This document shows, in pieces, positions 1 to 64,000 of a stretch of 64,000 nt of DNA. Location: contig PLLA01000091.1 in assembly GCA_003140835.1 (NCBI GenBank), positions 29,455 through 93,454 on the forward strand, in the 5' to 3' direction. Origin of the DNA: Candidatus Tumulicola scandinaviensis (GTDB lineage Bacteria > Vulcanimicrobiota > Vulcanimicrobiia > Vulcanimicrobiales > Vulcanimicrobiaceae). Position 1 is the stretch's first letter. Each line of letters starts with the position of its first letter. Under the pieces are notes generated by a model. The model was given only the letters and a program-made list of their open reading frames with translations, was not told the DNA's origin and made no database searches. The position numbers were made by a program, and so were the translations under genes.

Positions 1-228
1 GCAACTACGCTCTTGCTCCATGCCGTGGCCGACGCTGGATTGCAGCCGGTTCTTCCGACGCTCGGAGATCTCACACAGGTTGAACTGGCAGCGGCCGCCG
101 GCACGGTAAAGGAGGTAGTCAGCCGAGCACTCGCAGAGCTCGAGAGTAGTGGCGCAGTTCAGCGTAGCGGCGGACGCATCGTTAGGGTAGATCGAGAAAA
201 GCTGGCGAGCCACACAAGGTGTCTATAA
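1..228 (+). CDS. Crp/Fnr-family regulator, C-terminal HTH only (cut by window edge)
   Basis: This is the 75-residue tail of a transcription regulator whose N-terminus lies outside the window; the frame is open from base 1. It contains the Crp-type winged helix: a helix starting LTQVELAAAAG, the recognition-helix pattern VSRALAELESSG, and a wing ending GGRIVRVDREKL. The tail is clearly paralogous to that of the DUF2249-Crp fusion at 7937-8878, which shares TQVELAA, KEVVSRALAELE and the basic wing. The next gene, ten bases downstream, is a DUF2249 protein, so the regulator probably belongs to the redox module that follows. Its effector domain cannot be seen. By analogy with the second copy it may also carry DUF2249, but that is inference. 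Confidence 0.8.
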   Translation, partial: ATTLLLHAVADAGLQPVLPTLGDLTQVELAAAAGTVKEVVSRALAELESSGAVQRSGGRIVRVDREKLASHTRCL

Positions 229-237
229 CCACGGTCA

Positions 238-801
238 ATGCTGAATCGGCATTATAACGATAAGATTCCAGCCATGGAAGCCGATATCCGTACTCTTCCA
301 CTTGGAGAGAAGCATCGCGCTATCCATCTGCGTCTTGAGGAGTTGGAGCCGGGGAGAACTCTCCGGATCGTCAACGATTGCGATACAAGGCCGCTCCGGC
401 ACGAGTTGGAAGATGTGCACCCCGGCTGCTTTACGTGGACGTACGTCGAGTCCGGTCCGGAAGCATGGCGCGTCGATATTCTTAAGACACATGACTTCGA
501 GCCGTTGGAAGATCTTGATCTGCTTGCCGACGGCCCCGGTTTGCGCGTTGCCCAGATTCGAGTGCTTGCTGGTACGAAAGAGCGCATGATGATCTTTTCC
601 GGCAGCGCGGCCTTGATCTTCGACGAAGGAGCGGGAATGCTAGAGGTGTCGGGTCGTCGACGCGCCGTGGCGGCCGGTATCGTTGAGATCGTGTGCCCGG
701 GCGAGACCTGCTCCATATCAGCCGCAACAGAACTCCACGCTTACGTGGCGATAGCGACAGAGCCAACCAATAATAGTAGGTTCGACGTGCGTACAACCTA
801 G
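238..801 (+). CDS. DUF2249 domain protein with C-terminal cupin-like half
   Basis: The 187-residue protein has an N-terminal DUF2249 domain (about residues 13-85), with the family signature DIRTLPLGEKHRAIHLRLEEL, then a DTRPLRHELE stretch, then GPEAWRVDI. Residues 95-187 look like a small beta-rich, cupin-like domain (alternating hydrophobics, IVCPGETCSIS), which I cannot assign firmly. DUF2249 domains are small SirA/TusA-like folds often found beside nitrogen-oxide and respiratory genes; their biochemical role is not settled. The ATG at 274 (MEADIRTL) is an equally good start, because neither site has a strong ribosome-binding site. The gene sits between a Crp/Fnr regulator tail and a cytochrome b/molybdopterin protein. 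Confidence 0.75.
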   Translation: MLNRHYNDKIPAMEADIRTLPLGEKHRAIHLRLEELEPGRTLRIVNDCDTRPLRHELEDVHPGCFTWTYVESGPEAWRVDILKTHDFEPLEDLDLLADGPGLRVAQIRVLAGTKERMMIFSGSAALIFDEGAGMLEVSGRRRAVAAGIVEIVCPGETCSISAATELHAYVAIATEPTNNSRFDVRTT

Positions 802-812
802 GCGATCGAACC

Positions 813-2492
813 ATGTTCGTTTTTGACGAAGCGCATCGGAAGGTTCACTTTCCCGACGATCGACGGCTGGTCGTCATCATGTCGCGGCGCTATACGATCT
901 GGCTCGTAGTGTTCGTGTGCGTACCGATCCTACTCGCCTGGTTGCAGGTTCTCGTGCTTGGAATCCATTCCGCATCGGCGCCCATCGGCGGCATCACCGT
1001 CAGTACACCGAACGGCGAGCCGCGCGGCTTTCCAGTGTGGGTCCGCTGGACCCACTTTGCGAATCTCTTGTTCATCTTTTTAGTAATGCGTAGCGGTCTA
1101 TCGATCCTCATGGACCATCCACGCCTCTACTGGAACGACCATTGCACGCCGGGAACGGACTGGATGCGCTTTACGCCGATCGACGTTCCCAAGGACCGCG
1201 TTTGGACCGCGAGGGACGACGCCCGCTATATCTCGCCGATCATCGCGCTGCCCGGTTACAAACACACTCCCGGAATGGGGAGGTCCTGGCATTTCGTTAC
1301 CGATTACGGTTTTATCCTCATAGGTGCGATCTACATAGCGATGCTGCTCATTAGCGGGCAGTGGCCGCGGCTCATCCCCACATCGTGGGCGATCGTGCCG
1401 TACGCATGGCAAACGTTCGTACACTACGCAACCTTTCACTTTCCTACCGAACCAGATGGGTACTATGCGTATAACGCGCTGCAACAGCTCGTGTATTTCG
1501 GCGTCGTGTTCATTATGGCGCCGCTCTCAATCCTGTCTGGGATTGCGATGTCGCCGGCAGTCGATAACGCCTTTCCGTGGTATCCGCGGATATTCGGCGG
1601 TCGTCAAGGAGCCCGTTCAGTCCATTTTCTGCTTCTATGTGGATACGTCGTCTTTACGATCGTGCACGTCAGCCTTGTGTTCTTGACGGGTGCGCAGCGT
1701 AATTTCAACCACATCGTGTTAGGCACCGATGACACACGCTCGCTCGGGCTCATCCTCGGCTGTGTCGGCCTTGCGGTGGTGATTATTTCGTGGTTTATCG
1801 CGCACGTTGTTGCTTGGAAGTACCCACGCCTGATGCAACGCTTGCACAAGTCGTTGATCTTTCCAATCGAGCGTATGCTCAGAGCCTCCCCTCGCTTTAA
1901 TCCGGCGGAACGCTACACGCGAGAGGACGTGTCGCCGTACTTTTGGCCTAACGGCAAGATGCCGGACTCCGATGAATGGAAACGCTTCGTAGCGGATGAT
2001 TTCCGCGGTTACCGCTTGCGCGTCGGCGGCTGCGTCGAGAACCCGGTCGACCTGAGCCTCGAGGAGATTCGGGCACTCGGGCATGACGAGCACGTGTCGT
2101 TACACCACTGCATTCAAGGATGGAGCGGAATCGCACAATGGGGAGGAATCTCGATGGTGCGCCTTATCGGGCTGGTAAAACCGCTATCCAACGCGCGCGT
2201 CGTCGAGTTTATTTCGTTCGGCGAGGGAACGTTCGGCGGAGCCTACTACGACACGCAGCAGCTGGTGGATGTCATCAAACCCGAGTGTCTTTTGGCCTAC
2301 GAGATGAATGACGAGCCTCTCCCTCTAGTGTATGGCGCACCGTTACGGCTGCGCGTCGAAAATCAGCTCGGCTTCAAAATGGTCAAGTGGATTAGTGAAA
2401 TTCGCTTCGTCGAGACGGAAAGGGTCGTCGGGGAGGGTCACGGCGGATCGAACGAAGATCAAGAATACTTCGATTTGTTGCCGTATATCTGA
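813..2492 (+). CDS. Cytochrome b561-like membrane domain fused to sulfite-oxidase-type molybdopterin domain
   Basis: The 559-residue protein has about six membrane helices (roughly residues 27-50, 78-100, 161-183, 222-245, 270-292 and 310-335) with histidines placed as heme-b ligands (VRWTHFAN, VHFLLLCG, FTIVHVS). A soluble C-terminal domain (about 380-545) matches the oxidoreductase molybdopterin-binding family; the motif HHCIQGWSG holds the cysteine expected to bind molybdenum. In two-gene systems these are separate proteins, such as YedY/MsrP with its b-type partner. Here they are one chain, so electrons could pass directly from quinol heme to molybdenum. The start could also be the ATG at 879 (MSRRYTIW). 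The substrate is unknown. It closes the short run begun by the regulator and DUF2249 gene. Confidence 0.85.
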   Translation: MFVFDEAHRKVHFPDDRRLVVIMSRRYTIWLVVFVCVPILLAWLQVLVLGIHSASAPIGGITVSTPNGEPRGFPVWVRWTHFANLLFIFLVMRSGLSILMDHPRLYWNDHCTPGTDWMRFTPIDVPKDRVWTARDDARYISPIIALPGYKHTPGMGRSWHFVTDYGFILIGAIYIAMLLISGQWPRLIPTSWAIVPYAWQTFVHYATFHFPTEPDGYYAYNALQQLVYFGVVFIMAPLSILSGIAMSPAVDNAFPWYPRIFGGRQGARSVHFLLLCGYVVFTIVHVSLVFLTGAQRNFNHIVLGTDDTRSLGLILGCVGLAVVIISWFIAHVVAWKYPRLMQRLHKSLIFPIERMLRASPRFNPAERYTREDVSPYFWPNGKMPDSDEWKRFVADDFRGYRLRVGGCVENPVDLSLEEIRALGHDEHVSLHHCIQGWSGIAQWGGISMVRLIGLVKPLSNARVVEFISFGEGTFGGAYYDTQQLVDVIKPECLLAYEMNDEPLPLVYGAPLRLRVENQLGFKMVKWISEIRFVETERVVGEGHGGSNEDQEYFDLLPYI

Positions 2493-2516
2493 GTGCGAAA
2501 TCGGATGAACGTGCTA

Positions 2517-2741
2517 TTAAGTTCCCGCTTTTACGCCGGGCCTTTCCCCAAAACCATGGTTGGCGCGAGCGGAGAAGCGGAGTTCCGCGATGTCTCGCGG
2601 GAAGAGCAGATCGAGCGTCCAGTCGAGCGCGACCCGCAGCTTGCAATCGAGGCCCGGCAAGCGCAGCAGGTAATAGCCGCGAAAGGAACCAAGCGATGAA
2701 GCCGGTCAATACGCAGTTGCCCTGCCGGCTGTCGCCGGGCG
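2517..2741 (-). pseudogene. C-terminal remnant of type II NADH dehydrogenase, frameshifted
   Basis: Two minus-strand frames together give the conserved tail of a flavoprotein NADH:quinone oxidoreductase. One frame reads LTGFIAWFL; one base off it continues FRGYYLLRLPGLDCKLRVAL, then DWTLDLLFPRDIAEL and RFSARANHGFGERPGVKAGT, ending at a stop at 2517-2519. The switch of frame falls near 2690. Everything upstream, including the FAD- and NADH-binding domains, is missing and is replaced by the HiPIP gene. The segment is therefore the stump of a deleted ndh-like gene. The family call rests on the VALDWTLDLLFPRDI pattern, remembered as typical of one NDH-2 clade. Confidence 0.65.
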
Positions 2742-3026
2742 TTAGCTGCTCTTGGCCGCCCAGGCGATGCAGTAGCCGTTCGGGCTGATCGTGCCGTCGA
2801 CGACCTTGCACGTGCCGGTTGCGGTCGCGGTCTTGCCCGGGATAAACAGCGAACAGTTCGAGCACTTCTTGGTGCCGTTCGGCTTGGTCTGATATTTGAA
2901 TTGCGCCTGTGAGCCCTTGGCCTCCGCGACCGTGATCCCGGCGACGAGCAACCCGGCAAGTGCCGGCAATATGACGACGCCGCGGACGAAATCGCTGCGC
3001 GAAATCCTTTGGTCGAGATCTCTCAT
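2742..3026 (-). CDS. High-potential iron-sulfur protein (HiPIP)
   Basis: This is a 94-residue periplasmic electron carrier. The four [4Fe-4S] ligands are C55, C58, C73 and C86, in the family pattern KCSNCSLF...GTCKVVDG...SPNGYCIAW. The N-terminus is an export signal (SRSDFVRG followed by a hydrophobic stretch to AEA). HiPIPs normally use a Tat signal, but here the twin arginine is degenerate (SRS), so export by Tat is uncertain. I chose the ATG at 3026 because GGAGGG lies ten bases upstream; an in-frame ATG at 3044 lies just upstream of that site. It could accept electrons from membrane cytochrome b or a bc complex and serve a terminal oxidase. A decayed NADH dehydrogenase tail follows directly. 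Confidence 0.9.
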   Translation of the reverse strand: MRDLDQRISRSDFVRGVVILPALAGLLVAGITVAEAKGSQAQFKYQTKPNGTKKCSNCSLFIPGKTATATGTCKVVDGTISPNGYCIAWAAKSS

Positions 3027-3044
3027 CGTTTTCCAACCCTCCAT

Positions 3045-3456
3045 AATCGAATCTATTCGCCGGACGGACCTTGCCTCCGGCCGCCCTGCAAGCTATTTTA
3101 ACCCCGGCTTTGCGAAAAGCTTCCCCGCTCGTGGGTATCCTACGGCAAGTCCTTTTGTCCCCACTTTCCCAGGATGGTCAACCAGCCGACCAGATGCTAG
3201 GCAGAAAGGCGACGCCCAAGGTTGCCATACGGGCTTTAAAGAGCGACGACAATGTCAGGAAGCGTTCAGGTTGATCCGGTCGGAAAGGTCACCGACGGTG
3301 GTCAGCGGCATCGTCGAACACGTGCGGTCAAGCGGCTCCGACGAGATCGTCGTAAGCGTCGTCACCGTTCTCCTGAATGCGTCGCATGCGCCCGAGATAT
3401 TTTGGCAGGCCGTCGAGGTGCTTAGAAGCTGGTCTATCGGCTGCATCGCCCCGGCT
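3045..3456. other. Stretch without a recognisable gene
   Basis: I see no convincing gene, RNA or repeat here. Open frames on both strands lack family signals. The right end may contain the upstream, more degraded part of the nucleotidyltransferase remnant that follows. Confidence 0.4.
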
Positions 3457-3630
3457 CGTTACGACCTGGCAGTCCCACGTTCGTTCGCGATCCTGCCACG
3501 CAATGATAAGATGCGCGCACTTGCGGCGGATTACCGAGACATGAGCACGATGTCCTTTTGGGATCCGCCGCGTTCGAAGATGTGATGGAACGGCTGAGAC
3601 AACCGCAAGACCAGATCAACGAATCGTAGG
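3457..3630 (+). pseudogene. C-terminal remnant resembling AbiEii-type nucleotidyltransferase
   Basis: One frame reads YDLAVPRSF, then MRALAADYRDMSTMSFWDPP, and stops soon after. One base off, it continues FEDVMERLRQPQDQINES and ends at 3630. Together these match the usual C-terminus of AbiEii-family nucleotidyltransferase antitoxin/toxin-like proteins, in which a DYR.M..M.FG.PP segment is followed by ERLR...INE. At least one frameshift lies near 3570, and the catalytic N-terminal part is not recognisable. The family call is from memory of the motif and is tentative. Confidence 0.4.
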
Positions 3631-3785
3631 GCGCATTCTCCGGAGGAATGGGTCAAAAAGTCAGGAAGAGCACTGCGGCGTTTCATCAGCCGATTCGTTG
3701 AACGGTTCGTCGTAGGTGACCCCTTAGTCAGCCGAAAGCCGCCCGCTCATGCCGATCAAGGGCGCAGGCGTCTTGACGTCAGTCC

Positions 3786-3816
3786 TTGACATGCAGGCCA
3801 AGAAATGTCGTATGAA
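3786..3816 (+). promoter_or_regulatory. Possible sigma-70-type promoter
   Basis: A perfect TTGACA (3786-3791) is followed 19 bases later by TATGAA. The spacing is long, so this is weak. It would drive the membrane-protein gene at 3933. Confidence 0.2.
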
Positions 3817-3932
3817 TGATATGGCCCCTTACGAACACGGTTACTCGTTCATTCCGCGTACCGCTCATCCAAAAGATGAAGCCCCGCTCTTTATAGAGGC
3901 CGGTGGCACGTTACACGGGCAAAAAAAGTAGC

Positions 3933-4379
3933 ATGCCTTACGTGTCGCGGCTCTTTATCAAGGCCGGAATCGCCTATCTCGTACTGACCTTTGTCGTGGG
4001 AGCAGTGCTACTTTCGTTGGAGGCGGCAGCCCGGCCGATGCCCTATGTGATCGAGGTGGAGCATGGACACGCCGGTTTTGTCGGATGGCTCGTGAACATG
4101 GTTATCGGCGTTGCATACTGGCTGCTTCCCGGCAACCGTGCGAGGTTTCCGCGGACGCAGGGGCGCTATCCTGAACTTCTCGCCCGGTTCTCTTTCTATT
4201 CCTTAAACATCGGTCTCGCGTTGCGGCTACTCGGCGAACCATGGTTCACGTTCCAGCCGAGTGCAGCCGGATCGGCCCTTCTCTATGTTGCAGCCTTTCT
4301 ACAGCTGCTCGGCATTGGCGCCTTCGCCTGGATCGCATGGCAGCGTGTCTTTCCACCGCCACTACGACCGGATATTTAA
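3933..4379 (+). CDS. Four-helix membrane protein with CcoN/NnrS-like His motif
   Basis: This is a 148-residue integral membrane protein with about four helices. Its most telling stretch is EVEHGHAGFVGWLVNMVIGV, ending AYWLLP. This resembles the helix of heme-copper oxidase subunit I and NnrS-like proteins, where a histidine precedes ...GW...GV.Y.LLP. It is far too short to be a catalytic oxidase subunit, so it is better viewed as a stand-alone heme- or metal-binding membrane protein. Such small proteins are often found near nitric-oxide-related genes. The start MPYVSRLF at 3933 is preferred; an upstream in-frame start at 3903 adds ten polar residues. Function is not known. Confidence 0.7.
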   Translation: MPYVSRLFIKAGIAYLVLTFVVGAVLLSLEAAARPMPYVIEVEHGHAGFVGWLVNMVIGVAYWLLPGNRARFPRTQGRYPELLARFSFYSLNIGLALRLLGEPWFTFQPSAAGSALLYVAAFLQLLGIGAFAWIAWQRVFPPPLRPDI

Positions 4380-4740
4380 TCGCAGACTAACGGGCATATT
4401 TCCCTGGATACATCCCGAGCCACTGCGCTTTGCACACGCGGCGTTGCTTCTGTCATGGGTGCTGCTGCTTATTGCCGGCAGCGATGACGATTTCGGTCCG
4501 TCTCCTGTCGTCACTGGCGTGGATACACGATCGTCTTTGAATAGTGCTGGAGGCGCCTAAAACGGCATGGCCGTCCACGGGCTTCATCACTGAACCTGTG
4601 AGGCACGATAGGATCGCAGACGAGCCAACCATCAATCTGGCATTGTTCTGAGTCAATGCTTTCGTAGTGTTTATTGCGGTATGCTCAAGAGGTGGCATCG
4701 CTATCAGCGCTTCGTCCTAAGGGAGAGATACCGAATTCAT
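4380..4740. other. Intergenic stretch, possible decayed membrane gene
   Basis: No intact gene is visible. On the plus strand, around 4410-4480, a frame reads PLRFAHAALLLSWVLLLIAG, one hydrophobic helix with a histidine. It could be a leftover of another membrane protein of the kind encoded at 3933 and 6511. The rest shows nothing. Confidence 0.3.
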
Positions 4741-4986
4741 ATGGATAACACGACTTCCTTGTCGCAGGAGCTAGATGTGACCGTCATAGCGCCGCGCGAC
4801 AAACACCCGACGATCCATCGGCGTCTCGACGCCCTCGCAGTTGGGGAGTCGCTCGTCATTCTCAACGATCACGATCCGCGGCCGTTGCGTTTTGAAATCG
4901 AAGCCGACCATCCGGGCAAGCACGGATGGAAATACATCGAGCAGGGTCCCGAGACGTGGCGGGTGGAGATCAATCGCCTCCCGTGA
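4741..4986 (+). CDS. DUF2249 domain protein
   Basis: This 81-residue protein consists of a single DUF2249 domain: an RDKHPTIHRRLDALAVGESL segment, then LNDHDPRPLRFE, then GWKYIEQGPETWRVEINRLP. The domain is complete and clean, with the DHDPRPL loop typical of the family. I chose the ATG at 4741, which has AGGGAGAG upstream at a slightly long distance; an ATG at 4681 would add 20 basic residues. It is the second of five DUF2249 domains between 238 and 8878. It lies just upstream of the DUF59 gene, with 37 bases between them, so it may be the first gene of the operon that follows. Confidence 0.85.
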   Translation: MDNTTSLSQELDVTVIAPRDKHPTIHRRLDALAVGESLVILNDHDPRPLRFEIEADHPGKHGWKYIEQGPETWRVEINRLP

Positions 4987-5023
4987 TTTCGACGATCCGC
5001 CCCCACAGGCGCCGGTTGCCATA

Positions 5024-5332
5024 ATGAGCGAAGAGGCACGAGCGCACGAGGTTCTCGACGTCTTGCGGGGGGTCGTCGATCCCGAGTTGGGCATCGACAT
5101 CGTGTCCCTAGGATTACTCTACCGCGTTGCAGTTGACGAGGATGATGTCGCGATCGTGATGACGCTCACAGTTCCGGGATGCCCGATGCACGAGACGATC
5201 GTCCGCGACGTGAAATCGACATTGCAGCGTCTGCCGTGGGTGAGGAACGCGGAGGTGGATCTGACGTTCGAACCTCCGTGGAGCACCGAACGTTTGAGCG
5301 ACGACGCTCGTCGCGCCCTTGGACACACATGA
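5024..5332 (+). CDS. Metal-sulfur cluster assembly factor (DUF59/MIP18 family)
   Basis: This 102-residue protein is a complete DUF59 (PaaD/SufT-like) domain: VLRGVVDPELGIDIVSLGLL, then MTLTVPGCPMHETI, then a hydrophobic strand ending EPPW. The cysteine in VPGCPM is the conserved one. Members help mature Fe-S proteins. It starts at ATG 5024, and its TGA overlaps the start of ispH in an ATGA, so the two are probably translationally coupled. That pairing makes sense, since IspH carries a labile [4Fe-4S] cluster and HiPIP and ferredoxin genes are close by. Which client it serves is inference. Confidence 0.88.
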   Translation: MSEEARAHEVLDVLRGVVDPELGIDIVSLGLLYRVAVDEDDVAIVMTLTVPGCPMHETIVRDVKSTLQRLPWVRNAEVDLTFEPPWSTERLSDDARRALGHT

Positions 5333-6300
5333 ACGATCGGCGGCTACTGCTTTGCGCGCCGAGAGGCTTTTGCGCCGGCGTCAATCGCGCGATCGAAACG
5401 ATCGACCGCCTGCTGCGCGCAACCTCAGAGACGGTGTACGTGCGCAAGCAGATCGTGCACAACCGGTTCGTCGTCGAGTCGTTCGAAAGGCGCGGCGTCG
5501 TTTTCGTCGACGACGTTGAAGATGTGCCGGAGGGAGCGCTCGTGGTCTTGAGCGCGCACGGCATATCGCCGGACGTCCGAAGCCGTGCGAAGGCTCTCGG
5601 GCAGCGCATCGTGGATGCTACCTGCCCGCTCGTCACGAAGGTTCATCGGGAAGTACAGGCATTCGTGCGGGACGGATATTCCGTGCTTCTCGTCGGCCAC
5701 GGCGGCCACGAAGAAGTCGAAGGAACGATGGGACAAGTCCCCGGTGCCGTGTCGCTCGTACAAGACGTTGAGGACGTACGCTCTGCAGTTGTGTCCGATC
5801 CGCAACGGGTGGCGGTCGTAACGCAGACGACGCTGAGCGTGGCGGAGACCCGCGACGTCGTCGGCGCGTTGAAACGACGGTTTCCCGCTTTGCGCGAACC
5901 GCCAAAGGGCGACATCTGCTACGCAACGGAAAGCCGCCAGGCCGCTGTGCGCGCTCTGGCCGCGATCAGTCAAGCCATCATCGTGGTCGGATCGAGCAAC
6001 AGTTCTAACTCAGGCAGTCTGCGAGATGCAGCCGCCGGATGCGGTGCGTGCGCCTATCTCACTGACGATCCCTCCGAGATCGAACCTGCATGGCTCGGAG
6101 ACGTCCAGACGCTCGGCGTCACCGCAGGCGCATCCTCCCCCGAAGCGCTGGTGAAGTCGATCCTCGCGCGTGTCAAGATGATCGAACCGGCGTTTTCGGT
6201 CGAGAACTTCGGCGAACCAGAACCTGACATCGTATTTCTGGAGCCACCTGAACTACGACACTACCAACCCATGAAGGAGCTTATCGATGCGAACTATTGA
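5329..6300 (+). CDS. ispH: 4-hydroxy-3-methylbut-2-enyl diphosphate reductase
   Basis: The 323-residue enzyme catalyses the last step of the MEP isoprenoid pathway, reducing HMBPP to IPP and DMAPP. The [4Fe-4S] ligands are C15 (PRGFCAGV), C99 (DATCPLVTKVH) and C197 (GDICYAT). The substrate-binding H44, H77, H106, E129 and the SSNSSNS segment are all present, so it should be active. The start at 5329 overlaps the DUF59 stop. The 3' end overlaps a DUF2249 gene whose AAGGAG ribosome-binding site lies inside ispH. Finding ispH in a redox or nitrogen-oxide-like operon is unusual; either this is the only copy, or it is a second copy serving anaerobic growth. The sequence alone cannot tell. Confidence 0.95.
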   Translation: MNDRRLLLCAPRGFCAGVNRAIETIDRLLRATSETVYVRKQIVHNRFVVESFERRGVVFVDDVEDVPEGALVVLSAHGISPDVRSRAKALGQRIVDATCPLVTKVHREVQAFVRDGYSVLLVGHGGHEEVEGTMGQVPGAVSLVQDVEDVRSAVVSDPQRVAVVTQTTLSVAETRDVVGALKRRFPALREPPKGDICYATESRQAAVRALAAISQAIIVVGSSNSSNSGSLRDAAAGCGACAYLTDDPSEIEPAWLGDVQTLGVTAGASSPEALVKSILARVKMIEPAFSVENFGEPEPDIVFLEPPELRHYQPMKELIDANY

Positions 6301-6514
6301 ACTCGACGTGCGACCCTACCATGAACGCGGCGAGGAACCATTTGACGCGATCATGTCTGCGATCGACGGACTCAAAGAAAGCGAACAATTCCTGCTTGTA
6401 AACTCTTTCGAACCAAAGCCGCTGTACGCGGTGCTGAAGAAGCGCGGCTTCGATCACACGACGACGGATATGGGCAACGGGGAATGGCGGGTGCTCTTTT
6501 CGCGTACGTCATGA
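6287..6514 (+). CDS. DUF2249 domain protein
   Basis: This 75-residue stand-alone DUF2249 domain runs from ELDVRPYHERGEEPFDAIMS through FLLVNSFEPKPLYAVLKKRG to GNGEWRVLFSRT. The ATG at 6287 has AAGGAG nine bases upstream and overlaps the end of ispH by 14 bases. Its TGA overlaps the next start in an ATGA. The usual DHDP loop is changed to SFEPKPL, so it is divergent from the copy at 4741. Function is unknown. The tight overlaps argue that it acts with the membrane protein downstream. Confidence 0.82.
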   Translation: MRTIELDVRPYHERGEEPFDAIMSAIDGLKESEQFLLVNSFEPKPLYAVLKKRGFDHTTTDMGNGEWRVLFSRTS

Positions 6515-7734
6515 TCGGTCTCGGCGATCGCGTGAGCGATCCGGTCGGAAGCGGCTGGGTCCTGGCCGGATCGCTTCTGTTTTTCTTAACCGGCTGCATG
6601 CTGCTGGCGATCGGAGGCACCTCGCTCGGCGCGCTTCACGCCTTCGCTGCGTTTCTCGTCCTCGCCGTCGTCGCCGCGCTCAACCAACTGCTGCCGGTGC
6701 TCACCCACGCGCCCGTCGCACGTCCACAGAGCGTTATCGCGGTCGCGACCGGATTCGCAATCGGCTTTTCCCTGTTGATTGCGGCCTTTTACGGCGCCCC
6801 GATGTTCGGTGCCGCCGGAATCGTGCTCGCGTTGACGGCGATCGCGTGGGTGCTCTGGAACATGGTCCGGCTCTGGGCCGGTCGCGACGAGCGAGAAACG
6901 CGGGTGCTCGTGGCGTTTGCGACGATCGCATTTGCCGGCGCGGTGGGAATCGGCGCGCTAATGACGTGCACGCTGGGTGGCCGGTGCTCCGCCCAGATCG
7001 TGGGACTTGCACCGCTGCACGCTTTCCTGGCGGTCGCCGGGTTCGCGTCGTTGCTCATCGTCGCGGTCTCCTTTCGGTTCGTTCCCATGTTCGCGGTCGC
7101 GCACGGCGATGCGTACGGGCGGCGCGCGATGCAATGGGTGGCGGTGGCAGGCGTCGCGGTGGCGGCCGGTTCGCTCCACTGGCCGCTGGGATTGCGCCTG
7201 GGCCTCCTCGAACTGCTCGCGAGCGCCATTTCGATAGGCGCCTCGCATATGCGCACGCTTGCCACGCGGCTGCGCAAGCGTGTCGACGTCAGCCTTCGGT
7301 ACGGCTCCGTCGCGTGGTGCCTCGCGATCGTAGCGATTTTCGTAGCGCTCGCCGCAACGTGGCAGACTGGTCTTCAAACGGCGGCCGTGATTCTCGCAGT
7401 CCTCGGTTGGATCTCGATTACGATCCTCGGATACGCGTACAAGGTTGCTGGCTTTCTCGCTTGGCAGGTGGCCAAGGAGCGGGACCCGGCGGCACAACTT
7501 CCCGCACTGAGCACCGCCGTTCATCTGCCGCTCGCATATGCCGCATTAGCGTTCCTCGGAGCGGGAACGTGCATCGCAGCATTCTGCTCGTTCGTCTTTC
7601 CGGATCACGTCGGCGTGGGCTACGGTCTCTACGCGATCGGCGGATTGGCGGCGGTTGTCGCCCTTGCAAAACTCGCATCGCTCTACATTCTGAGAAGGCA
7701 GCCGAATGGAACCTCAGTGCGTGCAACTGGATAA
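6511..7734 (+). CDS. Polytopic membrane protein, NnrS/heme-copper-oxidase-I-like
   Basis: This is a roughly 407-residue integral membrane protein with about eleven to twelve helices. Two helices carry histidines in oxidase-like settings: GALHAFAAFLVLAVVAALNQ with LLPVLTH, and PLHAFLAVAGFASLLIVAVS with RFVPMF. This recalls NnrS and CcoN-like proteins, which bind heme and often relate to NO metabolism. I do not see the full set of six histidines of a catalytic oxidase. The ATG at 6511 overlaps the previous stop as ATGA and is preferred over ATG 6484. The gene overlaps the next DUF2249 gene by 29 bases. A role in NO or oxygen handling is inferred from fold and neighbours only. Confidence 0.7.
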   Translation: MIGLGDRVSDPVGSGWVLAGSLLFFLTGCMLLAIGGTSLGALHAFAAFLVLAVVAALNQLLPVLTHAPVARPQSVIAVATGFAIGFSLLIAAFYGAPMFGAAGIVLALTAIAWVLWNMVRLWAGRDERETRVLVAFATIAFAGAVGIGALMTCTLGGRCSAQIVGLAPLHAFLAVAGFASLLIVAVSFRFVPMFAVAHGDAYGRRAMQWVAVAGVAVAAGSLHWPLGLRLGLLELLASAISIGASHMRTLATRLRKRVDVSLRYGSVAWCLAIVAIFVALAATWQTGLQTAAVILAVLGWISITILGYAYKVAGFLAWQVAKERDPAAQLPALSTAVHLPLAYAALAFLGAGTCIAAFCSFVFPDHVGVGYGLYAIGGLAAVVALAKLASLYILRRQPNGTSVRATG

Positions 7735-7933
7735 TCGCGGCTTATCTCCGCCGGAGCCGATGCTGCGAATCCTCATGGCTCTCGATGCGCTCGAACCCAG
7801 CGGCAAAATCGTTGCGAAGATGGATCGGCGGCCGATGTTCCTCTTTCCAGAGCTGGACGAGCGGGGATGTACGTACACGTGCGACCCCGACGACGAAGGC
7901 GGGTTTCTTCTGGTCATCGAGAAGAAGCGGTAG
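7706..7933 (+). CDS. DUF2249 domain protein
   Basis: This 75-residue protein has the DUF2249 layout, LDNRGLSPPEPMLRILMALD, then a turn, then AKMDRRPMFLFPELDERG. The third segment is altered (EGGFLLVIEKK instead of W.V.I), making it the most divergent of the five. The start lies inside the preceding membrane-protein gene, completing a chain of overlapping genes from 5024 to 7933. The convergent regulator gene ends three bases away. Function is unknown. Confidence 0.75.
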   Translation: MEPQCVQLDNRGLSPPEPMLRILMALDALEPSGKIVAKMDRRPMFLFPELDERGCTYTCDPDDEGGFLLVIEKKR

Positions 7934-7936
7934 ACG

Positions 7937-8878
7937 TCACTCGCGTTCGATTACGTCGACCAGCTTGGCACGATCGAGCTTGACAATGTGACCGCCGTCG
8001 CGACGAATGGCTCCAAACACCTCCAACTCGGCCAACGCTCGACTAACGACTTCCTTCCCGGTGCCGGCGGAGGCCGCGAGCTCCACTTGCGTCATCTTTT
8101 GCAGTGGCGCTAATGCTTCGGTGAGCCCCAATGCCGGGGCTGCGTAGGGAAGCAGAACCTGAGCGACCCGGAGCATCGTTGGAAGCGAGAGATGCGCCTC
8201 GAAGCGGCCGAGTATGGCGCGCGTATGTTGAGCCGCCGTCTCCTCCAGCTGCTGTCGTATTGTGCGGTCGTGCTCTACGACCGCGCGTAGCCTTTCCGTC
8301 GGCAAGAGAAGCACGATGGTGTCGGCCGTGAGCGCGACGTGACGCATCGACATATGACCGCGGTCAAAGAACGCGGTCTCGGCGAAGAGATCGCCGGGCA
8401 GCACGTCGTACATCGCCTGTTCTCGCCCGGCGGCCGTCACGAGTTGCGCTTGCACGATACCGGTCTCGACGACGCCCACATATGGCCAAAGTACGCCTTG
8501 CTCGGCCACACAATGGTGGCGCTTAATCGCGACCCGCCGGCTATAATGCGCTAGCTCTTGCAAAACGTTTTGATTAGCCTGGGAGAAGACAGTGCTGCGC
8601 AGCAATCCGGCCTCGATCGCAGCATCCGGGGCAACCGCCCTCGGTCGGCAGAGGCGTACTTCCCAGCGCCCATCGCCAAGCTGGCGCTGCATCCATACGA
8701 ATTGGGTGCCGTGCACGCGGTCGAACTCGGTCCGTAACGGCCTGGGTTCATGGTCGGAGATCAAAATCAGCGCCTGGCCATCGTGCAGGGATGCGAAAAG
8801 CGCGAAAATTCGCCGGTGACGTTCCGGCGGCGGAAGGGAGCGCACATCCAGTTGCAGGTCGGGATGCTGAATCGGTTC
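7937..8878 (-). CDS. Crp/Fnr-type regulator with N-terminal DUF2249 domain
   Basis: The protein of about 313 residues has three parts. A DUF2249 domain (about 1-80) reads LQLDVRSLPPPERHRRIFAL, then SDHEPRPLRTEF, then GDGRWEVRL. A cyclic-nucleotide-binding-type beta barrel (about 95-220) has PGDLFAETAFF. A Crp-type winged helix (about 240-313) has MTQVELAASAGTGKEVVSRA. No Fnr-type N-terminal cysteine cluster is present, so sensing probably uses DUF2249 and/or the barrel. The start is uncertain: I use GTG 8878, because upstream ATGs would run into the divergent ferredoxin gene at 8949. Its tail is paralogous to the one at 1-228. It likely controls the surrounding genes. Confidence 0.75.
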   Translation of the reverse strand, partial: EPIQHPDLQLDVRSLPPPERHRRIFALFASLHDGQALILISDHEPRPLRTEFDRVHGTQFVWMQRQLGDGRWEVRLCRPRAVAPDAAIEAGLLRSTVFSQANQNVLQELAHYSRRVAIKRHHCVAEQGVLWPYVGVVETGIVQAQLVTAAGREQAMYDVLPGDLFAETAFFDRGHMSMRHVALTADTIVLLLPTERLRAVVEHDRTIRQQLEETAAQHTRAILGRFEAHLSLPTMLRVAQVLLPYAAPALGLTEALAPLQKMTQVELAASAGTGKEVVSRALAELEVFGAIRRDGGHIVKLDRAKLVDVIERE

Positions 8879-8933
8879 CACTTTTGTCGCAGGGAAGCGT
8901 TGGTCTAGGTCACGGCGGGTTCCGCCATGCCGC

Positions 8934-8948
8934 AGTATCGTTGATACT
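8934..8948. promoter_or_regulatory. Perfect inverted repeat abutting the ferredoxin start codon
   Basis: AGTATC-GTT-GATACT is a perfect 6-bp inverted repeat with a 3-base spacer. It ends one base before the ferredoxin ATG, between the divergent regulator and ferredoxin genes. No ribosome-binding site is visible before that ATG. It could be an operator or a short hairpin at the 5' end of a leaderless mRNA. It does not match the usual Fnr box. Confidence 0.45.
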
Positions 8949-9206
8949 ATGGCGTACGTCATCGCCGAACCTTGCATCGGAGTCAAAGACCGGAGTTGCG
9001 TCGACGTCTGTCCGGTGGACTGCATTCATGGCTCGGAAACGAACCCCATGCTCTACATCGATCCAGAGGTCTGCATCGACTGCGGAGCGTGTGTTTCAGC
9101 CTGCCCGGTCGAGGCTATCTACGGCGAGAGCGACGTACCGGAAAAATGGACGTCATATATCGCCGTCAACGCGGAATACTACGAGAAAGTGCCAGACAAA
9201 TCATGA
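8949..9206 (+). CDS. 7Fe ferredoxin ([3Fe-4S]/[4Fe-4S])
   Basis: This 85-residue ferredoxin is close to the Thermus/actinobacterial 7Fe type. C9, C17 and C52 are placed for a [3Fe-4S] cluster (CIGVKDRSC, then ACPVEA), while C21, C42, C45 and C48 hold a [4Fe-4S] cluster (CVDVCPVDC, CIDCGAC). An extra C25 is normal for this type. The C-terminal segment VPEKWTSYI is also typical. It is a low-potential cytoplasmic carrier and could supply IspH or other reductases in this module. The ATG follows an inverted repeat directly, with no Shine-Dalgarno sequence, so translation may be leaderless. The oxidase remnants downstream are on the opposite strand. Confidence 0.93.
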   Translation: MAYVIAEPCIGVKDRSCVDVCPVDCIHGSETNPMLYIDPEVCIDCGACVSACPVEAIYGESDVPEKWTSYIAVNAEYYEKVPDKS

Positions 9207-9280
9207 GCACACCGGCGCCAAGTGTTGTAGATCGGACAAAAGTAATCGGCCGCATCATCGAGTAACGCTTGGTCGCTACT

Positions 9281-9598
9281 ATAGGCGGTCGCAACGAGCA
9301 CGCCGGCAAGGAAGAAGCGGCATGCAACGAACCGCACGCGATAATCGATCTCGACCTCCTGCCGGACCAGGTACCAGAGCAAGCCAAGGCCCGAGATCGC
9401 CATCACGACGATCATTCCGACGCCGCGCAGGCTCAGAATCGAATAGAACGTTCCCGGATCGATGGAAATCCAGCCGGCATGCGACGCGCGCAGACCGATC
9501 CCGGCCAGCACTGTCAGCGCAAAGACGGCAAGTCTCGTGCCGATGTACGCCCACATCACGCGCGTTCCCGGAACGCCATCGTTTCGTGCTTCCGTCAT
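9281..9598 (-). pseudogene. Heme-copper oxidase subunit I, N-terminal fragment
   Basis: About 106 residues match the start of a ba3-like subunit I: a first helix (YIGTRLAVFALTVLAGIGLR), then ISIDPGTFYSILSLRGVGMI and a second helix. The heme-ligand histidine expected in the L-H-G step is arginine (LRG). Family similarity stops at about 9281, and the frame runs on with unrelated sequence to 9179. Its ATG overlaps the stop of the subunit II remnant as ATGA, the usual coxB-coxA order. Most helices and all other metal ligands are missing, so it cannot be functional. Confidence 0.65.
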
Positions 9599-10079
9599 CG
9601 TACATCGAACTCTCCTTGCATGGCTGCGTGCGCGATGCCGCAGTATTCGAGGCAGCGCAGCGTATAATGCCCTGGCACTTTGAACGTCACGGGCAGACGG
9701 TTGACGTACCCAGGCATCGCTTGCACCTGACTGACCAAACTGCCGTCCGGGCCGTAAATGCCGAAGCCGTGGTTGACGTCCTTCGAGGTCACGTCGAAGA
9801 CGACGGGTTGACCCAGCAGGATGACGCCGGCAACGGTAAACCCGTATTGCTGCGCGGTGACGGAAAAGTGCTTAGCGACCGGTGATGCTTGTGCTTGCGG
9901 ATATGGGAAGTGCGGAATCGTCAGCGCGAACGACGCAGCGCCTAGCCGCGCGCGGCGACGACTTCTTGCGCGACGGGCGACCGCGATCCTACGTTGGCCA
10001 GCGCCACCCTGGCGGCGATGACGAGCCAGGAAACGGTGCCGGCGGAGAGTGCGATCGTGGCTTCGGCCGGCTCTTCAGA
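9595..10079 (-). pseudogene. Heme-copper oxidase subunit II (CuA), 5' end broken
   Basis: The CuA domain is complete: HFSVTAQQYGF, then FDVTSKDVNHGFGIYGPDG, then the metal site CLEYCGIAHAAM with both cysteines, the histidine and the methionine. Upstream, the frame slips in a GC-run near 9946, beyond which a different frame gives a single membrane helix (TVSWLVIAARVALANVG). That frame is closed by a stop at 10080-10082, and no start codon is visible. With the truncated subunit I downstream this is a dead oxidase operon. If the slip is a sequencing error, only the start codon would still be lacking. Confidence 0.65.
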
Positions 10080-10098
10080 CTAGCTGGCAGCTCGTCTA

Positions 10099-10569
10099 TC
10101 AATCGTACTCATGCCATGATGAGCCCCGGCTGAGACCAACTCCTAGTTGCCCTAATCGTTCGCCAAGTCGTTTCATTTCCTCAAATCTTTTTGTGACGTC
10201 GCGCAGCACTACGCCGATTCCGAGCATGGTTCCGTCTTTATCACGAAATGGAAGCATAGAAAACTCGACGGTTGCGCGCGTTCCGTCCTTTCGCAAAGCA
10301 GGGACTTCGAGAACGTCGCCCGAGCCGTAGCGAGTCTTTCCCGTGTTCATTGTCCGCATGAAGCCCTCCCAGTGCCGCTTTCTGAGATGTTCGGGGATGA
10401 TGATGTCGAGAGTTTGCCCTACGGCTTCGTTCTCGCGAAACCCGAATATGCGCTCGGCGCCCTGGTTCCAGAATCGAATGCGCCCAAGAGCATCGGCGTA
10501 AATGATGGCGTCGGGCGCTTCGCGGGCAAGAGTCCGCGAGAAATCGTCTGCGTCGAAGTCTGCATTCAT
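10099..10569 (-). CDS. Stand-alone PAS sensor domain protein
   Basis: This 156-residue protein is essentially one PAS domain. It has the typical APDAIIYADALGRIRFWNQG, then AERIFGF, then a helix, then LRKDGTRATVEFSMLPFRDK, and the closing GVVLRDVTKRFEEM. The start at 10569 has GAGGAA eight bases upstream. There is no kinase, GGDEF or other output domain; a short C-terminal helix of about 25 residues follows. It may pass a redox or ligand signal to a partner. It lies 20 bases upstream of the broken oxidase genes in the same direction. The ligand cannot be predicted. Confidence 0.85.
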   Translation of the reverse strand: MNADFDADDFSRTLAREAPDAIIYADALGRIRFWNQGAERIFGFRENEAVGQTLDIIIPEHLRKRHWEGFMRTMNTGKTRYGSGDVLEVPALRKDGTRATVEFSMLPFRDKDGTMLGIGVVLRDVTKRFEEMKRLGERLGQLGVGLSRGSSWHEYD

Positions 10570-10761
10570 CCGGGATTCCTCATATGATCGTTCCTTTCGG
10601 GCCGATTCCGGCAGTTTTCGAGGCCACCGGCAAGCCGGACCGCTGGTCTGGCGCAATAACTGAAGCGCGCTTCGGCCTGACGCGCACGAGAGAGCTTGGC
10701 TGGGGGGTCATAGGACGCACCTCTCCCGTCGTTTTTCCCGCACACTCGCTCGCCGTAACGT

Positions 10762-11263
10762 TCATCTTGCCGTCGCGGGAATCGGCCGCGCGCGCAGTGC
10801 CGAGATCGACCGCAGGATGTCCGCGAGTAGGCGACGCGGGATGGCCGGCCTCGGCCATTTGGAAGGCGACGTAGTGTCCGTGACTGACGACCTTTCCTGG
10901 ATCGGCTCAGGCGTTGCGAGCGTGCGTAGGAAGTTCCCGAGGTTTGTAAGCCAGCGCGTGTAGCTGAAGCCGAACCATGTTCGCGTTAAACGAGCGGCAC
11001 GAGAGGCGCGTCCCCTCGATCGCGCCCTTGCCTTCCTTTATCCACTGTTCGGCCGTCCCACGCTGGTTAGAGAAGCCGACGACATTCTTCGACTGCACGG
11101 TATCGTGTTCCAGCAACTCAGCATTGTCGCGGCTGCAACAGTTATGCAGCGTTTCTTCCAACGGTTTTCCAAGTCGATAGCGCATGGTTCTGTCCGGCTT
11201 TACCCTTTTCCGCGACCGGAGGTCGTTGCATTCGCGCAGCGAGCGGCTGCCAGGAGTACGCAT
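10762..11263 (-). mobile_element. Remnant of IS1380-family transposase
   Basis: Three minus-strand frames join into the C-terminal third of an IS1380-type DDE transposase. The pieces are NQRGTAEQWIKEGKGAI and LSCRSF...VRLQLHALAY, then in another frame NLGNFLRTLATPE, then KVVSHGHYVAFQMAE, then IPRRLLADILRSI. At least two frameshifts and loss of the N-terminal catalytic part show it is dead. The upstream stretch to 11263 may belong to another element. No terminal inverted repeats were recognised. Confidence 0.6.
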
Positions 11264-11329
11264 TGGGTGGCGGGGTGGGTGCGGGCGACAGCCGCGATAG
11301 CGTCCATCTAGGTATACCCTAACTAGGCG

Positions 11330-11345
11330 TCAGGGTTAACCCTGA
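11330..11345. repeat. Perfect 16-bp palindrome
   Basis: TCAGGGTTAACCCTGA is a perfect palindrome. It lies about 75 bases before the truncated resolvase gene, next to a second small palindrome (GGTATACC, 11311-11318). It could be part of a resolution (res) site or an operator. Confidence 0.5.
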
Positions 11346-11378
11346 ATAGTGTCCGTCTTGGGTCCATTTCGTTGTTTC

Positions 11379-11407
11379 TTGACAGTCGACATTGTGGGTT
11401 ATAGACT
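11379..11407 (+). promoter_or_regulatory. Possible promoter of the resolvase remnant
   Basis: TTGACA (11379-11384) is followed by TATAGACT; the TATAGA hexamer is 15 bases away, or TAGACT 17 bases away. The truncated resolvase starts at 11422, so the spacing is reasonable. Confidence 0.35.
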
Positions 11408-11421
11408 CTTTCCTGACAGAT

Positions 11422-11538
11422 ATGGAAAGTTCGGTCCGCGGACAGCGCGTCGGCTATATCCGCGTGAGCAGCTACGATCAGAATCCCGAACGTCAGCTCG
11501 AAGACGTTGCGATTCGCCAAAGCCTCACGGGGCCGTAG
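11422..11538 (+). pseudogene. Serine recombinase/resolvase, N-terminal stub
   Basis: The 38-residue frame reads VRGQRVGYIRVSSYDQNPER and QLEDV before ending in unrelated residues. That is the N-terminus of a Tn3-type resolvase/invertase; the first serine of RVSS is the catalytic position. The catalytic domain normally runs to about 130 residues and is followed by an HTH, so more than three quarters is missing. Palindromes just upstream may be leftovers of its recombination site. Confidence 0.7.
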
Positions 11539-11627
11539 TCACTCGGGATAGCCCGCGCGACAAAGGCCCTTCACGGCATTACTTGGGACGCTTCTCGTTG
11601 ACGCATCGGAGTGATTGAGCCGATATT

Positions 11628-12377
11628 TTAGCTGCCGGGCTTCACGATGGTATTCCTTTGCATCGTCACCGCCCCCACTCTGGCAAGCGCTCTGCCGACC
11701 ATGACGGTTCCGGTCGCCATACTTATCGATTTTTGGACGAGGAGATTGCCATAAAAGGAACAGCTCGTTCCGAAAGTCGCCGAGCTGCCGACCGCCCAGA
11801 ACACGTTGCGCGCCCTCGCGCCGTTGCTCAAGATGACCCTGAGACCTGTTGTCATGGTAAACGTGGACCCTATCTGGAATAGGAATACCGCCCCGGAGTG
11901 CCCACGGGCATCGAGCGTCAGATCGCCCGATGATATGGCAAGCGAAGAAGTCGAATAGTAGAGACCCGGGTAAAGCGTCTGGCCGCCGATATTGCCGGAC
12001 AGCGTAATACGGTTGTGAGTCCGGCCCATGGCGTCGTTATATGCCGTCGTCAAATCCAGTTTGGCTTGCCGCGCAACGCGATCATTGATGTACAAGCGTC
12101 CGTGAATCACTCCGGGCGGAAACCCGTTTATTGCAGTTCCCGGAGAGATTCCAACATTGCCGACGACCTTGGTATGTCCGGTGTTCGTCACGGTAGAGCC
12201 CGCGAGGATTGCGAAGGGAGTCGCACTCCGGAGATTTAGGAATGGGGTTGCCGGCCGGATTATAGACGCTGAACCTGGGCCGGGCACCGCCGAGGTTGAG
12301 TTGCCTGCACTGCACGCGGCCACCAAAGCAGTCAGAAGGCCGCCCAGAAGCATAGACTTCAGTTGTTGTTTTTCCAT
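11628..12377 (-). CDS. DUF3494 (ice-binding-protein fold) lipoprotein, copy 2
   Basis: The 249-residue protein has a lipoprotein signal (LLTALVAACSAG, acylated cysteine) and then one DUF3494 domain. Family marks are FAILAGSTVTNTG, GISPGTAINGFPPG, TLYPGLYYSTSSL, LTLDARGHSGAVFLFQ and the final GRALARVGAVTMQRNTI. DUF3494 proteins form a right-handed beta-helix. Some bind ice; others are adhesin-like surface proteins. The sequence does not reveal which applies here. It is the downstream partner of a tandem pair, with 17 bases between the genes, and most of its length is identical or nearly so to the copy at 12395. The pair therefore looks like a recent duplication in one operon. Confidence 0.88.
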   Translation of the reverse strand: MEKQQLKSMLLGGLLTALVAACSAGNSTSAVPGPGSASIIRPATPFLNLRSATPFAILAGSTVTNTGHTKVVGNVGISPGTAINGFPPGVIHGRLYINDRVARQAKLDLTTAYNDAMGRTHNRITLSGNIGGQTLYPGLYYSTSSLAISSGDLTLDARGHSGAVFLFQIGSTFTMTTGLRVILSNGARARNVFWAVGSSATFGTSCSFYGNLLVQKSISMATGTVMVGRALARVGAVTMQRNTIVKPGS

Positions 12378-12394
12378 TTAACCTGTATCCGTTT

Positions 12395-13180
12395 TTAGCG
12401 GCCGGGCTTCACTATGGTATTCCTTTGCATCGTCACCGCCCCCACTCGGGCAAGCGCTCTGCCGACCATGACGGTTCCGGTTGCCATACTTATGGATTGG
12501 TGGGCGAGGATATTGCCATAAAAGGAACAGCCCGTTCCGAACGTCGCCGAGGTGCCGACCGCCCAAAACACGTTGCGCGCCCTCGCGCCGTTGGTCAAGA
12601 TGACGCTGCGACCAGTTGTCATCGTAAACTTGGACGCGACCTGGAACAGGAATACCGCGCCGGAGTGCCCACGGGCATCGAGCGTCAGATCTCCCGATGA
12701 TACGGAAAGCGAAGTCGTCGACTTGTAGAGGCCGGGGTAAAGCGTCTCGCCGCCGATATTGCCAGCGACCTTAATCGGGTTGACGGTCCGGCCCATGGCG
12801 ACGTTATATGCCGTCGTCAAATCCAGCTTGGCTTGCCGCGCGACGCGATCGTCGACGTACACGTGCCCGTGGATCACTCCGGGCGGAAAACCGGTCTTTG
12901 CACTTCCCGGAGAGATCCCGAAGTCACCCACGATCTTGGTAGGCCCGGTGTTCGTCACGGTAGAGCCAGCGAGGATTGCGAAGCGAGCCGCGCTCCGCAG
13001 ATCCACGAATGCCGTTGCCGGCACGATTGGCGACGCTGCGCGACCCAGAGACGCAGAACTGCCAAATGCGGCTGAACTTTGGCCGGGCACCGCGGGGGTC
13101 GAGGTGCCTGCACTGCACGCAGCCACCAAACCAGTCAGCAGCACGGCCAGAAGCGTTGGCTTCGATTGTTGTTTTTCCAT
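12395..13180 (-). CDS. DUF3494 (ice-binding-protein fold) lipoprotein, copy 1
   Basis: The 261-residue protein begins with MEKQQSKPTLLAVLLTGLVA and a lipobox cysteine (ACSAG), so it should be anchored to a membrane and exported. The DUF3494 domain covers about residues 60-261 with the same landmarks as its twin: FAILAGSTVTNTG, GISPGSAKTGFPPG, GHSGAVFLFQ, and a last strand ending NTIVKPG. The linker after the lipobox is longer and richer in Ala/Ser than in the downstream copy. A 12-bp palindrome lies 28 bases upstream of the start and may mark its promoter. Ice-binding or adhesive surface roles are both plausible for the family. Confidence 0.88.
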   Translation of the reverse strand: MEKQQSKPTLLAVLLTGLVAACSAGTSTPAVPGQSSAAFGSSASLGRAASPIVPATAFVDLRSAARFAILAGSTVTNTGPTKIVGDFGISPGSAKTGFPPGVIHGHVYVDDRVARQAKLDLTTAYNVAMGRTVNPIKVAGNIGGETLYPGLYKSTTSLSVSSGDLTLDARGHSGAVFLFQVASKFTMTTGRSVILTNGARARNVFWAVGTSATFGTGCSFYGNILAHQSISMATGTVMVGRALARVGAVTMQRNTIVKPGR

Positions 13181-13207
13181 TAAAGCACTCCAATAGTCCC
13201 GATTGCA

Positions 13208-13219
13208 GGGGTATACCCC
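13208..13219. promoter_or_regulatory. 12-bp perfect palindrome upstream of the DUF3494 pair
   Basis: GGGGTATACCCC is perfectly palindromic and sits 28 bases before the first DUF3494 start. It could be an operator. Its core GGTATACC also occurs at 11311-11318. Confidence 0.35.
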
Positions 13220-13320
13220 AGGCAGGCGCTAGCCAACCGAGAATGCCGGTACGCTTTTCGCACTCAACTTCTTGTCAGGTCAAGAAAGCGTCCTGTTTGC
13301 TTCCGCAATAGGCATCGTTC

Positions 13321-13752
13321 TTGGGAATCGACTTGTCGAACGATTTCACAACCATCGCTGCCAAGGCGGTCGAAGCCGTGCGCTTCATCTTCGACGTTCA
13401 GGATGCGTTCAGCGAGGTGACGCAGAGCCTCGGCCTTGATTGGCTCGGAACCTTTTCTCCCGACGTTGCGATCCATGCGGGACGTAACCTCGCGGGCACG
13501 GTCGGAGCGGTGAGCCAGGAGAACACGGCGTCAAGCCCCACCAACATGATTTGCAGCGTACAAGACGTGCGCTTCAGCGACGGTCGAGTCTGGAAGAAGG
13601 GCGCTCGAAGCGCGCCCGTAGCACCGGGTCTTTACTATCCGCCGACGCCGGCGCCTAACGCGAAGCCACAAGCCGGGTTGTGGGCAGGAGGCGCCGTTTT
13701 AGCGGCGCCTCCAATTGTTTACGGCCCTGCCTGCAGCAGAGTTGATAGGTGA
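13321..13752 (+). CDS. Hypothetical protein fragment with Pro-rich end
   Basis: The frame of about 143 residues has good coding character (GC-rich third positions, balanced composition) but no family I recognise. It reads FTTIAAKAVEAVRFIFDVQD, then LDWLGTFSPD, then CSVQDVRFSDGRVW and LYYPPTPAPNAKPQA. No normal start is seen: a TTG follows an in-frame TAG, so it is probably the C-terminal part of a longer, likely secreted protein. The last 20 or so codons run through a terminator-like hairpin (13687-13712), so the original stop codon was probably lost just before it. Confidence 0.4.
   Translation: MGIDLSNDFTTIAAKAVEAVRFIFDVQDAFSEVTQSLGLDWLGTFSPDVAIHAGRNLAGTVGAVSQENTASSPTNMICSVQDVRFSDGRVWKKGARSAPVAPGLYYPPTPAPNAKPQAGLWAGGAVLAAPPIVYGPACSRVDR
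13687..13712 (+). terminator. Terminator-like hairpin
   Basis: GGAGGCGCCG and CGGCGCCTCC form a perfect 10-bp stem around TTTTAG, followed by AATTGTTT. The T-tract is weak. It fits the end of the gene fragment at 13321, although the open frame reads through it. Confidence 0.55.
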
Positions 13753-13953
13753 AATTGTCGAGCTAGACGCGAGGTTCGGACGGTATAAGGCGACGCCTTC
13801 GCGTCGAAGACCTGCCACGCACGCGGCGCGAACGCGACCGGACGTTTTGAACGGCTTATGTAGATAGGATGAGAGAAGGCTGACCCCCGCGGAAACCATG
13901 GTGGTTTCCCTTTGACGCACTCGAGGTGCAATGAAGAAAGCGAGGATCAGCCC

Positions 13954-14420
13954 GTGAAGACTTTTAGGAACTCGGAGGCAAAAACCATCCCCAGCGGTAC
14001 AACCGTCGGACTTGATGTGGGCGACCGCCATAGCTGGTTCTGCGTTCTCGACGAGACGGGCGAAGTCGCCGCTGAGGGGCGGGTCCGCACGACGACCGAG
14101 GCGTTAAATGAACACTTCACTAGGTGGGCTCGCAGTCGTGTTGTTTTAGAAGCTGGGACCAGCTCCGCGTGGATCAGCCGTTTAGCGAGGGCCGCTGGTC
14201 ACGAAGTGATCGTTGCGAATCCGCGTGAGTTGCGCAAGATCCATCAAAGCGATCGTAAGAACGACCGCACCGACGCGCAGGTACTTGCGCGCATGGCACG
14301 CTTCGATCCGCAGCTTCTGGCCCCGATTACTCATCGCAGCGCCGCAATGCAGAACGATTTAGCGGTGATTCGCGCTCGGGATGTCTTAGTGCGCGCACGT
14401 TCGCCAGGAGCTAACATCGC
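13954..14420 (+). mobile_element. IS110-family transposase, N-terminal fragment
   Basis: The frame starts at GTG 13954 and reads as an IS110-type (DEDD) transposase: TVGLDVGDRHSWFCVLDETG, VVLEAGTSSAWISRLARAAG, then VIVANPRELRKI, SDRKNDRTDAQVLARMARFD. These include the catalytic D of GLDVG, the E of VLEAG and the D of DRTDA. Similarity ends at about 14415 (RARDVLVRAR), after which the frame runs on to 14520 as unrelated sequence. The C-terminal Transposase_20 part is missing, so this is half an element. The junction falls inside the tail of a hypothetical gene on the other strand. Confidence 0.75.
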
Positions 14421-14855
14421 CCATGTAATGTCTTCGATTCTCATACGACTTGCCACAGAGCCACCGACGGCTAAGCCGGGAATCTTTATGAGAAATCGTC
14501 GAAACACGCCGGGCGGATAAACACTAAGCGTGCATGTGGCTGGTCCTTGGATTTCATCGAAGTAATAAGCCCCGTTTTCGATAACCCCAACATAATGCGC
14601 TTCTTGGTTGGTTGAATCCAAACACTCAGCCGAGACAAGTAAGTCGCCTTCGGGAATGCGGCCCGCAATACTGGCGAGCCCTTCCGTGAGATCCAAACGA
14701 TCATCGCCCTTCAACATTATTGTTCGATCGATTCCTGGCAGCACCGTAACTAACGCCATCGCAGTGCACGGTAACCGTCCAACACTAACTTCGTAGTAGC
14801 CACCGTGGAGGACCAGCGAAGTGCCCTGAACGCCCGCCGTATTCGATTGCGCCAT
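14331..14855 (-). CDS. Hypothetical protein, C-terminus joined to IS110 debris
   Basis: The first 140 or so residues look like a real protein of unknown family: GTSLVLHGGYYEVSVGRLPC, then VLPGIDRTIMLKGDDRLDLT, then GDLLVSAECLDSTNQEAHYV and AYYFDEIQGPATCTLSVYPP. The last 30 or so residues overlap the IS110 fragment antisense and are probably not original. An IS junction near 14420 has therefore truncated this gene, or the reverse. The start is ATG 14855 (MAQSN) or GTG 14870. No signal peptide or membrane segment is seen. Confidence 0.45.
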   Translation of the reverse strand: MAQSNTAGVQGTSLVLHGGYYEVSVGRLPCTAMALVTVLPGIDRTIMLKGDDRLDLTEGLASIAGRIPEGDLLVSAECLDSTNQEAHYVGVIENGAYYFDEIQGPATCTLSVYPPGVFRRFLIKIPGLAVGGSVASRMRIEDITWAMLAPGERARTKTSRARITAKSFCIAALR

Positions 14856-14989
14856 CTTTACATTTGCCACGGGGTTTGGACGGCCAACCGGATATACCGT
14901 GACGAGGGTCGGTGCTTCGCCGCGAGTACAGAGGTGGCGCCGGTTTTTTGGACACGAAACCGGCCTTCGTTATGTGATGACTCCGCGAG

Positions 14990-15130
14990 TTACGCCGCCT
15001 TTTCGGTCGGCTGATTGAAGTATACCGCGTCCGGCGTTTGGCCGCCAAGCGACGAATGCGGTCGATGCGAGTTGTAGAACGCGATATAGCGCCCGACGAA
15101 GTGCTTGGCTTCCGGCGCGGACTCCGGAAC
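14990..15130 (-). mobile_element. IS3-family transposase, C-terminal remnant
   Basis: The end of the frame reads KHFVGRYIAFYNSHRPHSSL and GGQTPDAVYFNQP, the hallmark C-terminus of IS3-type (rve) transposases. Upstream residues do not fit the integrase core, so only the last 40 or so codons are left. It is the fourth separate mobile-element remnant in this 4.5-kb stretch. Confidence 0.75.
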
Positions 15131-15291
15131 CACTGCCAGGATCCCCATGATGATCGAATATGCCGGATCTAACTCTTGCATGAGGTGAGTTGGTGCGACC
15201 GCAGGTGGCTGCCCTGCGGGCTGCACGCAGACGTCATTGCGTCTTCTTGCGATCCTCACACGATCGTTTGTCGGCGCCTTTAACAGGAGCA

Positions 15292-16071
15292 TCATATGCA
15301 GATACTTTCGCGTTCGGCTTTGCGAGTAAGGAGTCGGCGGTGCGCACTTCTACGCAGGCCCTGCGCCCCGATGCAGATTTGGTGGGAACTGGGACCGACC
15401 GTCGTGCGCACGGCGATTAGCGCAGCATCGTCGCACCCGCGGCCCTTCTGGAAGACATACTGCGCGATGGCGTTAGCCGAATCCGATGCACGAAGGCCGT
15501 ACGCTAAGCGGCAACCCTCTACGAGTTCCATTTCGCCGCGCCGCGCGTTCCGATTGTGTTCGGTGATGCCGTCCGTGTATAAGACGATCAGCGCATCGCT
15601 CGGAACCGCTACCGCGTAGCTCGCGCAGCGGTGCTTGGCGAGCAGCCCCAGCGGCGGATCGGCGAGGTCGTGCGCCAGGAACGTGTGGCCGTCGGCGCTC
15701 ATCACCAGCGGCGGTGGGTGACCGGCGTTCGCGAATGTCAACGTTCTCAGCCGCACGTCCAGAATCGCAGCGATGGCAGTAACCATGACGCGCCCGCGCG
15801 CCCAAGCGGCGGAATTCGCGGTGGATAAGACTGTCGACGGATCGGCACTATCGTGCATCGCCAAAAAGATCGTTTCGCGCATGATTTCCATCGTTCCGGC
15901 GGCTGACTCACCATGACCCACAACGTCGCCGATCGTCAAAGCGATCTTATCGTCGGAGGTTGCAAACGCGTCGCACCAGTCGCCGCCGAGGCGCGCATCG
16001 TCTGCAGGCGAATTCGAGACGTCCGCGTTCCAGCATCCCCCAATCACACCAAAACATGTATCGTCCTTCAT
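15292..16071 (-). CDS. SpoIIE/PP2C-type serine phosphatase
   Basis: The 259-residue cytoplasmic protein is a single PP2C-like (SpoIIE) phosphatase domain. Metal-binding motifs are ARLGGDWCDAF (first aspartate), IGDVVGHG, LTFANAGHPPPLVM, VLYTDGITEH and GCDDAALIAVR. No sensor, receiver or membrane part is attached. Such proteins usually act in partner-switching, dephosphorylating an anti-sigma-factor antagonist, but no anti-sigma or antagonist gene is next to it. The last 25 or so residues are basic and may be run-on. The adjacent gene at 16094 is a tiny stress-type membrane protein in the same direction, which suits a general stress response. Confidence 0.85.
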   Translation of the reverse strand: MKDDTCFGVIGGCWNADVSNSPADDARLGGDWCDAFATSDDKIALTIGDVVGHGESAAGTMEIMRETIFLAMHDSADPSTVLSTANSAAWARGRVMVTAIAAILDVRLRTLTFANAGHPPPLVMSADGHTFLAHDLADPPLGLLAKHRCASYAVAVPSDALIVLYTDGITEHNRNARRGEMELVEGCRLAYGLRASDSANAIAQYVFQKGRGCDDAALIAVRTTVGPSSHQICIGAQGLRRSAHRRLLTRKAERESICI

Positions 16072-16093
16072 AGCACGTTCCAGCTCGGCGCGC

Positions 16094-16252
16094 TTACAGG
16101 CGCGCTCCCCTTCCCGTCAAGATATTCACCACGACGAGGATGACGACAACGACAAGAACGATGTGGATGAGGCCTCCGCCGACATGCAGCAGAAATCCGA
16201 GGAGCCAGACGACGACCAGAATGCAGATAATCGCCCAAAGGAGTCCAGCCAT
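16094..16252 (-). CDS. Small membrane protein, Lmo0937 family (DUF5670)
   Basis: This 52-residue protein has two helices, reading MAGLLWAIICILVVVWLLGF, then LLHVGGGLIHIVLVVVVILV and NILTGRG. This is the complete pattern of the small Lmo0937/DUF5670 family. I chose ATG 16252 because AAAGGAAG precedes it; an in-frame ATG at 16279 would add nine polar residues. Members are often stress-induced, but their function is unknown. It lies directly upstream of the SpoIIE phosphatase (22 bases) and may be co-transcribed with it. Confidence 0.8.
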   Translation of the reverse strand: MAGLLWAIICILVVVWLLGFLLHVGGGLIHIVLVVVVILVVVNILTGRGARL

Positions 16253-16405
16253 GACGTTGCTTCCTTTCTCTGTGCTCATGGAACGCCGCTAGAGCGCCGG
16301 TTGGGTGCCTGAGACAATCCTAGCCTCGGACTGGGAAAAAGATGTGAAGACCCTAGGATTGTCTCGTGAAGCCGGATGGCGTGGCCGGCGACAACTATCT
16401 TGGCC

Positions 16406-16627
16406 GGTATAAACGTCGCTTGGATCGAAGAGGCTTTGCTCCTCGACTTCTTCCAGGCGATTCGACTCCTTGCCAATATACGTCAGCGAATCTATCGCTA
16501 CGTGGCGATGGCCCAGGAGCCCGATGGTTTGCTTCTTGCACGGTGCGCCGGTCGAATCAGCACACTTCGCTTCGGGATGAAACTCGTACTCGCGCAGCAC
16601 GTCGCCATAGCTCTTGACACGCGCGCA
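16406..16627 (-). pseudogene. Remnant of a conserved hypothetical gene
   Basis: About 72 codons on the minus strand look like genuine coding sequence with no start and an abrupt end: VKSYGDVLREYEFHPEAKCA, then KQTIGLLGHRHVAIDSLTYI and GKESNRLEEVEEQS ... DPSDVYT. I recall this kind of segment from environmental proteins of unknown function. Upstream and downstream residues are antisense to, or outside, this block. It overlaps nothing else that is real. Confidence 0.35.
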
Positions 16628-16660
16628 GAAGCGAACGGGGCCGCGGGAAAAGGATGGTCT

Positions 16661-17637
16661 ATGCGAGCGCTTTATTCGATCGTTGTTGTCGTGCTGTCTG
16701 CGACGCTCGGCGCTTGTGCGCAGAACGGCGTTCAGTCCGGCCCCGTACCGACCCGCCCTTCCGTCGTGTCGCAACCGCGCGCAGGTTGGTTGTCGGTCGC
16801 GGCACGGGCAAAGAATACGCCGCTGTTGTATGTGAGCGCAGCCTTCGAGAGCGTCGTCGACATCTATCCAGAGTACGGAAAGAACGTGGCGCCGATCGGG
16901 CAGATTACTGACGGGATCGACGAACCGGAAGGGATGGCGGTCGATAGGCACGGGAACCTTTACGTCACTAATCCAGGCAACGGCGCTGGCAGCGGCACCA
17001 TCCGCGAGGCGGTACCAGCGCGAGCAAAACGTATTCTGCCGGCCTGCAAACTCCGATCAACGTCGCCGTAGGGTCGGACGGCGCGGTCTACGTTGCGTGT
17101 GACCTAATCGACGGAGGCTTTGTCGTCGAATATCCGCCGGGCAGCACGAGCCCATCGCGCACAATCTCGATGCCGGGCGTTGGCCCAAGCGGAATGGCTC
17201 TGGATGCGAGCAACAACCTCTACGTCGTCTTTCAGAGTCACGGCGTGTTCCGCGGCATCTTCAAGTACGCCCCGGGCTCCGGCTCGTTGAGCGGCACCAA
17301 CCTTGGCATCACCATGACTCAACCCGGACACCCGCACGGAATCGCTTTCGATCGCGCCGGCGACCTGCTGCTTGTGGCCGATGGGGCCCCCTCCGTACCG
17401 TCAGGCGTCTACGTGTACCCGCCGGGTTCGAAGACGTTCTCGAGAAGCATCACTGCGCGTCGCATGTTCGCACCGACCTGGCTGGCGTTCGACCAGCGTG
17501 GAGAGCGGCTTTTCGTGACTGATGGTCTTGATATTGGTGAGTACCGCTACTCCGATGGGAAGGCACTGACGTCGGAGAAACAAGGCGCCGCTGGCCAACC
17601 TTCCGGCGTTGCCTTTGATCCGCCGGAACGACTCTAA
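16661..17637 (+). pseudogene. Beta-propeller (NHL/SMP-30-like) lipoprotein with one frameshift
   Basis: The gene starts at 16661 with a lipoprotein signal (MRALYSIVVVVLSATLGACA). It continues with propeller-like repeats: LLYVSAAFESVVDIYPEYGK, then GIDEPEGMAVDRHGNLYVTN. Near 17000 the frame is lost; one base off it goes on as GGTSASKTYSAGLQTPINVA, then SDGAVYVAC, SGMALDASNNLYVV and GIAFDRAGDLLLVADGA to the stop at 17637. A single indel thus splits an otherwise complete protein of about 320 residues. It may be a true frameshift or a sequence error. Propeller lipoproteins of several kinds recur throughout this window. Confidence 0.7.
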
Positions 17638-17701
17638 ATTGAAAAAGGACCGCCTTTCACGATCCCCGCTGTAGCAATCGCTCCCGTCCCCGGCTTTTCG
17701 C

Positions 17702-17740
17702 AAATGTACGTGTAGCTTGTACGGATCGATCTGGTCGTCG
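17702..17740 (-). promoter_or_regulatory. Upstream element, copy A (direct repeat CGTACA-N7-CGTACA)
   Basis: This block of about 38 bases is nearly identical to one at 22233-22271. Read on the minus strand it contains CGTACA-AGCTACA-CGTACA, a direct repeat with a 13-base period. Copy B sits just upstream of the XRE-NB-ARC gene. Copy A has no intact gene behind it on the minus strand, so it may be a duplicated, orphan control region. Confidence 0.45.
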
Positions 17741-17906
17741 CCTTGCTTCAGCCGTAGGATCGCTCTATAGGGCCTGCGACGTCGAGCCCCGGGCCGAGGA
17801 ACGGCACTCTCACATACCGTGTGGGCCATCGTTCCTGGAAGATCAAATGCTGCGGGCTTTGCCCAATGACGGGGCGGCTACTTTACTTAAGAATGGGGTC
17901 ACAGCA

Positions 17907-19172
17907 ATGCGAATATTGTCCGTAATACTTTTCGGGATCGTCCTTGCAAGTTGCTCGCGCACGGGGGGCACGTCACTCGTCCCGACCGCCAACGGCTCAT
18001 CCTTAAACGTACCTTCCGGTTCGGAGTCCTCGCTCACTCGCCAGTCTAGCGGGAATCACGGCTACAAGCTCCTCTATGCCTTCAACGGGGGCACTGCCGA
18101 CGGCGAATACCCCTATGGGGAGCTCACTGCTTTGAACGGTAAGCTCTATGGCATGACGGCTGGAGGCGGCGCGGCGAACGGCGCTGTCTTCGAGCTGAGC
18201 AGGTCCGGCAAAGAAAAGGTGATCTACGCCTTCAAAGGCGGCGCGGACGGCGCGTATCCGGCGGCGGGCCTTCTCGCTGCAAACGGGGTGCTGTATGGCA
18301 CAACGGAGGGTGGCGGGGGAGGTCCGTGCGCTGGCTCTCCCTCTGGGTGCGGGACCGTCTTCGAGGTGAGCACGTCCGGCAAAGAACGTGTGCTCCACGC
18401 CTTCAATGGCGCTGACGGCGCGGTCCCGATAGCGACGCCAGTGCTTATGAACGGCAAGCTCTACGGCACCACGCAGACGGGCGGGGGCACTTCATGCGCC
18501 TCTGGTCGTGGGTGCGGAACCGTCTTCGAACTGAGCAAGTCAGGCAAGGAACGCGTGCTCCACGCCTTCACAAGCACCCCGGACGGAGCGAACCCCTATA
18601 GTGGCCTCCTCGCCTTGAACGGAAAGCTTTACGGCACCACGTTCGAGGGCGGTACGCCAGGCTTTGGGACCGTCTTCGAGGTGAGCTCGTCCGGCCACGA
18701 ACGCGTGGTCTACAGCTTCCTCAGCAAGGGCCAGGACGGCGAGAACCCGTACGCTGGCGTGATCGCCGTAAACGGCAAGCTGTACGGCACCACGCAGGCA
18801 GGCGGTACGGACCAAATCCACGGGACCGTCTACGAGGTTAGTCTGTCCGGCAAGGAACGCGTGCTCCATAGCTTCACAGGCGGCACTGACGGCTCGTATC
18901 CGGAAGGAGGCCTGTTCGCCGTGGCCGGCGTGCTCTACGGCACGACGTCCGGTGGCGGTCTCTATAATAGCAATACATGCTTCGCCAGCGGTTGCGGGAC
19001 TGTCTTTAAGGTAACCACGTCCGGTACGAAAAGCGTGCTTTACGCCTTCCAAGGCGGGGCGGACGGCAAGACCCCATATGCGAGCCTGATCGCTCTGCAC
19101 GACGCCCTGTATGGCACGACTGTGATCGGAGGCCCACTCAGCTTCGGCACGGTCTTCAAGATATTGCCCTAA
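17907..19172 (+). CDS. GloVer-repeat (TIGR03803-type) beta-propeller lipoprotein
   Basis: The 421-residue exported lipoprotein has the signal MRILSVILFGIVLASCSRTG with its lipobox cysteine. It is followed by about nine tandem units of the form LYGTT..GG....GTVFE.S.SGKE.VLYAF.GG.DG..P.AGL. The repeats start near residue 50 and fill the rest of the protein. This is the choice-of-anchor GloVer repeat, thought to build a beta-propeller at the cell surface; its function is unknown. The ATG at 17907 is chosen because it opens the signal peptide. A 3' fragment of a second such gene follows at 19361-19537, showing past duplication. Confidence 0.9.
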   Translation: MRILSVILFGIVLASCSRTGGTSLVPTANGSSLNVPSGSESSLTRQSSGNHGYKLLYAFNGGTADGEYPYGELTALNGKLYGMTAGGGAANGAVFELSRSGKEKVIYAFKGGADGAYPAAGLLAANGVLYGTTEGGGGGPCAGSPSGCGTVFEVSTSGKERVLHAFNGADGAVPIATPVLMNGKLYGTTQTGGGTSCASGRGCGTVFELSKSGKERVLHAFTSTPDGANPYSGLLALNGKLYGTTFEGGTPGFGTVFEVSSSGHERVVYSFLSKGQDGENPYAGVIAVNGKLYGTTQAGGTDQIHGTVYEVSLSGKERVLHSFTGGTDGSYPEGGLFAVAGVLYGTTSGGGLYNSNTCFASGCGTVFKVTTSGTKSVLYAFQGGADGKTPYASLIALHDALYGTTVIGGPLSFGTVFKILP

Positions 19173-19360
19173 TTCTTTGCGCAGCTGCGGACGGGCGCCG
19201 AGATTAATTGCCGAGCGACCGCCAGGGTGTGAATGGCGGCCGCTCATGATTACGAGTTCCCTGAGATATGAGCTAGTGCGTCACGCGTCTCAGACGCTGA
19301 CCTCCTCCAGCCGCTTCACGACGGCCGTTAGCATGTTGCTGTTCGCCTCTTCTCGCAGTT

Positions 19361-19537
19361 GGGACCGTCTTCAAGGTCAGCACGTCCGGTAAGGAAAGCG
19401 CAATCTACAACTTCGGGGGAGTCCCGGACGGCGGCTCCCCGGCTGGAAGCCTAATCGCTGTGGGCGGGGCGCTGTACGGCACGACGGTGGTCGGGGGCCC
19501 ACTCAACGATGGGACCGTCTTCAAGATATCGCCGTGA
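19361..19537 (+). pseudogene. 3' fragment of a second GloVer-repeat gene
   Basis: Fifty-eight codons in one frame read GTVFKVSTSGKESAIYNFGG, then GGSPAGSLIAVGGALYGTTV and GTVFKISP before a stop. This is the last one and a half repeats of a protein like the one at 17907 (which ends GTVFKILP). There is no start or signal peptide. The 188 bases between the two hold nothing recognisable. Confidence 0.7.
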
Positions 19538-19652
19538 TTTCTCGCGAGCCGAGCGGCGTTCTCAAAGCGCCGGCGTTAGCGACGCTGGCGCGACCGCTCG
19601 GCCGCCAGCCCTCCGTTGTGATGAAGATACAAGACGCCTCAGGGAACGACGA

Positions 19653-22202
19653 TCAAACCACTAAACGGAGCGCAAGCTCGACGGCCTCATCGTCGCTCAT
19701 CTCTGCGCCGCTGCTCATGAATTCCGTGACTTCGCCCAGTCCTAACGCATCAACTAAACAAGCCATCGCACGGTCAACGTCCCTTTGGTCGGTTGGCCAC
19801 CGAAGAGCCCCCTCGGCCGTCAGGCGGGCATCCGCGTATCCAAGGAGTTGCACAGCGCACGTTCGCTCTCCGCGTGCGCTTTCCGGACTCTCGTTCGGAG
19901 CCAGTGCCGCGACGGCCGCCAAACGACGCACGGCGTGGATAGCGTTCGCTGGTGCATCAGCTACGGTCTGGAGCGCCACATTCAGCGACTCGAAAGCGCG
20001 AGTACGTGCCTCGTCAAAGCGATCGAGCGCAGTTAAGAATGTCGCCTCATTGGATAGACACTCAGCGAGATAAGCGTGTCGCCAGGCCCGAAGCACCGGA
20101 AGTACGCGCGCAGAGCGTTTAAGGGCGGAGTGTACGTCGCCGAGCCCAAACTCTTGTTCGGCCAAATTCATCCCGCAGATTGCAGCGCCTAGTCCGTCAC
20201 CTTCGGTTTGGAACATCCGCAAGGCTTCGACATGGAGCGAGCGCCCTTCGGAATAGTCTCCCTTCGCGAGATGCACGTTTCCGAGCGTGTCTTTCACGAG
20301 AGCCAGAAGCCGGCGATCATCAAGCTCGCCCACGGATATGCTAGCCTGTTGGGCCAGCGCCTCCGCTTCATCAACGCGTCCCAATTTTAGCAGGATCATG
20401 GCCGCACTCAGTTGGCTAGCTGCGATCTCCGATGAGTCCCCGAACTCGCACAGAATTGCCGTCTCGCGACGGTTTGCCGCCAGCGCTCGATCGAACTCGT
20501 GACACTGTTCCAGGTGACCAGCTAGCCGGCGCTCGAGCAAGGCGATCGTCTTAGGTGACGTGCTAGCGCTCGAGGCATCCAGCGCAATCTGCAACCAGCG
20601 CAACGGCTCTGCGATTTGCGATCCCCAGATCCTCGTGGAGACGAGACGCTGTCCCAGCGCTACATTTCCGCGTGCGCCAAACGACCATGCTGCGGCAGCA
20701 CTGAAGTTCGCCTGCTCGCGCTCTACTGCATCAAGAAAGGCGCTGACGTCATCAAGGTTACGTGAGTTGTTGGCCGAAAGGCGCAGTTTCTCGAAGCGAA
20801 GGGCAAGTTCCAAATATGCTGCCGCGTGGCGGCCGGCAATCATCTCTGTTTCACCGCGCCTACGCAGCTTGTCTCGGCCATACTGCCGTGAAGACTCCAA
20901 GAGCCGGTAGCGCGTTTCTTCTCCAATCTCTTCCGAGACGACCAGTGACTTGTCGACGAGCGACGCGAGCAGTTTCAATATGTCTGCTTCCTCAATGCGC
21001 TCGCCCGCACATACTGCAATTACCGTCTCCAGCGTGCACGCTCCCGCGAACGCCGACAGTCGATCGAACAAGAGCTGTTCGAGTGGAAGGAGCAACTCGT
21101 AGCTCCAAGACAGCGTCGCCTCCATCGTTTGCTGCCGTGACGGCGCGGTGCGATCGCCCTCGCTGAGGATGCGAAACCGATCGTCCAGCAGGCGCGCCAA
21201 TTGGCGCGGGGCAAAAAGTTTCGCGCGCGCTGCTGCCAATTCGATCGCTAGCGGGATTCCGTCCAGCCTTCTGCAGATCTCGCCTACGTGCCCCGCGTTC
21301 TCATCGCTGAGGGTGAAGACGACACCGGACCCTTCCGCCCGATCCACGAACAGGGCGACCGCGGGGTAATGGGCTGCATCAAGCGCGTTCGCAAGGGGCT
21401 TTGCAGGATACGCCAACGGCGGCACGCGGTACGCCCATTCGCCGGCGACCTTCAAGGTCTCCTGACTGGTCGCCAGCACATGCACGCCCTTGCACTCGCG
21501 GAGAATGGCAAAGGCGACGCGCCACACTTCATCGATCACGTGCTCGCAGTTGTCCAAGACGAGTAGGAGCCGTCGACGCTTTAGGGAGTCGACGACTGTC
21601 TGAAGCAACTGTTGCTTCGGTGTCTCCCGCACGCCGAGGGCCCGCGCGATAGCACCGACGACTTGGCTGGTATCGCCGACCGGCGCTAACTCCGCCAGTC
21701 TCACGCCGTCCGGCCAGGTTGAGATGAGATTTTCTGCCACTTGGAGCGCGACGCGAGTCTTGCCGACACCGCCGACTCCCACCAGCGTGACGAGCCTGCG
21801 GGACCCGACCAAGGCGGCGACCTCGGCTACGACCTCGTCCCGCCCAACGAGGCTTGAGAGTTGTACCGGCAGCGTCGCACTGCTCTCTGCCGCAGGCCCA
21901 GGAAGCAGTTGCATGCGCGGGCGCTGTGGGCGCGCGGCAGCGGCAGCCATCAGTTCGCTTCGGTCGTCCGCCGACAACCGCAGAGCTTCGGCCAGCCGCA
22001 GCACGGTATCGCGGTGAGGGGCATGGCGCGTTCCTCGCTCGAGCGTGCTAACCGTCGCGACGCCGATGCGCGCGCGCTCCGCCAAGCCTTCCTGCGAAAG
22101 CTCGGCCCTAATGCGATAGCGCCTAAGGGCCGCTCCAAAGGCCGCTTGGGTGCCGTCCGCAATCAGATTCAGCTCGGCGTCCGTCGCGCTAGGAGTTTGC
22201 AT
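19653..22202 (-). CDS. XRE HTH - NB-ARC ATPase - TPR regulator (STAND type)
   Basis: The 849-residue protein begins with an XRE-type HTH (about 20-75): FGAALRRYRIRAELSQEGLA ... GVATVSTLERGTRHAPHRDT. An NB-ARC/AAA ATPase follows (about 110-400) with Walker A LVGVGGVGKTRVALQ, Walker B RRLLLVLDNCEH and LPLAIELAAARAKL. The remainder is TPR-like helices (roughly 480-849). There is no C-terminal LuxR HTH. STAND proteins of this build are signal-gated switches acting as transcription regulators or, in some cases, defence proteins. The upstream element at 22233-22271 lies 31 bases before the start. No obvious target gene is adjacent; the ubiquitin-like operon lies 1.4 kb away in the same direction. 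Confidence 0.85.
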   Translation of the reverse strand: MQTPSATDAELNLIADGTQAAFGAALRRYRIRAELSQEGLAERARIGVATVSTLERGTRHAPHRDTVLRLAEALRLSADDRSELMAAAAARPQRPRMQLLPGPAAESSATLPVQLSSLVGRDEVVAEVAALVGSRRLVTLVGVGGVGKTRVALQVAENLISTWPDGVRLAELAPVGDTSQVVGAIARALGVRETPKQQLLQTVVDSLKRRRLLLVLDNCEHVIDEVWRVAFAILRECKGVHVLATSQETLKVAGEWAYRVPPLAYPAKPLANALDAAHYPAVALFVDRAEGSGVVFTLSDENAGHVGEICRRLDGIPLAIELAAARAKLFAPRQLARLLDDRFRILSEGDRTAPSRQQTMEATLSWSYELLLPLEQLLFDRLSAFAGACTLETVIAVCAGERIEEADILKLLASLVDKSLVVSEEIGEETRYRLLESSRQYGRDKLRRRGETEMIAGRHAAAYLELALRFEKLRLSANNSRNLDDVSAFLDAVEREQANFSAAAAWSFGARGNVALGQRLVSTRIWGSQIAEPLRWLQIALDASSASTSPKTIALLERRLAGHLEQCHEFDRALAANRRETAILCEFGDSSEIAASQLSAAMILLKLGRVDEAEALAQQASISVGELDDRRLLALVKDTLGNVHLAKGDYSEGRSLHVEALRMFQTEGDGLGAAICGMNLAEQEFGLGDVHSALKRSARVLPVLRAWRHAYLAECLSNEATFLTALDRFDEARTRAFESLNVALQTVADAPANAIHAVRRLAAVAALAPNESPESARGERTCAVQLLGYADARLTAEGALRWPTDQRDVDRAMACLVDALGLGEVTEFMSSGAEMSDDEAVELALRLVV

Positions 22203-22232
22203 GACTCAGGCGGCCCCGTCCTCATTTTCCGA

Positions 22233-22271
22233 AAATGTACGTGTAAATTGTACGGATCGGATCTGGTCGCC
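22233..22271 (-). promoter_or_regulatory. Upstream element, copy B (direct repeat CGTACA-N7-CGTACA)
   Basis: On the minus strand this reads CGTACA-ATTTACA-CGTACA followed by TTTTC, 31-69 bases before the ATG of the XRE-NB-ARC gene. Apart from two central bases, a one-base gap and one later substitution it matches copy A at 17702-17740. It is a plausible binding site for a dimeric regulator. Confidence 0.5.
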
Positions 22272-22458
22272 GACACCCGGTAGAAGCGTAGAATTGCGCA
22301 ATGCCTCCGGCAGGTCCAGAAATGGCTTATTCTTGTATTTCCTTTCGGTACTTCCTTATAGAAAGCCGTCAAAGATGCGGCGGCCAGTGGGGAGCCGGCG
22401 GTGAACGACATCGCCTGCGTTCCTCTTTGGCCAGGCGCTTGGCATCTTTGCGACGGCT

Positions 22459-22760
22459 GTGCTCACCGGTTGTAGCAGCCGGCTCGGCACCTTCCGCAGA
22501 CCTCTCCGTAGCCGATGCAGCAAGCCGCAGCGCCATCCGGGCGGGAAGCCGGTGGGCACGCTAACAGGCTTAGATGCGCCAACCGTGAGGGCTCCGACAA
22601 GGCCGGTGATGTGGCGCCGAAGGCGGAACGACCCCATGGAGGCGTTGAGCGATTCGGGCGATTACCCTCGGGCTGCTCCGTCGATCCGACGACCGGAAAT
22701 CTCGCCGCCGCCAGTGATCAGACGCCGAGCGCCGGGGCCGCCCTAGAGAAGTCCGAAGCT
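22459..22760 (+). pseudogene. Decayed beta-propeller lipoprotein of the GCSVDPTTGN type
   Basis: Fragments in two frames match the paralogues at 29492 and 39118: GGKPVGTLTGLDAPT in one frame, then HGGVERFGRLPSGCSVDPTT and GNLAAASDQTPSAG in another. These correspond to the SYPAGKP.GTLTGF and YGCSVDPTTGNLAV segments of the intact copies. Several frameshifts and a missing C-terminal half make it a clear relic. A possible lipobox (LTGCSS) is seen at the 5' end. Confidence 0.55.
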
Positions 22761-23641
22761 TGTCTTTCGGTAGCCCAATCGGATAGGCGTCTTGACGGGC
22801 CTTGCCCGATTTATTGGCCGAGGGGAGCGCTGAATCTTGACAATTGTGCGATCTTGGTCGGCCAACGCCAAAAGATCCGGAGAGTAGTTCTGTGACAACT
22901 TCGTACAACACCGGACCGGACGCATCCTACGAGTACAACGCCGAGAGTACTCGTGCAACGGGCGTGCAACAGAGGGGTTCGAAATGGATCGCCCCGGACA
23001 GTGTTGGCCAGGAACCAGGCACCGCAAAAAGCTCTATATTCTCGGACTTTTCAGTAGCCACACGGAACGGCTAGGACCGCTGGAAGGGAGTTCGAATCCC
23101 GCGGGGCTATCCGGTTCGTCCTCTTTTCACGGGCATTTCGATACGCATCAGCGGCTCGTGTAACATTTTTGCCTAATTCGAAGCCGCGCCACTTTCCTGC
23201 GGCCTTAACAGACCGGTGTGTCGAAGGGACGTCTGAGCAGATCCCCGATCCGGGTTCGACAAGCATTTCTGCGGCACCTGGAACATAGAAACTCGTGGAC
23301 CGGAAGATGCCGGGAAAGCGCGCCGTTCATTCGGACTTTGGCGTTTTATGTGGTTTTTTGGCGCGTCGTTTTTTGCGCCGAAATCACTTCGCATAAGATG
23401 CGTGTCAAGCTCCTAAGGGTCACTTCCGGCAGCTCCCCAGGCTCCTTCCCGGTAGACCTGCGGCGGCAGAAATTCAGCCTTGTTTTGGTCGGAGGTTGCG
23501 CCCCAGGAGGCAGTTATCTTTCCGGGCAGGTGAGGACGAAAGCGGACCGGCTTCCTAAGATCCGCCCGCTATATTACCACGTAGGAGGCCACTATTAACT
23601 CGCCTAGATGCTCGCATACTCCGTCTGTTGCAGATTCAGTC
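22761..23641. other. Long stretch without a gene; one hairpin and a tRNA-like T-arm
   Basis: I see no protein family on either strand. There is a perfect hairpin at 22929-22954. Near 23085-23101 a GAGTTCGAATCCC segment looks like a tRNA T-arm, but its stem pairs poorly and no D-arm or anticodon arm can be built. The stretch separates the propeller relic from the ubiquitin-like operon. Confidence 0.4.
22929..22954. repeat. Perfect 8-bp hairpin
   Basis: ACGAGTAC and GTACTCGT form an 8-bp perfect stem around a 10-base loop. No T-tract follows, so it is not an obvious terminator. Confidence 0.4.
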
Positions 23642-24046
23642 CTATCGTTGGTTTCGGTTGGACGCAAAAATGCGCTGTATTATCCGTAGTGCGCGCCGCC
23701 AGAACGGCATTGGCGCGTGGGCTCTTGGGTTGTCGTGTTTTCGGGCAAGGGCAATCATTTTGTCGGTGTACACACCAGCCCACCGCACGTGGCCACTCAC
23801 AATGAAGTAGTGCGATTTGCACGGGAACGAGCCGTTTCCGATCGATGGGCTAAGCGAGGGGCGTCCGTCTATCACTTTTAGCGTCCAGCGGTCCGGACGC
23901 AGGCCAGTAACTACTTCGAACCCGCATCCGCAAGCACAGAGATGCGAAGCGATTTCAAAGGCAGCTGAATGATAAAGAACGCCTGGCTGCAATTGCTCTG
24001 GAATCGCCCTCACCGCAGTGTAAACGAACGCGTCAGTTCGCTTCAC
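23642..24046 (-). CDS. DUF6527 protein of a ubiquitin-like operon
   Basis: The protein of about 134 residues has the DUF6527 landmarks: an N-terminal IPEQLQPGVLYHSAAFEIAS, then HLCACGCGFEVVTGL, then WTLKVIDGRPSLSPSIGNGS with FPCKSHYFIVSGHVRWAG. The HLCACGCG cysteines and the SIGN.SFPC.SHY block are the family core, and they suggest a metal site or a catalytic centre. In this family's usual setting it sits beside Ubl and E1/E2 genes, and it has been proposed to act on Ubl conjugates. The start is taken as GTG 24046, overlapping the E1 gene by 14 bases. The last 25 or so residues are basic and not part of the core. Confidence 0.8.
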   Translation of the reverse strand: MKRTDAFVYTAVRAIPEQLQPGVLYHSAAFEIASHLCACGCGFEVVTGLRPDRWTLKVIDGRPSLSPSIGNGSFPCKSHYFIVSGHVRWAGVYTDKMIALARKHDNPRAHAPMPFWRRALRIIQRIFASNRNQR

Positions 24047-25235
24047 GGCAACCACCGTTATCGATGCGGTTGAAGTCAACGGTGTAGACGCTAGAATATT
24101 CCGCGTCCGGCCCATGGTAAAAACCGAGATATTTCTTCCATCGAACGACGGCGAGAGCTGCATTCAGAGCATTCAAGTCGGCGATTTGGATGTTCAACGC
24201 GTAATCATCCTCAACGTCTACGAACGAAATAGCGTGGCGGGCCGATCGGCAATCTTCGACGCTTAAGGTCGTGCGCATCAAACCGCCAAGAGTGCGGTCC
24301 CCCACCGAGACACCCATCCCGACGTCGATGAACGGCTTCTTCAGCGCCGTCAGACCTTCGACAAGCCGACGCTTCGATGCGGCCTTGTCTATACACACGA
24401 AGGCGAAATCCACCTGGTTGAAGTCCGGCGGCAATTCGGATAGGTAGACGGGGTGCGCTACGATGTGCAGATGCATGGCCGAATATCGCTTGTGAAAATA
24501 TTCGACTTTGTAGTGTGGTGGTACGGCGAAAACATCGTCGGAAGCGGCGGCGCCGGGGGCGCGGAATGCGTTGTGCTGCGAGAAGCGATCCCCGTCATAG
24601 ATCCGGATTTCTTTGACCGGAGTCTTGGAAATGAGGTCAAGAACGTATGAGCCAGTGCCGCCGACCCCGATAATCGCAATGACGTGTCCCTCGAGTTTTT
24701 GGCTCACCGCGGTGATCCCGGCACGCGTCGAAGCCGTATCGCGATATGCAAAAACCGACGCCTCGTCGTCGTAATCGCGCACCCGACCGGTTAGTGGGGT
24801 CGCCTCAGGGTCGATACGCCGCGCATACTTCCCGACCACCTCAACGTAAGACGTAACGAGATCATAATAGTCGTCATAGCTGCCAGCCTGGTTCACTTTC
24901 GGAGATTTGTACGATAGGTGGTACTGCGCATCTAGATCGCCGGCAAAGCGGTGGACACCGGGAGTGTTTTGCCCAACCAACAATAACGGTTCACCTGAAT
25001 TCTTGTAGGGAAAGCCGCCAGCAAAGTACGCTTGATGATTCTGAGGTCTGCCGACTACGGAATTCGCGATCTGGACTATCGGTATGATTAGTATGCCATA
25101 TGCTACTTGGACATCCGCATTAACGTATGGGACGTTCCTTACCACCAGAAAGTTGGATGGGTGAACCTGGATCTCGTACTTTTCGCTCCGCAGTCGCGCT
25201 AGATCAGGGCTATGAGCGATTACCAGGCTCGACAA
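24033..25235 (-). CDS. E2-like/E1 (ThiF) fusion of a bacterial ubiquitin-like system
   Basis: The 400-residue protein has two parts. Residues 1-150 resemble the Prok-E2_E type E2-like domain (FLVVRNVPYVNADVQVAYGI, then NHQAYFAGGFPYKNSGEPLL, YDDYYDLVTSYVEVVGKYAR). Residues 175-400 are a ThiF/E1 adenylation domain with the ATP loop GVGGTGS (190-196), then IRIYDGDRFSQHNAFRAPGA. C281 and C329 are candidate thioester cysteines. It should activate the Ubl encoded just upstream by adenylating its C-terminus. The start is uncertain: TTG 25235 overlaps the Ubl stop by 26 bases, and no ATG is available nearby. Confidence 0.82.
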   Translation of the reverse strand: MSSLVIAHSPDLARLRSEKYEIQVHPSNFLVVRNVPYVNADVQVAYGILIIPIVQIANSVVGRPQNHQAYFAGGFPYKNSGEPLLLVGQNTPGVHRFAGDLDAQYHLSYKSPKVNQAGSYDDYYDLVTSYVEVVGKYARRIDPEATPLTGRVRDYDDEASVFAYRDTASTRAGITAVSQKLEGHVIAIIGVGGTGSYVLDLISKTPVKEIRIYDGDRFSQHNAFRAPGAAASDDVFAVPPHYKVEYFHKRYSAMHLHIVAHPVYLSELPPDFNQVDFAFVCIDKAASKRRLVEGLTALKKPFIDVGMGVSVGDRTLGGLMRTTLSVEDCRSARHAISFVDVEDDYALNIQIADLNALNAALAVVRWKKYLGFYHGPDAEYSSVYTVDFNRIDNGGCREAN

Positions 25236-25470
25236 CGAATTCCGTTCCGTTTTTTACCGTTACGGTTTCACCCTCGATGAGATCCCCTTCGTGCTTAGGT
25301 GCTACCGCGTGACGATATGTCACGATATACTCCATACCTTCCTTAAGCGGAGGCAGGTTAGGTGCGAGCGCCACGACTTCTTTATACGTAAGGACGTCGT
25401 GCTCAACCGTCCGTTCCCGCGTGTTGACGATAATATGAAAATCGCGATCATGCTCAGTGCTCGTACTCAA
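25210..25470 (-). CDS. Ubiquitin-like protein (multi-ubiquitin domain type)
   Basis: This 86-residue single-domain protein fits the Multi_ubiq family: FHIIVNTRERTVEHDVLTYK, then EVVALAPNLPPLKEGMEYIV, then VTYRHAVAPKHEGDLIEGET and VTVKNGTEFVVEPGNRS at the C-terminus. The beta-grasp pattern, the VTYR strand and the G.L.EG..V.VK.GT.F.V ending are all present. There is one domain, not a polyubiquitin-like chain. Translation appears to start at TTG 25470. It is the first gene of a three-gene overlapping operon with the E2-E1 fusion and DUF6527. The tail after the last strand is short (about seven residues), and where it is cut or conjugated cannot be told. Confidence 0.8.
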   Translation of the reverse strand: MSTSTEHDRDFHIIVNTRERTVEHDVLTYKEVVALAPNLPPLKEGMEYIVTYRHAVAPKHEGDLIEGETVTVKNGTEFVVEPGNRS

Positions 25471-26140
25471 CCCAACCCCCCGATGCGTCGCTCGGCCTAG
25501 GCCTCAGTGGCGTGCCGCCGAACACCTGTTCGGTTTGTCACCTTTTCATCCTGCCCGGTTGGAGGTGAGGGCCGCTTGCGCGCGCGCAGTGCCTCTGTCC
25601 TTGCCTGCCCGCGGAATCTCTTTACTCAGCCGACGAGAAGCCTAGGCTCGAAGGTCCGCCTCTTCGGCGGCCGTAACAGGCGAACGCGCCACAGCCCGTT
25701 CTTTTTCCGGCCAGAGCTCGTCAGCCCCTATTCTCGAACGGGTGATTCCCAATGTCAGGTCCTTTCCGCAGGCTGACACGATGGCGTCGCAACTTCCGGC
25801 TTCCTGGGAGCCGAGACCCTGTTGGCTGTGCGATCGCCAGCCGGTGAGGGGTACCGGCTTCACCGACGTGGCATTTTTGCGGCGACTGGGTGACGTCCGC
25901 CTTGCCATCACTTCGGCCTTCGCGCGTGTATGACCCGATCTTGCCCTTTTCCCGTGGCCTGGACCTAGATAAGCCCTCTGCGGTTGCCATTCGGTTGCCA
26001 CACGCGCTAAACGCGCCTGTTACTAGGCAAGCACGCACGGCACGGATCGGCACCGAAAAACCCCAAAAAAACGATACGGGGTAGCACCGTTCGATATACA
26101 ACGTTAATCCGCAACCCTAGACGGGCCAGCTCCAGGAGGC
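25471..26140. other. Stretch upstream of the Ubl operon without a recognisable gene
   Basis: Open frames exist on both strands, but none has family signals or a sensible start. It presumably holds the promoter of the Ubl operon near 25480-25600, which I cannot point to. The right end meets the tRNA-Arg remnant. Confidence 0.35.
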
Positions 26141-26141
26141 T

Positions 26142-26181
26142 TTAGGAGTCCCCTGCTCTATCCAGTTTGAGCTACGGGCGC
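26142..26181 (-). pseudogene. 5' half of a tRNA-Arg(CCU) gene
   Basis: On the minus strand the first 40 bases read as a normal tRNA: acceptor GCGCCCG, TA, D-stem GCTC...GAGC around AAACTGGATA, and an anticodon loop CTCCTAA (anticodon CCT, 26144-26146). Beyond the loop the expected stem, T-arm (GTTCGAATC) and acceptor CGGGCGC are all absent. The break at the anticodon loop is where many phage and island integrases cut tRNA genes. The lost 3' half was not found elsewhere in the window. Confidence 0.6.
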
Positions 26182-26606
26182 GCACGGCCTTGCCTTATTT
26201 GATGCGGGTTGCGCCGCATCTGCTCTCTTGCGATCCCCGGACGCCTATCACGGGCGCCATTTGGGCGCCATGCAAGAAAACCCGGGTTCCGAGCACTTCA
26301 CTTTTCACGCGCCAGCCGCCTAGCCTTCGCTTGGGCCAACGCGTCACCGATACTCGTCACCCCCCGCTCCTTAGCTCCGGTAACCGCGTGGCTGGTCCGA
26401 AACCGTGCGGAGGTCGTTGCCAGTCGCCAGGCTAGTCGTTCCGACAAAGGTACCGCGGCGACACCCACTCGTCCGAGAGCCAACGCAGAAGGTTACTCAC
26501 GGGTGGCTCTTGGGCAGGTCAACCGTCGGGCACGGCTCATACTGTTCTGTTCAATTTTCGTTTCAGCGTTGACGCTCCGACTTCTGCGCATTCGAGAGCG
26601 CGAACG

Positions 26607-26792
26607 TCAAAAGCGGCTAAGCGACGACGCGCGTGTTAGGTTTGGATTGCGTCTCGCCATCGCGATGGCAAGCCGCATGTTGTGATCGTGAAATATCATC
26701 TCGCCTGAGCCAGAAGATGCCTGGACAGTGCGAACCGACTCCGCAGCCGCGGCGATAGCGGCAAGCCCCGCAACGAAGGTCTGTCGTTTCAT
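26607..26792 (-). pseudogene. Signal-peptide stub of a lost secreted protein
   Basis: The frame opens with a good export signal (MKRQTFVAGLAAIAAAAESV ... QASSG) and then runs into 30 residues of no recognisable character before a stop. It is probably the 5' end of a secreted or Tat-type protein whose body was deleted. A true 61-residue secreted peptide cannot be excluded. Confidence 0.35.
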
Positions 26793-26891
26793 TCGTGCGT
26801 CTTCGCTCGGCAGCGTACGGGTTCATTGCAACGATGCGGGTGGTGGGAGGTCTCCGCAGTACTGAAAATGCAATGAAATACGCTCGAGGCC

Positions 26892-26936
26892 GTCCTTCGA
26901 CTGCGCGCGGACGGCGCTCCGCTCAGGATTACAAAG
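26892..26936 (+). repeat. Dispersed REP-like repeat, copy 1
   Basis: The repeat reads GTCCTTCGACTGCGCG...CGCTCCGCTCAGGATTACAAAG. It shares the CCTTCGACTGCGC and GCTCCGCTCAGGAT arms with copies near 31200, 44527 and 58391. The arms are partly complementary, so it can fold into a hairpin. All copies lie between or at the ends of genes. Confidence 0.65.
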
Positions 26937-26974
26937 TGGCTCCCCTGAGGATAACAAAAATGTGAGGAAGCGAC

Positions 26975-27226
26975 GTGACAACCAATAAGAAGATTGCGGT
27001 CGCGTGCGGACTGCTTGCGATTGCGCTCGCAGTTACCGCCATCGTCGTGGGCGTAGCGGGCTACTATCGCGAGAATACACTCGGCCCGGCGGGCGAGCGC
27101 ATCGCGCAGACTCTTCATCACACGGGTTTGTACAGCGCGTCGCTTGGTGTGATTGCAATCTGCCTCGCAGTCCTTTCCGGCGTTGCGGGTGGTCGCGAGG
27201 CCCGCGGAGTAAAGAAGAACCATTAG
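26975..27226 (+). CDS. Small two-helix membrane protein
   Basis: The 83-residue protein has helix 1 at about residues 7-29 (VACGLLAIALAVTAIVVGVA) and helix 2 at about 55-72 (SASLGVIAICLAVLSGVAGG), with a basic tail. The start is GTG 26975, preceded by GAGGAAG at a good distance. I do not recognise a family. It lies directly upstream of a TauE/SafE-type permease and is likely co-transcribed with it, perhaps as an accessory subunit; that is inference. Confidence 0.65.
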   Translation: MTTNKKIAVACGLLAIALAVTAIVVGVAGYYRENTLGPAGERIAQTLHHTGLYSASLGVIAICLAVLSGVAGGREARGVKKNH

Positions 27227-27251
27227 CATTCATACCGTCATTCTTCTCGGT

Positions 27252-28112
27252 TTGGTGGTGGTCGGGCTCACGCTCGTCGCCGCCCTCGTGTTGGCTATGC
27301 CGCGGCATCGCGACGGCTTACCCAAAGCGGTCGAAGTCGTCATCGGGTTCGGGACAAACTTCTTCGATACGCTGGGTATTGGGTCGTTCGCGCCGACCGT
27401 CTCGCTGTTCAAGCTGTTCAAGTTGGTACCCGACGAGCGGATTCCCGGAACGCTAAACGTCGGTCATGCGCTGCCGACCGTCGTCGAGGCGGGAATCTTC
27501 ATCGCCATCGTTATGGTCGATCCCAAAACGCTAGTCTTGTTCATCCTCGCCGCAATCGCAGGCGCGTGGTTGGGCGCCGGCGTGGTCGCAAAATGGCCGC
27601 GGCGCTTCGTCCAGATCGGCATGGGAGCAGCGTTGCTCGTCGCTGCGACGCTCTTCCTCATGAGCAACCTCCATCTGTTCCCGGCCGGCGGCACCGCGGT
27701 TGCGCTGGAAGGCGGGCGGTTGTGGTTCGGCGTGGCCGTGAACTTCTGCTTGGGCGCCCTGATGACGCTTGGCATCGGGCTCTACGCGCCGTGCTTGATT
27801 CTGGTCAGTCTGCTCGGCATGAACCCGCTCGCAGCCTTCCCGATCATGACGGGGTCGTGCGCGTTTCTGATGCCGGTTGCGGGTTTACGCTTCATTCGCT
27901 TCGATGCGTTTTCGATGAGCGCCGCCCTCGGCCTCACGATCGGCGGCATTCCGGGCGTGCTCATCGCGGCGTTCTTCGTTAAGTCGTTGCCCTTGGTGGC
28001 GGTGCGATGGCTGGTCGTGATCGTCGTCATTTACGCCGCCGTCGCCATGCTTCGCTCCGCGGCTTCGAAGGTGCCGGACTCCGAACCCACCGAGTATGCG
28101 GCCAGCCCTTAG
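27252..28112 (+). CDS. TauE/SafE-type membrane permease
   Basis: The protein of about 286 residues has eight membrane helices in the TauE/SafE pattern, including GFGTNFFDTLGIGSFAPTVS and GALMTLGIGLYAPCLILVSL near the start of each half, where the family has its two-fold repeat. Such proteins export sulfite, sulfoacetate or other organosulfur anions. The start is odd: no ATG, GTG or TTG follows the in-frame stop at 27210 until TTG 27252, which lies within the first helix. An ATT at 27228 would give a full helix (IHTVILLGLVVVGL). The last 17 bases overlap the phosphoesterase gene that follows. Confidence 0.82.
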   Translation: MVVVGLTLVAALVLAMPRHRDGLPKAVEVVIGFGTNFFDTLGIGSFAPTVSLFKLFKLVPDERIPGTLNVGHALPTVVEAGIFIAIVMVDPKTLVLFILAAIAGAWLGAGVVAKWPRRFVQIGMGAALLVAATLFLMSNLHLFPAGGTAVALEGGRLWFGVAVNFCLGALMTLGIGLYAPCLILVSLLGMNPLAAFPIMTGSCAFLMPVAGLRFIRFDAFSMSAALGLTIGGIPGVLIAAFFVKSLPLVAVRWLVVIVVIYAAVAMLRSAASKVPDSEPTEYAASP

Positions 28113-29475
28113 CCCGCAATGCTTGGTTGCCGCGGCAATCGCGTTCGTGCTAGCAGGATGCGGAGGAGGTTCGAGTTCTTCGGGCGGCGGCTCGGTCGCG
28201 ATCCCCACCGGCGTGCCGTCGGGGCCGCCCGGGCACGGTTATCCCAATATTCATCACGTCGTCATCATCGTTCAGGAAAACCGCACGGTCGATAATCTCT
28301 TTCCGGGATTTCCGGGTGCGGACACGCAGGCGTACGGCTTCAACGGGAGCGGAACAAAAATTCCCCTGATGCCCGTTCCCCTTGAAGCGCCGTGGGATTT
28401 TCGGCACGACTCCACGAGTTTTTTCAACGCTTGCAACGGTCGCGGCACGTATCCCGGAACCGACTGCCGCATGGACGGCTTCGACGCCGAGTACTGGTCC
28501 TGCGGAAAGCCCGGGCATCCGCCCTGTCCGAACACGGACCCTCCGTATAGTTACGTGCCGCCCTCCGAGACGAAGCCGTACTTCTTCATTGGCGAACACT
28601 ACGTATTTGCCGACGCGATGTTCCCTTCGAACTTCGACTCGAGCAGCTTCGTCTCGCACCAATATATCATCGCGGCTCAGGCCGCTTCGACGGTCAACTT
28701 TCCGGTGGGTCCTTGGGGTTGCGAAGGCGGCGCAGGTTCCCGCATTCAAACGCTGACGCGGCAACGGACGATCGGAGGCAACGTCGAGCCGTGTTTCAAT
28801 CACGCGACGCTCGGCGACGAGTTGGACAACGCGGGTGTGTCGTGGCGGTACTACACGTCGCCCGTAAACGACGGTAGCGGCGGCGTGTGGAGCGCGTATC
28901 AAGCCATCAAACACATCTACGACGGCCCCGATTGGAACAGGAACGTCGTTACGCCGCAGACGCAGTTCTTTCACGACGTCTCAAACGGGGCGCTGCCGGC
29001 GGTCAGCTGGGTAACGCCGACCTGTCAAAACTCCGATCACCCGAACTGCGGCTCGAAGACTGGCCCCGACTGGGTTGCGTCGCTCGTAAATGCGATCGGC
29101 GCATCGCAGTATTGGGATTCGACCGTCGTCTTCATCTTCTGGGATGACTACGGCGGTTGGTACGATCACGTTCCGCCCGAACTGGCCGATTACGATGGGC
29201 TGGGCATCCGGGTTCCGCTCTTGATCGTTTCGGCGTATGCAAAAACGGGCTGCGTATCGCACGTGCGCTACGAACACGGCACCATCCTGAAGTTCGTCGA
29301 AGACCAATGGGGGCTGCCGAGGCTTTCGGCCAGCGACGCGCGCGCCAACCCGATTGCGCCGAACTGCTTCGATTTCGCGGGAGCGCCGCGGCCTTTCGTG
29401 ACGATTCCCGCGCCGCACGGCAAGCAATACTTTCTCCGTCAGCCGCTCGACACGCGCCCACTCGATCCTGAGTAG
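28096..29475 (+). CDS. Phosphoesterase-family (phospholipase C/acid phosphatase type) lipoprotein
   Basis: The 459-residue exported protein has a lipobox (VLAGCGGG), a Ser/Gly linker and a full phosphoesterase domain (PF04185 type). Motifs seen are HHVVIIVQENRTVDNLFPGF, then SSSFVSHQYIIAAQAASTVN, then FIFWDDYGGWYDHVPPE and HVRYEHGTILKFVEDQWGLP. The E-N-R segment and the D-D-Y-G-G-W-Y-D-H segment hold the likely metal and phosphate ligands. It should cleave phosphodiesters or phosphomonoesters outside the inner membrane. It is one of four paralogues in this window (others at 42847, 44578 and 45921) and the only one next to a TauE-type permease. The exact substrate is unknown. Confidence 0.88.
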   Translation: MRPALSPQCLVAAAIAFVLAGCGGGSSSSGGGSVAIPTGVPSGPPGHGYPNIHHVVIIVQENRTVDNLFPGFPGADTQAYGFNGSGTKIPLMPVPLEAPWDFRHDSTSFFNACNGRGTYPGTDCRMDGFDAEYWSCGKPGHPPCPNTDPPYSYVPPSETKPYFFIGEHYVFADAMFPSNFDSSSFVSHQYIIAAQAASTVNFPVGPWGCEGGAGSRIQTLTRQRTIGGNVEPCFNHATLGDELDNAGVSWRYYTSPVNDGSGGVWSAYQAIKHIYDGPDWNRNVVTPQTQFFHDVSNGALPAVSWVTPTCQNSDHPNCGSKTGPDWVASLVNAIGASQYWDSTVVFIFWDDYGGWYDHVPPELADYDGLGIRVPLLIVSAYAKTGCVSHVRYEHGTILKFVEDQWGLPRLSASDARANPIAPNCFDFAGAPRPFVTIPAPHGKQYFLRQPLDTRPLDPE

Positions 29476-29491
29476 ACCCGCGCTCTGGAAC

Positions 29492-30479
29492 TTACTTGGC
29501 GAGGCTTACGGTCGCGCCGACCAACTCCGTCGCCTTTCGGACGGCGATCGTACTGGTCGGCGACCCGCCGGCTGGATACGACCAGAAACCGACCTTTTTG
29601 ACGTCGCGATTCGACACGCCGTACGGCACGATAATTGTGCGGCCTTGTATCCAGAACTGAACCACGAGGTGGCTGCGCGCGTTCAGCTGAGATGAACCAA
29701 CGACGGTGCCGCTCGAGCCGGAAACTTTTACCAGGTAGAGCGTATCGGTGGACACGTCTTCGATCGCCACGGCTTTGCCGTCCCACTGAATGCCGCCCGG
29801 ATACCCGATTCGCTGATTCACGGAAAAGGTCGCAAACGACGTGCTCCCCTGTGGCAGAAGCGCGAACTGGGTTTGCGTCGTTCCGGCGTTCGCGCCATCG
29901 ATGTAGAGATTGCCGCCGTCGTCGTAGCCGCAGAACATATATACGTTGAAATTCGGGGCGGTGTACGTCCGCGGAGCGCCTCGCGCGTTCGTCCAGATCG
30001 AAACGCTCCCCGGACCGGCCGGGTTGCTATCGAAATTCGTAACCGCAAGATTTCCGGTGGTCGGATCGACCGAACAGCCGTAAGGATAATATTGGAACTC
30101 CATCAGATTAGCGATCGGCTGCGTTCCACCGTGCGCGTACTCGATGATGTCCTGATTGCCCGTGTCAGTAACGAAAACGTCGCCCTGCCGATCGGAACAG
30201 AGACCGGACGGACCGTTGAAGCCGGTCAGGATGCCCTCCGGCTTACCGTCGGGATACGAGAAAACCTCGACGCTGCCGCGATCGTCGGAGACGTACAGCA
30301 GTCGGCTTTCGTAGCCGCCGGATCCATCCACAAGCGAGGCGTCCAGGACCGCGCGCGGATGCCGCGCTGCGTTGCGACGACGGTAGCGCGGTCTGCGCCT
30401 GCAAGCCGTTACAATCCGCAAGCAGCATAACTAGCGCCGCAACGCTTGCCGCGCGGTGGGCGATGTCGAGATTTCTCAT
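29492..30479 (-). pseudogene. Beta-propeller lipoprotein (GCSVDPTTGN type), frameshifted near the N-terminus
   Basis: The start at 30479 opens a lipoprotein signal (ALVMLLADCNGLQ) in one frame. After about 45 codons the frame is lost in a GC-run near 30360 and resumes one base off as LLYVSDDRGSVEVFSYPDGK. It continues through GFNGPSGLCSDRQGDVFVTD, YGCSVDPTTGNLAVTN and IQWDGKAVAIEDVSTDTLYL to ATVSLAK. It is otherwise complete and closely parallels the intact protein at 39118. Either a slippage mutation or a sequence error separates the signal from the propeller. Its start directly follows the stop of the gene at 30480, so the two formed an operon. Confidence 0.7.
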
Positions 30480-31151
30480 CTAGTGCAGGGTGACCGCCTC
30501 GATCAAGCAATCCACTTCGAAGTTCGGGCCGTGGTCTTCTTCGGCGATCCCGGTGCCTTTCGCGTAGCCGTAGTCGTGGGTGTTGGCGCTCTCTTCGTAG
30601 TCGGCGACCGTAAACACCCCGAGCGGCGTTGGATTCGTCTGTTCGATGCCGTAGAAGATCCGCGATACGTGTTGACCGTTGGGTCCGGTATAGCCGAACT
30701 TGGCGCCCTTCGGCGGCGTCGCTTCCGACACGATCACGGCGGAATTAATTCGATGCACGACTCCCTTAACGAGATATCCGTGGATCCATAGATTGCCGTG
30801 GGGGTCGTTGGCGAGCAGCATGACCTGCGTATCTACCTTCAGCGGTTTGCTCGGCACTTGGGGGACTTGCAGGGAAAACTCGTAGTACTGCGCCGTTCCG
30901 ACCGTAATCTTTCCGAGGACTTTGTCGTAAATCGTGAACGGCTTGCCGTTGTTTTCCCCGCCGCCTTTGATGTCTTTGCAGGTGTACTTCCAACTGTCAC
31001 CTACCGCCAGCGGCTGGTAGAGCCCGCTGCGCGGAATGTTCGCAAGCAGCGCCGGCGGCCCGCCGGAGACGCCCGCGGGCGCCCCGCTCCACCCGCACGA
31101 GCCAAGCACGAGTGCGGTTGCCGCCACCGTCGCGCGACGTCCGGTCGTCAT
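30480..31151 (-). CDS. Hypothetical exported lipoprotein
   Basis: The 223-residue protein starts MTTGRRATVAATALVLGSCG, a lipoprotein signal, followed by a Gly/Ala/Pro-rich linker. The mature domain has beta character (YQPLAVGDSWKYTCKDIKGG, then GTAQYYEFSLQVPQVPSKPL, then FGYTGPNGQHVSRIFYGIEQ, FEVDCLIEAVTLH). The pattern LAVGDSWKY is common at the start of extracytoplasmic beta domains of unknown function. I recognise no named family. The next gene starts on the base after its stop, so the propeller lipoprotein and this one should be made together. Confidence 0.65.
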   Translation of the reverse strand: MTTGRRATVAATALVLGSCGWSGAPAGVSGGPPALLANIPRSGLYQPLAVGDSWKYTCKDIKGGGENNGKPFTIYDKVLGKITVGTAQYYEFSLQVPQVPSKPLKVDTQVMLLANDPHGNLWIHGYLVKGVVHRINSAVIVSEATPPKGAKFGYTGPNGQHVSRIFYGIEQTNPTPLGVFTVADYEESANTHDYGYAKGTGIAEEDHGPNFEVDCLIEAVTLH

Positions 31152-31165
31152 GGGCTCATTATAGC

Positions 31166-31268
31166 GGCTGCGCTCGGGAGGACAAAGGGGGGGTCCGCTC
31201 GTCCTTCGACTGCGGCGCTGCACGCCTCCGCTCAGGAGGACAAAGCTGCGCTCCGCTCAGGGTGACAA
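31166..31268 (+). repeat. Dispersed REP-like repeat, clustered copy 2
   Basis: Two and a half units of the same family as at 26892 lie here: GGAGGACAAAG, then GTCCTTCGACTGCGGCGC...CTCCGCTCAGGAGGACAAAG, then GCGCTCCGCTCAGGGTGACAAA. They fill the space upstream of the lipoprotein gene at 30480. Confidence 0.6.
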
Positions 31269-31329
31269 AAGTGGGGGATGACGCTCATCGCGCGCCTGCG
31301 CGGTCCCGTCAAACCGTGGCGTGGATCTC

Positions 31330-31479
31330 TTAGGCGGGGTCGCCGGGTTGCCGGACGCGGCAGCCTGAGATCTTGGACGCATCTTCCTCGGCGCGTCGCC
31401 GGGATGTGGATTCCGTCGGCATCGGCATCGTGCGAAGACCGCTGACGACCGTGATCGGCACTCCATTATGGAAGGCCAT
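31330..31479 (-). CDS. Small peptide gene of unknown function
   Basis: The 49-residue frame starts at ATG 31479 with a strong AGGAG six bases upstream and has GC-rich third positions. It reads MAFHNGVPITVVSGLRTMPM, then a basic stretch (STSRRRAEEDASK) and a tail with one cysteine (ISGCRVRQPGD). There is no signal peptide and no classical double-glycine leader. It lies next to the bacteriocin-type locus and could be a third peptide or an immunity-like factor, but nothing in the sequence proves that. Confidence 0.45.
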   Translation of the reverse strand: MAFHNGVPITVVSGLRTMPMPTESTSRRRAEEDASKISGCRVRQPGDPA

Positions 31480-31676
31480 GGGTTCTCTCCTTTCCTTCGT
31501 ATTTAGCTTGTAGCATATCACCCTTACTAACCCGGTACTACGCGTTTTGGTTGCGCGTTGTTTCGTTTTGTTTCCGACTGAAAACGGCGAAAAACGCCGA
31601 TTTTACTGCGACTTTCGGCGTCCCGTTCTTCACACGGTTTTCTCGACGACTTCTCACTTGAAGGTCAGTATGGAGG

Positions 31677-31694
31677 TGCGGTGCTTTTACCGCA
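31677..31694 (+). promoter_or_regulatory. Hairpin in the shared leader of precursor gene 1
   Basis: TGCGGT-GCTTTT-ACCGCA lies just before the AAAAGGAG ribosome-binding site of the peptide gene at 31714. The same stem (TGCGGT-GCACTT-ACCGCA) is found at 37240-37257 before the other peptide gene, within an upstream stretch conserved over about 90 bases. It is a likely operator or RNA control element. Confidence 0.6.
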
Positions 31695-31713
31695 TCCTTG
31701 AAAAGGAGCCCTC

Positions 31714-31875
31714 ATGAGCGACGAAAAGCGGACCGAAGAGAAGAAACCCATCGAAGACAAGGCCCTGGACCAAGTCAGTGGTGGGCACATCCAAGCCCCT
31801 TCCCCCAGCGCGGCAAACACACATCGTCCTGGCTACGGCCCGCCGCCGATCCCCAAAGGCCCGCAGCCCGATTAG
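31714..31875 (+). CDS. Double-glycine leader peptide (bacteriocin-type precursor 1)
   Basis: This 53-residue peptide was found by reading between larger genes. The leader MSDEKRTEEKKPIEDKALDQ ends in VSGG, the classic double-glycine cleavage site with the preceding L..V pattern. The mature part after VSGG (29 residues) is rich in Pro, Gly, Ser and His (HIQAPSPSAANTHRPGYGPP, then PIPKGPQPD) and has no cysteine. AAAAGGAG lies five bases before the ATG. It ends 26 bases from the convergent ABC transporter genes, whose C39 peptidase partner should cut and export it. Without Cys it is not a lanthipeptide or cyclic thioether; its activity is unknown. Confidence 0.8.
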   Translation: MSDEKRTEEKKPIEDKALDQVSGGHIQAPSPSAANTHRPGYGPPPIPKGPQPD

Positions 31876-31900
31876 CTAAGCGTAGAGTCGCGCGGCCCCT

Positions 31901-34096
31901 CTAAACAGACTGCCGTTGAGCGAGATCGAAAAAGGGGCCGGGTGTCGCGATGAGGTCCGCAAAGACCCCATCCTGGACGATCCGGCCCCCTTCCAGCACA
32001 ACGATGCGGTCTGCATTTTGAATCGTCGAGAGCCGGTGCGCAATTACCAGACGCGTTGCATGTAGTTGCTCGAGTGCCGCCATGACAATCGCCTGTGCTT
32101 CGTTGTCGAGCGCACTCGTGGCTTCGTCGAATAGCAGGATGCGGGGCGATGTGACGATCGCTCGAGCGATCGCGATGCGTTGCCGTTGACCCGTCGATAA
32201 CCCGCCACCGTCGGAACCCAAATACGTTTCGAGCTGCATCGGCAACTCGGCAATTTCGTCAGCGATCCCCACAAGCCGGGCGGCATTCCAGGCTTGATCG
32301 TGGGTGATGTAGCGCGCGCCGGCGATGTTTTCGAAGATCGAAGCTTGCAACACGCCGGTTGACTGAAGCACCGAGCCGATCTGCCGGCGTACGGCGGCAC
32401 GATCGATTGAAGCGAGGTCGTGTCCGTCGTAAAGCACCGTACCGTGGCTAGGCTTCTCGAAGGCGAGCAGCAGCCGAAACAACGTGGACTTTCCCGACCC
32501 CGACGGGCCCACGATCGCGACGAAGGAACCGGGCGCAATTTTCAAGTCTAGCCGGTCGAGCGTTACTGCGGCCGCAGTTTCGTAACGGAAGCTAAGGTTG
32601 CGCAGCTCGATGGCGCCGTTCAGCCTACCTGGATCGCCATGCCCTTCAAGAATCTCCGGCAACTCGCGCAACAGCGGCCGGGCGCGCTCGTAGATCGGGA
32701 TAACGCGGATGACCTGGACGAAGGCATCGCCGAGACCAAGCAGCGAGGCGAGGAGCTGACCGAACGCGGCACTCGCAGCGATAAACGTGCTCGCCGGAAA
32801 CGCGCCGTGGCGAACGACGAAGACGTACGCGATGATCGCGAGGGTGGTCGCAGCGGGCCAGACCGCGCTAAAGATGCCGAACCGGTAGACGATCGTGCCG
32901 ACGTGGGTCGTGATGCGGCGCATCGCGACGAAACGGTGCAGCCAGCCGACGAAGGCGCGCGTTTCCGCGCGCGCGGTTCGGAGTTTCGCAATGCCGTTGA
33001 ATATCTGAAGCACAAAGCCCGCGATGCTGCCCATGCGGTCGAAGATGAGGCGTCGAAGCGCAAGCGTAGCAAAGGCTTCGGCGACCGCAGCGGCGATCGC
33101 GATCAGCGTAAGAAACACGCACAACCAGGCGAGCCCCGCGTCGTAAACAAAGAGCAGCGCGAAACTCACCAGAGAAAAGACCCCGCTGAGCGCCGCGGAG
33201 ATCGTGATATCGCTAACGTACTGTTCGATCCGGTCGATCCCCATCAGACGATCGGCAAGATCGCCAACTTCATATCCACGAAAGAACAGGGCCGGAAGCG
33301 CCAGCAGGCGTTCCATCACCGCCGATTGCAAGGTCGTACCGACGCGCGCCTGAAGGCGCATGACCGTTAAGCCGCGCACGATTTCGGTCACGACGGCGGT
33401 CAGCGCCACTGCAAGCAACGCGAACATCATTGTGAGCAGCTGCGGGCGCATCGCGCCGGGGATAATAAATCCGAACAGAATCGCAGTCGCCAGGGGGACC
33501 GTGCCGGCGAGAATACCGCCAGCGAGTCCGAGGCCAAGAATCCGGCCTGCGTCGACGCCGCTGTGCCGTAATCCGAAACGCAGGAGATCCCAGACGCCGA
33601 TGGGCCGTTCGGGAAAAGGCCGCAGAAAGAGGTACGCCGACTTGTCGATGCCGGCAGCAACCGCTTCGTCGACCCGAACGGTCTCCGTAGGCCGCGATGG
33701 ATCGATCAGAAGGTATCGCCCACCACCTCGATTCTGCAACAGCGCGACCGGCTCGCGCTGCGGGCCGCGAAAGGCGAGTAGCGCCCCCTGCTCGAGCTTG
33801 TGCCAGCCGGCGCGAAGCCGCACGTGTCGAATCGAGAGCCGCGAAGCGATCGCAATCGCCTGCACCGCCGATCGTGGCTCGCTGTGCGACTCACGCGGTG
33901 CTACGATTGCGATTCCGTCGGCACGTGCGACGATCCGCGCCGCCGCGACGAACGGATCATCCCCCGGTTCGGTCGGGATACGATCGCGATCGAAAAGGTG
34001 CGTCGCTTCTTCAAGACCGCCGCGCAGCGCGCGCTCATCGAAGGTCTCCGTCGCGAGGCGCATCGCCTCGCGCCCTCGATCTTCCGCTGGGTTCAT
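31901..34096 (-). CDS. ABC transporter (membrane + ATPase), second transporter of a bacteriocin export system
   Basis: The 731-residue protein has an N-terminal soluble region (about 1-150), where a C39-like fold without its catalytic residues might sit. A six-helix exporter domain (about 170-450) follows, then an ATPase domain with Walker A IVGPSGSGKSTLFRLL, signature GLSTGQRQRIAIARAI and Walker B ILLFDEATSALDNEAQ. This is the build of the NHLM/NHLP-type second ABC protein, which pairs with a peptidase-bearing ABC protein. Its ATG overlaps the stop of that partner (ATGA). Both probably form one heteromeric peptide exporter with the HlyD-like protein encoded upstream. Confidence 0.88.
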   Translation of the reverse strand: MNPAEDRGREAMRLATETFDERALRGGLEEATHLFDRDRIPTEPGDDPFVAAARIVARADGIAIVAPRESHSEPRSAVQAIAIASRLSIRHVRLRAGWHKLEQGALLAFRGPQREPVALLQNRGGGRYLLIDPSRPTETVRVDEAVAAGIDKSAYLFLRPFPERPIGVWDLLRFGLRHSGVDAGRILGLGLAGGILAGTVPLATAILFGFIIPGAMRPQLLTMMFALLAVALTAVVTEIVRGLTVMRLQARVGTTLQSAVMERLLALPALFFRGYEVGDLADRLMGIDRIEQYVSDITISAALSGVFSLVSFALLFVYDAGLAWLCVFLTLIAIAAAVAEAFATLALRRLIFDRMGSIAGFVLQIFNGIAKLRTARAETRAFVGWLHRFVAMRRITTHVGTIVYRFGIFSAVWPAATTLAIIAYVFVVRHGAFPASTFIAASAAFGQLLASLLGLGDAFVQVIRVIPIYERARPLLRELPEILEGHGDPGRLNGAIELRNLSFRYETAAAVTLDRLDLKIAPGSFVAIVGPSGSGKSTLFRLLLAFEKPSHGTVLYDGHDLASIDRAAVRRQIGSVLQSTGVLQASIFENIAGARYITHDQAWNAARLVGIADEIAELPMQLETYLGSDGGGLSTGQRQRIAIARAIVTSPRILLFDEATSALDNEAQAIVMAALEQLHATRLVIAHRLSTIQNADRIVVLEGGRIVQDGVFADLIATPGPFFDLAQRQSV

Positions 34097-36264
34097 TGCG
34101 ACCTCACGAGCGAAAGGTACCGTCCGTTGCGGGCGACGAGCTGTTCGTGCGAACCACGCTCGGCGACCTTTCCACCATCGAGAACGATGATTTCATCGGC
34201 GTCCCGGATCGTACTCAAGCGGTGCGCGATGATCAGGCACGCGCAACCCCGGCGCCGCAAACTCTCGTCGATCAGGTGCTCCGTCAGCGGATCGAGCGCG
34301 CTCGTGGCTTCGTCGAGCACAACGATCGCGGGATCGCGCACGAGCGCGCGAGCAATCTCGAGTCGCTGCCGCTGACCGCCGCTGAAATTGATGCCGCCTT
34401 CCGCCATCGTCGTTTCGTACCCCTCGGGTCTGCTGACGATTTCGGCGTGAATGCAGGCATCACGCGCAGCGCGTTCGATCGCCGCATCAGAGATAGCCGG
34501 ATCCCAAAGGGTGAGATTGCTGCGCACCGTTCCCGGAAAAAGCGAGATTTCTTGATCTACGAATGCGACCTCGGTTCCCAGCAGCGCTGGATCGATAGCT
34601 TCGCGCTCGATTCCGTCAAACAAGACCTGTCCCGACCACGGCACGAATAAACCCGAGACCAGCTTGGCAATCGTCGACTTACCGCTGCCGGACGGACCGA
34701 CCAGCGCGATACGCCGGCCTGGAGCAATGACGAACGAGATGTCCCTAACCGTGGGCCGCGCGTGTTTGCTATAGCCAAATGAAACGGCTCGTAGTTCGAG
34801 CTCTCCCGCTAGTCGGACGCATTCGACCCGCTGGGCCACGCGCGGCGCTTCCGGCGGGTACCGCAGCACGTCCTCAATGCGCCGGACGTCTCCATCCATC
34901 TCCTGAACGTCGGCGCCCAATTCGACGAACGTGGTAAAGGGGGCGATGAAGAGTTGCATCAACAGGACGTACGCGAATAGCGTCCCGATTGAAATTGCAC
35001 CGTCGATGACGCGCAATCCGCCGAGCGTCAAGATCGCGGTGATATTGATCGTCGTCAAGAGCCTGGGCACGGCGTTGAGGACTTGCGACGGCACGGCGAA
35101 ACGTTGCCTCGCATTAATGACTCGAGCTTGGCGTCCAAGCCACTTCATGAAGAACGTGCTTTCGGCCCCGCCGGCTTTTAGGGTTTCGATCCGTTCGAGC
35201 CCCCCAACGGCGCTCCCGAGGAGCATGGCTTCCTCCTGAATGAGGGCGGCATTTGCATCCGAGCGCTGGCGGGCAACGATGCGGAGCGCGAGGATATTGA
35301 GCCCCGCGACGACGAGCGAAACGGCCGCGAGAAAGCGATCGTAGCGAGCCATCAGCGCGAGATAGAACAACGCTGCAATCACACCGATCACACTGGCCGC
35401 GAGCCGGCTCGAGAGGAGTTCGGCCACGCGGTCGCAGATGGCGACGCGGTTTGCGATCTCGGCAGGCGCTCGCTGCGCAAAGAACGTCATCGGCAAATGC
35501 AGAACGTGCCACACCATTCGGGTCGCATTTGCTAGCGCCAGCTTTGCTTGCAAGTGAAGAATCGCGCGATGTTGCAGCTCCAACAACGCGATCAGCACCG
35601 CAATGCTCATTGCGATCCCGGCGCCGATCCGAAAAAGCCATCCATAGCTCTTGCCGACCAGAACCTCATCGATGAAAACCTTTGTGAATGTAGGCAGAGC
35701 GATGCTTGGCACGACTAGAGCAAGGCCGGCGAGAACCACGAAAACGACGGCTCCCCAGGAACCGGCGAGTTGGGCGCGCAGAATGCTAATCGTTGTCGGC
35801 ACTTCGTTACTGCGAATAAAGTCCGGGCCCGGCTTAAACGTCAGGCTGACCCCGGTATATGCGCGACCAAACTCGTCCCAGGCGCAGAGCCTCCGGCCGC
35901 CCGCAGGGTCGTTCAGAATGGCGCCGTCTTTGGTAAAACCTTCCACGACGACGAAGTGATAGAACTGCCAGAATACGATGAAGGGCGGAGCGACCTTGTA
36001 TAAATCCTCGATTTCATACTTATAGCCGTGGGCTTCTAAGCCGTAGGAGCGTGCCGCGCGCAACAGATTTCCAGCCGAGCTCCCGTCACGGGTAACGCCG
36101 CACGCGACGCGCAGTTCCTCAAGCGGCACGCGCTTTCCGTGGAAGCCGAGGACCATCGCCAGCGACGCTGCGCCGCATTCAACGGCTTCCATCTGGAGAA
36201 CGGTCGGCGTTCGAACGGCTTTCGCGGCACCGTTCTGCCTTGCGCCGCGGTCGAGGAGCTTCAT
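34093..36264 (-). CDS. C39 peptidase-containing bacteriocin ABC exporter
   Basis: The 723-residue protein starts with a C39 peptidase domain (about 20-140): VLQMEAVECGAASLAMVLGF with Q24 and the catalytic C30, then YHFVVVEGF with H103, and LNDPAGG with D119. Six membrane helices (about 165-440) and an ATPase follow, with ALVGPSGSGKSTIAKLVSGL, NFSGGQRQRLEIARAL and VVLDEATSALD. Such proteins remove double-glycine leaders and export the peptide in one step. The two leader peptides at 31714 and 37279 are the obvious substrates. It overlaps its neighbours by four bases on each side, so the three genes form one operon. Confidence 0.93.
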   Translation of the reverse strand: MKLLDRGARQNGAAKAVRTPTVLQMEAVECGAASLAMVLGFHGKRVPLEELRVACGVTRDGSSAGNLLRAARSYGLEAHGYKYEIEDLYKVAPPFIVFWQFYHFVVVEGFTKDGAILNDPAGGRRLCAWDEFGRAYTGVSLTFKPGPDFIRSNEVPTTISILRAQLAGSWGAVVFVVLAGLALVVPSIALPTFTKVFIDEVLVGKSYGWLFRIGAGIAMSIAVLIALLELQHRAILHLQAKLALANATRMVWHVLHLPMTFFAQRAPAEIANRVAICDRVAELLSSRLAASVIGVIAALFYLALMARYDRFLAAVSLVVAGLNILALRIVARQRSDANAALIQEEAMLLGSAVGGLERIETLKAGGAESTFFMKWLGRQARVINARQRFAVPSQVLNAVPRLLTTINITAILTLGGLRVIDGAISIGTLFAYVLLMQLFIAPFTTFVELGADVQEMDGDVRRIEDVLRYPPEAPRVAQRVECVRLAGELELRAVSFGYSKHARPTVRDISFVIAPGRRIALVGPSGSGKSTIAKLVSGLFVPWSGQVLFDGIEREAIDPALLGTEVAFVDQEISLFPGTVRSNLTLWDPAISDAAIERAARDACIHAEIVSRPEGYETTMAEGGINFSGGQRQRLEIARALVRDPAIVVLDEATSALDPLTEHLIDESLRRRGCACLIIAHRLSTIRDADEIIVLDGGKVAERGSHEQLVARNGRYLSLVRSQ

Positions 36265-37133
36265 CCGTGCGTTTGAGGAAGCACGAACGAGATTGGAGAC
36301 CGCACGTCAACGACGATCGTCGCGTCGCAAGGCGTCTCCGGCGATAACGCGCGTCCCGCATTTTCGAGGCCGGACCAAATGAGATTCCCATTACCATCGA
36401 CATCGAGCGCGACGTGGACTTCGCGCACGGGAACGTCGGGAGAGAAGCCGGCAGCGACCGCGTCGTTTTGCAGAGCGGCCTTGATGCGATCGAGGCTTGC
36501 CGGAAAGGGCGCGGCATAGGTGACGTGACCGCGCAGAAAGCCGAAAACATCGGGCCGGGCGTCAGCCGGAGACAGCCGGACCGGCATCCCCGCCGCCACG
36601 CGACTGTCGGTGTCCACTGGGACGAACACCACGGCCGTGGGACTTTCGCCGACGGGCTCTACGGTGGCAACGGTATCGCCCGGCCGGACGAAGCTGCCTA
36701 ACTCGGGCGAACGTTGCGCCAGCGTTCCCGTGACGGGCGCGCGTAGCGCTACGATACCGCCGCCGATCGTGCGAATGCGCGCGATCGCCTCCCCCCATAC
36801 GACGACGTCGCCCACGCGCCCGGGCAATGCGATCAACGTTCCTCCGGCTGCGGCAACGATCGGCTGAGCACCGCTTCCCGCTACGATCACGCCGCGTCCC
36901 TGAAGTCCCACGGGCAAGCGCCCGAAGATTGCCCACAGCATCAGGATGATGAGAAGAGCGCCGATGGTCGCAAGTGCCCAAATGCTGCGGGATGAAACGA
37001 TCGTTATCGCTTCGTCGAATCGTTCAACCGAATCGAGCGCCGACACGGCCTCCATACGGAAAAGGTCACTGTCGGGGCGGCCGGCTTGTTTTTGCGGTTG
37101 CGTGATGGGCTTGTGGCGGCCATACGCGGGCAT
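36261..37133 (-). CDS. HlyD-like adaptor of the bacteriocin export system
   Basis: The 290-residue protein has one N-terminal membrane anchor (about residues 51-72, SIWALATIGALLIILMLWAI). A lipoyl/biotinyl-type hairpin domain follows (GGTLIALPGRVGDVVVWGEA, then LGSFVRPGDTVATVEPVGES), then a short beta domain. It is shorter than classic HlyD and lacks a long coiled coil, like the NHLM-type secretion proteins. It should link the ABC exporter to the outer envelope. It is the first gene of the operon; the peptide gene at 37279 is divergent, with 145 bases of shared control region. Confidence 0.82.
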   Translation of the reverse strand: MPAYGRHKPITQPQKQAGRPDSDLFRMEAVSALDSVERFDEAITIVSSRSIWALATIGALLIILMLWAIFGRLPVGLQGRGVIVAGSGAQPIVAAAGGTLIALPGRVGDVVVWGEAIARIRTIGGGIVALRAPVTGTLAQRSPELGSFVRPGDTVATVEPVGESPTAVVFVPVDTDSRVAAGMPVRLSPADARPDVFGFLRGHVTYAAPFPASLDRIKAALQNDAVAAGFSPDVPVREVHVALDVDGNGNLIWSGLENAGRALSPETPCDATIVVDVRSPISFVLPQTHG

Positions 37134-37239
37134 GAGGTTGGATTCAACGTTGAGTCAAAGTTGCCCCTCGAAAGCGCCTTTTGCCTCGTTCTTCGCAAGC
37201 TCTTCTCGGCGGCTTCTCACCTGACGGTTAGTCTGTGAC

Positions 37240-37257
37240 TGCGGTGCACTTACCGCA
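37240..37257 (+). promoter_or_regulatory. Hairpin in the shared leader of precursor gene 2
   Basis: TGCGGT-GCACTT-ACCGCA precedes the AAAAGGAG site of the peptide gene at 37279. It has the same stem and position as at 31677. The conserved stretch also includes TCGTTCTTC, CTTCTCAC and TGA.GGT.AGT motifs. Confidence 0.6.
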
Positions 37258-37278
37258 CCTCTTCGAAAAGGAGCTCTT

Positions 37279-37431
37279 ATGAGCGACGACAAGCGACCCG
37301 AAGAAAATAAACCGCTCAACGATAAGGACCTTGACAAGGTCAGCGGCGGCTACATCATCGACAACCCCACCAGCGGGGCAGCGCCCCACCCGATTCACCC
37401 AGTTAAACCGGGCAGACCTGAACCCTGTTAA
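37279..37431 (+). CDS. Double-glycine leader peptide (bacteriocin-type precursor 2)
   Basis: This 50-residue peptide is paralogous to the one at 31714. The leader MSDDKRPEENKPLNDKDLDK ends in VSGG; the mature part has 26 residues (YIIDNPTSGAAPHPIHPVKP, then GRPEPC) and ends with a single cysteine. Leaders of the two peptides agree at most positions, while the mature parts share only their Pro/His-rich character. AAAAGGAG lies six bases before the ATG. The divergent export operon starts 145 bases away. The lone C-terminal cysteine might allow dimer formation or lipid attachment; that is speculation. Confidence 0.8.
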   Translation: MSDDKRPEENKPLNDKDLDKVSGGYIIDNPTSGAAPHPIHPVKPGRPEPC

Positions 37432-37500
37432 CTCGTTCATAACCGCGCAGCGGCACTCGGTCGCTGCGCGAGATGCATACGGCTGGTACTTCAGCGCCCG

Positions 37501-39102
37501 CTAAAGGCGAAAGTGCCAGCCTGCTACAGTCGTAAACGGCGAGAGTAGCGGCGGTCCATATCCCTGCAGGTGTGACGGGATTACGTCTATTTCCGAAATC
37601 TGACACAAAAAATCGTACGGAACGTCGGCGAGAATCTGCCGCTGCACGAATCGGTAGTCACGCACGCGCGTCGCGCGGTCGAACGACGCCGATGCCTCGC
37701 TTAGCGCCCGGTCAACCGACGCATTGCAGTAGCGCGCGACGTTAAAGCCGTGCGGACCGCGCTGACTGCAGGCAAGCAGCCACGAGGCGTCCGGGTCGTA
37801 ACTGGACTGGTAGCCGTAGAGCCCGATCTGATAGTGCCCTTGCGCGATCGGGCCGCCGAGGGCGAGAAACTGTTCGCGCGCGTACTGCTTTAGCGAAACG
37901 TCGATACCGGCCGCGCGCTCTTGCGCCGCGATCAGGGTGGCAAAGCCCGTATCGATTTCCATGCCCGTCCGAAGGGCGATCTCCAACTCCAGCCGATGGC
38001 CCCCTTTCATTCGAATGCCGTCCAGGCCGGGAAGCCATCCGTCGCGCGCCAGCACGGCGCCGGCCGCGCGGGGATCGTACGGCACGTTGCCGGCATGCGG
38101 ATCGAACGCCCACGTGAAGAGGCCGCGCATGCCCGTGCCGGCATCGTAGAGACCGTGCGTCATCTTCTCTACCAACGCCCGGCGGTCGATGGCGAGGGCG
38201 AACGCGCGGCGCACCGCTCGATCGCCCGTCAGCGGATCGGCGGCGTTGAACATCAGTGCGTAGAAATACGGAACGGGCGTTACGAGAATGCGGTGATTGG
38301 GTATCTCTCGCAGCGTCGTAATCCGGGTAACGTCGGCAAAAAAGGTTGCGTCGACTTCGCCGGTCATCAGCTGCGCGACCGTCGTGGACGAATCGTGCGT
38401 GAAACGCAGCACGATGCGATCGATCGCCGGGCGTCCGGCATAGTAGCCGGAATTTGCCGTTGCGGCGATGGAGTCGCCGCGCGCCCACCGTGTGAAGATG
38501 TAGGGTCCCGAACCGACGGGAGCTTCGTTGTAGGCCGCGTGGTTGAGGTTGGGAAAGCGCGCGAGCACGTGCGCCGGCACGATCGGATAGTTGCTGTCGC
38601 CCCCGAAGAAATACGAGACGATCGGCGAGTAAGGCCGATTGAGTGTTACCACCAGGGTGCGTTCGTCCGGCGTCGCGATGCCGGCCACCTGATCGTATCC
38701 ATACCGCGACGGAACGGCGTTGGCCGGGTTCATGATGGCGCGGTAGGTGAAGGCGACGTCGCGCGACGTTAGCGCCGTACCATCCGCCCAGCGTACGCCG
38801 CGGCGTAATCGGTACGTGATGTAGATTCCGTCGTGCGAGATACCGCCGTTGGCGCGTGTCGGCACCTCGGCGGCGACGTCGGCAACCACGTTTCCGTGCG
38901 CGTCGTAGTTGGTGAGGTACGAATAGCCGAGCTCGCTGACAACGTAACCGAGCTCGCCTTCGAGGTAGAGCGGGTTTAGCGATATCGGTTCGGCCGGAAC
39001 GGCAACGACTAGCGTGGACCGGTGCGTTTGCGATGGAACGCCGACGCGGGAACACGCCGACAACAGCAGAGCGCAACCGCACAAGAACGCGGCAGCTCTC
39101 AT
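37501..39102 (-). CDS. ABC transporter substrate-binding protein, oligopeptide/nickel type (SBP_bac_5)
   Basis: The 533-residue lipoprotein has the signal FLCGCALLLSACSRVG. It shows the family pattern PISLNPLYLEGELGYVVSEL, then YRLRRGVRWADGTALTSRDV, then GSGPYIFTRWARGDSIAATA and AVRRAFALAIDRRALVEKMT. It binds oligopeptides or similar solutes outside the inner membrane. No permease or ATPase gene is adjacent, so it is an orphan component. It is the last gene of a minus-strand run of exported proteins, 15 bases after the propeller lipoprotein. The substrate is not predictable from sequence. Confidence 0.9.
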   Translation of the reverse strand: MRAAAFLCGCALLLSACSRVGVPSQTHRSTLVVAVPAEPISLNPLYLEGELGYVVSELGYSYLTNYDAHGNVVADVAAEVPTRANGGISHDGIYITYRLRRGVRWADGTALTSRDVAFTYRAIMNPANAVPSRYGYDQVAGIATPDERTLVVTLNRPYSPIVSYFFGGDSNYPIVPAHVLARFPNLNHAAYNEAPVGSGPYIFTRWARGDSIAATANSGYYAGRPAIDRIVLRFTHDSSTTVAQLMTGEVDATFFADVTRITTLREIPNHRILVTPVPYFYALMFNAADPLTGDRAVRRAFALAIDRRALVEKMTHGLYDAGTGMRGLFTWAFDPHAGNVPYDPRAAGAVLARDGWLPGLDGIRMKGGHRLELEIALRTGMEIDTGFATLIAAQERAAGIDVSLKQYAREQFLALGGPIAQGHYQIGLYGYQSSYDPDASWLLACSQRGPHGFNVARYCNASVDRALSEASASFDRATRVRDYRFVQRQILADVPYDFLCQISEIDVIPSHLQGYGPPLLSPFTTVAGWHFRL

Positions 39103-39117
39103 CGTCAGTTTACCCCA

Positions 39118-40107
39118 CTATTTGGCGAGGCTCACGGTCGCGCCGTACAACTCCGTAGAACCGATATTGCTCAGCACTCCGGTCGGCGACCCGCCGCCCG
39201 GATATGGCCACAAACCCACCTTGTTGGCGTGGCGCGGCTTCGTGCCCTCCGGCGCGACGATGGTCTGACCTTGTATCCAAAACTGCACGAGCAGGTTGCT
39301 GCGCGAGCTGAGCTGCGTACTGCCGACGACCGTTCCCGTCGACCCGCTAACGCTCACTTGGTAAACCGTATCGGTCGAAACGTCCTCGACGGCGACGTTC
39401 TTGCCGTCCCACTGGATGGCGCCGAGCAAGCCGATGCTTCGATCCAACGCGATGCCGGTAAAGGACGTGCCTCCGCTCGGCAGTTCCGCCAGCAGCGGCT
39501 GGGTCGTTCCCGAGTTGAGCCCGTCGATGTAGAGGTTTCCCTTACCATCGTAGCCGCAGAAGAGATACACGTTGAAGTTGTCAGCGGTATAAAAGGTCGG
39601 GCTTCCTTGCGCTCCGGAATAAATAGCCACGCTGCCGGGACCGACGGGATTACTGCTGTAGTTCGTAACCGCGAGATTCCCGGTCGTGGGATCGACGGAG
39701 CAACCGTTGGGGAACGCGCCGAAGTCTTGCAACGTCGAAATCGGCTGCTTGCCGCCGTGCGCGTACTCGAGGATGTTCTGATCGCCGGTGTCGGCGATGA
39801 AGACGTCGCCATTCGCATCGGAGCACAGACCCGCAGGTCCGTTAAAGCCCGTCAGCGTCCCCATCGGCTTACCGGCCGGATACGAAAAGATGTACACCTT
39901 TCCTTTGTCGTCGGAAACGTACAGAAGATTGGTTTTCTTGGCTTCGGGAACCATGCCGGTCGCACCGAATTTCGAATCGACCGGCCGCGCCGCATTGTCA
40001 GCCGGCATGGCCGGCGACGACGTCTGGCCCTGCAGACCGCTGCAGGCCGCCGGCATCGCCGCGAGCGCAAGAACGCCCAGTGCGCGGCCCAAATCTCGAC
40101 TTCTCAT
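39118..40107 (-). CDS. Beta-propeller lipoprotein (GCSVDPTTGN type), intact
   Basis: The 329-residue protein has a lipoprotein signal (VLALAAMPAACSGLQ) and a propeller: LLYVSDDKGKVYIFSYPAGK, GFNGPAGLCSDANGDVFIAD, NGCSVDPTTGNLAVTNY, FCGYDGKGNLYIDGLNSGTT, IQWDGKNVAVEDVSTDTVYQ, and the final TELYGATVSLAK. It is the intact model for the frameshifted gene at 29492, the relic at 22459 and, more distantly, the gene at 41757. The fold suggests ligand or polymer binding at the surface, with no catalytic residues evident. It lies between the multicopper oxidase and the substrate-binding protein genes, 26 and 15 bases away, in an apparent operon. Confidence 0.88.
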   Translation of the reverse strand: MRSRDLGRALGVLALAAMPAACSGLQGQTSSPAMPADNAARPVDSKFGATGMVPEAKKTNLLYVSDDKGKVYIFSYPAGKPMGTLTGFNGPAGLCSDANGDVFIADTGDQNILEYAHGGKQPISTLQDFGAFPNGCSVDPTTGNLAVTNYSSNPVGPGSVAIYSGAQGSPTFYTADNFNVYLFCGYDGKGNLYIDGLNSGTTQPLLAELPSGGTSFTGIALDRSIGLLGAIQWDGKNVAVEDVSTDTVYQVSVSGSTGTVVGSTQLSSRSNLLVQFWIQGQTIVAPEGTKPRHANKVGLWPYPGGGSPTGVLSNIGSTELYGATVSLAK

Positions 40108-40133
40108 GTATCCTGCCTCTTATCCGCTTGCGG

Positions 40134-41744
40134 TTAGATCGCTTGAATCTTCGCCATCATTCCGTGATCTTCGTGATCGAGAATGTGGCAGTGGAATACG
40201 AACGTGCCTTTGATGATCGGGTCGCGGAAATCCATGAGCAACAGGAGACTTCCGGGCTTCCCGTCACCGAGACGGTGCGGGATGACGACGGTGTCGGCCC
40301 AATACGGATGTTGAATCCTGACGCCGTTGACTTCTTTCACTAAGAAATGAATCTGATGAATGTGGAAGTCGTGGACTTCCTGGGTGATGTTGACGACGTT
40401 CCACTCCTCAACCGTGCCGGTATGCACGACGAACATGGGCGGATCGTTTATGGAAAATACTTTTCCGTTGATGCGAAAATGTTTGGGGCCTTCGCTGAAC
40501 GTGACCGTCCGTTTCGCTGCCACCGCCGGTTGCTGCGTCGTATAGACGTTCGACGGAAGCGGGGCGCCGGCGGTTAATGGTTTCGACGACGCCGGCAGGC
40601 TCGGTCCGCGGTGCGGCGGCGGCTGTAGCTGCGCGAGCTCGATGGCCGGATCGCGATCGCCGGCCGGACCGGAGTCGTAGCACAGGCTACGGAACTTGGC
40701 CACTCTTCTTTGCGGACCCGTGACGATGAACTCGGCACGCGCGGCCGGCGGAACGATCAGATAGGGGACCGTCTCCGTCGGCGGATTGCTGGGATTGGTA
40801 TCCAACGCAAAACCGTCGATCGCTACCAATTGAAGCATCTCGCCGTCGACGGCGAGTTTGAGCGTCTTGTGTCCGGTCGCATTGATCAGGCGGAAAAACT
40901 GTTGCTCGCCGGGTGCGATCGTAATCACCGGGTGAACGGCGTTGTTGAGCGTCGGCGTCAGGCCGATTTCAGGACCGCAGGGGTTGCTGTTGACGGTCTT
41001 CGGCTGCATGCCGGCGCCGGACATGTCCCCTTGGGCATCCATGCCAGCCATGCCGTCCATGTCGCCGGTATCGCCGTGCGGCACGATGTTCGCGCCGATG
41101 CCGGTGTCGCGCACGATGATGATGCGCTGCTTCATGCTCCCCAGCCCGGGGAGATGGTGCTCCAAACCTTCAACGACGATCGCCCCCGACATCCCGGATT
41201 CGCCCGCCTGGTAGTTTACCTCGCCGTGGATGTGCGGATGATACCAATAGAGTCCCGGCTGTTGATTCTTTGGAATATGCACGACGTACCGAATCTTCTG
41301 TCCGGGTCTTGCGAAGGTGCCGAGAACGTCGTCGCCGGGTGCCTTGGGTGAAACGCCCAGGCCGTGGAAATGAATGTTGATTTCGGCGGCCATGCCTTGG
41401 TCGCGCTGAAGATTATCGGTGAGGTCGACGACGAACGAGTCGCCCGGCCTGACGCTGATCGTCGGGATCACGTCGTGCATGCCGTTATAATCAAAGGTAG
41501 GAAGTCCGGTGGCCGGATTGAGGTCGGCCGTCAACGCCAGCGTAGCGACGCCGTTGACCGGCCGGATCACCGGCGGCTCGGCCAACTCGTTGGGATTCTT
41601 GCGCCCCTCCGGCGACGATTGGAGGGCCTGGCCGGCCGGCCGAATCGCGTTCAGCGGAATCGGATTCGTCGGCGAGCTCGACTGGCCGCCGCATCCGACG
41701 ACCCAAGCGCAGGCGATGGCAACGGCGAGAAAGCGTCGTAGCAT
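40134..41744 (-). CDS. Multicopper oxidase, exported lipoprotein
   Basis: The 536-residue protein has a lipobox (AWVVGCGGQ) and all four copper motifs: EINIHFHGLGV, LYWYHPHIHGE, HDFHIHQIHF and VFHCHILDHEDHGMM, the last giving the type 1 copper ligands. A Met/Asp/Gly-rich insert (GDMDGMAGMDAQGDMSGAGM) recalls the Met-rich loop of CueO-type cuprous oxidases. It likely oxidises Cu(I), Fe(II), Mn(II) or phenolic compounds outside the inner membrane. The two flanking propeller lipoproteins are 12 and 26 bases away, so the proteins are probably made together. Whether copper defence or organic-matter oxidation is its role is open. Confidence 0.92.
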   Translation of the reverse strand: MLRRFLAVAIACAWVVGCGGQSSSPTNPIPLNAIRPAGQALQSSPEGRKNPNELAEPPVIRPVNGVATLALTADLNPATGLPTFDYNGMHDVIPTISVRPGDSFVVDLTDNLQRDQGMAAEINIHFHGLGVSPKAPGDDVLGTFARPGQKIRYVVHIPKNQQPGLYWYHPHIHGEVNYQAGESGMSGAIVVEGLEHHLPGLGSMKQRIIIVRDTGIGANIVPHGDTGDMDGMAGMDAQGDMSGAGMQPKTVNSNPCGPEIGLTPTLNNAVHPVITIAPGEQQFFRLINATGHKTLKLAVDGEMLQLVAIDGFALDTNPSNPPTETVPYLIVPPAARAEFIVTGPQRRVAKFRSLCYDSGPAGDRDPAIELAQLQPPPHRGPSLPASSKPLTAGAPLPSNVYTTQQPAVAAKRTVTFSEGPKHFRINGKVFSINDPPMFVVHTGTVEEWNVVNITQEVHDFHIHQIHFLVKEVNGVRIQHPYWADTVVIPHRLGDGKPGSLLLLMDFRDPIIKGTFVFHCHILDHEDHGMMAKIQAI

Positions 41745-41756
41745 TGGAGTTCCTCC

Positions 41757-42722
41757 CTAGTGGTCCGGAGCGAGGCTAACGGCCGCGCCGTAGGCGCGCG
41801 CCGCGATCGTGGCGGACGGCGAACCGCCGGCCGGATAACTAAAGAAGTCGACGACACCGTTATTCGGGTCGGGCGCGACGACGGTTCTGCCCTGAATCCA
41901 AAACTGGCGTACGCTTTTCGTTCCGTCGAGCGTCGTCGAGCCGCTCTCGGTTCCCGTGCCTCCGCTCATCGCAAACTGATAGATCACCGCCGGCGATACG
42001 CCGGCGTCACCAACAGCGAGATTGGTGCCGTCCCATTGCACCTGACCCGGCGCGACGACGTTCTGGCTGAGCGTCACCGCTTTGAGCACCCTGCCATGAT
42101 GCGAAAGCTCGGCGAACCGGACTGCGCCCTTGCCGCTCTGTTCGTCGAGAAACAAGTTTCCCTGAGCATCGTATCCGCAAAATGCGCCGTGCATGTTGGT
42201 GGCGCTGAATTTGCTGGGGCCGAGCCATCCGCCGCGCACCGTGTGCCGGAAAACCGATAGGACGATGCCGTTCGTTCCGCCGGTCACTGCGAGATCTCCG
42301 CTCACCGGATCGACCGCGCAACCCATCGGCGGGCCGGCGGTGTTGAGCGCGACGATCGGTGCGGTGCCCCCGTGCGGAAACTCGATGACGTCCAAGCCGC
42401 CGACGTCGGCAATCCAAACGTCCCCGGCCGCATCGCTGCACTCGCTTCTCGGCTTGCCGAACCCGGTCAGCGAACCAACCAGGGTCCCACGCGGATAGGA
42501 GTAGACGTCGACGCTTTGCGCGTGCACGTTGGAGAGGTAGAGAAGGTCTTCATTTCTTGCCTCGGGTGCCATCCACGAGTGTCCGTGCACGAGCAACGCA
42601 GACGCCGATTCGTGCTGCGGAAGTGCGACCGGCACCCCTACCTGCGATGACGATCCACCGCATCCCGCCAGCACGATAAGCGCACCAACGCCCACTGCAT
42701 AGCGAAGACCTGAAAGCTTCAT
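41757..42722 (-). CDS. Beta-propeller lipoprotein, divergent paralogue
   Basis: The 321-residue protein starts at ATG 42722, with GAGGGG upstream and the lipoprotein signal GVGALIVLAGCGGSSS. The propeller follows: LLYLSNVHAQSVDVYSYPRG, GFGKPRSECSDAAGDVWIAD, MGCAVDPVSGDLAVTG, FCGYDAQGNLFLDEQSGKGA, VQWDGTNLAVGDAG and YGAAVSLAPDH. It is recognisably related to the gene at 39118 but less similar than that gene is to the one at 29492. It is the upstream partner of the multicopper oxidase (12 bases). Function is unknown. Confidence 0.87.
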   Translation of the reverse strand: MKLSGLRYAVGVGALIVLAGCGGSSSQVGVPVALPQHESASALLVHGHSWMAPEARNEDLLYLSNVHAQSVDVYSYPRGTLVGSLTGFGKPRSECSDAAGDVWIADVGGLDVIEFPHGGTAPIVALNTAGPPMGCAVDPVSGDLAVTGGTNGIVLSVFRHTVRGGWLGPSKFSATNMHGAFCGYDAQGNLFLDEQSGKGAVRFAELSHHGRVLKAVTLSQNVVAPGQVQWDGTNLAVGDAGVSPAVIYQFAMSGGTGTESGSTTLDGTKSVRQFWIQGRTVVAPDPNNGVVDFFSYPAGGSPSATIAARAYGAAVSLAPDH

Positions 42723-42846
42723 TGCGTCGCCCCTCGTTTGTACCAACGTATCGATCCAACGTATCGATAGCCCCCTTCGTTCTGCGAGCGGCGGTGAAAT
42801 TACCTTGAGGGTGCGCGCACGGAGCACCCTACAATCGCCGTTGAGG

Positions 42847-44247
42847 CTATTGATCGTCCGGAATGTGGTGATCGACCGGCTGGTTCATAAAGAATCTCGC
42901 ATCCAGCGGAGCTTTGATCGGCACGAACTTGCGCGGTGCCTGCGAGAAATCGAAGGCATCCGCTTGCGGTGAGGTTGCCCGCTTATCGCTGGCCGCAAGG
43001 CGTCCTAAACCGAACTGATCCTCGGCAAACCGCAGAATGCTGCCGTGCTCGTAGTGCACGTGCGAGACGTAGCCTTGCTTCGCGTACGGCGAAATAATCA
43101 ACAACGGAATCCGCAGGCCGAGACCGTCGTAGTCGACGTAGGCCGGTGCGACCGGATCGTACCATCCGCCGTAGTCGTCCCACATGATGAAGATCGCGGT
43201 GGAGTCCCAATACTTCGATTTACCGACCGCGTTAACCAGCGACGTCACCCACGACGGTCCGGTGTTCGAGCCGCTTCCGGCATGATCGGAGTTCTCCCAG
43301 GTCGGGGTAATCCAGCTGACCGCCCGCAGTTTGCCGCTTGAAACGTCGTTGAAGAACTGTGTCTGCGGAGTGATGACGTCGGTCTTCCAATCGGGACCGT
43401 TGTAAATGTGGTTGATTGCCTGGTAGGCACTCCAAATGCCCAGATCGCCGTTGATCGTCGCCGTATAAAACCCCCACGAGAGGTGGGCCGCGTCGAGCTC
43501 GTCGCCCAACGTGTTAGGGTCCCAGCAGACGACTTCGTACCCTTGGGGAATCTGGCGCTGGGGTCCCACCGTGCCGATCAGGTCGCTCGGACCGCCGGGG
43601 CAGCCCCACGCGCCGTACGGAAAGTTCACCGCCGACACCGCTTGGCCTGAGATGATGTATTGGTGCGAGATGAAACTGCTGGCGTCGAAGTTCGAAGCGA
43701 ACATTTCGTCGGCCAACACGTACTGCTTGCCCATGTCGAAATACGGTTTGGTTTCGGTGTGCGGCACGTAGCTATACGTTGGATTTTTGTTCGGACACGG
43801 GGGCCCTCCGCCTCCGCACCCGACGTATTCGTTGTTGAATCCGTTCATGCGGCAATTGGTGCCGGGAATGCTTCCGGTGCCGTTGCAGGCGGCAAAGAAC
43901 GAATTCGAGCTGTGGTCGATGTCCCAGTTCGTTTCGAGCCCGACCGGCTGCAGCGCAATCTTTTGCCCGGAAGAGTCGAAGCCGGACTTCGCCGTCTTCG
44001 CACCGGGGAATCCGTAAAACAGATTGTTGAAGCTGCGATTCTCTTGAACGATAATGATGACGTGTTGAATCTTGCCGCTGGACGAGCGGCCTGGGTGCTG
44101 GATGGGGAGCGTTCGGGATTGCGAATACGCAACCGGCAAACCGGGCGACGCAGTCGATCCACCGCCCGCATTGCACGAGCAAACCAACAGCGCCAACGCC
44201 ACGGCCGATAGCGCCCGGGCGGGGCCGGGAATACATCGCATGAGCAT
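42847..44247 (-). CDS. Phosphoesterase-family lipoprotein
   Basis: The 466-residue protein has a lipobox (LALLVCSCNAGG) and a PF04185-type domain: HVIIIVQENRSFNNLFYGFP, SSFISHQYIISGQAVSAVNF, FIMWDDYGGWYDPVAPAYVD, VSHVHYEHGSILRFAEDQFG. In place of the usual D-H after GGWY it has D-P, so one possible metal ligand differs from its paralogues. The C-terminus (ARFFMNQPVDHHIPDDQ) is close to that of the paralogue at 28096. It stands 125 bases upstream of the propeller/oxidase run and may head it. The substrate is unknown. Confidence 0.88.
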   Translation of the reverse strand: MLMRCIPGPARALSAVALALLVCSCNAGGGSTASPGLPVAYSQSRTLPIQHPGRSSSGKIQHVIIIVQENRSFNNLFYGFPGAKTAKSGFDSSGQKIALQPVGLETNWDIDHSSNSFFAACNGTGSIPGTNCRMNGFNNEYVGCGGGGPPCPNKNPTYSYVPHTETKPYFDMGKQYVLADEMFASNFDASSFISHQYIISGQAVSAVNFPYGAWGCPGGPSDLIGTVGPQRQIPQGYEVVCWDPNTLGDELDAAHLSWGFYTATINGDLGIWSAYQAINHIYNGPDWKTDVITPQTQFFNDVSSGKLRAVSWITPTWENSDHAGSGSNTGPSWVTSLVNAVGKSKYWDSTAIFIMWDDYGGWYDPVAPAYVDYDGLGLRIPLLIISPYAKQGYVSHVHYEHGSILRFAEDQFGLGRLAASDKRATSPQADAFDFSQAPRKFVPIKAPLDARFFMNQPVDHHIPDDQ

Positions 44248-44384
44248 CTCTCCTTGGGGCTACAGGGTAGGATGCAAGCGATTTTTACACTTCCGAACGT
44301 TAATCTCCCACGCAACTATATGGTCAAAACCAACAGCGTGGATAATCTGCATCATCTTTTTCGCGCACGGCCGCCGACCGTTCG

Positions 44385-44525
44385 GGCCTGCAATATGCAA
44401 CGCTGCGCAACATCTCGCTGGCGTGGGTTCTCACCGTCCCGGCGTGCGTGTTCTTGGGAGCCGGCCTGTTCGGCGCCGCGTTTTTGCTGATATTCCACGC
44501 CACCGGCGTTCCGGCGCCCCCTAGA
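44385..44525 (+). pseudogene. C-terminal helix remnant, probably of a PiT-type phosphate permease
   Basis: A frame of about 47 codons on the plus strand reads GLQYATLRNISLAWVLTVPA, then CVFLGAGLFGAAFLLIFHAT. The AWVLTVPA helix resembles the last part of PiT phosphate/sulfate permeases. There is no start, and the preceding 130 bases are not coding. A REP-like repeat begins right after it. The family assignment is tentative. Confidence 0.4.
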
Positions 44526-44526
44526 C

Positions 44527-44571
44527 GTCCTTCGACTGCGCGCCTTCGGCGCTCCGCTCAGGATGACAAAG
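44527..44571 (+). repeat. Dispersed REP-like repeat, copy 3
   Basis: The repeat reads GTCCTTCGACTGCGCGCC...GGCGCTCCGCTCAGGATGACAAAG. It can fold on itself, and it lies between the permease relic and the 3' end of the phosphoesterase gene at 44578, where it might also act as a terminator. Confidence 0.65.
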
Positions 44572-44577
44572 AGAACC

Positions 44578-45924
44578 TTACGGATCCTCGAGGTCCGGCG
44601 GGCTCATCTCGGCTGCGTGTTTCTTAAAAGGCGGCGCCTTGATGGGTACGAACGCGCGCGGATTTTGCGTGAAGTCGAAGCAGTCGGCGAGGTCGTCGGC
44701 GCGCACGTCGGTCGCACCGAGCGCGCCCTTGGGTATGCCGAAGGTTTCCTCGGAAAACGCTAAGATGCTGCCGAACTCGTGTTGTATTTTGGAGACGTAC
44801 GCCTTCTTCGCGTACGGCGAAATGACGACTAACGGAACTCGGAAGCCCAACTCGTAGAAGTTGTTGAATTGCGGGGGCGGGACGTGATCGTACCAACCGC
44901 CCCAATCGTCCCACACGATGAAGATCGCGGTCGAGTTCCAATATTGGCTCTGGCCGACGGCGTTTACGACCGCCGCAACCCACGACGGCCCCTTGGCGCT
45001 CTGCGAGCCGGCGTGGTCGGAGTAGGCATCGCCTGCCGGAATCACCCACGACAGCCCCGGCAGCTGGTTGTTCGAAATGTCGGTAAGAATCTGCGGCGAC
45101 GACGAAATGACGTTGTGATAATCCTGTCCGAAGCGGACGTGCCGGATCGCATCGAACGCGTGCCAGAGGCCGGCGCCGCGACCGTGCTGATAGTAGCGCC
45201 AGGTTACGCTTTGTTGGTCGAGCAGATCCGAAAGCACCGGGCGTTCGAAGCACGGCGCCGGAGTCGGACCGGGAAATCCGTTGCTCGGATTGATGGTCGG
45301 AACCACCGAACTGCTGGACGCATCGCACCCGTCTTGCCCCGACCGGCCGTTCACGCGATCGAACGCGTTGCCCGAAACGTTGAACGACGTCGCCGGCAGG
45401 GCCGCCGCCGTACCGCTAATCAAGTATTGATGCGCCGGAAAGCTGTCGGCTTGGTTGCTCTGGAACATGCGGTCGGCAAACACGTACTGCGTCGCCATGT
45501 CGTAATACGGTTGCACTTCCGACCGTGGAGCGTAACCGAACGGCCGTAAGTGCTTTCGCAGCGAAAGTCCGCGATCGAATCCGTCCATTTTGCCGCCGTC
45601 GTAGTCGGTCACCCAATTCGAATGGGCGTGCGGCAAGTCGTACGGTGCGGCCAGCGAGACTTGCTCCAGCGAGACCGTCTGGCCGCGTGAATCCACCGCC
45701 GTCTTGGCGATGTCGGCGCCGGGTACGCCCTGAAACAGGTAATCGGGGGTGCGATTTTCCTGAACGATAATGACGACGTGAGTGATTTTCGACGTCGTCG
45801 CACGGGAGATGGCCGTGCGCAGCGTTCCGCCGGTATTCAGCGGGGGAGTCGAAGCCGACTGCTGACCACCGCAGGCTGCCAACACCACGAGCGGGGCGAC
45901 TTGAAGCAAGGCGATCGTTTTCAT
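44578..45924 (-). CDS. Phosphoesterase-family lipoprotein
   Basis: The 448-residue protein has the signal LLQVAPLVVLAACGGQQ and the PF04185 landmarks HVVIIVQENRTPDYLFQGVP, FPAHQYLISGTAAALPATSF, FIVWDDWGGWYDHVPPPQFN, SKIQHEFGSILAFSEETFGI. It is the most divergent of the four copies: a long insert lies around residues 195-230 (with paired cysteines), and the SHQY motif reads AHQY. The start overlaps the stop of the next paralogue as ATGA, so the two are co-translated. It likely hydrolyses phosphate esters outside the inner membrane. Confidence 0.88.
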   Translation of the reverse strand: MKTIALLQVAPLVVLAACGGQQSASTPPLNTGGTLRTAISRATTSKITHVVIIVQENRTPDYLFQGVPGADIAKTAVDSRGQTVSLEQVSLAAPYDLPHAHSNWVTDYDGGKMDGFDRGLSLRKHLRPFGYAPRSEVQPYYDMATQYVFADRMFQSNQADSFPAHQYLISGTAAALPATSFNVSGNAFDRVNGRSGQDGCDASSSSVVPTINPSNGFPGPTPAPCFERPVLSDLLDQQSVTWRYYQHGRGAGLWHAFDAIRHVRFGQDYHNVISSSPQILTDISNNQLPGLSWVIPAGDAYSDHAGSQSAKGPSWVAAVVNAVGQSQYWNSTAIFIVWDDWGGWYDHVPPPQFNNFYELGFRVPLVVISPYAKKAYVSKIQHEFGSILAFSEETFGIPKGALGATDVRADDLADCFDFTQNPRAFVPIKAPPFKKHAAEMSPPDLEDP

Positions 45925-47282
45925 TCGTAGTCGGGAGCCCGTCCGTCGTTGATTTGGTTCATGATGAACGACCGGCTCTTGGGTGCTTGAATCGGGACGA
46001 ACGCCCGCGGCGGCTTGCTAAAATCGAAGCAGTCGAGCGCCGGCGAGTTGGCGCGCGCATCGGCGCGGGCCAACTGGCCCAGTCCGAAAACGTCTTCGGC
46101 AAAACGCAGAATGCTGCCGGTTTCGTATGGCACGTGCGAGACGTGATCTTTTTTCGCGTACGGCGAGATCACGAGCAGCGGCACGCGAAAACCGAGACCG
46201 TCGTCGTCGAGATGCCGCGGCGGGACGTGGTCGTAGAGACCTCCCCAGTCGTCCCACATGACGAAGATGGCGGTGCTATTCCAAAACTGGCTCTGCCCGA
46301 CGGCATTAACGAGCGACGTCACCCACGACGGCCCGAAGCCTCCGCCGCAATTCACGTGGTCGGAGTCGTTGCAGATGGGGGTAATCCAGGTGACGTTCGC
46401 GAGCGTTCCGGCACCGACGTCGGTAATGAACTTCTTCTGCGGGTTAAGGACGTTTGCCCAGTCCTTGCCATAGCGAATGTGATGGATCGCTTGGTAGCCG
46501 GACCACTCCCCGCCGTCGTTGCTGATCGTACTGGTATAAAAGCGCCACGTCAGCGACGCGGCGTCGAGTTCGTCGCCGAGCGTTTTATAATCGAAACAGG
46601 CTTCTTGCGTCGGTCCGAGCGTCCGCTCTTTGGTCACCGTGTAGACTTGATCGCTCGGGCCACCGTCGCATCCCCAGTATCCGTACGGTAAGTCCACGCT
46701 CGACTGCGCTTGCGCGGCGATGATGTATTGGTGCGACACGAAGCTCTCGTCGAGGTGCGATTGAAACATGCGATCGCCGAGTACCCATTCGTGCGCCATA
46801 TCGAAATACGGTTTCGAGTCGGTGTGCGGGACGTAGACGTATTCGGGATTGGTGGGACCGCCATAGGCCGACTCTTTATCGAACCCGTCCATCCGGCATT
46901 GGGTCCCCGGCAGTTTTCCGGTTCCGTGGCACGCCGCGATCATGGCCGCCATCGAGTGGTCGATGACGTACTGCGTGGACAGACTCACCGGCTGAAGCGC
47001 AATCGTCTGCCCTTTCGAGTTCTTCCCGCTCGACACGGTGTCGGCGCCGGGATAGCCCTGAAAGAGATTGTCGAAGCTGCGATTTTCTTGAACGATAATG
47101 ACGACTTGTTTGATTTTTCCGGCGCCGGTCGAGTCGAAACCGTGCAGCAGACCGCTGGTTCCAGCCGCCGCCGGCAGCGTCGCAGCGGAGGGTAACGTCG
47201 AATGCGACCCGCTCGAGCATCCGCCGAGCGCAATCGTCGCCACGGCGAACGCCGTGAAGATTAACGAACGTGAGGCGTTCAC
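45921..47282 (-). CDS. Phosphoesterase-family lipoprotein
   Basis: The 453-residue protein has the signal IFTAFAVATIALGGCSSGSH and a full PF04185-type domain: VVIIVQENRSFDNLFQGYPG, ESFVSHQYIIAAQAQSSVDL, FVMWDDWGGLYDHVPPRHLD, VSHVPYETGSILRFAEDVFG. It is first of a two-gene unit with the copy at 44578. The short region upstream (47283-47408) is shared with the divergent DUF4126 gene. Four paralogues with differing metal-site neighbours suggest different substrates rather than simple dosage. Confidence 0.88.
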   Translation of the reverse strand: MNASRSLIFTAFAVATIALGGCSSGSHSTLPSAATLPAAAGTSGLLHGFDSTGAGKIKQVVIIVQENRSFDNLFQGYPGADTVSSGKNSKGQTIALQPVSLSTQYVIDHSMAAMIAACHGTGKLPGTQCRMDGFDKESAYGGPTNPEYVYVPHTDSKPYFDMAHEWVLGDRMFQSHLDESFVSHQYIIAAQAQSSVDLPYGYWGCDGGPSDQVYTVTKERTLGPTQEACFDYKTLGDELDAASLTWRFYTSTISNDGGEWSGYQAIHHIRYGKDWANVLNPQKKFITDVGAGTLANVTWITPICNDSDHVNCGGGFGPSWVTSLVNAVGQSQFWNSTAIFVMWDDWGGLYDHVPPRHLDDDGLGFRVPLLVISPYAKKDHVSHVPYETGSILRFAEDVFGLGQLARADARANSPALDCFDFSKPPRAFVPIQAPKSRSFIMNQINDGRAPDYE

Positions 47283-47408
47283 GATTACCTTTCTGAGCGC
47301 AAGTGGAGCCGTTTTGGCTTACGCGAAAAACGCGGCAGAATCCTAGCGCGACGCATTTTGCAGCCCGGCGCCGAAGGCGCGCCGTCGAACGAACCGAAGG
47401 ACGAATCC

Positions 47409-47834
47409 ATGTTTCTCCTGTTTGCTGCAATCTTTCTTTTGGGGGTTGCCGCCGGGCTGCGCACGTTTACCGCGCCGGCCGTTCTATGGCTGATGCGGCA
47501 CGGCGGCCTCTGGGCAATCGTGCTCGCGATCCTCGCAATCGGCGAATACGCCGGCGATTTGTACCCGAAAGCTCCGGCAAGGACCAGCCCGCCCGGGCTG
47601 ACCGCCCGCATTGCGAGCGGTGCCTTTGTCGGTTGGTCGCTCGCCGTTACGAGCGGCGTCTCCGGCGTGGCCGGCGCGCTGATCGCGCTGGCCGGCGTTG
47701 CGCTCGGTACCTACGGCGGTCTCGCCGTCCGCGTGCGAGCGATTGCCGCGTTCGGTGCCCTGCCGGCGGCCCTGCTGGAAGATTTTGTGGCCATCGGGAT
47801 CGCCGTTTTCGCCGTCAGTCGCGCGCTGCCGTGA
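47409..47834 (+). CDS. DUF4126-family membrane protein
   Basis: The 141-residue protein has about four helices and the family opening LLGVAAGLRTFTAPAVLWLM, then GEYAGDLYPKAPARTSPPGL and GALPAALLEDFVAIGIAVFA. The R.FT and PKAP.R..P segments are typical of DUF4126. The ATG at 47409 is chosen because the helix starts there; an upstream frame adds charged residues. Function is unknown. Its TGA overlaps the GTG start of the regulator gene that follows (GTGA). Confidence 0.85.
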   Translation: MFLLFAAIFLLGVAAGLRTFTAPAVLWLMRHGGLWAIVLAILAIGEYAGDLYPKAPARTSPPGLTARIASGAFVGWSLAVTSGVSGVAGALIALAGVALGTYGGLAVRVRAIAAFGALPAALLEDFVAIGIAVFAVSRALP

Positions 47835-50557
47835 TCTCGCCGGCCTTCGGCCACGAAGGGTTCGTCGGACGCCGCGAGGAGCTGGCGTTTCTTCACGAAG
47901 CGTTCGCCTGCGCGCGCGACGAGCGCTCGCGTTTCGTTCCCATCGAAGGCGAAGCCGGCATCGGAAAGTCGCGGCTCATCGAAGAGTTTACGAAGTCGAT
48001 CGCTTCGGAAGCGGTCGTGGCTGCCGGACAGTGCAGCGAACACGTGCGAAGCCCGTATCGTCCGTTTTCGGCGATGCTGACGTGCGTCGACACGCGCGGA
48101 ATCGGCCGCGCGCTGGAACCGCGTTCGGGCCGTGGAAACGCCGCCGAGAAAGCCGCCTTCTTCGAAGCGACGGCGCGATTGCTTCAACGGGCGGCGCAAC
48201 GCAAACCGGTCGTCGCCATCGTCGAAGACCTGCAATGGGCCGACTCGGCAACGCTCGAGCTGTTGAAGTATCTCATGCAGGGCTTGAGCGATGCGCGCGT
48301 TCTGTTTCTGGTTTCGTTGCGCACCGAAGGCGCAGCGAGCGATCCGGCGCTGGCGGCCTTCCGGCACTTTGCCGCCCGCCATCGCATCGCGGCGATCCGG
48401 CTGCGCGGCCTGCACCGCAACGAGATACGGTATCTGGTGACGCAACGGCTCGCGCGGCACGGCGCATCGGTGCCGCCCGAAGCGCTCGCGCAGATCGAAT
48501 CGCTCTCGGAAGGCAATCCGCTGTTTGCCGAAGAGCTGGTTCACGTCGTGCGCGAGAGCGGAGGGATGAATCTCGCGACGCACGCGCCGCTCTCGCTGCA
48601 AGCGATGCTCAGCGAGCGGCTGACGCCGCTTCTCGAACGAGAACGTGCGGTGCTGGTGCGCGCCGCCATCGTGGGCCGGCGTTTCGATGCGGAGTTTCTT
48701 GCGAGGATCCTCGACCTTCCGCTCGCCGGCGTGCTCGGCATCCTGCAGCGTGCGGTACACGCCGGCATCGTGGTCGCCTCGGCGTCGTCGCCCGCCGAGT
48801 TCACGTTCCGCCACGCGATGATCCGTCAAGCTTTGGCCGATCAGCTGATCGTCGGCGTCGCCGCGCCCCTGCATGTCCGCATCGCGCAAGAGCTGCAGAG
48901 CCTTCCCGACGGCAGCCTGCGCGAGGCGGAGCTGGCCTATCATTGGTCGGCAGCACGAGTCGCCGATCGTGCCCGCTTCCATAACGAACGCGCGGCCGAA
49001 GCTGCCTGGAACCTGTACGCGTATCGCGATGCAATCGGCTTCTATAGCATGGCACTGCGATGGGAGTATCCGCCCGGCCCGCAGCGCGCCGCCGTCTACG
49101 AACGCCTCGGAACGCTCCTCTATATAGAAGGCTGCGGCGAAGAGCCCACCGGTTGGTTCGAAAAGAGCCGAGCCGAGTACGCTCGGCTCGGCGACGCCTC
49201 CGGCACGTCGCAAGCATTGCTTCGCCTAGCGGATCAGTTCTGGGTCGACGCGCGAACGGCAGAAAGCCTCGAAGCCGCGTCGCAGGCGTCGGCAATCCTC
49301 GATACGCTTCGAAAGCCGGCGATGTCGGCCGAAGCGACTCTCGCGCTGGCCCGTTACTCGATCACCCTGGGCGACGTCGCCTTGGCGCAACGGCACTTGG
49401 CGGCCGCGCAAGAACTCTTCGCGCACTTCGACGTTCCACTACGCGCCAGCTTCCACGAAGTGCGCGCGGAAACGCACGCGGGCGCCGGCAATGCCCGAGC
49501 GGCGCTCGACGATTGCCGGCGCGCCTCCGAGCTTGCCAACCAATCCGGCATTAGCGAGCTGATCGCGCAAGTCGAAAACAACTTCGCGCTGGTGGCCGCC
49601 GATTTAGGCGAACCCGCTTTGGCGATCGAACGCCATGAGATCGCTCTCGCCGAAGCCCGGCGCACGTCGATGAGCTGGCGGGTCGCGTACTCGGCGCTGA
49701 ACTACGCCAACACGCTGATGCTCGGCGGCGAGTTGAAGCGCGCGCGCAGCCTGGTTTGGGAAGCCGTCGAAAGCGGCGTGACCACAGCGACGTTCAAGAC
49801 CAAGGCCGCGGCGGTCGGCATTCCGCTGGCGTTACTGCTCAACGACCGGCAGTTGCTCGAAGCTTGCGCGGACGACGAAGCGCTTGGGTACGCGGCCCGG
49901 TCGCACGAAATTCAGCGCATCGCCTCGGTCGCGGCTGCCTTTGCCGAGTTGCGCTCCGCTCAAGGTGCGAGTGACGAGGCGCGCAGGTTGGTCGCGAGCG
50001 CGGCGGGTTTCATTCCTCGAGCGCACCGCTGCACGAGCCTCTTCCTCCACATCGCCGTTGCGGGCGATGCTCAAGCACGAGACTGGGCCGCGCACATGCT
50101 GCCAGCTTCGGGAACGCGCCCGCGCGTTCGTCGCGCCTGCCGCCTGCTGTTCGAAGCGCTCGCGGCGGACGACCGCCGCACCCAACGCACGCAGCGCATG
50201 GCCGTTCTAGCGGCGGCGGCGTTCGGGAGGATCGGTTGGCGCCTGTACCAGGCCCGCGCGCTGGAAGCCGCCGGACGCACCGCCGAGGCGTTGACGCTCT
50301 ACCTTCACATGGGTGACGTTCGCGACGCCGAGCGATTGCGAACGGTGCGACCGTTTGAGAACCCCGGCCTGGTCGCGCTGAGTCCGCGCCAAATGGAAGT
50401 AGCCCGCCTGGTCGCCGGCGGCGATACGAACCGCTCGATCGCGCAACGCCTGCACATCAGCGAACACACCGTCGAACATCATCTGTCGACGATCTTCGCG
50501 CGCCTCGGCTTGCGGTCGCGCTCGGCGCTGGCGGCGCGCATCGGCCAGCTCTCCTGA
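47831..50557 (+). CDS. LuxR-family regulator with AAA ATPase and TPR-like region
   Basis: The 908-residue protein starts at GTG 47831. An N-terminal ATPase domain has GFVGRREELAFLHEAFACAR, Walker A EGEAGIGKSRLIEEF and Walker B VVAIVEDLQWADSATL. A long helical, TPR-like middle follows (about 400-830). The C-terminus has a LuxR HTH: LSPRQMEVARLVAGGDTNRS, then IAQRLHISEHTVEHHLSTIF and ARLGLRSRSALAARI. It is a large MalT/LAL-type regulator that probably binds a small molecule. It sits directly upstream of the TonB receptor and peptidase genes, so it may control them. The gene overlaps DUF4126. Confidence 0.92.
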   Translation: MISPAFGHEGFVGRREELAFLHEAFACARDERSRFVPIEGEAGIGKSRLIEEFTKSIASEAVVAAGQCSEHVRSPYRPFSAMLTCVDTRGIGRALEPRSGRGNAAEKAAFFEATARLLQRAAQRKPVVAIVEDLQWADSATLELLKYLMQGLSDARVLFLVSLRTEGAASDPALAAFRHFAARHRIAAIRLRGLHRNEIRYLVTQRLARHGASVPPEALAQIESLSEGNPLFAEELVHVVRESGGMNLATHAPLSLQAMLSERLTPLLERERAVLVRAAIVGRRFDAEFLARILDLPLAGVLGILQRAVHAGIVVASASSPAEFTFRHAMIRQALADQLIVGVAAPLHVRIAQELQSLPDGSLREAELAYHWSAARVADRARFHNERAAEAAWNLYAYRDAIGFYSMALRWEYPPGPQRAAVYERLGTLLYIEGCGEEPTGWFEKSRAEYARLGDASGTSQALLRLADQFWVDARTAESLEAASQASAILDTLRKPAMSAEATLALARYSITLGDVALAQRHLAAAQELFAHFDVPLRASFHEVRAETHAGAGNARAALDDCRRASELANQSGISELIAQVENNFALVAADLGEPALAIERHEIALAEARRTSMSWRVAYSALNYANTLMLGGELKRARSLVWEAVESGVTTATFKTKAAAVGIPLALLLNDRQLLEACADDEALGYAARSHEIQRIASVAAAFAELRSAQGASDEARRLVASAAGFIPRAHRCTSLFLHIAVAGDAQARDWAAHMLPASGTRPRVRRACRLLFEALAADDRRTQRTQRMAVLAAAAFGRIGWRLYQARALEAAGRTAEALTLYLHMGDVRDAERLRTVRPFENPGLVALSPRQMEVARLVAGGDTNRSIAQRLHISEHTVEHHLSTIFARLGLRSRSALAARIGQLS

Positions 50558-50645
50558 CGGCTTGCCCGCGGCATAGCGGGAATCCAGGATACCGCCCGCC
50601 GCCGGGCCTCCGTATAATCGTCGTCAAGACCAGAAGGAGCAGACG

Positions 50646-53600
50646 ATGGCCGGAGTTCGCTCGTTGCTATCCCGTTCGATCGCCGTTGGGATCGTGCTCT
50701 CGCTCGCGATCGTCGCGCGTCCCGGCTGGGCCGGTACCACCGGCAGTTTAGCCGGAATCGTTTTCGAAGGCGCCACCGCGACGCCGATCGCGAACGCCAC
50801 GATTACGGCCAGCAGCCCGTCGCAAGTCGCGACCACCCACACCGACGCCCGCGGAAACTTCGTCTTCTTGTCGCTGGCGCCCGACACGTACACACTTTCG
50901 ATTCAGCGGACCGGATTCGAACCGCTGGCATCGAGCGGCATCAGCGTGTTCGCCGATCAGGCCCAGACGCTGACGTTTCGATTGCAGCGCAATCTCAAGA
51001 CGATCGCCCAAGTCCAAGCGCGCTCCTCGCTGAACGAGGTTCGCCCCGGCACGATCACCGACGTGTATTCGGTTAATCCGGCAGTGACCAAGGCGGCGGC
51101 GCCGATCGGCGGCGGCGGCGGCCTGAACAACGTCTACTCGGCGATCGCGGCGATGCCCGGCGCGTACGTGCCCAACGGGCAAATGGGCGTCAATCAAACC
51201 GTGTACATTCGGGGCGGCTACTACGATCAGATCGGTTACGAATACGACGGCGTGCCGGTGAACCGCTCGTTCGACAACTACCCGGCCCATTCGGCTTCCA
51301 CGCTCGGACAGCAAGAACTGCAGATCTATGCCGGCGGCGGCGGCGCGAGCGCCAACGCCACCGGCCTCGCCGGCTTCATCAACCAAGTGGTCAAGACCGG
51401 CACCTTTCCCGGATACGCAACCGTCTCCGGGCAAATCGGCGCGCCGACGTTTTACCACGACGTCTCGGTCGAAGCCGGCGGCGCGACGCCCGACCGTTTG
51501 TTTTCGTACTACGTCGGCACCAGCGGCTACAACCAGGATTTCCGCTATTTCGATCAGGCCAACGGCGGCGACCTCATGAGCACGTTTCCGTACGGGGCCG
51601 GCCCCAGCAACCTCACGACCAACCTCTCATTTTATCCCGCCATGTATCCGACGTGCACGGCGGATGCGAGCTATACCAACCCGGCGACGAAATTCTTGAG
51701 CAACGATCCGGGGTGTTTTTCGGCATTCAACCCGGCCTACAGCGAGGTATCCTATATCGCTGGACGTGAGGTCGTGTCCAACATGCATTTCGGCGTTCCG
51801 CACAAGAGCGACGCCGGCCGCGACGACATTCAAGTGCTGTATACGTCGTCGGCGCAGTACCGCCAGTTCTACAGCGGCATCAACGACGGGGGACTTCAAC
51901 TGGCGAACGGCCTGCTGTCACATTGCGATTTTTCGCACTGCGCGCCGCCCCACTGGCCCGACTATTACACCTACCCGGGCGGCACGCAATTTCTGGCACC
52001 CGCCGACGCACAGCCTATCGCCTATCTCTTTCCCGGATCGCCCACCGATCGCTGCGCCAACGTCAGCGGCGTTCCCAATGCCTGCCCAAGCGGTACCTAC
52101 GCGCTGTTGCCCAACGACTATCGCGACGCGCGGTGGGATACGGCCAGCATATTTAAGCTTCAGTACCAGAAAAACTTCGGCAGCAACGCCTATTTGCGCG
52201 TTTTTGGTTACACGTTCTACTCGAACACCAACCGCAGCGGCGCGAGCCGGCGCGGTATCGGCAGCGGTTACGGTGTCGAGAACTACGATTACGAGGTCGA
52301 CGGCCACACGCGAGGCATCCAGGCCGACTTCGGCGACCAAGTCAACAGTACGAATTTAATCTCCGCGAACTTCAACTACATCACGTCGACGACGCTGCGC
52401 GAGAATAACTACAACTACCTGAACACCTCCAGCCAGCAGGTCAGCAACTTGACCAACGGCGTCGACTGCTACGCAACGCACGACGGTACCGTCGGCAACG
52501 AAACCTTCACCAAAGGCGACCGCGCTCCGTGCAACCTCGGCATCTCGCAAGGAACGTTCGGATCGCCGACCGGGTACTATAATTTGCCGCTCGATCCGTG
52601 CGCGGCCGGAAAGATTCCGGCCAACGCGCCGGCGTGCCAAGCCGGTGCGACGTTCCGCCTCACGTACACCGGAAATCAGGCCCTCATCAACGGCGTCACG
52701 CCGCTGTTTACCGATGCGTCGCTCGGCGACGAATGGCGCCCGAACGACAAAGTCGACGTCAGCCTCGCGCTCAAGTATGCCGACGATCAGTTCGACCTCC
52801 AAAACACCGATACGCCGGGAAAAAACTTCTGGTTTGCCGCCGCGCAACAAGAGTTTTGCTACAATCCGGTAACCTTCGAGCCAGTCCTGATTCCGCAGAA
52901 ACCGCAGAATGCGTCGGTCATCTCGCCCTACGTGAGCTTCGTCTGCCCAATCGACTACTCGAGCGGAAAGCCGGTTCAAACCGTTCATCCCGACGGGAAA
53001 GATGGACATCTTCTACTTTCGAACGTCTATCCGTCGACCTACACGCAAACCTACTGGCAGCCGCGGATCGGATTTACGTACACGGTCAATCCGGACACGG
53101 TGGTCCGCGCGTCCGCCGGCCGGTACGCCCAGGAGCCGCAAAACTACGAGATTCAATACAACAGCATCGAGGAGAACTTGGCGGCGGAGCTGGTGGGATT
53201 TCTTCCCTACGGATTCACCACGCCGTTCCACAACGCGCAAGCGCAGTTTTCCGATAACTACGACATGTCGTACGAGCATCGGTTCAAAGGCACCGACGCG
53301 TCGATCAAGCTGACCCCGTACTACCGCTACGCCACCCAGCAGCTCGATGAGAACATTTACATTCCGACGCTGTTGGCGTCACCGGCGCTCAACGCCGGCA
53401 CCGAGGTGAGTTACGGCATCGAACTTCAGCTTACGAAAGGCGACTTCAACAAGAACGGATTCTCAGGCATCTTCTCCTACACGTTTCTGAACTCGAAGGA
53501 AAAGTGGAATAACTTCCAAGGCGTCGGGGTGAACGCGGTCAGCCCGTACAATCAGTACATTCTCGAGTACAACGCGCTGACGGAAGCGGGCGGCGGAGCG

Positions 53601-54365
53601 CCCTGCTACAGCAACAAAGGCAACACGCACGGGAAGCCGACCTGTCCGCTGGGCTCGATCGCGAATCCCTACTACAATCAACCGTTGCAGCCGCTCCTCG
53701 ATCCGAACGCGTGGTACGTGACCGGACTCGACTTTCCGTACACGTCGCCGAACGTGTTCGCGCTCATTCTCAACTACAAGCACGACCGCTTTTCGATCAC
53801 GCCGGCGTTGACGCTCAATCAGGGAGCGGCGTACGGAACCCCGGCCGACTTTCAAGGGCTCGATCCGCGCGTGTGCACGGCCAACCAAGGGAGCGTTGGA
53901 ATCCTCAATCCAAACCCGCGGACTCCCGACTATACGTCGTGCTCGCTGGCGGCGACGCCGACCGGTTCGCTCTACATTCCGAATCCCGCGACCGGGAAGT
54001 TCGATACCTTCGGCCAGTTCACGCAGCCTTGGCAGTTCAATCTCGGCCTGCAGATGCACTACGACGTCAGCCCGCGCGTGGCCGCCAACCTGACCGTTGC
54101 CAATCTGGTCAACGAATGTTTCGGCGGTTCGGATACCCAGTGGAGCCAGCAGTTCCCGCCCAGCGGCACGGTCTGCGGATACTCGCCGAACCTCTTCTAC
54201 ATCAGCAACTTCAACAACGGCACCAGCCCCAACGACCGCGCCGCCAACGGCGTGCCGCTCAATCCATATTTCAAAAACGCGTTCATTCCATCCTACGGCG
54301 ACGTGAACTCGTTCAACTATCCGCTTCCCATCAATCTCTACCTTCAACTGCAAGTGAAGATCTAG
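50646..54365 (+). CDS. TonB-dependent outer membrane receptor with carboxypeptidase-regulatory-like domain
   Basis: The 1239-residue protein has a signal peptide (SIAVGIVLSLAIVARPGWAG), then a CarboxypepD_reg-like domain (about 35-115, SLAGIVFEGATATPIANATI, ARGNFVFLSLAPDTYTLSIQ). A plug domain follows (about 150-270, GVNQTVYIRGGYYDQIGYEY, ATGLAGFINQVVKTGT), then a very large beta barrel ending LPINLYLQLQVKI. AAGGAG precedes the ATG. Such large receptors of the oar/SusC type import polymers or peptides using TonB energy. The next three genes (S9 peptidase, S51 peptidase, asparaginase) follow within a few bases, which points to peptide or polyaspartate-type substrates. Confidence 0.92.
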   Translation: MAGVRSLLSRSIAVGIVLSLAIVARPGWAGTTGSLAGIVFEGATATPIANATITASSPSQVATTHTDARGNFVFLSLAPDTYTLSIQRTGFEPLASSGISVFADQAQTLTFRLQRNLKTIAQVQARSSLNEVRPGTITDVYSVNPAVTKAAAPIGGGGGLNNVYSAIAAMPGAYVPNGQMGVNQTVYIRGGYYDQIGYEYDGVPVNRSFDNYPAHSASTLGQQELQIYAGGGGASANATGLAGFINQVVKTGTFPGYATVSGQIGAPTFYHDVSVEAGGATPDRLFSYYVGTSGYNQDFRYFDQANGGDLMSTFPYGAGPSNLTTNLSFYPAMYPTCTADASYTNPATKFLSNDPGCFSAFNPAYSEVSYIAGREVVSNMHFGVPHKSDAGRDDIQVLYTSSAQYRQFYSGINDGGLQLANGLLSHCDFSHCAPPHWPDYYTYPGGTQFLAPADAQPIAYLFPGSPTDRCANVSGVPNACPSGTYALLPNDYRDARWDTASIFKLQYQKNFGSNAYLRVFGYTFYSNTNRSGASRRGIGSGYGVENYDYEVDGHTRGIQADFGDQVNSTNLISANFNYITSTTLRENNYNYLNTSSQQVSNLTNGVDCYATHDGTVGNETFTKGDRAPCNLGISQGTFGSPTGYYNLPLDPCAAGKIPANAPACQAGATFRLTYTGNQALINGVTPLFTDASLGDEWRPNDKVDVSLALKYADDQFDLQNTDTPGKNFWFAAAQQEFCYNPVTFEPVLIPQKPQNASVISPYVSFVCPIDYSSGKPVQTVHPDGKDGHLLLSNVYPSTYTQTYWQPRIGFTYTVNPDTVVRASAGRYAQEPQNYEIQYNSIEENLAAELVGFLPYGFTTPFHNAQAQFSDNYDMSYEHRFKGTDASIKLTPYYRYATQQLDENIYIPTLLASPALNAGTEVSYGIELQLTKGDFNKNGFSGIFSYTFLNSKEKWNNFQGVGVNAVSPYNQYILEYNALTEAGGGAPCYSNKGNTHGKPTCPLGSIANPYYNQPLQPLLDPNAWYVTGLDFPYTSPNVFALILNYKHDRFSITPALTLNQGAAYGTPADFQGLDPRVCTANQGSVGILNPNPRTPDYTSCSLAATPTGSLYIPNPATGKFDTFGQFTQPWQFNLGLQMHYDVSPRVAANLTVANLVNECFGGSDTQWSQQFPPSGTVCGYSPNLFYISNFNNGTSPNDRAANGVPLNPYFKNAFIPSYGDVNSFNYPLPINLYLQLQVKI

Positions 54366-54368
54366 CGC

Positions 54369-56300
54369 GTGCTGCCCGTATTGGCCGTCGCGGCGGCGTT
54401 CTCGCTCGACGCACTTGCGCACCTCGTAACGCTGTCGGACGCGGCGATCTCCCCCGACGGCGCGCACGTCGCGTTCGTTGCGACCCATCCGGTTCTGGAG
54501 ACGAATTCCTACCGGGGCGAACTCTGGCTGTACGATTTTGCATCGCGGCGCCTTCGTTTGCTGGATGCCGCGCACGCGTCCTACTCCTCACCACAGTGGT
54601 CGCCGAATGCGAATACGTTGGCCTTCGTGGCCGACGACGCTGCAACGCACGCCGATCAGCTGTTCGTGCTCGACCTCGGCCGCACGTCGCCGCACCGCGT
54701 AACCGCCGGGGAAACCGGCGTCGAGAACTATGCGTGGCAACCGGGCGGCGGCGCCATCGCATTCTCACGCGCCGACGCGACGCCGCCCAAGCACGGTGCG
54801 GCCGTCTACGAAGACGCGTTCGAGGTGACCGACAACGACTATCTCGCAACCGCTGCGGTGCCACCGTCGCATTTATGGCTCGCGGAGGTCCGCGGCAACC
54901 ACGCGACCCGTTTGACTTCCGGAACGTGGAGCGTCGCCGATGCAACCCTATCGTGGTCGCCCGACGGGAAGCGGCTGTCGTACCTGCGGGTTCCGAGCGC
55001 CATCCACGGCGTCGACGATCGTGCGGCAGCCTACGTGCTCAACGTCGCGGCGCGGACGTCGCTTCCGCTGACGGTACATCCGGCCTACGAAGATGAAGCC
55101 TTGTGGTCGCCGGACGGGACGCACGCGCTCTATCTCTATCCACGCGACGGCGATCCGGCCAACGCCACGACCGTCATGGATATCGCCGCCGGCGGCGCGG
55201 AGCGCGACCTCACGCGCGATTTGGACCGTCACGTCGATACCGCGGCGTGGATGCCCGGCGGCAACGCCGCGCTCGTCAAAGTCTACGATGCCGCCGCGGG
55301 CCCGCTGTACGAACAGCCGCTCGACGGAACGGCTCGCCGCTTGCCGCTCGGCGACGTCGTCGACGCTGAGATTGCGCCGGTCCAGAGCGTTTCGCGCGCC
55401 GGCACGATTGCGTTTGTGGGAACCGAAGCGGCGCGCGCCGGCGAACTGTACGCATTGCCGCGCGGCGCGACGCGACCCGTGCGTCTGACCGACTTCAACG
55501 CGGCCGTCACTCACCTCAACCTCGGACGCGTCGCGACCGTTGGGTGGGAGTCACCCGACGGATTTCACGAAGCGGGCGTCCTAACGTATCCGCCCGGCTA
55601 CGTCGCGGGAAAACGCTATCCGCTGGTGCTGCGCATTCACGGCGGTCCGACCGAAACGTCGGAAGCGGCGTTCGAGCCCTTCTACCAGTTGGCGGCCGCG
55701 CACGGCTACCTCGTTTTCGCGCCGAACTACCGCGGCAGCAGCAATCTCGGAAGTGCTTTCGAGCATGCGGTGTTCAACGATGCCAGCGAAGGCCCCGGCA
55801 ACGACGTCATGGCCGGCGTCACCGCCGTCGAAAAACTCGGCATCGTGGACGAGTCGCGAATCGGCGTTTCCGGCTGGTCCTATGGCGGCCAACTCACGTC
55901 GTGGATGATCGGACACTACCAGATTTGGAAGTGCGCCGTCACCGGCGCCGCCGTCAACGACTTAGTCGTCGACTATACCATCGCCGACGACATCGATGCG
56001 GATCGGGTTTCGTTTAGCGACTCACCGTTCACCGGCAACGAATTAGCCGCGTGGCAGCGACAGTCGCCGATCACGTATTTCAAAGACATCCACGCGCCGC
56101 TGCTGCTGCTGGGCAACGTGTACGACGTTCGAGTTCCGATCGTCGAACAGTACGAAATGTATCACGCGTTGCGCGACAACGGCGTTCCGGTCCAGTTCTT
56201 TGCCTATCCCAGCGGCGGACATCTTCCGCGCGGCCCGGTACGGCTGGCCGACGCGTACCGGCGCTGGCTGGCGTGGTTCGACCGGTACCTCAGGCCATGA
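54369..56300 (+). CDS. S9-family (prolyl oligopeptidase-like) peptidase
   Basis: The 643-residue protein has an N-terminal beta-propeller region (about 1-380, with repeats such as DAAISPDGAHVAFVATHPVL, TLSWSPDGKRLSYLRV, ALWSPDGTHALYLY). An alpha/beta-hydrolase domain follows with VLRIHGGPTETSE, nucleophile motif VSGWSYGGQLTSWM, and the Asp and His regions LLGNVYDVRVPIVEQYEMYH and YPSGGHLPRG. It is of the DPP4/acylaminoacyl-peptidase kind. The hydrophobic N-terminus (LPVLAVAAAFSLDALA) may be a signal peptide. It starts at GTG 54369, three bases after the receptor stop, and overlaps the S51 gene as ATGA. It likely trims peptides brought in by the receptor. Confidence 0.9.
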   Translation: MLPVLAVAAAFSLDALAHLVTLSDAAISPDGAHVAFVATHPVLETNSYRGELWLYDFASRRLRLLDAAHASYSSPQWSPNANTLAFVADDAATHADQLFVLDLGRTSPHRVTAGETGVENYAWQPGGGAIAFSRADATPPKHGAAVYEDAFEVTDNDYLATAAVPPSHLWLAEVRGNHATRLTSGTWSVADATLSWSPDGKRLSYLRVPSAIHGVDDRAAAYVLNVAARTSLPLTVHPAYEDEALWSPDGTHALYLYPRDGDPANATTVMDIAAGGAERDLTRDLDRHVDTAAWMPGGNAALVKVYDAAAGPLYEQPLDGTARRLPLGDVVDAEIAPVQSVSRAGTIAFVGTEAARAGELYALPRGATRPVRLTDFNAAVTHLNLGRVATVGWESPDGFHEAGVLTYPPGYVAGKRYPLVLRIHGGPTETSEAAFEPFYQLAAAHGYLVFAPNYRGSSNLGSAFEHAVFNDASEGPGNDVMAGVTAVEKLGIVDESRIGVSGWSYGGQLTSWMIGHYQIWKCAVTGAAVNDLVVDYTIADDIDADRVSFSDSPFTGNELAAWQRQSPITYFKDIHAPLLLLGNVYDVRVPIVEQYEMYHALRDNGVPVQFFAYPSGGHLPRGPVRLADAYRRWLAWFDRYLRP

Positions 56301-57358
56301 CCGTGCGGCGCGTCTTCATCGCCGGCGCACTGGCCGCGATGGCGCTCGCGGCGAGCCCACCGGCACGAGCGGCGAACGCCGCTGCCTGCAACAGCATCGC
56401 TTTCCCCCCGTACGGACGCTACGAGCGCAGCGCGCGCTTGCACGGGCCGGGATTGTTGCTGGGCGGCGGAGGCGCTTCCGAACTACCGCCGGCGGCGTTT
56501 GCGTGGCTGCACCGGCGTTTGACCGGCCAGAGCTCGCGGCGCGCCGGCAACGTGGTCGTGGTACGCGCGTCCGGTTCGAACCTATATGATACGCCGTTCG
56601 TTCAGTACGGCAACTTTGCGTCGGTACGGGACGTGTTCATCCCCCCGTGCGCCTCGCGGGCGCAAGTCGACCGCTACGCCGACGTCGTCGATAATGCCGA
56701 CGCCGTCTTCTTCGCCGGCGGCGATCAGTCGAACTACGTCGTGTGGAAAGGGAGCGCGCTGATGGCAGCCGCCAAGCGCGTGTACGCGCGCGGGGGCGTG
56801 GTCGGCGGCGGGAGCGCCGGCCTGGCGATTCAAGGCGCGGTCGTCTACGACTCGGCCGCCGCCGATCGCTTCGACGTCGAAACGCACACCGCCGACGCGG
56901 TTGCGTCGCCACTCGAAGAGCGCATCAGTTTTACGACCGGCTTGTTTTCCTGGCCGGCGCTGAACGATACGATTACGGATACGCACTTGGTGGTGCGCGA
57001 CCGGTTCGGACGCATGGTCGTTTTCCTCGCGCGCATTCTCAACTCGAACCTCTTGCCGGGTGCGAACGTCGCGTACGCGCTCGGCGTCGATCAAGCCAGC
57101 GCGGTAGCGGTCGATCCCGACGGTACCGCCACCGTCTACAACGGGTCCGGAGGACGCGGTGCGTATTTGGTGCGCGCGACCGCGGGACCGCACTTAGAAC
57201 CGGGCCAGCCGTTCCGTTACACGATCCAAGTCGCGCACGTCGGGCGCAACGGCGAGCGCTTCGATCTGCTCCACAAGACGACGCCGAGTCCTTGGCGCGT
57301 GCTGACGGTCGACGGATCGCGCTCGCCCATCTATAGCCAGAATCCCTACCAGCCGTGA
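56297..57358 (+). CDS. Cyanophycinase-like S51 peptidase, exported
   Basis: The 353-residue protein has a signal peptide (VFIAGALAAMALAASPPARA) and the S51/cyanophycinase core: LLLGGGGASELP, AVFFAGGDQSNYVVW, then the nucleophile elbow GGVVGGGSAGLAIQGAVV (S173) and ETHTADAV. Cyanophycinases cut multi-L-arginyl-poly-L-aspartate into dipeptides; related S51 enzymes cut after aspartate. The helpers downstream and upstream (asparaginase, S9 peptidase, receptor) fit a route for aspartate-rich polymers. It overlaps both neighbours by four bases. Whether the true substrate is cyanophycin is not shown by sequence. Confidence 0.85.
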   Translation: MTVRRVFIAGALAAMALAASPPARAANAAACNSIAFPPYGRYERSARLHGPGLLLGGGGASELPPAAFAWLHRRLTGQSSRRAGNVVVVRASGSNLYDTPFVQYGNFASVRDVFIPPCASRAQVDRYADVVDNADAVFFAGGDQSNYVVWKGSALMAAAKRVYARGGVVGGGSAGLAIQGAVVYDSAAADRFDVETHTADAVASPLEERISFTTGLFSWPALNDTITDTHLVVRDRFGRMVVFLARILNSNLLPGANVAYALGVDQASAVAVDPDGTATVYNGSGGRGAYLVRATAGPHLEPGQPFRYTIQVAHVGRNGERFDLLHKTTPSPWRVLTVDGSRSPIYSQNPYQP

Positions 57359-58398
57359 AACGGGCATCGTCCGGGGTCGTGACGGCGCCCGCGCTCGATG
57401 GCGACCCGCTGGTGGAAGTAACCCGCGGCGACATCACTGAGTCGGTGCACCGCGTTGCGGCCTGCGCCGTGGATCGTCGCGGCGACGTCGTTTTTGCGAT
57501 GGGCGCGATCGACGTACCGGTCTATCTGCGCTCGACCGCCAAGCCGTTTATCGCCGCGGCGGCCGTCCGCGAAGGCGTGGTCGAGCGCTTCGGGTTCGAG
57601 CCGCGCGAAGTCGCGCTGATGGCCGCATCGCATAACGGGGAACCGTTTCACGTGGCGGCCGTGCGCTCGATGCTGCGCAAGATCGGATTGCCCGAAACGG
57701 CGCTCGCCTGCGGAGCTCATCCGCCGTACGACCCAGCATCGGCCGAGGCCCTCGCGCGCGAAGGCGTGGACTTTTCGCCGATTCACAACAACTGCTCCGG
57801 CAAGCATGCCGGGATTCTCGCGCTGTGCACGGTGCTCGGCGCGGACGCCGCCGGCTACCGCGAGCCGAACAACCCCGCGCAGCAGCGCATTCTCGGGCTG
57901 TGCGCGCGTGCGTGCGGGCAATCCGTGGAGGAGCTTCCGCTCGGGATCGACGGCTGCGGCATTCCGGTCTTCGCGACCCCGTTGCGCAACGCCGCGCGTG
58001 CATTCGCACGCTTTGGGGCCCTCGACGGCTTCGACGCGCGCGACGCCGCCGCGCTGCAGGTCGTACGCGATGCCATGATCGCCTACCCGCAATACGTGGC
58101 CGGAACCGGTGAGTTCGACACGGCGCTGATGCGCGCCGGCGCCGGGCGCATCGCGGCGAAATCGGGCGCGGAAGGCGTGCACGGCCTCGCCGACATCGCC
58201 GGCGGAACCGGACTGGCACTCAAGGTGATCGACGGCGCGGCGCGCGCGTGCGCGCCGGCGACGATGGCGCTCGTGCGGCGGTTACAGTTGCTCGACACCG
58301 CGGCGTTGGAGGAGTTGGAGCGGTTCGCGCACGTACCGCTACATAACCGCGCCGGCCGCCTCGTCGGCTCGATCCGCTCTATTTTTTTGCCATCCTGA
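57355..58398 (+). CDS. L-asparaginase II family (AsnA type)
   Basis: The 347-residue cytoplasmic protein matches the thermolabile asparaginase/AsnA family: PLVEVTRGDITESVHRVAAC, LRSTAKPFIAAAAVREG, MAASHNGEPFHV, NNCSGKHAGILALC, GIDGCGIPVFATPL and GTGEFDTALM. It converts asparagine to aspartate and ammonia. It starts at GTG 57355, overlapping the S51 gene (GTGA). Its stop codon lies inside a REP-like repeat (58391-58428), so the last residues LPS are partly encoded by the repeat. Its place at the end of the receptor/peptidase unit suggests it uses amino acids released from imported peptides. Confidence 0.9.
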   Translation: MKRASSGVVTAPALDGDPLVEVTRGDITESVHRVAACAVDRRGDVVFAMGAIDVPVYLRSTAKPFIAAAAVREGVVERFGFEPREVALMAASHNGEPFHVAAVRSMLRKIGLPETALACGAHPPYDPASAEALAREGVDFSPIHNNCSGKHAGILALCTVLGADAAGYREPNNPAQQRILGLCARACGQSVEELPLGIDGCGIPVFATPLRNAARAFARFGALDGFDARDAAALQVVRDAMIAYPQYVAGTGEFDTALMRAGAGRIAAKSGAEGVHGLADIAGGTGLALKVIDGAARACAPATMALVRRLQLLDTAALEELERFAHVPLHNRAGRLVGSIRSIFLPS

Positions 58399-58428
58399 GC
58401 AGAGGCGCGCGACGCCGAAGTCGAAGGG
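58391..58428 (-). repeat. Dispersed REP-like repeat, copy 4 (inverted)
   Basis: The repeat reads CATCCTGAGCAGAGGCGCGC...GCCGAAGTCGAAGGG, the reverse orientation of the copies at 26892, 31201 and 44527. Its CCTGA supplies the stop codon of the asparaginase gene. Confidence 0.65.
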
Positions 58429-58434
58429 CCCGCC

Positions 58435-58890
58435 GTGTCCGTCTCATACGATTTGCTCGAGCGCCAAGTTCGCGAACTGCTCGCCGGAGAAACCAATGCG
58501 ATTGCCAACGCGGCCAACTTTTCCGCGTTCGTGTATCACGAACTGCCCGACGTGAACTGGGCCGGCGTGTATTTTTTGGAAGACTCGGGCGAGCTGGTAC
58601 TCGGACCGTTCGGCGGCAAGCCGGCGTGCACGCGCTTGGCGCCAGGCCGCGGCGTCTGCGGCGCGGCCGTCACGGGCGCACGCACCGTCGTCGTCGACGA
58701 CGTCAAAGCGTTCGCCGATCACATCGTCTGCGACTCGGCCTCGCGGTCCGAGATCGTCGTGCCGCTATCGAGCGGGAAGGGCCTCATCGGCGTGTTCGAC
58801 GTCGACAGCCCGCGCGTGGCACGCTTTACCGACGCCGACCGCATCGGAATCGAAGCCCTCGTGCGCGTCTTTGCCGAATCGATCGCCTAG
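58435..58890 (+). CDS. msrC: Free methionine-(R)-sulfoxide reductase (GAF domain)
   Basis: The 151-residue protein is a GAF domain of the fRMsr type: DVNWAGVYFLEDSGELVLGP, GKPACTRLAPGRGVCGAAV, then AFADHIVCDSASRSEIVVPL. The three catalytic cysteines C65, C75 and C99 have the spacing of ten and 24 residues seen in characterised enzymes. It reduces free methionine sulfoxide. The start codon is GTG. Together with msrB at 62234 the window encodes two methionine-repair activities, plus a hydroquinone reductase and a dioxygenase, giving an oxidative-damage theme. Confidence 0.92.
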   Translation: MSVSYDLLERQVRELLAGETNAIANAANFSAFVYHELPDVNWAGVYFLEDSGELVLGPFGGKPACTRLAPGRGVCGAAVTGARTVVVDDVKAFADHIVCDSASRSEIVVPLSSGKGLIGVFDVDSPRVARFTDADRIGIEALVRVFAESIA

Positions 58891-58891
58891 C

Positions 58892-60025
58892 ATGCGGCGT
58901 AACGACTCATTCGGTATCACGCGGAAACGCTTTCTGGCAGCCGGACTGAGTGCGGCTGCGATCTTGCCGGCACGAACGCTCGCTCAGCCCGCCTCGCTCC
59001 AGCGCGCTCCGGCGCGGCTCGTTCCCGTTAAGCTCGACGCCGGTCGAGTGATTCGCATCGTGGTCGGCCTGCGCCCGTACCGGCGAACCGGGTTCGTGCT
59101 GCGCGCCGATCATCTCGGCGATAAGCTGCTGGTGCACAACTACGGTCACGGCGGCGGCGGCTTCAGCCTCTCCTGGGGCTGCGCCGCGATGGCGGCCGAC
59201 CTGGTCGCCGATCGCTCGCCACAGCGAGCGGCGGTGCTCGGATGCGGCGTGATCGGACTGACGACCGCGCGCACGCTGCAAGACCGCGGCTGGACGGTCA
59301 CCATTTACGCGGCGCACACGCCGCCCGACACGACGTCGAACATCGCCGGCGCGCAATGGACGCCGACCACCGTGTTCGCGAGCGATGCAGCCTCCACGGA
59401 ATTTCTCGAAACCTTTCGCCGCGCCTCGCAAACCGCGAATCGCGCGTTCCAATTGATGGTCGGGCCAGCCTACGGCGTTCGCTGGATCGACACGTACGCG
59501 CTCAAGCACGTCGCAAGCGACCGCGACGAGATCGACTACGCGCTGTCGGCCGGCATCGAAGATCTCTACGCCGACGTGGAAACGATCGCGCCGTCTTCGA
59601 CCCCGTTTGCGACCCCGCTCGTCCGCCGGTTTACAACCATGCAGATCGCACCCAACACGTTTCTCCCAGCCGTCGAGCGCGATTTCTTCGTTCGAGGCGG
59701 GCGGATCGTGGTTCGAACGTTCACCGATGCAGCCGCGATCGCATCGCTGGACGAGGCCGTGGTCTTCAACTGCACCGGCCTGGGTTCGCGCACGCTGTTC
59801 GGCGACACCGAGCTGGAACCGGTGCGCGGACAGCTTTCAATTCTCGAACCGCAATCCGACGTCGACTATGCCTACGTCGCGGAGGGACTGTACATGTTTC
59901 CACGCGACGACGGCATCGTGCTCGGCGGGACGTTCCAGCACGGGAACGCGTCGCTGGCACCCGATCTCGCGACGCAGCGGCGCATCCTAGCCGAGCACGC
60001 CGCCCTCTACCGGACCAGAACCTAA
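58892..60025 (+). CDS. D-amino-acid oxidase-like flavoprotein with permuted domain order
   Basis: The 377-residue protein has a Tat-like signal (SFGITRKRFLAAGLSAAAIL). The segment that normally ends D-amino-acid oxidases, RIVVGLRPYRRTGFVLRADH and then KLLVHNYGHGGGGFSLSWGC (81-96 for the core), here comes first. The FAD-binding motif follows it: AAVLGCGVIGLTTARTLQDR (114-133). The chain then runs through the usual substrate domain and ends shortly after YMFPRDDGIVLGGTFQHGNA. So the C-terminal strand-helix unit has moved to the N-terminus. It likely oxidises D-amino acids outside the cytoplasm. It starts one base after the fRMsr stop. Confidence 0.85.
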   Translation: MRRNDSFGITRKRFLAAGLSAAAILPARTLAQPASLQRAPARLVPVKLDAGRVIRIVVGLRPYRRTGFVLRADHLGDKLLVHNYGHGGGGFSLSWGCAAMAADLVADRSPQRAAVLGCGVIGLTTARTLQDRGWTVTIYAAHTPPDTTSNIAGAQWTPTTVFASDAASTEFLETFRRASQTANRAFQLMVGPAYGVRWIDTYALKHVASDRDEIDYALSAGIEDLYADVETIAPSSTPFATPLVRRFTTMQIAPNTFLPAVERDFFVRGGRIVVRTFTDAAAIASLDEAVVFNCTGLGSRTLFGDTELEPVRGQLSILEPQSDVDYAYVAEGLYMFPRDDGIVLGGTFQHGNASLAPDLATQRRILAEHAALYRTRT

Positions 60026-60033
60026 GGCGTCGC

Positions 60034-60678
60034 CTACGGGGACGGCGGCGGCGGGCCTCCGGGCGGCGGGGGCGGGCCTCCCGGCGGAGGTACGTCGCCG
60101 GGCGGCCCACCGGGCATCCCGTGATGCTCGTCGCCTGGATGATGGTCGCTCATCGCCATTCCACCCGGCATGCGATGCGCCAGCACCATCATGAGCACGC
60201 TGCCGGCATCGTTCGTCATGTCGCCGGGAGGATGCATGGTGCCGTGCGGGTGGCCTTGGAATCCAGCCGGCATCTCGCTCTGAAGCTGCGAGTGCATCTG
60301 CGCCATGAGCTGTTGGGTTTGCGTCACGTACGAGCCGTGGGCGGCCAGAATCGCCTGCTGTTCGCCCGGCGAGAGAACGCCGTCGATTTGTTTTGCGGCC
60401 GCGGCCGGATCGGGATTGTCGGATATCACCATTTCACCGATCACGCCGGCTACGGCGGTGCGATGGCCGGGCGATAGGGCCGCCAGAATCTGGGAACGCA
60501 TCTGCTGATGCATCTGCCATTCCTTGTCGCGGAACGTCTGCATCGTCTTCATGACGGCCTGCCGCTGGGCCGGAGTCATCGCGGGCGGAGCTGCCGCAGC
60601 GGAGTCGTTGCCGTCCGCCAATGCCGTCGCCGGCATGGCGATAAGCGCTAAAGCAAGCGCGAGCCAGAGTTTCTTCAT
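60034..60678 (-). CDS. Exported Spy/CpxP-like protein with Pro/Gly-rich tail
   Basis: The 214-residue protein has a clean signal peptide (MKKLWLALALALIAMPATAL) and a helical Gln/Met/Ala-rich middle (MTPAQRQAVMKTMQTFRDKE, then ILAALSPGHRTAVAGVIGEM, LSPGEQQAILAAH). The repeated LSPG...Q or H pattern recalls LTXXQ/Spy-type periplasmic proteins. The C-terminus is rich in His, Met, Gly and Pro (SDHHPGDEHHGMPGGPP, then poly-Pro/Gly) and could bind metal. The ATG at 60678 opens the signal peptide. It is convergent with the oxidase gene. A chaperone or metal-buffer role is inference. Confidence 0.7.
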   Translation of the reverse strand: MKKLWLALALALIAMPATALADGNDSAAAAPPAMTPAQRQAVMKTMQTFRDKEWQMHQQMRSQILAALSPGHRTAVAGVIGEMVISDNPDPAAAAKQIDGVLSPGEQQAILAAHGSYVTQTQQLMAQMHSQLQSEMPAGFQGHPHGTMHPPGDMTNDAGSVLMMVLAHRMPGGMAMSDHHPGDEHHGMPGGPPGDVPPPGGPPPPPGGPPPPSP

Positions 60679-60749
60679 AGTGTCCGCATCATACACTAAT
60701 TATTCCTAAACGAGCCTGAGAAACGCTCGCTCGACCGCATTCGTTGACT

Positions 60750-61679
60750 TTATCCGAGCCGCTCCCGGCCATGCGGAGCGCCGAGGTCTTGGAGCGGTCC
60801 CACCGGTACGATTCTCGTCGGATTGATGTCGTCGTGGGTGTAATAGTAGTGCCGCTTGATGTGGTCGAAGTTCACCGTTTCGGCCACGCCGCCGATTTGA
60901 TAGAGATCGCGCAAATAGCCGTAGAGGTTCGGATAGTCGACGATGCGGCGAAGATTGCACTTGAAGTGGCCGTAGTAGACGGCATCGAAGCGGACCAGGG
61001 TTACGAAAAACCGCCAGTCGCTCTCCAGCGGCTTCGAACCGAAGAGGTAGCGCTGCGTTTCAAGCCGCTCTTCCATCGCGTCGAGCGTCTCGAACAACCG
61101 GTAGGCGGCTTTCTCGTAAGCGGCCTGACTGGTCGCAAACCCCGCCCGATAGACGCCGTTGTTGACGGTCTCGTAGAGCACGCCGTTGAGCGCGTCGATG
61201 TCGCCACGCCGTTGGGCTGGGTACAGATCGAGACCGGCATCGCCGAACGCGTCGAACTCGCACTCGAACATGCGCATGACGTCGTCGTCGGAATTACTAA
61301 CGATGCGCCGCCGCTGCGTGTCCCACAGCACCGGAACGGTGACCCGTTCGCGATAGGCCGGATCGGTTGCAAAATACGCCTCGCTCAGAAAAGCCCAACC
61401 GTTGATCGGATCCGGCTGGGGAAACTGCCAGCCGCGCTCGTCGCGAACCGGATCGACGATCGTCATGCCGATCGCGCTCTCGAGCCGTTTGAGCTTGCGG
61501 ACGATGATGGTGCGGTGCGCCCAAGGACATGCCGGCGAGACGTACAGATGGTAGCGCCCGGCGGCGGCAGGGTACTCCGAACTTCCGTCCGCGCGCACCC
61601 AGTTCCGAAAAGCATCCTCCTGACGGACGAAATCACCGGACTGGGACTGCTCGCTCGGAAACTGCGCCTTCACCGTCAT
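60750..61679 (-). CDS. Glutathionyl-hydroquinone reductase (GST family, YqjG/ECM4 type)
   Basis: The 309-residue protein begins its thioredoxin-like domain with GRYHLYVSPACPWAHRTIIV; C51 of CPWAHR is the catalytic residue. Family features follow: TVPVLWDTQRRRIVSNSDDD, the TVNNGVYRAGFATSQAAYEK segment and FGSKPLESDWRFFVTLVRFD. These enzymes reduce glutathionyl-hydroquinones. The presence of this enzyme implies glutathione or a similar thiol in the host, or use with another thiol. The start at 61679 (MTVKAQF) is preferred over 61688. The gene is divergent from the lipoprotein at 61733. Confidence 0.92.
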   Translation of the reverse strand: MTVKAQFPSEQSQSGDFVRQEDAFRNWVRADGSSEYPAAAGRYHLYVSPACPWAHRTIIVRKLKRLESAIGMTIVDPVRDERGWQFPQPDPINGWAFLSEAYFATDPAYRERVTVPVLWDTQRRRIVSNSDDDVMRMFECEFDAFGDAGLDLYPAQRRGDIDALNGVLYETVNNGVYRAGFATSQAAYEKAAYRLFETLDAMEERLETQRYLFGSKPLESDWRFFVTLVRFDAVYYGHFKCNLRRIVDYPNLYGYLRDLYQIGGVAETVNFDHIKRHYYYTHDDINPTRIVPVGPLQDLGAPHGRERLG

Positions 61680-61732
61680 GCCCCGCATAACCCAAAATGG
61701 GCGGCGGCGTTTTCCGAAGAAGACGGATCGGT

Positions 61733-62230
61733 ATGAAGCTCGCCACCGGCCACCTTTTCGTCACGTTGCCGCTGGCTGCAGCGGTCGCCGCTTGCACGGC
61801 GCACAAGACGACGATCCAGACGCGCGACGGAACGGCCACGGTGACCACCACCAACGACGACAAGAACGTCAGCGTGCAAAGCAACGAAGGCACCATGGCG
61901 ATCGGACAAGGCGTGGATGCCGCCAAGCTCGGCGTTCCCGTTTATCCTGGAGCTCAGACGGGTCAGCCCGCGAGCATCACGACCACCAGCGGCAACGGAA
62001 CCACCGTCATCGCCAGCTTTACGACCGCGGACGCCTTCGAGAAAGTCTACGCTTACTACAAGCAACGGCTGCCTGCCGGCGCGGAGCGAATGAATGTGAA
62101 CAGCCCGAACGGCTCGGTCGCGTCATTTCAGGCCGGCGTTCAAACCGCCCCGAACGCGGTAACCGTGCAAATCTCTTCCGACAAACCGAACGTCACCAGC
62201 ATCCTGATCACGCACACGACGCGCAATTGA
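61733..62230 (+). CDS. Hypothetical lipoprotein
   Basis: The 165-residue protein has a lipobox (LAAAVAACTAHK), a Thr-rich beta stretch (TTIQTRDGTATVTTTNDDKN), then LGVPVYPGAQTGQPASITTT and FTTADAFEKVYAYYKQRLPA, and ends with strands (NAVTVQISSDKPNVTSILIT). The VPVYPGA ... F.T.D....V..YYK..LP pattern is that of small envelope proteins of unknown function. The start ATG 61733 opens the signal. The gene is convergent with msrB, three bases away. Confidence 0.75.
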   Translation: MKLATGHLFVTLPLAAAVAACTAHKTTIQTRDGTATVTTTNDDKNVSVQSNEGTMAIGQGVDAAKLGVPVYPGAQTGQPASITTTSGNGTTVIASFTTADAFEKVYAYYKQRLPAGAERMNVNSPNGSVASFQAGVQTAPNAVTVQISSDKPNVTSILITHTTRN

Positions 62231-62233
62231 CGC

Positions 62234-62650
62234 TTACGCACTCTCCGACGGCTTGAAATCGAGCGACCGCGAGTTGATGCAAAAGCGCGTGCCATCCGGG
62301 CCGGGGCCGTCGTCGAAGACGTGGCCGAGATGCGAGTCGCAGCGCTTGCAGCGTACTTCGGTGCGATGCATGCCGAAGGCATGATCGTCGAGGAGGCGCA
62401 CGTTCTGCTGCTGCTCGGGGCGGGTGAAACTCGGCCAGCCGCAATGCGATTCGAACTTTGCATCCGACGTGAAAAGCTCGCTGCCGCAGGCGCCGCAGAC
62501 GTAGGTGCCGTCGTCGCGAACGTTGAGCAGGCTGCCGGTGAACGGCGCTTCGGTGCCGGCTTCGCGTAGGATGTGGTACCGCTCGGGCCCGAGTTCGGTT
62601 TTCCACTGCTCTTCGGTTTTCTGAATTTCGGGGGTGACGTCGTGACGCAT
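62234..62650 (-). CDS. msrB: Peptide-methionine (R)-S-oxide reductase
   Basis: The 138-residue enzyme repairs methionine-R-sulfoxide in proteins. It has the zinc cysteines C52/C55 (YVCGACGSELF) and C101/C104 (VRCKRCDSHLGHVF), the substrate segment FESHCGWPSF and the catalytic C124 in TRFCINSRSLDF. Length and motifs are complete. There is no signal peptide, so it is cytoplasmic. It forms a functional pair with the free-methionine enzyme at 58435, although not in one operon. Confidence 0.95.
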   Translation of the reverse strand: MRHDVTPEIQKTEEQWKTELGPERYHILREAGTEAPFTGSLLNVRDDGTYVCGACGSELFTSDAKFESHCGWPSFTRPEQQQNVRLLDDHAFGMHRTEVRCKRCDSHLGHVFDDGPGPDGTRFCINSRSLDFKPSESA

Positions 62651-62700
62651 ACACCCTTAGAACGCTCGCCGAGCGCTTCCCGGATGCACTCCCCGGCGGA

Positions 62701-63468
62701 CTACCCGATGCGAATCGAGCGCATTGAGAGCGAACCAGCCTCCATGCCGTCGACGAGCGTAGCGACGCTTTCGCCCGGGCGCCGGAGGGCGGCCGCGTAG
62801 AGCAGCGGCAAATAGTGATCGGGCGTCGGAACGGCCAGCGTTCCACCGGGATGGCGCCGGTACTCGACGAGCGCCTCGCGATCCCCGGCGTTCAGCGCGG
62901 CGCGCATTACCTCGTCGAATCGTACGGCCCAATCGTAGCCGCTGCTGCCGGCGCCGAAATCGACCAGGCTCAGGTTGTGCACGACGTTACCGCTGCCGAC
63001 GATCAACACGCGCTCGTCGCGCAACGGTGACAGCGCGGCGCCCAGGTTCCAGTGAAACGCCGCCGGCTGCCGCGCGTCGATTGCCAGCTGGATCACCGGA
63101 ACCTCGGCCGCCGGCAGCAGGTGGACGAGCACCGACCACGCCCCGTGGTCGAATCCCCAGGCGGCGTCGAGGTCGACGACGACGGGCGCGGCCAGCGCCG
63201 CGACGCGCTTTGCAAGCTCCGGCGAGCCCGGCGCGGGGTAGCGCACCGCGTACAGCTCGGGAGGAAATCCGTAGAAGTCGTGAATGGTGCGAGGATTTTC
63301 GTTGGCGGTCACCGCCGCGCCGCTGCGATACCAGTGCGCCGAAACCACTACCACCCCAGCCGGTCGCTCGATGGCTTCACCGGCCGTGCGCCAGGCATCC
63401 GAATACCGATTCCGCTCGACGGCGTTCATCGGGCTGCCGTGCCCGAGGAACAAGACCGGCATCGTCAT
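62701..63468 (-). CDS. DODA-type aromatic ring-opening dioxygenase (LigB/YgiD family)
   Basis: The 255-residue protein opens with PVLFLGHGSPMNAVERNRYS, where the histidine is the first iron or zinc ligand. It continues with VVVSAHWYRSG (second His), FYGFPPELYAVRYPAPGSPE, AWGFDHGAWSVLVHLLP, SGNVVHNLSL and TPDHYLPLLYAAAL. This is the 4,5-DOPA-extradiol-dioxygenase-like family that opens catechol rings. The start at 63468 (MTMPV) follows GAGG. It is 50 bases from msrB in the same direction. The in-vivo substrate is unknown. Confidence 0.92.
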   Translation of the reverse strand: MTMPVLFLGHGSPMNAVERNRYSDAWRTAGEAIERPAGVVVVSAHWYRSGAAVTANENPRTIHDFYGFPPELYAVRYPAPGSPELAKRVAALAAPVVVDLDAAWGFDHGAWSVLVHLLPAAEVPVIQLAIDARQPAAFHWNLGAALSPLRDERVLIVGSGNVVHNLSLVDFGAGSSGYDWAVRFDEVMRAALNAGDREALVEYRRHPGGTLAVPTPDHYLPLLYAAALRRPGESVATLVDGMEAGSLSMRSIRIG

Positions 63469-63531
63469 GCACGCCTCACGCTCCCATAACCGGCGGAGGC
63501 GGCGATGCGATGCGGTCGCGAATACGGCCGC

Positions 63532-63720
63532 ATGAAGCTGCTGCTCGAGATTCTGCTGTCGCTGATCTTGCATCCGATCGCGATGATTCTCATGTGGATC
63601 AATCTGATCGCCCGCGGCGACCTCTCTACGTTCACCAAAATCGTCTGGTTCGTCGTCAGCATCATCTGGGGCTTGGGCCCAATCCTCTACGTCCTGGTGG
63701 CCGACGGCACGCTTTGGTAA
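63532..63720 (+). CDS. Small two-helix membrane protein
   Basis: The 62-residue protein reads MKLLLEILLSLILHPIAMIL, then MWINLIARGDLSTFTKIVWF and VVSIIWGLGPILYVLVADGT. It has two helices with a short loop between them; I know of no named family. ATG 63532 is chosen because the hydrophobic core starts there. The gene is divergent from the dioxygenase. Third-position GC and the clean end support it as a real gene. Confidence 0.65.
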   Translation: MKLLLEILLSLILHPIAMILMWINLIARGDLSTFTKIVWFVVSIIWGLGPILYVLVADGTLW

Positions 63721-63758
63721 CGCGTTAGGCGCGGCGCCGCCCGGGTATAACGCCTTTC

Positions 63759-64000
63759 ATGAGAGCAACGTGGAAACCGCATGAAAAACACGGCCGCCTA
63801 ACTATGCGCAGCGATCTGCCGGCGACCGTCTACGCATTTCCGAAGCAGCGAAAAGAGCCCATGACCGACGCACGTCACGTGCGTAATGCGGTCGCGCGCT
63901 TCGACCAAGTGACCGATGCTTCGGACGACGATCGCGATCTGGCCTTTGCGAACATCAAGAAGGCGGCACGGTACTACGACGTCGAGCTGAGCGAAGGGTC
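63759..64000 (+). CDS. DUF6582-like hypothetical protein (cut by window edge)
   Basis: The frame is open from ATG 63759 to the window end and reads RATWKPHEKHGRLTMRSDLP, then VYAFPKQRKEPMTDARHVRN and AVARFDQVTDASDDDRDLAF, then ANIKKAARYYDVEL. The FPKQRKEP.TDA.HVRNA.ARFDQV and AF.NIKKAA..YDVE pattern is that of a small cytoplasmic family I know as DUF6582. ATG 63804 is an alternative start but would lose the KHGRLT segment. Only the last few residues should be missing. Function is unknown. Confidence 0.75.
   Translation, partial: MRATWKPHEKHGRLTMRSDLPATVYAFPKQRKEPMTDARHVRNAVARFDQVTDASDDDRDLAFANIKKAARYYDVELSEG

Follow-up and report, generated by a model that had tools for sequence, protein, structure and literature searches.

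A DUF2249-Crp fusion regulator conserved across the class Eremiobacteria and its predicted link to nitric oxide

The gene at 7937-8881 on the (-) strand of the window, the whole 64,000-nucleotide stretch analysed here, encodes a DUF2249 domain, a cNMP-binding-type barrel and a Crp-type helix-turn-helix in a single frame. The window is contig C89 29455-93454 of genome G000, whose assembly comprises 4.0 Mb in 130 contigs and is 91.9% complete. The fusion family is a new architecture variant of Crp/Fnr, and it is real and class-wide. The paralogue group that contains the window copy (group C) may be a Crp-type regulator of nitric oxide (NO) or low-O2 respiration that receives its signal via a histidine-bearing TusA-fold domain, a reading on which we are evenly divided. 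Its link to NO, as judged from genome comparison, is moderately supported.

Fusion gene in the window

The three domains of the fusion protein all pass their Pfam cut-offs. The DUF2249 domain (PF10006; 8651..8851, (-) strand) scored 78.1 bits against a cut-off of 29.5 and covers residues 2-68 of 70. The cNMP-binding-type barrel (PF00027; 8270..8530, (-) strand) scored 39.2 bits against 27.5, and the helix-turn-helix (PF13545, HTH_Crp_2; 7958..8170, (-) strand) scored 36.2 bits against 27. The order of the latter two, barrel and then helix-turn-helix, is that of the Crp/Fnr superfamily. A preliminary description of this DNA had proposed such a fusion with an N-terminal part that scores to DUF2249, and the scores, the single frame and the class-wide occurrence bear it out. 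The span given there, 7937-8878, located the fusion correctly, but its right edge lies 3 bases inside the start codon that we prefer. The longest open reading frame of the gene extends to an ATG at 9025 and would encode 362 aa. We favour the GTG at 8881, which gives 314 aa, as the more probable start, given paralogue lengths of ~315-320 aa and a divergent ferredoxin gene that starts at 8949. Residues are numbered from this GTG.

The DUF2249 segment of the fusion showed dN/dS values of 0.01-0.12 in 8/10 fusion pairs, close to those of the barrel and helix-turn-helix. In the remaining 2/10 pairs, one of which is the window's own (pN 0.30, pS 0.79), dN/dS was saturated. A start after the DUF2249 part is implausible because of these low values, and a start codon 3' of that part or a frame artefact, the first of which the preliminary description had raised against its own proposal, was rejected in view of the purifying selection together with the class-wide fusion. 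Judged from the substitution pattern, the DUF2249 segment is translated and kept.

Eight DUF2249 matches were found in G000, namely four DUF2249-Crp fusions and four other DUF2249 genes. The fusions are the window gene, a gene whose helix-turn-helix end lies at window 1..228 on the (+) strand, L010 on contig C46 and L011 on contig C24. G000 has 13 HTH_Crp_2 matches, 10 of them over the cut-off, and four of the 13 belong to these fusions. The helix-turn-helix at 1-228, noted earlier as being of the same type as that of the fusion, proves to be the end of a second group-C DUF2249-Crp fusion whose DUF2249 domain and barrel lie left of the window; an assembly gap (NN) separates the two halves, so that it is the scaffold that joins them into one gene.

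Distribution and origin of the fusion

The preliminary description had suggested a search for DUF2249-Crp fusions in other genomes. We built a profile (A1) from the four G000 fusions and ran it on 149 genomes of the phylum, 117 in the class and 32 outside it. The fusion was matched at E<=1e-73 in 114/117 class genomes. Of the sampled genomes outside the class, 0/32 gave a match spanning both the DUF2249 and the Crp part. Three class genomes fell short: G022 (72% complete) and G105 (56%) gave no match, and G069 (61%) matched at 5e-17. Fusions of family f3 scored lower than others (E 3e-74 to 1e-81), and DUF2249 alone was over its cut-off in 115/117 class genomes. In the 32 outside genomes, the earliest start of a barrel-reaching match was at position 65, PF10006 found nothing there, and DUF2249 occurred elsewhere in the genome in 5/32. 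Unfused Crp proteins outside the class reached at most 92 bits, against 290-521 bits for the fusions among the matches listed.

The named relatives of L010, obtained by a search that finds close relatives only, belong to Candidatus Eremiobacterota / Vulcanimicrobiota, except for two records filed under Rhodospirillales and several whose label is just 'bacterium'. Fusions on plasmids were also considered and rejected. Among the matches listed, 15 of the 199 plasmid records that match the window protein, two reached 80% coverage; both are from Rhodococcus opacus PD630, and in one (H1) the match spans two separate genes.

The 129 distinct fusions fell into three groups in a quick full-length tree with a weak root: group A with 95 rows, group B with 14 and group C with 20. 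Group A includes L010, whose relatives are 63-92% identical over nearly the full length. It is the near-universal core group and often lies divergent beside a thiolase gene. Group B includes L011 and adjoins serS in 6/6 loci tested, and group C includes the window and L009 copies. In a tree of the Crp parts from 36/129 fusions and 21 unfused rows, to which G000 contributed five, all fused rows lay on one side of a branch with support of 100/99. In this tree group C is a grade that includes group B, and no more than 34% of bootstrap trees recovered group A as a single group. Because the Crp parts of the fusions form one clade, the family is most simply explained by a single fusion, no later than the base of the class Eremiobacteria, followed by duplication, and a single origin is well supported in the sample. 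The earlier idea that the fusion ties DUF2249 to transcription control is thus supported by both the class-wide conservation and the common clade of the Crp parts.

DUF2249 domain: fold, histidines and cysteines

The AlphaFold2 model of the window fusion (mean pLDDT 82.8, pTM 0.67) has strands and helices of the DUF2249 part between residues 9 and 78 and the Crp/FNR part from ~83. The orientation of the domains in this model should not be trusted because of the pTM of 0.67. In the whole-model structure comparison only CRP/FNR/cNMP folds headed the match lists; since these matches are silent on the N-terminal part, the DUF2249 domain was folded alone. The resulting model, from 35 sequences, had a pLDDT of 84.3, a pTM of 0.70 and a beta-alpha-beta-alpha-beta-beta order. 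Its best structural match was YeeD/TsuB (Z 9.6), followed by a SirA-like protein (Z 9.1) and TusA in complex with IscS (Z 8.7 and 8.2), each over 71-73 residues, and other folds in the list scored Z 8.0 and less. The match to the TusA NMR model (YhhP) was only Z 6.8, among unrelated rows, and the Foldseek matches were weak (E 0.035-0.08). Three sequence queries of the PDB found no DUF2249 relative. The DUF2249 domain of the fusion is predicted from this model to have the TusA/SirA fold.

The sulfur-carrying cysteine of TusA sits in a CPxP motif. At the corresponding place the window protein reads PPPERH, so that the catalytic cysteine of the TusA sulfurtransferase is absent; in an alignment made by eye its position is a proline, with His22 one helical turn beyond. 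The two characteristic histidines of DUF2249 (RH and DHxPxPL) are both in the window protein. His22 (8816..8818, (-) strand) is present in 19/20 group-C rows, 7/95 group-A rows and 0/14 group-B rows, and His44 of the DHEPRPL motif (8750..8752, (-) strand) in 17/20, 3/95 and 3/14, respectively. The type-a stand-alone DUF2249 proteins share these two histidines (KH...NDHDPRPL). Group A mostly has Thr or Ser at the two positions; in group B, position 22 is Pro and position 44 is either Asn or His. In the secondary structure of the model, His22 starts helix 1 and His44 is part of the loop leading into helix 2. From this we infer that the two histidines would both be at the end of the sheet where TusA has its active site.

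The preliminary description had suggested that DUF2249 may be a ligand- or cluster-sensing module. A ligand-sensing role is plausible for group C because both histidines occur together in 17/20 of its rows, against 3/95 in group A and 0/14 in group B. An Fe-S cluster on the protein's own residues, by contrast, is not supported. No recurrent cysteine was found in the DUF2249 segment in any of groups A, B and C. An Fnr-type [4Fe-4S] cysteine cluster is also absent from the fusions, which have 0-5 cysteines per protein with a median of 1-2 in the three groups. The window protein has two cysteines, at 78 and 124, neither of which is recurrent, in agreement with the earlier remark that it lacks an Fnr cysteine cluster. 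Fe-S sensing through the fusion's own cysteines was therefore rejected for want of such a cluster.

Crp part and candidate DNA sites

The recognition positions of the helix-turn-helix are K276, E277 and R281 in the window protein and K/R276, E/D277 and R281 across the fusions. The Crp part would bind specific DNA sequences as a dimer, the pointers being these residues and the candidate sites below. The phosphate cassette of the window barrel reads A-E...R-H, compared with Gly-Glu...Arg-Ser in the cAMP-responsive CRP, and is not intact.

We searched 28 loci (403 kb) for the FNR/DNR-like pattern TTGAY-N4-RTCAA. Only two exact sites were found, one in L071 before the type-a DUF2249 gene and one in L076, in the interval that separates the fusion from its divergent neighbour. 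Both are in the operon-head regions of the cassette, fusion, ferredoxin or reductase (46 regions, 8.0 kb), which has a probability of 8e-4 under random placement for a pattern partly chosen after looking and with AT-richness ignored. Sites with one mismatch numbered 4 in operon heads against 0.95 expected (p 0.013), with the same partly post hoc pattern and AT-richness again ignored. Against a first-order Markov expectation, sites with up to one mismatch were about twofold in excess for both TTGAT (12 vs 5.5) and TTGAC (13 vs 7.4). The CRP-type TGTGA operator was not enriched, with 4 found against 5.3 expected. The TTGAY-N4-RTCAA search left out L009, L074, L079, L081 and L181-L190; most of L181-L190 duplicate stretches already covered, the exceptions being L187 and L190, and the left part of L009 is no duplicate either.

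In the window, a TTGAY-N4-RTCAA-like site with one mismatch precedes the type-a DUF2249 gene (4643..4656, (+) strand) and is a weak candidate. A perfect palindrome, AGTATC-GTT-GATACT (8934..8948, (+) strand), ends at the ferredoxin ATG and is a candidate operator. No further exact match occurs in the 64 kb or across the 30 scanned loci, but the palindrome lacks general conservation, and partial likeness was seen only in L063 and L075.

Gene neighbourhood of group C

The four further DUF2249 genes around the window fusion each exceed the cut-off, with scores of 69.9, 86.3, 67.1 and 45.7 bits. They had been described as four stand-alone DUF2249 proteins, which holds for their domain matches; the gene at 238..801 ((+) strand) has an extra C-terminal part, cupin-like by eye only and without a Pfam match, and is therefore not a bare DUF2249 domain. 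The others are of type a (4681..4986), type b (6287..6514) and type c (7706..7933), all on the (+) strand; type c also has a weak TusA match of 26.3 bits, under the cut-off of 28.6. Between them lie a gene for a SufT-type Fe-S assembly protein (PF01883; 5027..5332, (+) strand, start approximate), which recurs in the cassette, and one for a polytopic-looking membrane protein (6484..7734, (+) strand) without a Pfam or NCBIfam match, which we provisionally label NnrS-like. A 4Fe-4S-type ferredoxin gene (Fer4; 8949..9206, (+) strand) is divergent from the fusion. The same divergent pair occurs in L064, L075 and L080, and in L076 with one gene (Rieske-type) between.

Counted at a score of >=390 bits, group C is present in 26/117 class genomes. 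A stand-alone DUF2249 gene lies on the same contig stretch as the group-C fusion in 15 of these 26 genomes; the other 11 are G094, G108, G126 and eight genomes of genus g12, in which the cassette is on another contig. The neighbourhood check proposed earlier thus ties group C by position to stand-alone DUF2249 genes and, as described below, by co-occurrence to an NO-reductase-like gene. The typical cassette order is DUF2249a, DUF2249b, membrane protein, DUF2249c and SufT. We read 18 group-C loci closely (the window, L009, L062-L076 and L080, the window and L009 being one region), and found the membrane protein in 9, SufT in 6 and the divergent ferredoxin in 5, counts that are biased upward because most loci were chosen for DUF2249 neighbours; the figure free of this bias is the 15/26 genomes given above. 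The cassette membrane protein occurs in 18/117 genomes, 17 of them with group C. None of the SufT, ferredoxin, membrane-protein or CuA/heme-copper oxidase genes was found in 99 loci of the other groups, which gave DUF2249 matches only; this contrast holds for near neighbours because those loci are shorter, mostly with flanks of <=4 kb.

NO-reductase-like enzyme linked to group C

Genes for subunits I and II of a heme-copper enzyme adjoin the group-C fusions in L062, L063, L071 and L073. When aligned to the ba3 oxidase of T. thermophilus, the enzyme has Asn (GHxxAN) at the position of the cross-linked Tyr (GHPIVY). Among 24 loci scanned, 22 have the enzyme, always with Asn, and L199 and L200 have none. 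The Asn was found in 14/14 distinct genes, which come from 14 of the 28 genomes with the gene. A frame on the other strand of L198 that matches the motif with Asp is broken by a stop and was rejected as the enzyme. The accessible part of a published comparison (PMC8756737) gives Tyr as the residue of O2 reductases and Asn as that of sNOR and CuA-NOR. The linked enzyme is accordingly classed by its sequence as probably of the CuA-NOR/sNOR type, with predicted NO reductase activity.

The NO-reductase-like gene was found in 28/117 class genomes. Both the gene and group C were present in 21 genomes, group C only in 5, the reductase only in 7 and neither in 84 (Fisher p 7e-13). Counted by genus, the corresponding numbers were 11/1/4/32 (p 6.5e-7), and permutation within genera gave p=5e-5. 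Four genomes with intermediate A3 scores (G077, G091, G086 and G087) were left out of group C; adding G077 and G091 changed the counts to 21/7/7/82 (p=1e-11). Weak COX2-like matches in L064 (29-34%) and a 21% COX1 match in L075, which belongs to an aa3-type oxidase, were not scored as the reductase. Two of the 5 genomes with group C only are 82-88% complete. In genus g5, group C occurs in only 1/18 genomes, which is also the sole one with the reductase. In 12/21 genomes with both, the two genes lie within 3 kb on one contig.

The window itself has only parts of the enzyme near the fusion. A coding stretch of CuA subunit-II type (9598..9930, (-) strand) has an intact CuA motif, CLEYCGIAHAAM, in the part checked, which leaves out the N-terminus, and is 61% identical to the subunit II beside the NO-reductase-like gene of L062. 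Next to it is a remnant of NO-reductase-like subunit I (9179..9598, (-) strand), in which ~120 of 490 aa match. An intact subunit I/II pair is present on contig C125 of the same genome, with no group-C fusion in the 13 kb examined around it. The Cu nitrite reductase gene nirK was considered as an NO source and rejected, as none was over the cut-off in the 117 genomes; any NO would therefore have to be supplied by neighbours or made by other enzymes.

Proposed working and alternative readings

In the working that we propose for the group-C regulator, the signal, the site where a ligand would bind, the DNA that is targeted and the direction in which genes are controlled are all inferred. The gene encodes a Crp/Fnr-superfamily regulator whose N-terminal DUF2249 has the predicted TusA/SirA fold without the sulfur-carrying cysteine. 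The histidine-bearing DUF2249 of group C may respond to NO, either by itself or once it has undergone exchange with the stand-alone DUF2249 proteins; low O2, or a metal or redox signal made by NO, is a less likely signal. This response would change the Crp part, which would bind FNR/DNR-like sites and control the cassette of DUF2249, membrane-protein and SufT genes, the divergent ferredoxin and the CuA-type NO reductase. A wider reading is that DUF2249 is a gas or metal sensor in general: a TusA fold in which the cysteine was traded for a two-histidine NO site, perhaps through a metal, and on which the class built Crp regulators, group C reading NO and group A being converted to another ligand. 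We regard this extension as doubtful.

The strongest competitors concern what the domain reads. The signal could be low O2 or the redox state, with the NO reductase as one of several controlled heme-copper enzymes, as with FNR, FixK and ANR. O2 is a real alternative since cbb3-like oxidase genes (under family cut-offs) lie beside the fusion in L067 and its homologue L076, and an aa3-type oxidase gene beside that in L075. The exact FNR box in L076 would fit as well, and the most recurrent cysteine of the fusions, at position 96 just after DUF2249 (12/20 C, 7/14 B and 20/95 A rows; Ser in the window), is a lone residue that could be redox-active. However, the fusions have no cysteine cluster, and the co-occurrence is tight for the Tyr-less NOR-type enzyme, the only enzyme so tested, and we consider the O2 or redox reading unlikely. 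We are equally reserved about a docking or decoy role, in which the fused DUF2249 would bind no small ligand and would pair with stand-alone DUF2249 proteins, reading their level or loading. The TusA fold is a known partner-binding module, the structural matches include the IscS-TusA complex, and the stand-alone genes on the fusion's contig, or elsewhere in the genome in eight of genus g12, would provide partners. Against this, the fusion itself is the single DUF2249 match in many class genomes, the group-C loci L075, L076 and L080 have no stand-alone DUF2249 on the stretch, and mere docking would not require the histidine pair to be kept.

A further possibility is that the N-terminal extension is vestigial or structural and that a cyclic nucleotide in the Crp barrel regulates the protein. 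Arg180 of the phosphate cassette is present in 20/20 C, 14/14 B and 89/95 A rows, the barrel matches the cNMP fold, and groups A and B persist even though their histidines are largely lost. Position 181, which we take to be equivalent to Ser83 of E. coli CRP, is nevertheless Ser or Thr in just 0/20 C, 1/14 B and 7/95 A rows. The DUF2249 segment is moreover under strong purifying selection and the histidine pair is kept in most rows of group C, which is fast-evolving, making this explanation quite improbable. A histidine-based NO response in group C remains our preferred reading at the even weight given above.

Relation to known systems and significance

The fusion resembles DNR, NNR and NnrR, which control denitrification as Crp-type NO regulators, in having a Crp/Fnr fold without Fe-S cysteines and in its association with NO-reductase genes. 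The structural matches of the whole model included DNR of P. aeruginosa (3dkw), at rank 32. DNR is not known to carry a DUF2249 domain at its N-terminus and detects NO by means of heme in the barrel; the fusion, unlike DNR, has a separate N-terminal TusA-fold domain. Likeness to FNR is seen in the Crp fold (FNR structures were among the tied best barrel matches, Z ~16), in the E/R recognition positions and in the FNR-like boxes near some fusion members, whereas the fusion lacks the N-terminal cysteine cluster of FNR. The predicted fold of DUF2249 is shared with the sulfur-relay proteins TusA, SirA and YeeD, with the difference that the sulfur-carrying cysteine of CPxP is missing (Pro, by eye) and a histidine pair is present instead.

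DUF2249 has been linked to nitrogen oxide respiration before, as far as the accessible parts of the sources go. Four DUF2249 genes of Haloferax mediterranei are induced in denitrification, and genome context ties the domain to denitrification, NO reductases and hemerythrins, its biochemical role being described as unknown (PMC11218638). In Ralstonia, COG4309(DUF2249)-norB is accompanied by NsrR and DNR sites; these operons likewise place DUF2249 beside an NO reductase under Crp-type control, but the regulator and DUF2249 are separate there and fused here (PMC1274295). Thermus DrpA and DrpB were proposed as nitrate sensors, placing DUF2249 in nitrate respiration control. DrpA is a separate periplasmic DUF2249 protein without a DNA-binding domain, unlike the fusion (PMC6282519). 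The link between DUF2249 and regulation is thus not wholly new, as DrpA, going by the available text of that paper, precedes it. We found no description of a DUF2249-Crp fusion in the accessible parts of the open-access literature on DUF2249 and COG4309, a scope that leaves aside subscription papers and preprints.

Since the fusion connects DUF2249 to a DNA-binding reporter, any factor that alters DNA binding by way of the N-terminal domain would be the signal, which offers a direct assay for DUF2249. The near-universal fusion and the NOR-like company of the window type therefore make it a good handle on what DUF2249 senses. For a largely uncultured soil phylum, it provides a near-universal regulator with a predicted NO-related regulon.

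Group-C fusions and their neighbourhood

The window lies beside an NN scaffold gap at its left edge (C89:29453-29454), and a further NN gap is found at positions 14569-14570 of L009, a locus with a group-C copy. The 883-bp piece between the two gaps holds the front of the second DUF2249-Crp fusion. Joining this piece to window 1-228 as one fusion gene relies on the scaffold, and the sequence context is coherent. A single recurrent cysteine of the fusions is at position 96, just past DUF2249, in 12 of 20 group-C, 7 of 14 group-B, and 20 of 95 group-A rows. The window fusion has serine there (8594-8596).

Next to the second fusion, a DUF2249 gene (238-801) encodes a C-terminal half which looks like a cupin and had no Pfam match; its relatives adjoin several group-C fusions (loci L066, L067, and L072). 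At 813-2492, a membrane domain of cytochrome b561 type is fused to an oxidoreductase molybdopterin domain in a single chain; L072 and another locus, L076, hold relatives at 83-85%. On the minus strand, 9179-9930 carries a decayed NO-reductase-like subunit I and an adjoining subunit-II stretch in which the CuA motif is intact. An intact NO-reductase-like subunit I/II pair is located on contig C125 of the same genome.

Other architectures were also observed. Locus L077 contains a DUF2249 cassette, and a DUF2249-Crp gene is absent from the stretch. A Crp protein at L077:15883-16878 has a thioredoxin/glutaredoxin-like N-terminus, with a weak thioredoxin-family match, and is possibly another redox-domain/Crp fusion. 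In L081 (G029:C82, about 9320-9769, minus strand), a 348-aa frame that lacks the Crp part has a DUF2249 domain on its C-terminal side, an architecture distinct from DUF2249-Crp.

Group-A fusions

Two group-A fusions from records labelled Rhodospirillales (L164 and L166) are 70-71% identical to the L010 fusion. Since both are placed within the Eremiobacterota part of the tree, their label may reflect either mislabelled bins or transfer.

Among 79 loci (L102-L180), a thiolase-type gene, so labelled from its sequence alone, is divergent from the group-A fusion in all 52 with that gene on the stretch, as exemplified by L010:4850-6082 and 6112-7059. The spacing between aligned ends is 22-131 bp in these 52 loci. 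This divergent arrangement hints that the near-universal group-A paralogue controls fatty-acid or PHB metabolism.

What the first reader, a model, noticed from the sequence alone, without database searches (positions are those of the whole stretch)
23642..25470. Compact ubiquitin-like conjugation operon: Ubl, E2-E1 fusion, DUF6527
Three overlapping minus-strand genes encode a single multi-ubiquitin-type Ubl, a protein joining an E2-like domain to a ThiF/E1 domain, and a DUF6527 protein. Seen directly: the beta-grasp Ubl pattern, the E1 ATP loop at residues 190-196, and the DUF6527 CGCG and SIGN..FPC.SHY blocks. From family knowledge: these Pfam families co-occur in bacterial ubiquitin-like pathways linked to defence. 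Inference: this is a minimal functional module in an accessory region, perhaps using unusual TTG/GTG starts throughout.
Basis: partly seen in the sequence, partly recalled or inferred. Interest (0 to 1): 0.85.

Follow-up and report, generated by a model that had tools for sequence, protein, structure and literature searches.

The report
JAB-less bacterial ubiquitin-like conjugation operon
Three overlapping bacterial genes make a miniature ubiquitin-type tagging kit that is already known from many plasmids; the new details are that this version has no conserved catalytic cysteine and that its tag always ends in serine, fixed inside a gene overlap, where ubiquitin ends in glycine.

Summary
At 23642-25470 (minus strand) three overlapping genes encode a single Multi_ubiq ubiquitin-like protein (E 4e-12), a DUF6791+ThiF/E1 fusion (1e-34; 5e-11) and a DUF6527 protein (2e-21). 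The start codons are TTG, TTG and GTG. The 'E2-like' label is not supported: the N-terminal domain matches DUF6791, no E2 family, and has no cysteine. The operon is a member of a known kind: type 6e of Iyer et al. 2006 (variant with 'domain X' in place of JAB), related to the recently characterised Bub pathways. It lies on more than 100 sequenced plasmids, in E. coli, and in 4 of 149 held genomes of its phylum. It has the lowest GC content in the window, so it is probably an acquired accessory module. New here: all 29 Ubls examined end in serine, encoded inside an overlap of fixed register with the E1 gene, and synonymous codon choice shows selection on that serine. No cysteine is conserved in the E1 fusion, while the adenylation residues are invariant. 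Most related operons (14 of 18) sit next to CapP-, CapW- or IrrE-UvrD-type genes; the window's copy does not. Most likely it is a self-contained, probably stress-induced Ubl-conjugation pathway that does not need JAB maturation. Phage defence is unproven.

The parts
25210..25470 (-). Ubl gene: single Multi_ubiq beta-grasp protein, 86 aa, TTG start, C-terminus ...VVEPGNRS
   Evidence: Pfam Multi_ubiq 4.4e-12; PDB 9cd2 multi-ubiquitin protein 7.6e-5
25213..25215 (-). codon of the C-terminal serine of the Ubl, inside the overlap
   Evidence: Ser (TCN) in 29 of 29 Ubls, the window included, while the overlapping E1 residue 8 is R/L/H/P
25210..25235 (-). 26-nt overlap of the Ubl 3' end and the E1 5' end; fixed register in homologues
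24033..25235 (-). DUF6791-ThiF (E1-like) fusion gene, 400 aa, TTG start
   Evidence: Pfam and NCBIfam PRK06153 family; fold match to UBA5, BubCD and MccB
24735..25208 (-). DUF6791 domain (residues 10-167), no cysteine; invariant P36, H67, G73, P76, S108, K110, Y130, A138
24315..24704 (-). ThiF/E1 adenylation domain (residues 178-307 of the fusion) with an intact ATP-binding and adenylation signature
23642..24046 (-). DUF6527 gene, 134 aa, GTG start, overlaps the E1 by 14 nt; C-terminal predicted helix
   Evidence: Pfam DUF6527 1.7e-21; model pLDDT 84
23777..23953 (-). DUF6527 core (residues 32-90): C37-x3-C41, PS68, C76-x2-H79
   Evidence: these residues invariant in 31 of 31 proteins, canonical Bub operons included

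Best explanation
The operon encodes a self-contained ubiquitin-like conjugation pathway of the type-6e/Bub kind. The ThiF domain adenylates the C-terminal carboxylate of the 86-aa Ubl, which is born mature with a ...NRS tail and needs no JAB processing. The activated Ubl is then passed to target proteins without a conserved-cysteine thioester relay, either directly from the adenylate or through an oxygen nucleophile; the candidates are S108 of DUF6791 or Y345 of the E1. DUF6791 stands where BubD (JAB) stands in canonical Bub E1 proteins and probably does the E2's job of positioning Ubl and target. DUF6527, a small beta-rich protein with an invariant 3Cys/His site and invariant Ser68/His79, probably removes or edits the conjugates. 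The module spreads horizontally and is usually induced by DNA damage through neighbouring CapH/CapP- or CapW-type regulators; this copy has none. Shown: gene content, intact adenylation signature, absence of conserved Cys, selection on the terminal Ser, mobility and neighbours. Inferred: adenylation, transfer chemistry, roles of DUF6791 and DUF6527, stress or defence role.
For: Families above cut-off. In 26 fusions the G190-GG-G195 loop, D214, D216, R225, K243 and D283 are invariant and N222 is 24/26, while no cysteine column is conserved (C281 16/26; position 77 is C in 20/26 but Y in the window). Best folds are UBA5, Citrobacter BubCD and MccB, E 1e-8. Ubl terminal Ser 29/29, with synonymous-choice probability 3e-16 given E1 residues 7-8. 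Ubls of JAB-containing relatives instead carry TTEG or NNG at the Ubl end. E1 fusion in 114 plasmids and in 3 of 5,426 E. coli genomes. M78/ImmA or IrrE-UvrD genes in 12 of 18 and WYL in 2 of 18 neighbourhoods. DUF6527 also in canonical Bub operons and named 'ubiquitination-like system serine protease' in one RefSeq record. Bub operons beside CapW or CapH+CapP: 219 of 544 (PMC13373217).
Against: No biochemistry exists for this subtype in any paper that could be read. DUF6791 has no demonstrated E2 homology. A Ser C-terminus is unusual for an E1 substrate. The window copy lacks an adjacent regulator, and its TTG/GTG starts could mean low expression. The E1 model is moderate (pLDDT 74) with a low-confidence C-terminus.
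Confidence: 0.6

Rival explanations
1. Sulfur-carrier system: the Ubl is a ThiS/MoaD-like protein that receives a thiocarboxylate after adenylation and feeds a biosynthetic or tRNA-thiolation reaction.
For: The ThiF fold is shared with ThiF/MoeB, and prokaryotic Ubl+E1 pairs are ancestrally sulfur carriers.
Against: No GG tail; no rhodanese, CxxC zinc motif or metabolic gene nearby; the genome has another ThiF at full strength (C46, E 1.7e-78); the operon is sporadic and mobile.
Confidence: 0.07
2. MccB-like chemistry: the E1 adenylates the C-terminus of a small protein to make a stable nucleotide-linked product rather than protein conjugates.
For: MccB is among the closest folds and acts on a non-Gly C-terminal residue, an Asn (established knowledge of microcin C7); the Ubl ends in a non-Gly residue.
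Against: The substrate is a folded Ubl; there is no exporter or tailoring gene; DUF6527 and regulators are shared with protein-conjugating Bub operons.
Confidence: 0.06
3. Dead or silent acquired copy: sequence remains intact but the module is not expressed in this host.
For: No adjacent Cap-type regulator, TTG/TTG/GTG starts, lowest GC in the window.
Against: All invariant residues are retained and no frame is broken; a relative in the phylum also uses TTG for the E1 (L020).
Confidence: 0.12
4. Canonical E2-E1 fusion with a catalytic cysteine, as first read.
For: Predicted order of elements (helix, four strands, helix) at the N-terminus fits an E2/RWD fold.
Against: There is no cysteine in the N-terminal domain of this protein and none conserved in the family; no E2 profile match.
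Confidence: 0.08

Closest known systems
Operon type 6e, 'domain X' variant (Iyer, Burroughs and Aravind 2006, PMC1779556)
   Same: Ubl with 1-3 repeats, E1 fused to an uncharacterised N-terminal domain in place of JAB, separate metal-binding protein with a C-x3-C ... signature, sporadic mobile distribution
   Different: Nothing essential. The signature printed there ends H-x2-C where DUF6527 shows C-x2-H; the N-terminal domain now has a Pfam name (DUF6791).
Bub (bacterial ubiquitination-like) pathways, BubA/BubB/BubCD (Ye et al. 2026; Gong et al. 2025, both cited in PMC13373217)
   Same: Multi_ubiq Ubl, E1 domain (hhalign E 1e-16), DUF6527 partner, CapH/CapP-, CapW- or CapK/S-type neighbours
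   Different: No Prok-E2_E and no JAB; the E1 carries DUF6791; the Ubl ends in Ser, not in a Gly tail that needs processing
Bil (BilABCD) antiphage conjugation
   Same: Ubl plus E1 logic
   Different: No E2 with catalytic Cys, no JAB deubiquitinase, different Ubl family
CBASS Cap2 E1-E2 fusion
   Same: A domain fused N-terminal to a ThiF domain; weak PADLOC E1-E2 hits on the ThiF part only
   Different: No CD-NTase substrate, no E2 cysteine, own Ubl present

Membership tests
Operon type 6e, X variant (Iyer 2006) | Ubl of the polyUbl family beside the E1 gene | tested here: met
   Multi_ubiq 4.4e-12, adjacent and overlapping
Operon type 6e, X variant (Iyer 2006) | E1 fused to an N-terminal non-JAB domain with conserved charged residues | tested here: met
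   DUF6791 1.4e-34, invariant H67 and K110
Operon type 6e, X variant (Iyer 2006) | Separate metal-binding protein with C-x3-C-x(35-38)-H/C pair | tested here: met
   C37-x3-C41-x34-C76-x2-H79, invariant 31/31; spacing and last pair differ slightly from the printed signature
Bub pathway (canonical BubA/BubB/BubCD) | E1 adenylation domain related to BubCD with adenylation residues | tested here: met
   PDB BubCD 3.9e-12 by profile, fold match, residues
Bub pathway (canonical BubA/BubB/BubCD) | Prok-E2_E (BubB) protein or domain | tested here: not met
   no hit in the operon; DUF6791 profile versus Prok-E2_E alignment: probability 1%
Bub pathway (canonical BubA/BubB/BubCD) | JAB peptidase (BubD) fused to or beside the E1 | tested here: not met
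   no Prok-JAB in the operon or at E<=1e-3 in the genome; a JAMM-like motif was seen only in an unlinked second Ubl operon
Bub pathway (canonical BubA/BubB/BubCD) | Covalent Ubl-protein conjugates | not testable with these tools
   needs biochemistry
Bub pathway (canonical BubA/BubB/BubCD) | CapW, CapH+CapP or CapK+CapS next to the operon (common, 219+59 of 544) | tested here: not met
   none beside the window operon; the only M78 peptidase found in the genome is on another contig; met in 14 of 18 homologous loci counting IrrE-UvrD fusions
E2 (UBC) enzyme, for the N-terminal domain | conserved catalytic cysteine | tested here: not met
   no Cys in residues 1-167; no conserved Cys column
E2 (UBC) enzyme, for the N-terminal domain | E2 fold | tested here: inconclusive
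   predicted helix-4 strands-helix order; no separate fold search of the domain was possible; no sequence match
Anti-phage defence system | protects cells from phage | not testable with these tools
   PMC13373217 says this is not demonstrated for Bub operons

The most novel reading that the evidence does not exclude
A ubiquitin-like conjugation subtype that works without any catalytic cysteine and without Ubl maturation: the Ubl is translated with its active C-terminus, an invariant serine fixed by an overlapping reading frame, and transfer runs directly from the adenylate or via an oxyester on DUF6791 Ser108 or E1 Tyr345, with DUF6527 as a hydrolase of a fold without a PDB match.
Probability: 0.3. 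Interest if true: 0.6.

Novelty: new member of a known kind. Interest (0 to 1): 0.35.

Why it matters
The operon itself is a further member of a widespread but barely studied family, here in a phylum where it is rare. The comparative result gives a concrete, testable prediction for the whole family: a ubiquitin-like protein that ends in serine rather than glycine and an E1 with no conserved cysteine. If correct, ubiquitin-type conjugation can run on adenylate or oxyester chemistry with no thioester relay and no maturation protease. That bears on how such pathways began.

Tried and rejected
E2 identity of DUF6791: Pfam, hhalign against the Prok-E2_E proteins of related operons with JAB and reversed controls, and a PDB profile search gave nothing significant. 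DUF6527 fold: no PDB match at E<=0.001. Close homologues in phages: none in 50,697 records; four IMG/VR contigs carry the module, but whether these are truly viral was not tested. Empty-site comparison: the flanks have no syntenic counterpart in relatives. Defence genes in the window near the operon: only generic ABC-ATPase hits to PADLOC mad3/mad8, rejected. Y345 as the counterpart of BubCD Y370: the alignment is ambiguous, so kept as a candidate only. The Bub papers themselves (PMC12885553, PMC12145246) are not held, so it is unknown whether the Ser tail is already reported there.

Full report
Observation. The window holds three overlapping minus-strand genes: a Ubl (25210-25470, 86 aa), a 400-aa fusion (24033-25235) and a 134-aa protein (23642-24046). 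Pfam gives Multi_ubiq 4.4e-12, DUF6791 1.4e-34 plus ThiF 5.3e-11, and DUF6527 1.7e-21, all above curated cut-offs. NCBIfam places the fusion in the PRK06153 'hypothetical protein' group; PADLOC has only weak E1-E2 hits to the ThiF part. No ATG start is available to the Ubl or the E1, and the third gene's only upstream ATG would put 131 nt of it inside the E1, so TTG, TTG and GTG are the likely starts. Homologues overlap their Ubl and E1 genes at the same place.

Where it sits. The operon has the lowest GC (54.3%) of 311 same-size stretches of the window, whose overall GC is 61%. DUF6791 is present in 1 of 60 close relatives and 4 of 149 genomes of the phylum. Its neighbours are ordinary: HTH-NB-ARC regulator, TauE permease, phosphoesterase, NHL-repeat proteins, ABC transporters. 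I infer a horizontally acquired accessory module.

Family. tblastn finds 114 plasmids with the E1 fusion, mostly annotated 'ThiF family adenylyltransferase / multiubiquitin domain-containing protein', with 'DUF6527 family protein' next. It also occurs in 3 of 5,426 E. coli genomes, in Bacteroidota, Chloroflexota, Bacillota, Actinomycetota, Cyanobacteriota and others, and on four IMG/VR contigs. Gene order Ubl, E1, DUF6527 is kept in the loci read in full.

Prior knowledge. Iyer et al. 2006 (PMC1779556) described operon type 6e: polyUbl with one to three repeats, an E1 usually fused to JAB but in a subset fused to an uncharacterised N-terminal domain with conserved charged residues, and a C-x3-C... 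metal-binding protein. The window operon is that subset. Bub pathways (Ye et al. 2026; Gong et al. 2025) are the characterised JAB-containing relatives, known here through PMC13373217, PMC12687455 and PDB entries of Citrobacter BubCD, BubB and BubA. Canonical examples fetched here have Multi_ubiq, Prok-E2_E, JAB-ThiF and DUF6527.

E1. In 26 aligned fusions (28-54% identity to the window) the ATP loop, D214, D216, R225, K243 and D283 are invariant and N222 nearly so. From general knowledge of MoeB/E1 these are the adenylation residues. The model matches UBA5, BubCD, MccB and ThiF with E about 1e-8 to 1e-7. No cysteine is conserved: C281 is Ser or Ala in ten sequences, and position 77 is Cys in 20 but Tyr in the window. 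A thioester on a conserved cysteine is therefore unlikely. Invariant oxygen or basic candidates are H67, S108 and K110 in DUF6791 and Y345 before the last helix. PDB title 9eav shows that Y370 of BubCD was mutated for one complex; whether Y345 is its counterpart is unresolved.

Ubl tail. Every homologous Ubl that could be read ends in serine (TDKS, TNRS, TIQS, TGES, GNRS and similar), 29 of 29 with the window. Earlier repeats in multi-Ubl proteins do not carry this tail. The tail lies in the overlap with the E1 gene, whose register is fixed. The serine codon is always TCN; the overlapping E1 residue 8 is Arg, Leu, His or Pro. Given the E1 residues, the chance of that codon pattern by free synonymous choice is 3e-16, a naive figure that ignores relatedness and codon bias. 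So the serine appears to be selected in its own right. Ubls of JAB-containing relatives have TTEG, TTAG or NNG at the Ubl end, sometimes followed by a tail or a fused E2. This fits a mature-at-birth Ubl in the JAB-less type.

DUF6527. C37, G40, C41, P67, S68, C76 and H79 are invariant in 31 proteins from both operon types. The model (pLDDT 84) is eight strands plus C-terminal helices, with no PDB match at E<=0.001. One RefSeq record calls it 'ubiquitination-like system serine protease'. Inference: a small metal-stabilised hydrolase acting on Ubl conjugates, with Ser68/His79 as candidates.

Regulation. In 18 distinct annotated loci, an ImmA/IrrE (M78) gene lies beside the operon in 8, an M78-UvrD-PD-(D/E)XK fusion in 4 and a WYL protein in 2. 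A relative in the same phylum (L083) has a divergent HTH+M78 pair. CapP/CapH and CapW control immune operons in response to DNA damage (PMC13373217). No such gene is next to the window operon.

Verdict. The finding is real and mostly well named, but it is a further member of a known kind. The E2 label and the defence claim are not shown. The unusual features worth testing are the cysteine-free E1 fusion and the serine-terminated Ubl.

Noticed in passing
L082 (same genome, contig C86): 2676-4511, minus strand: A second, unlinked Ubl operon in this genome: Multi_ubiq Ubl (79 aa, tail GHGGAGR), a 110-aa protein, a 154-aa protein with an H-x-H-x7-S-x2-D JAMM-like motif, ThiF (323 aa), then a 205-aa protein, a 134-aa protein and an M78/IrrE peptidase.
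   Followed up: partly
L012:4792-8187, L015:3920-7312, L016:4798-8208, L031:7795-11205: Fusions of an IrrE/M78 peptidase to UvrD helicase and PD-(D/E)XK nuclease upstream of the Ubl gene, preceded by sigma-70-region-4-like or HTH-like small proteins: candidate new DNA-damage sensors for these operons.
   Followed up: partly
L023:3165-6502 and L026:3205-6646: PD-(D/E)XK nuclease plus an ~800-aa protein upstream of the operon in Bacteroidota; the L023 protein has a weak Piwi hit (4.5e-4).
   Followed up: no
window 19653-22202: 849-aa HTH_31 + NB-ARC/AAA + TPR protein 1.4 kb downstream of the operon; a 74% identical DNA copy in one relative (G014).
   Followed up: no
window 22203-23641 and 25471-26974: About 1.4 kb without convincing genes on both sides of the operon, possibly remnants of the insertion.
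   Followed up: no
window 28096-29475: Phosphoesterase (phospholipase C-like) gene belonging to a family with about ten copies in this genome.
   Followed up: no
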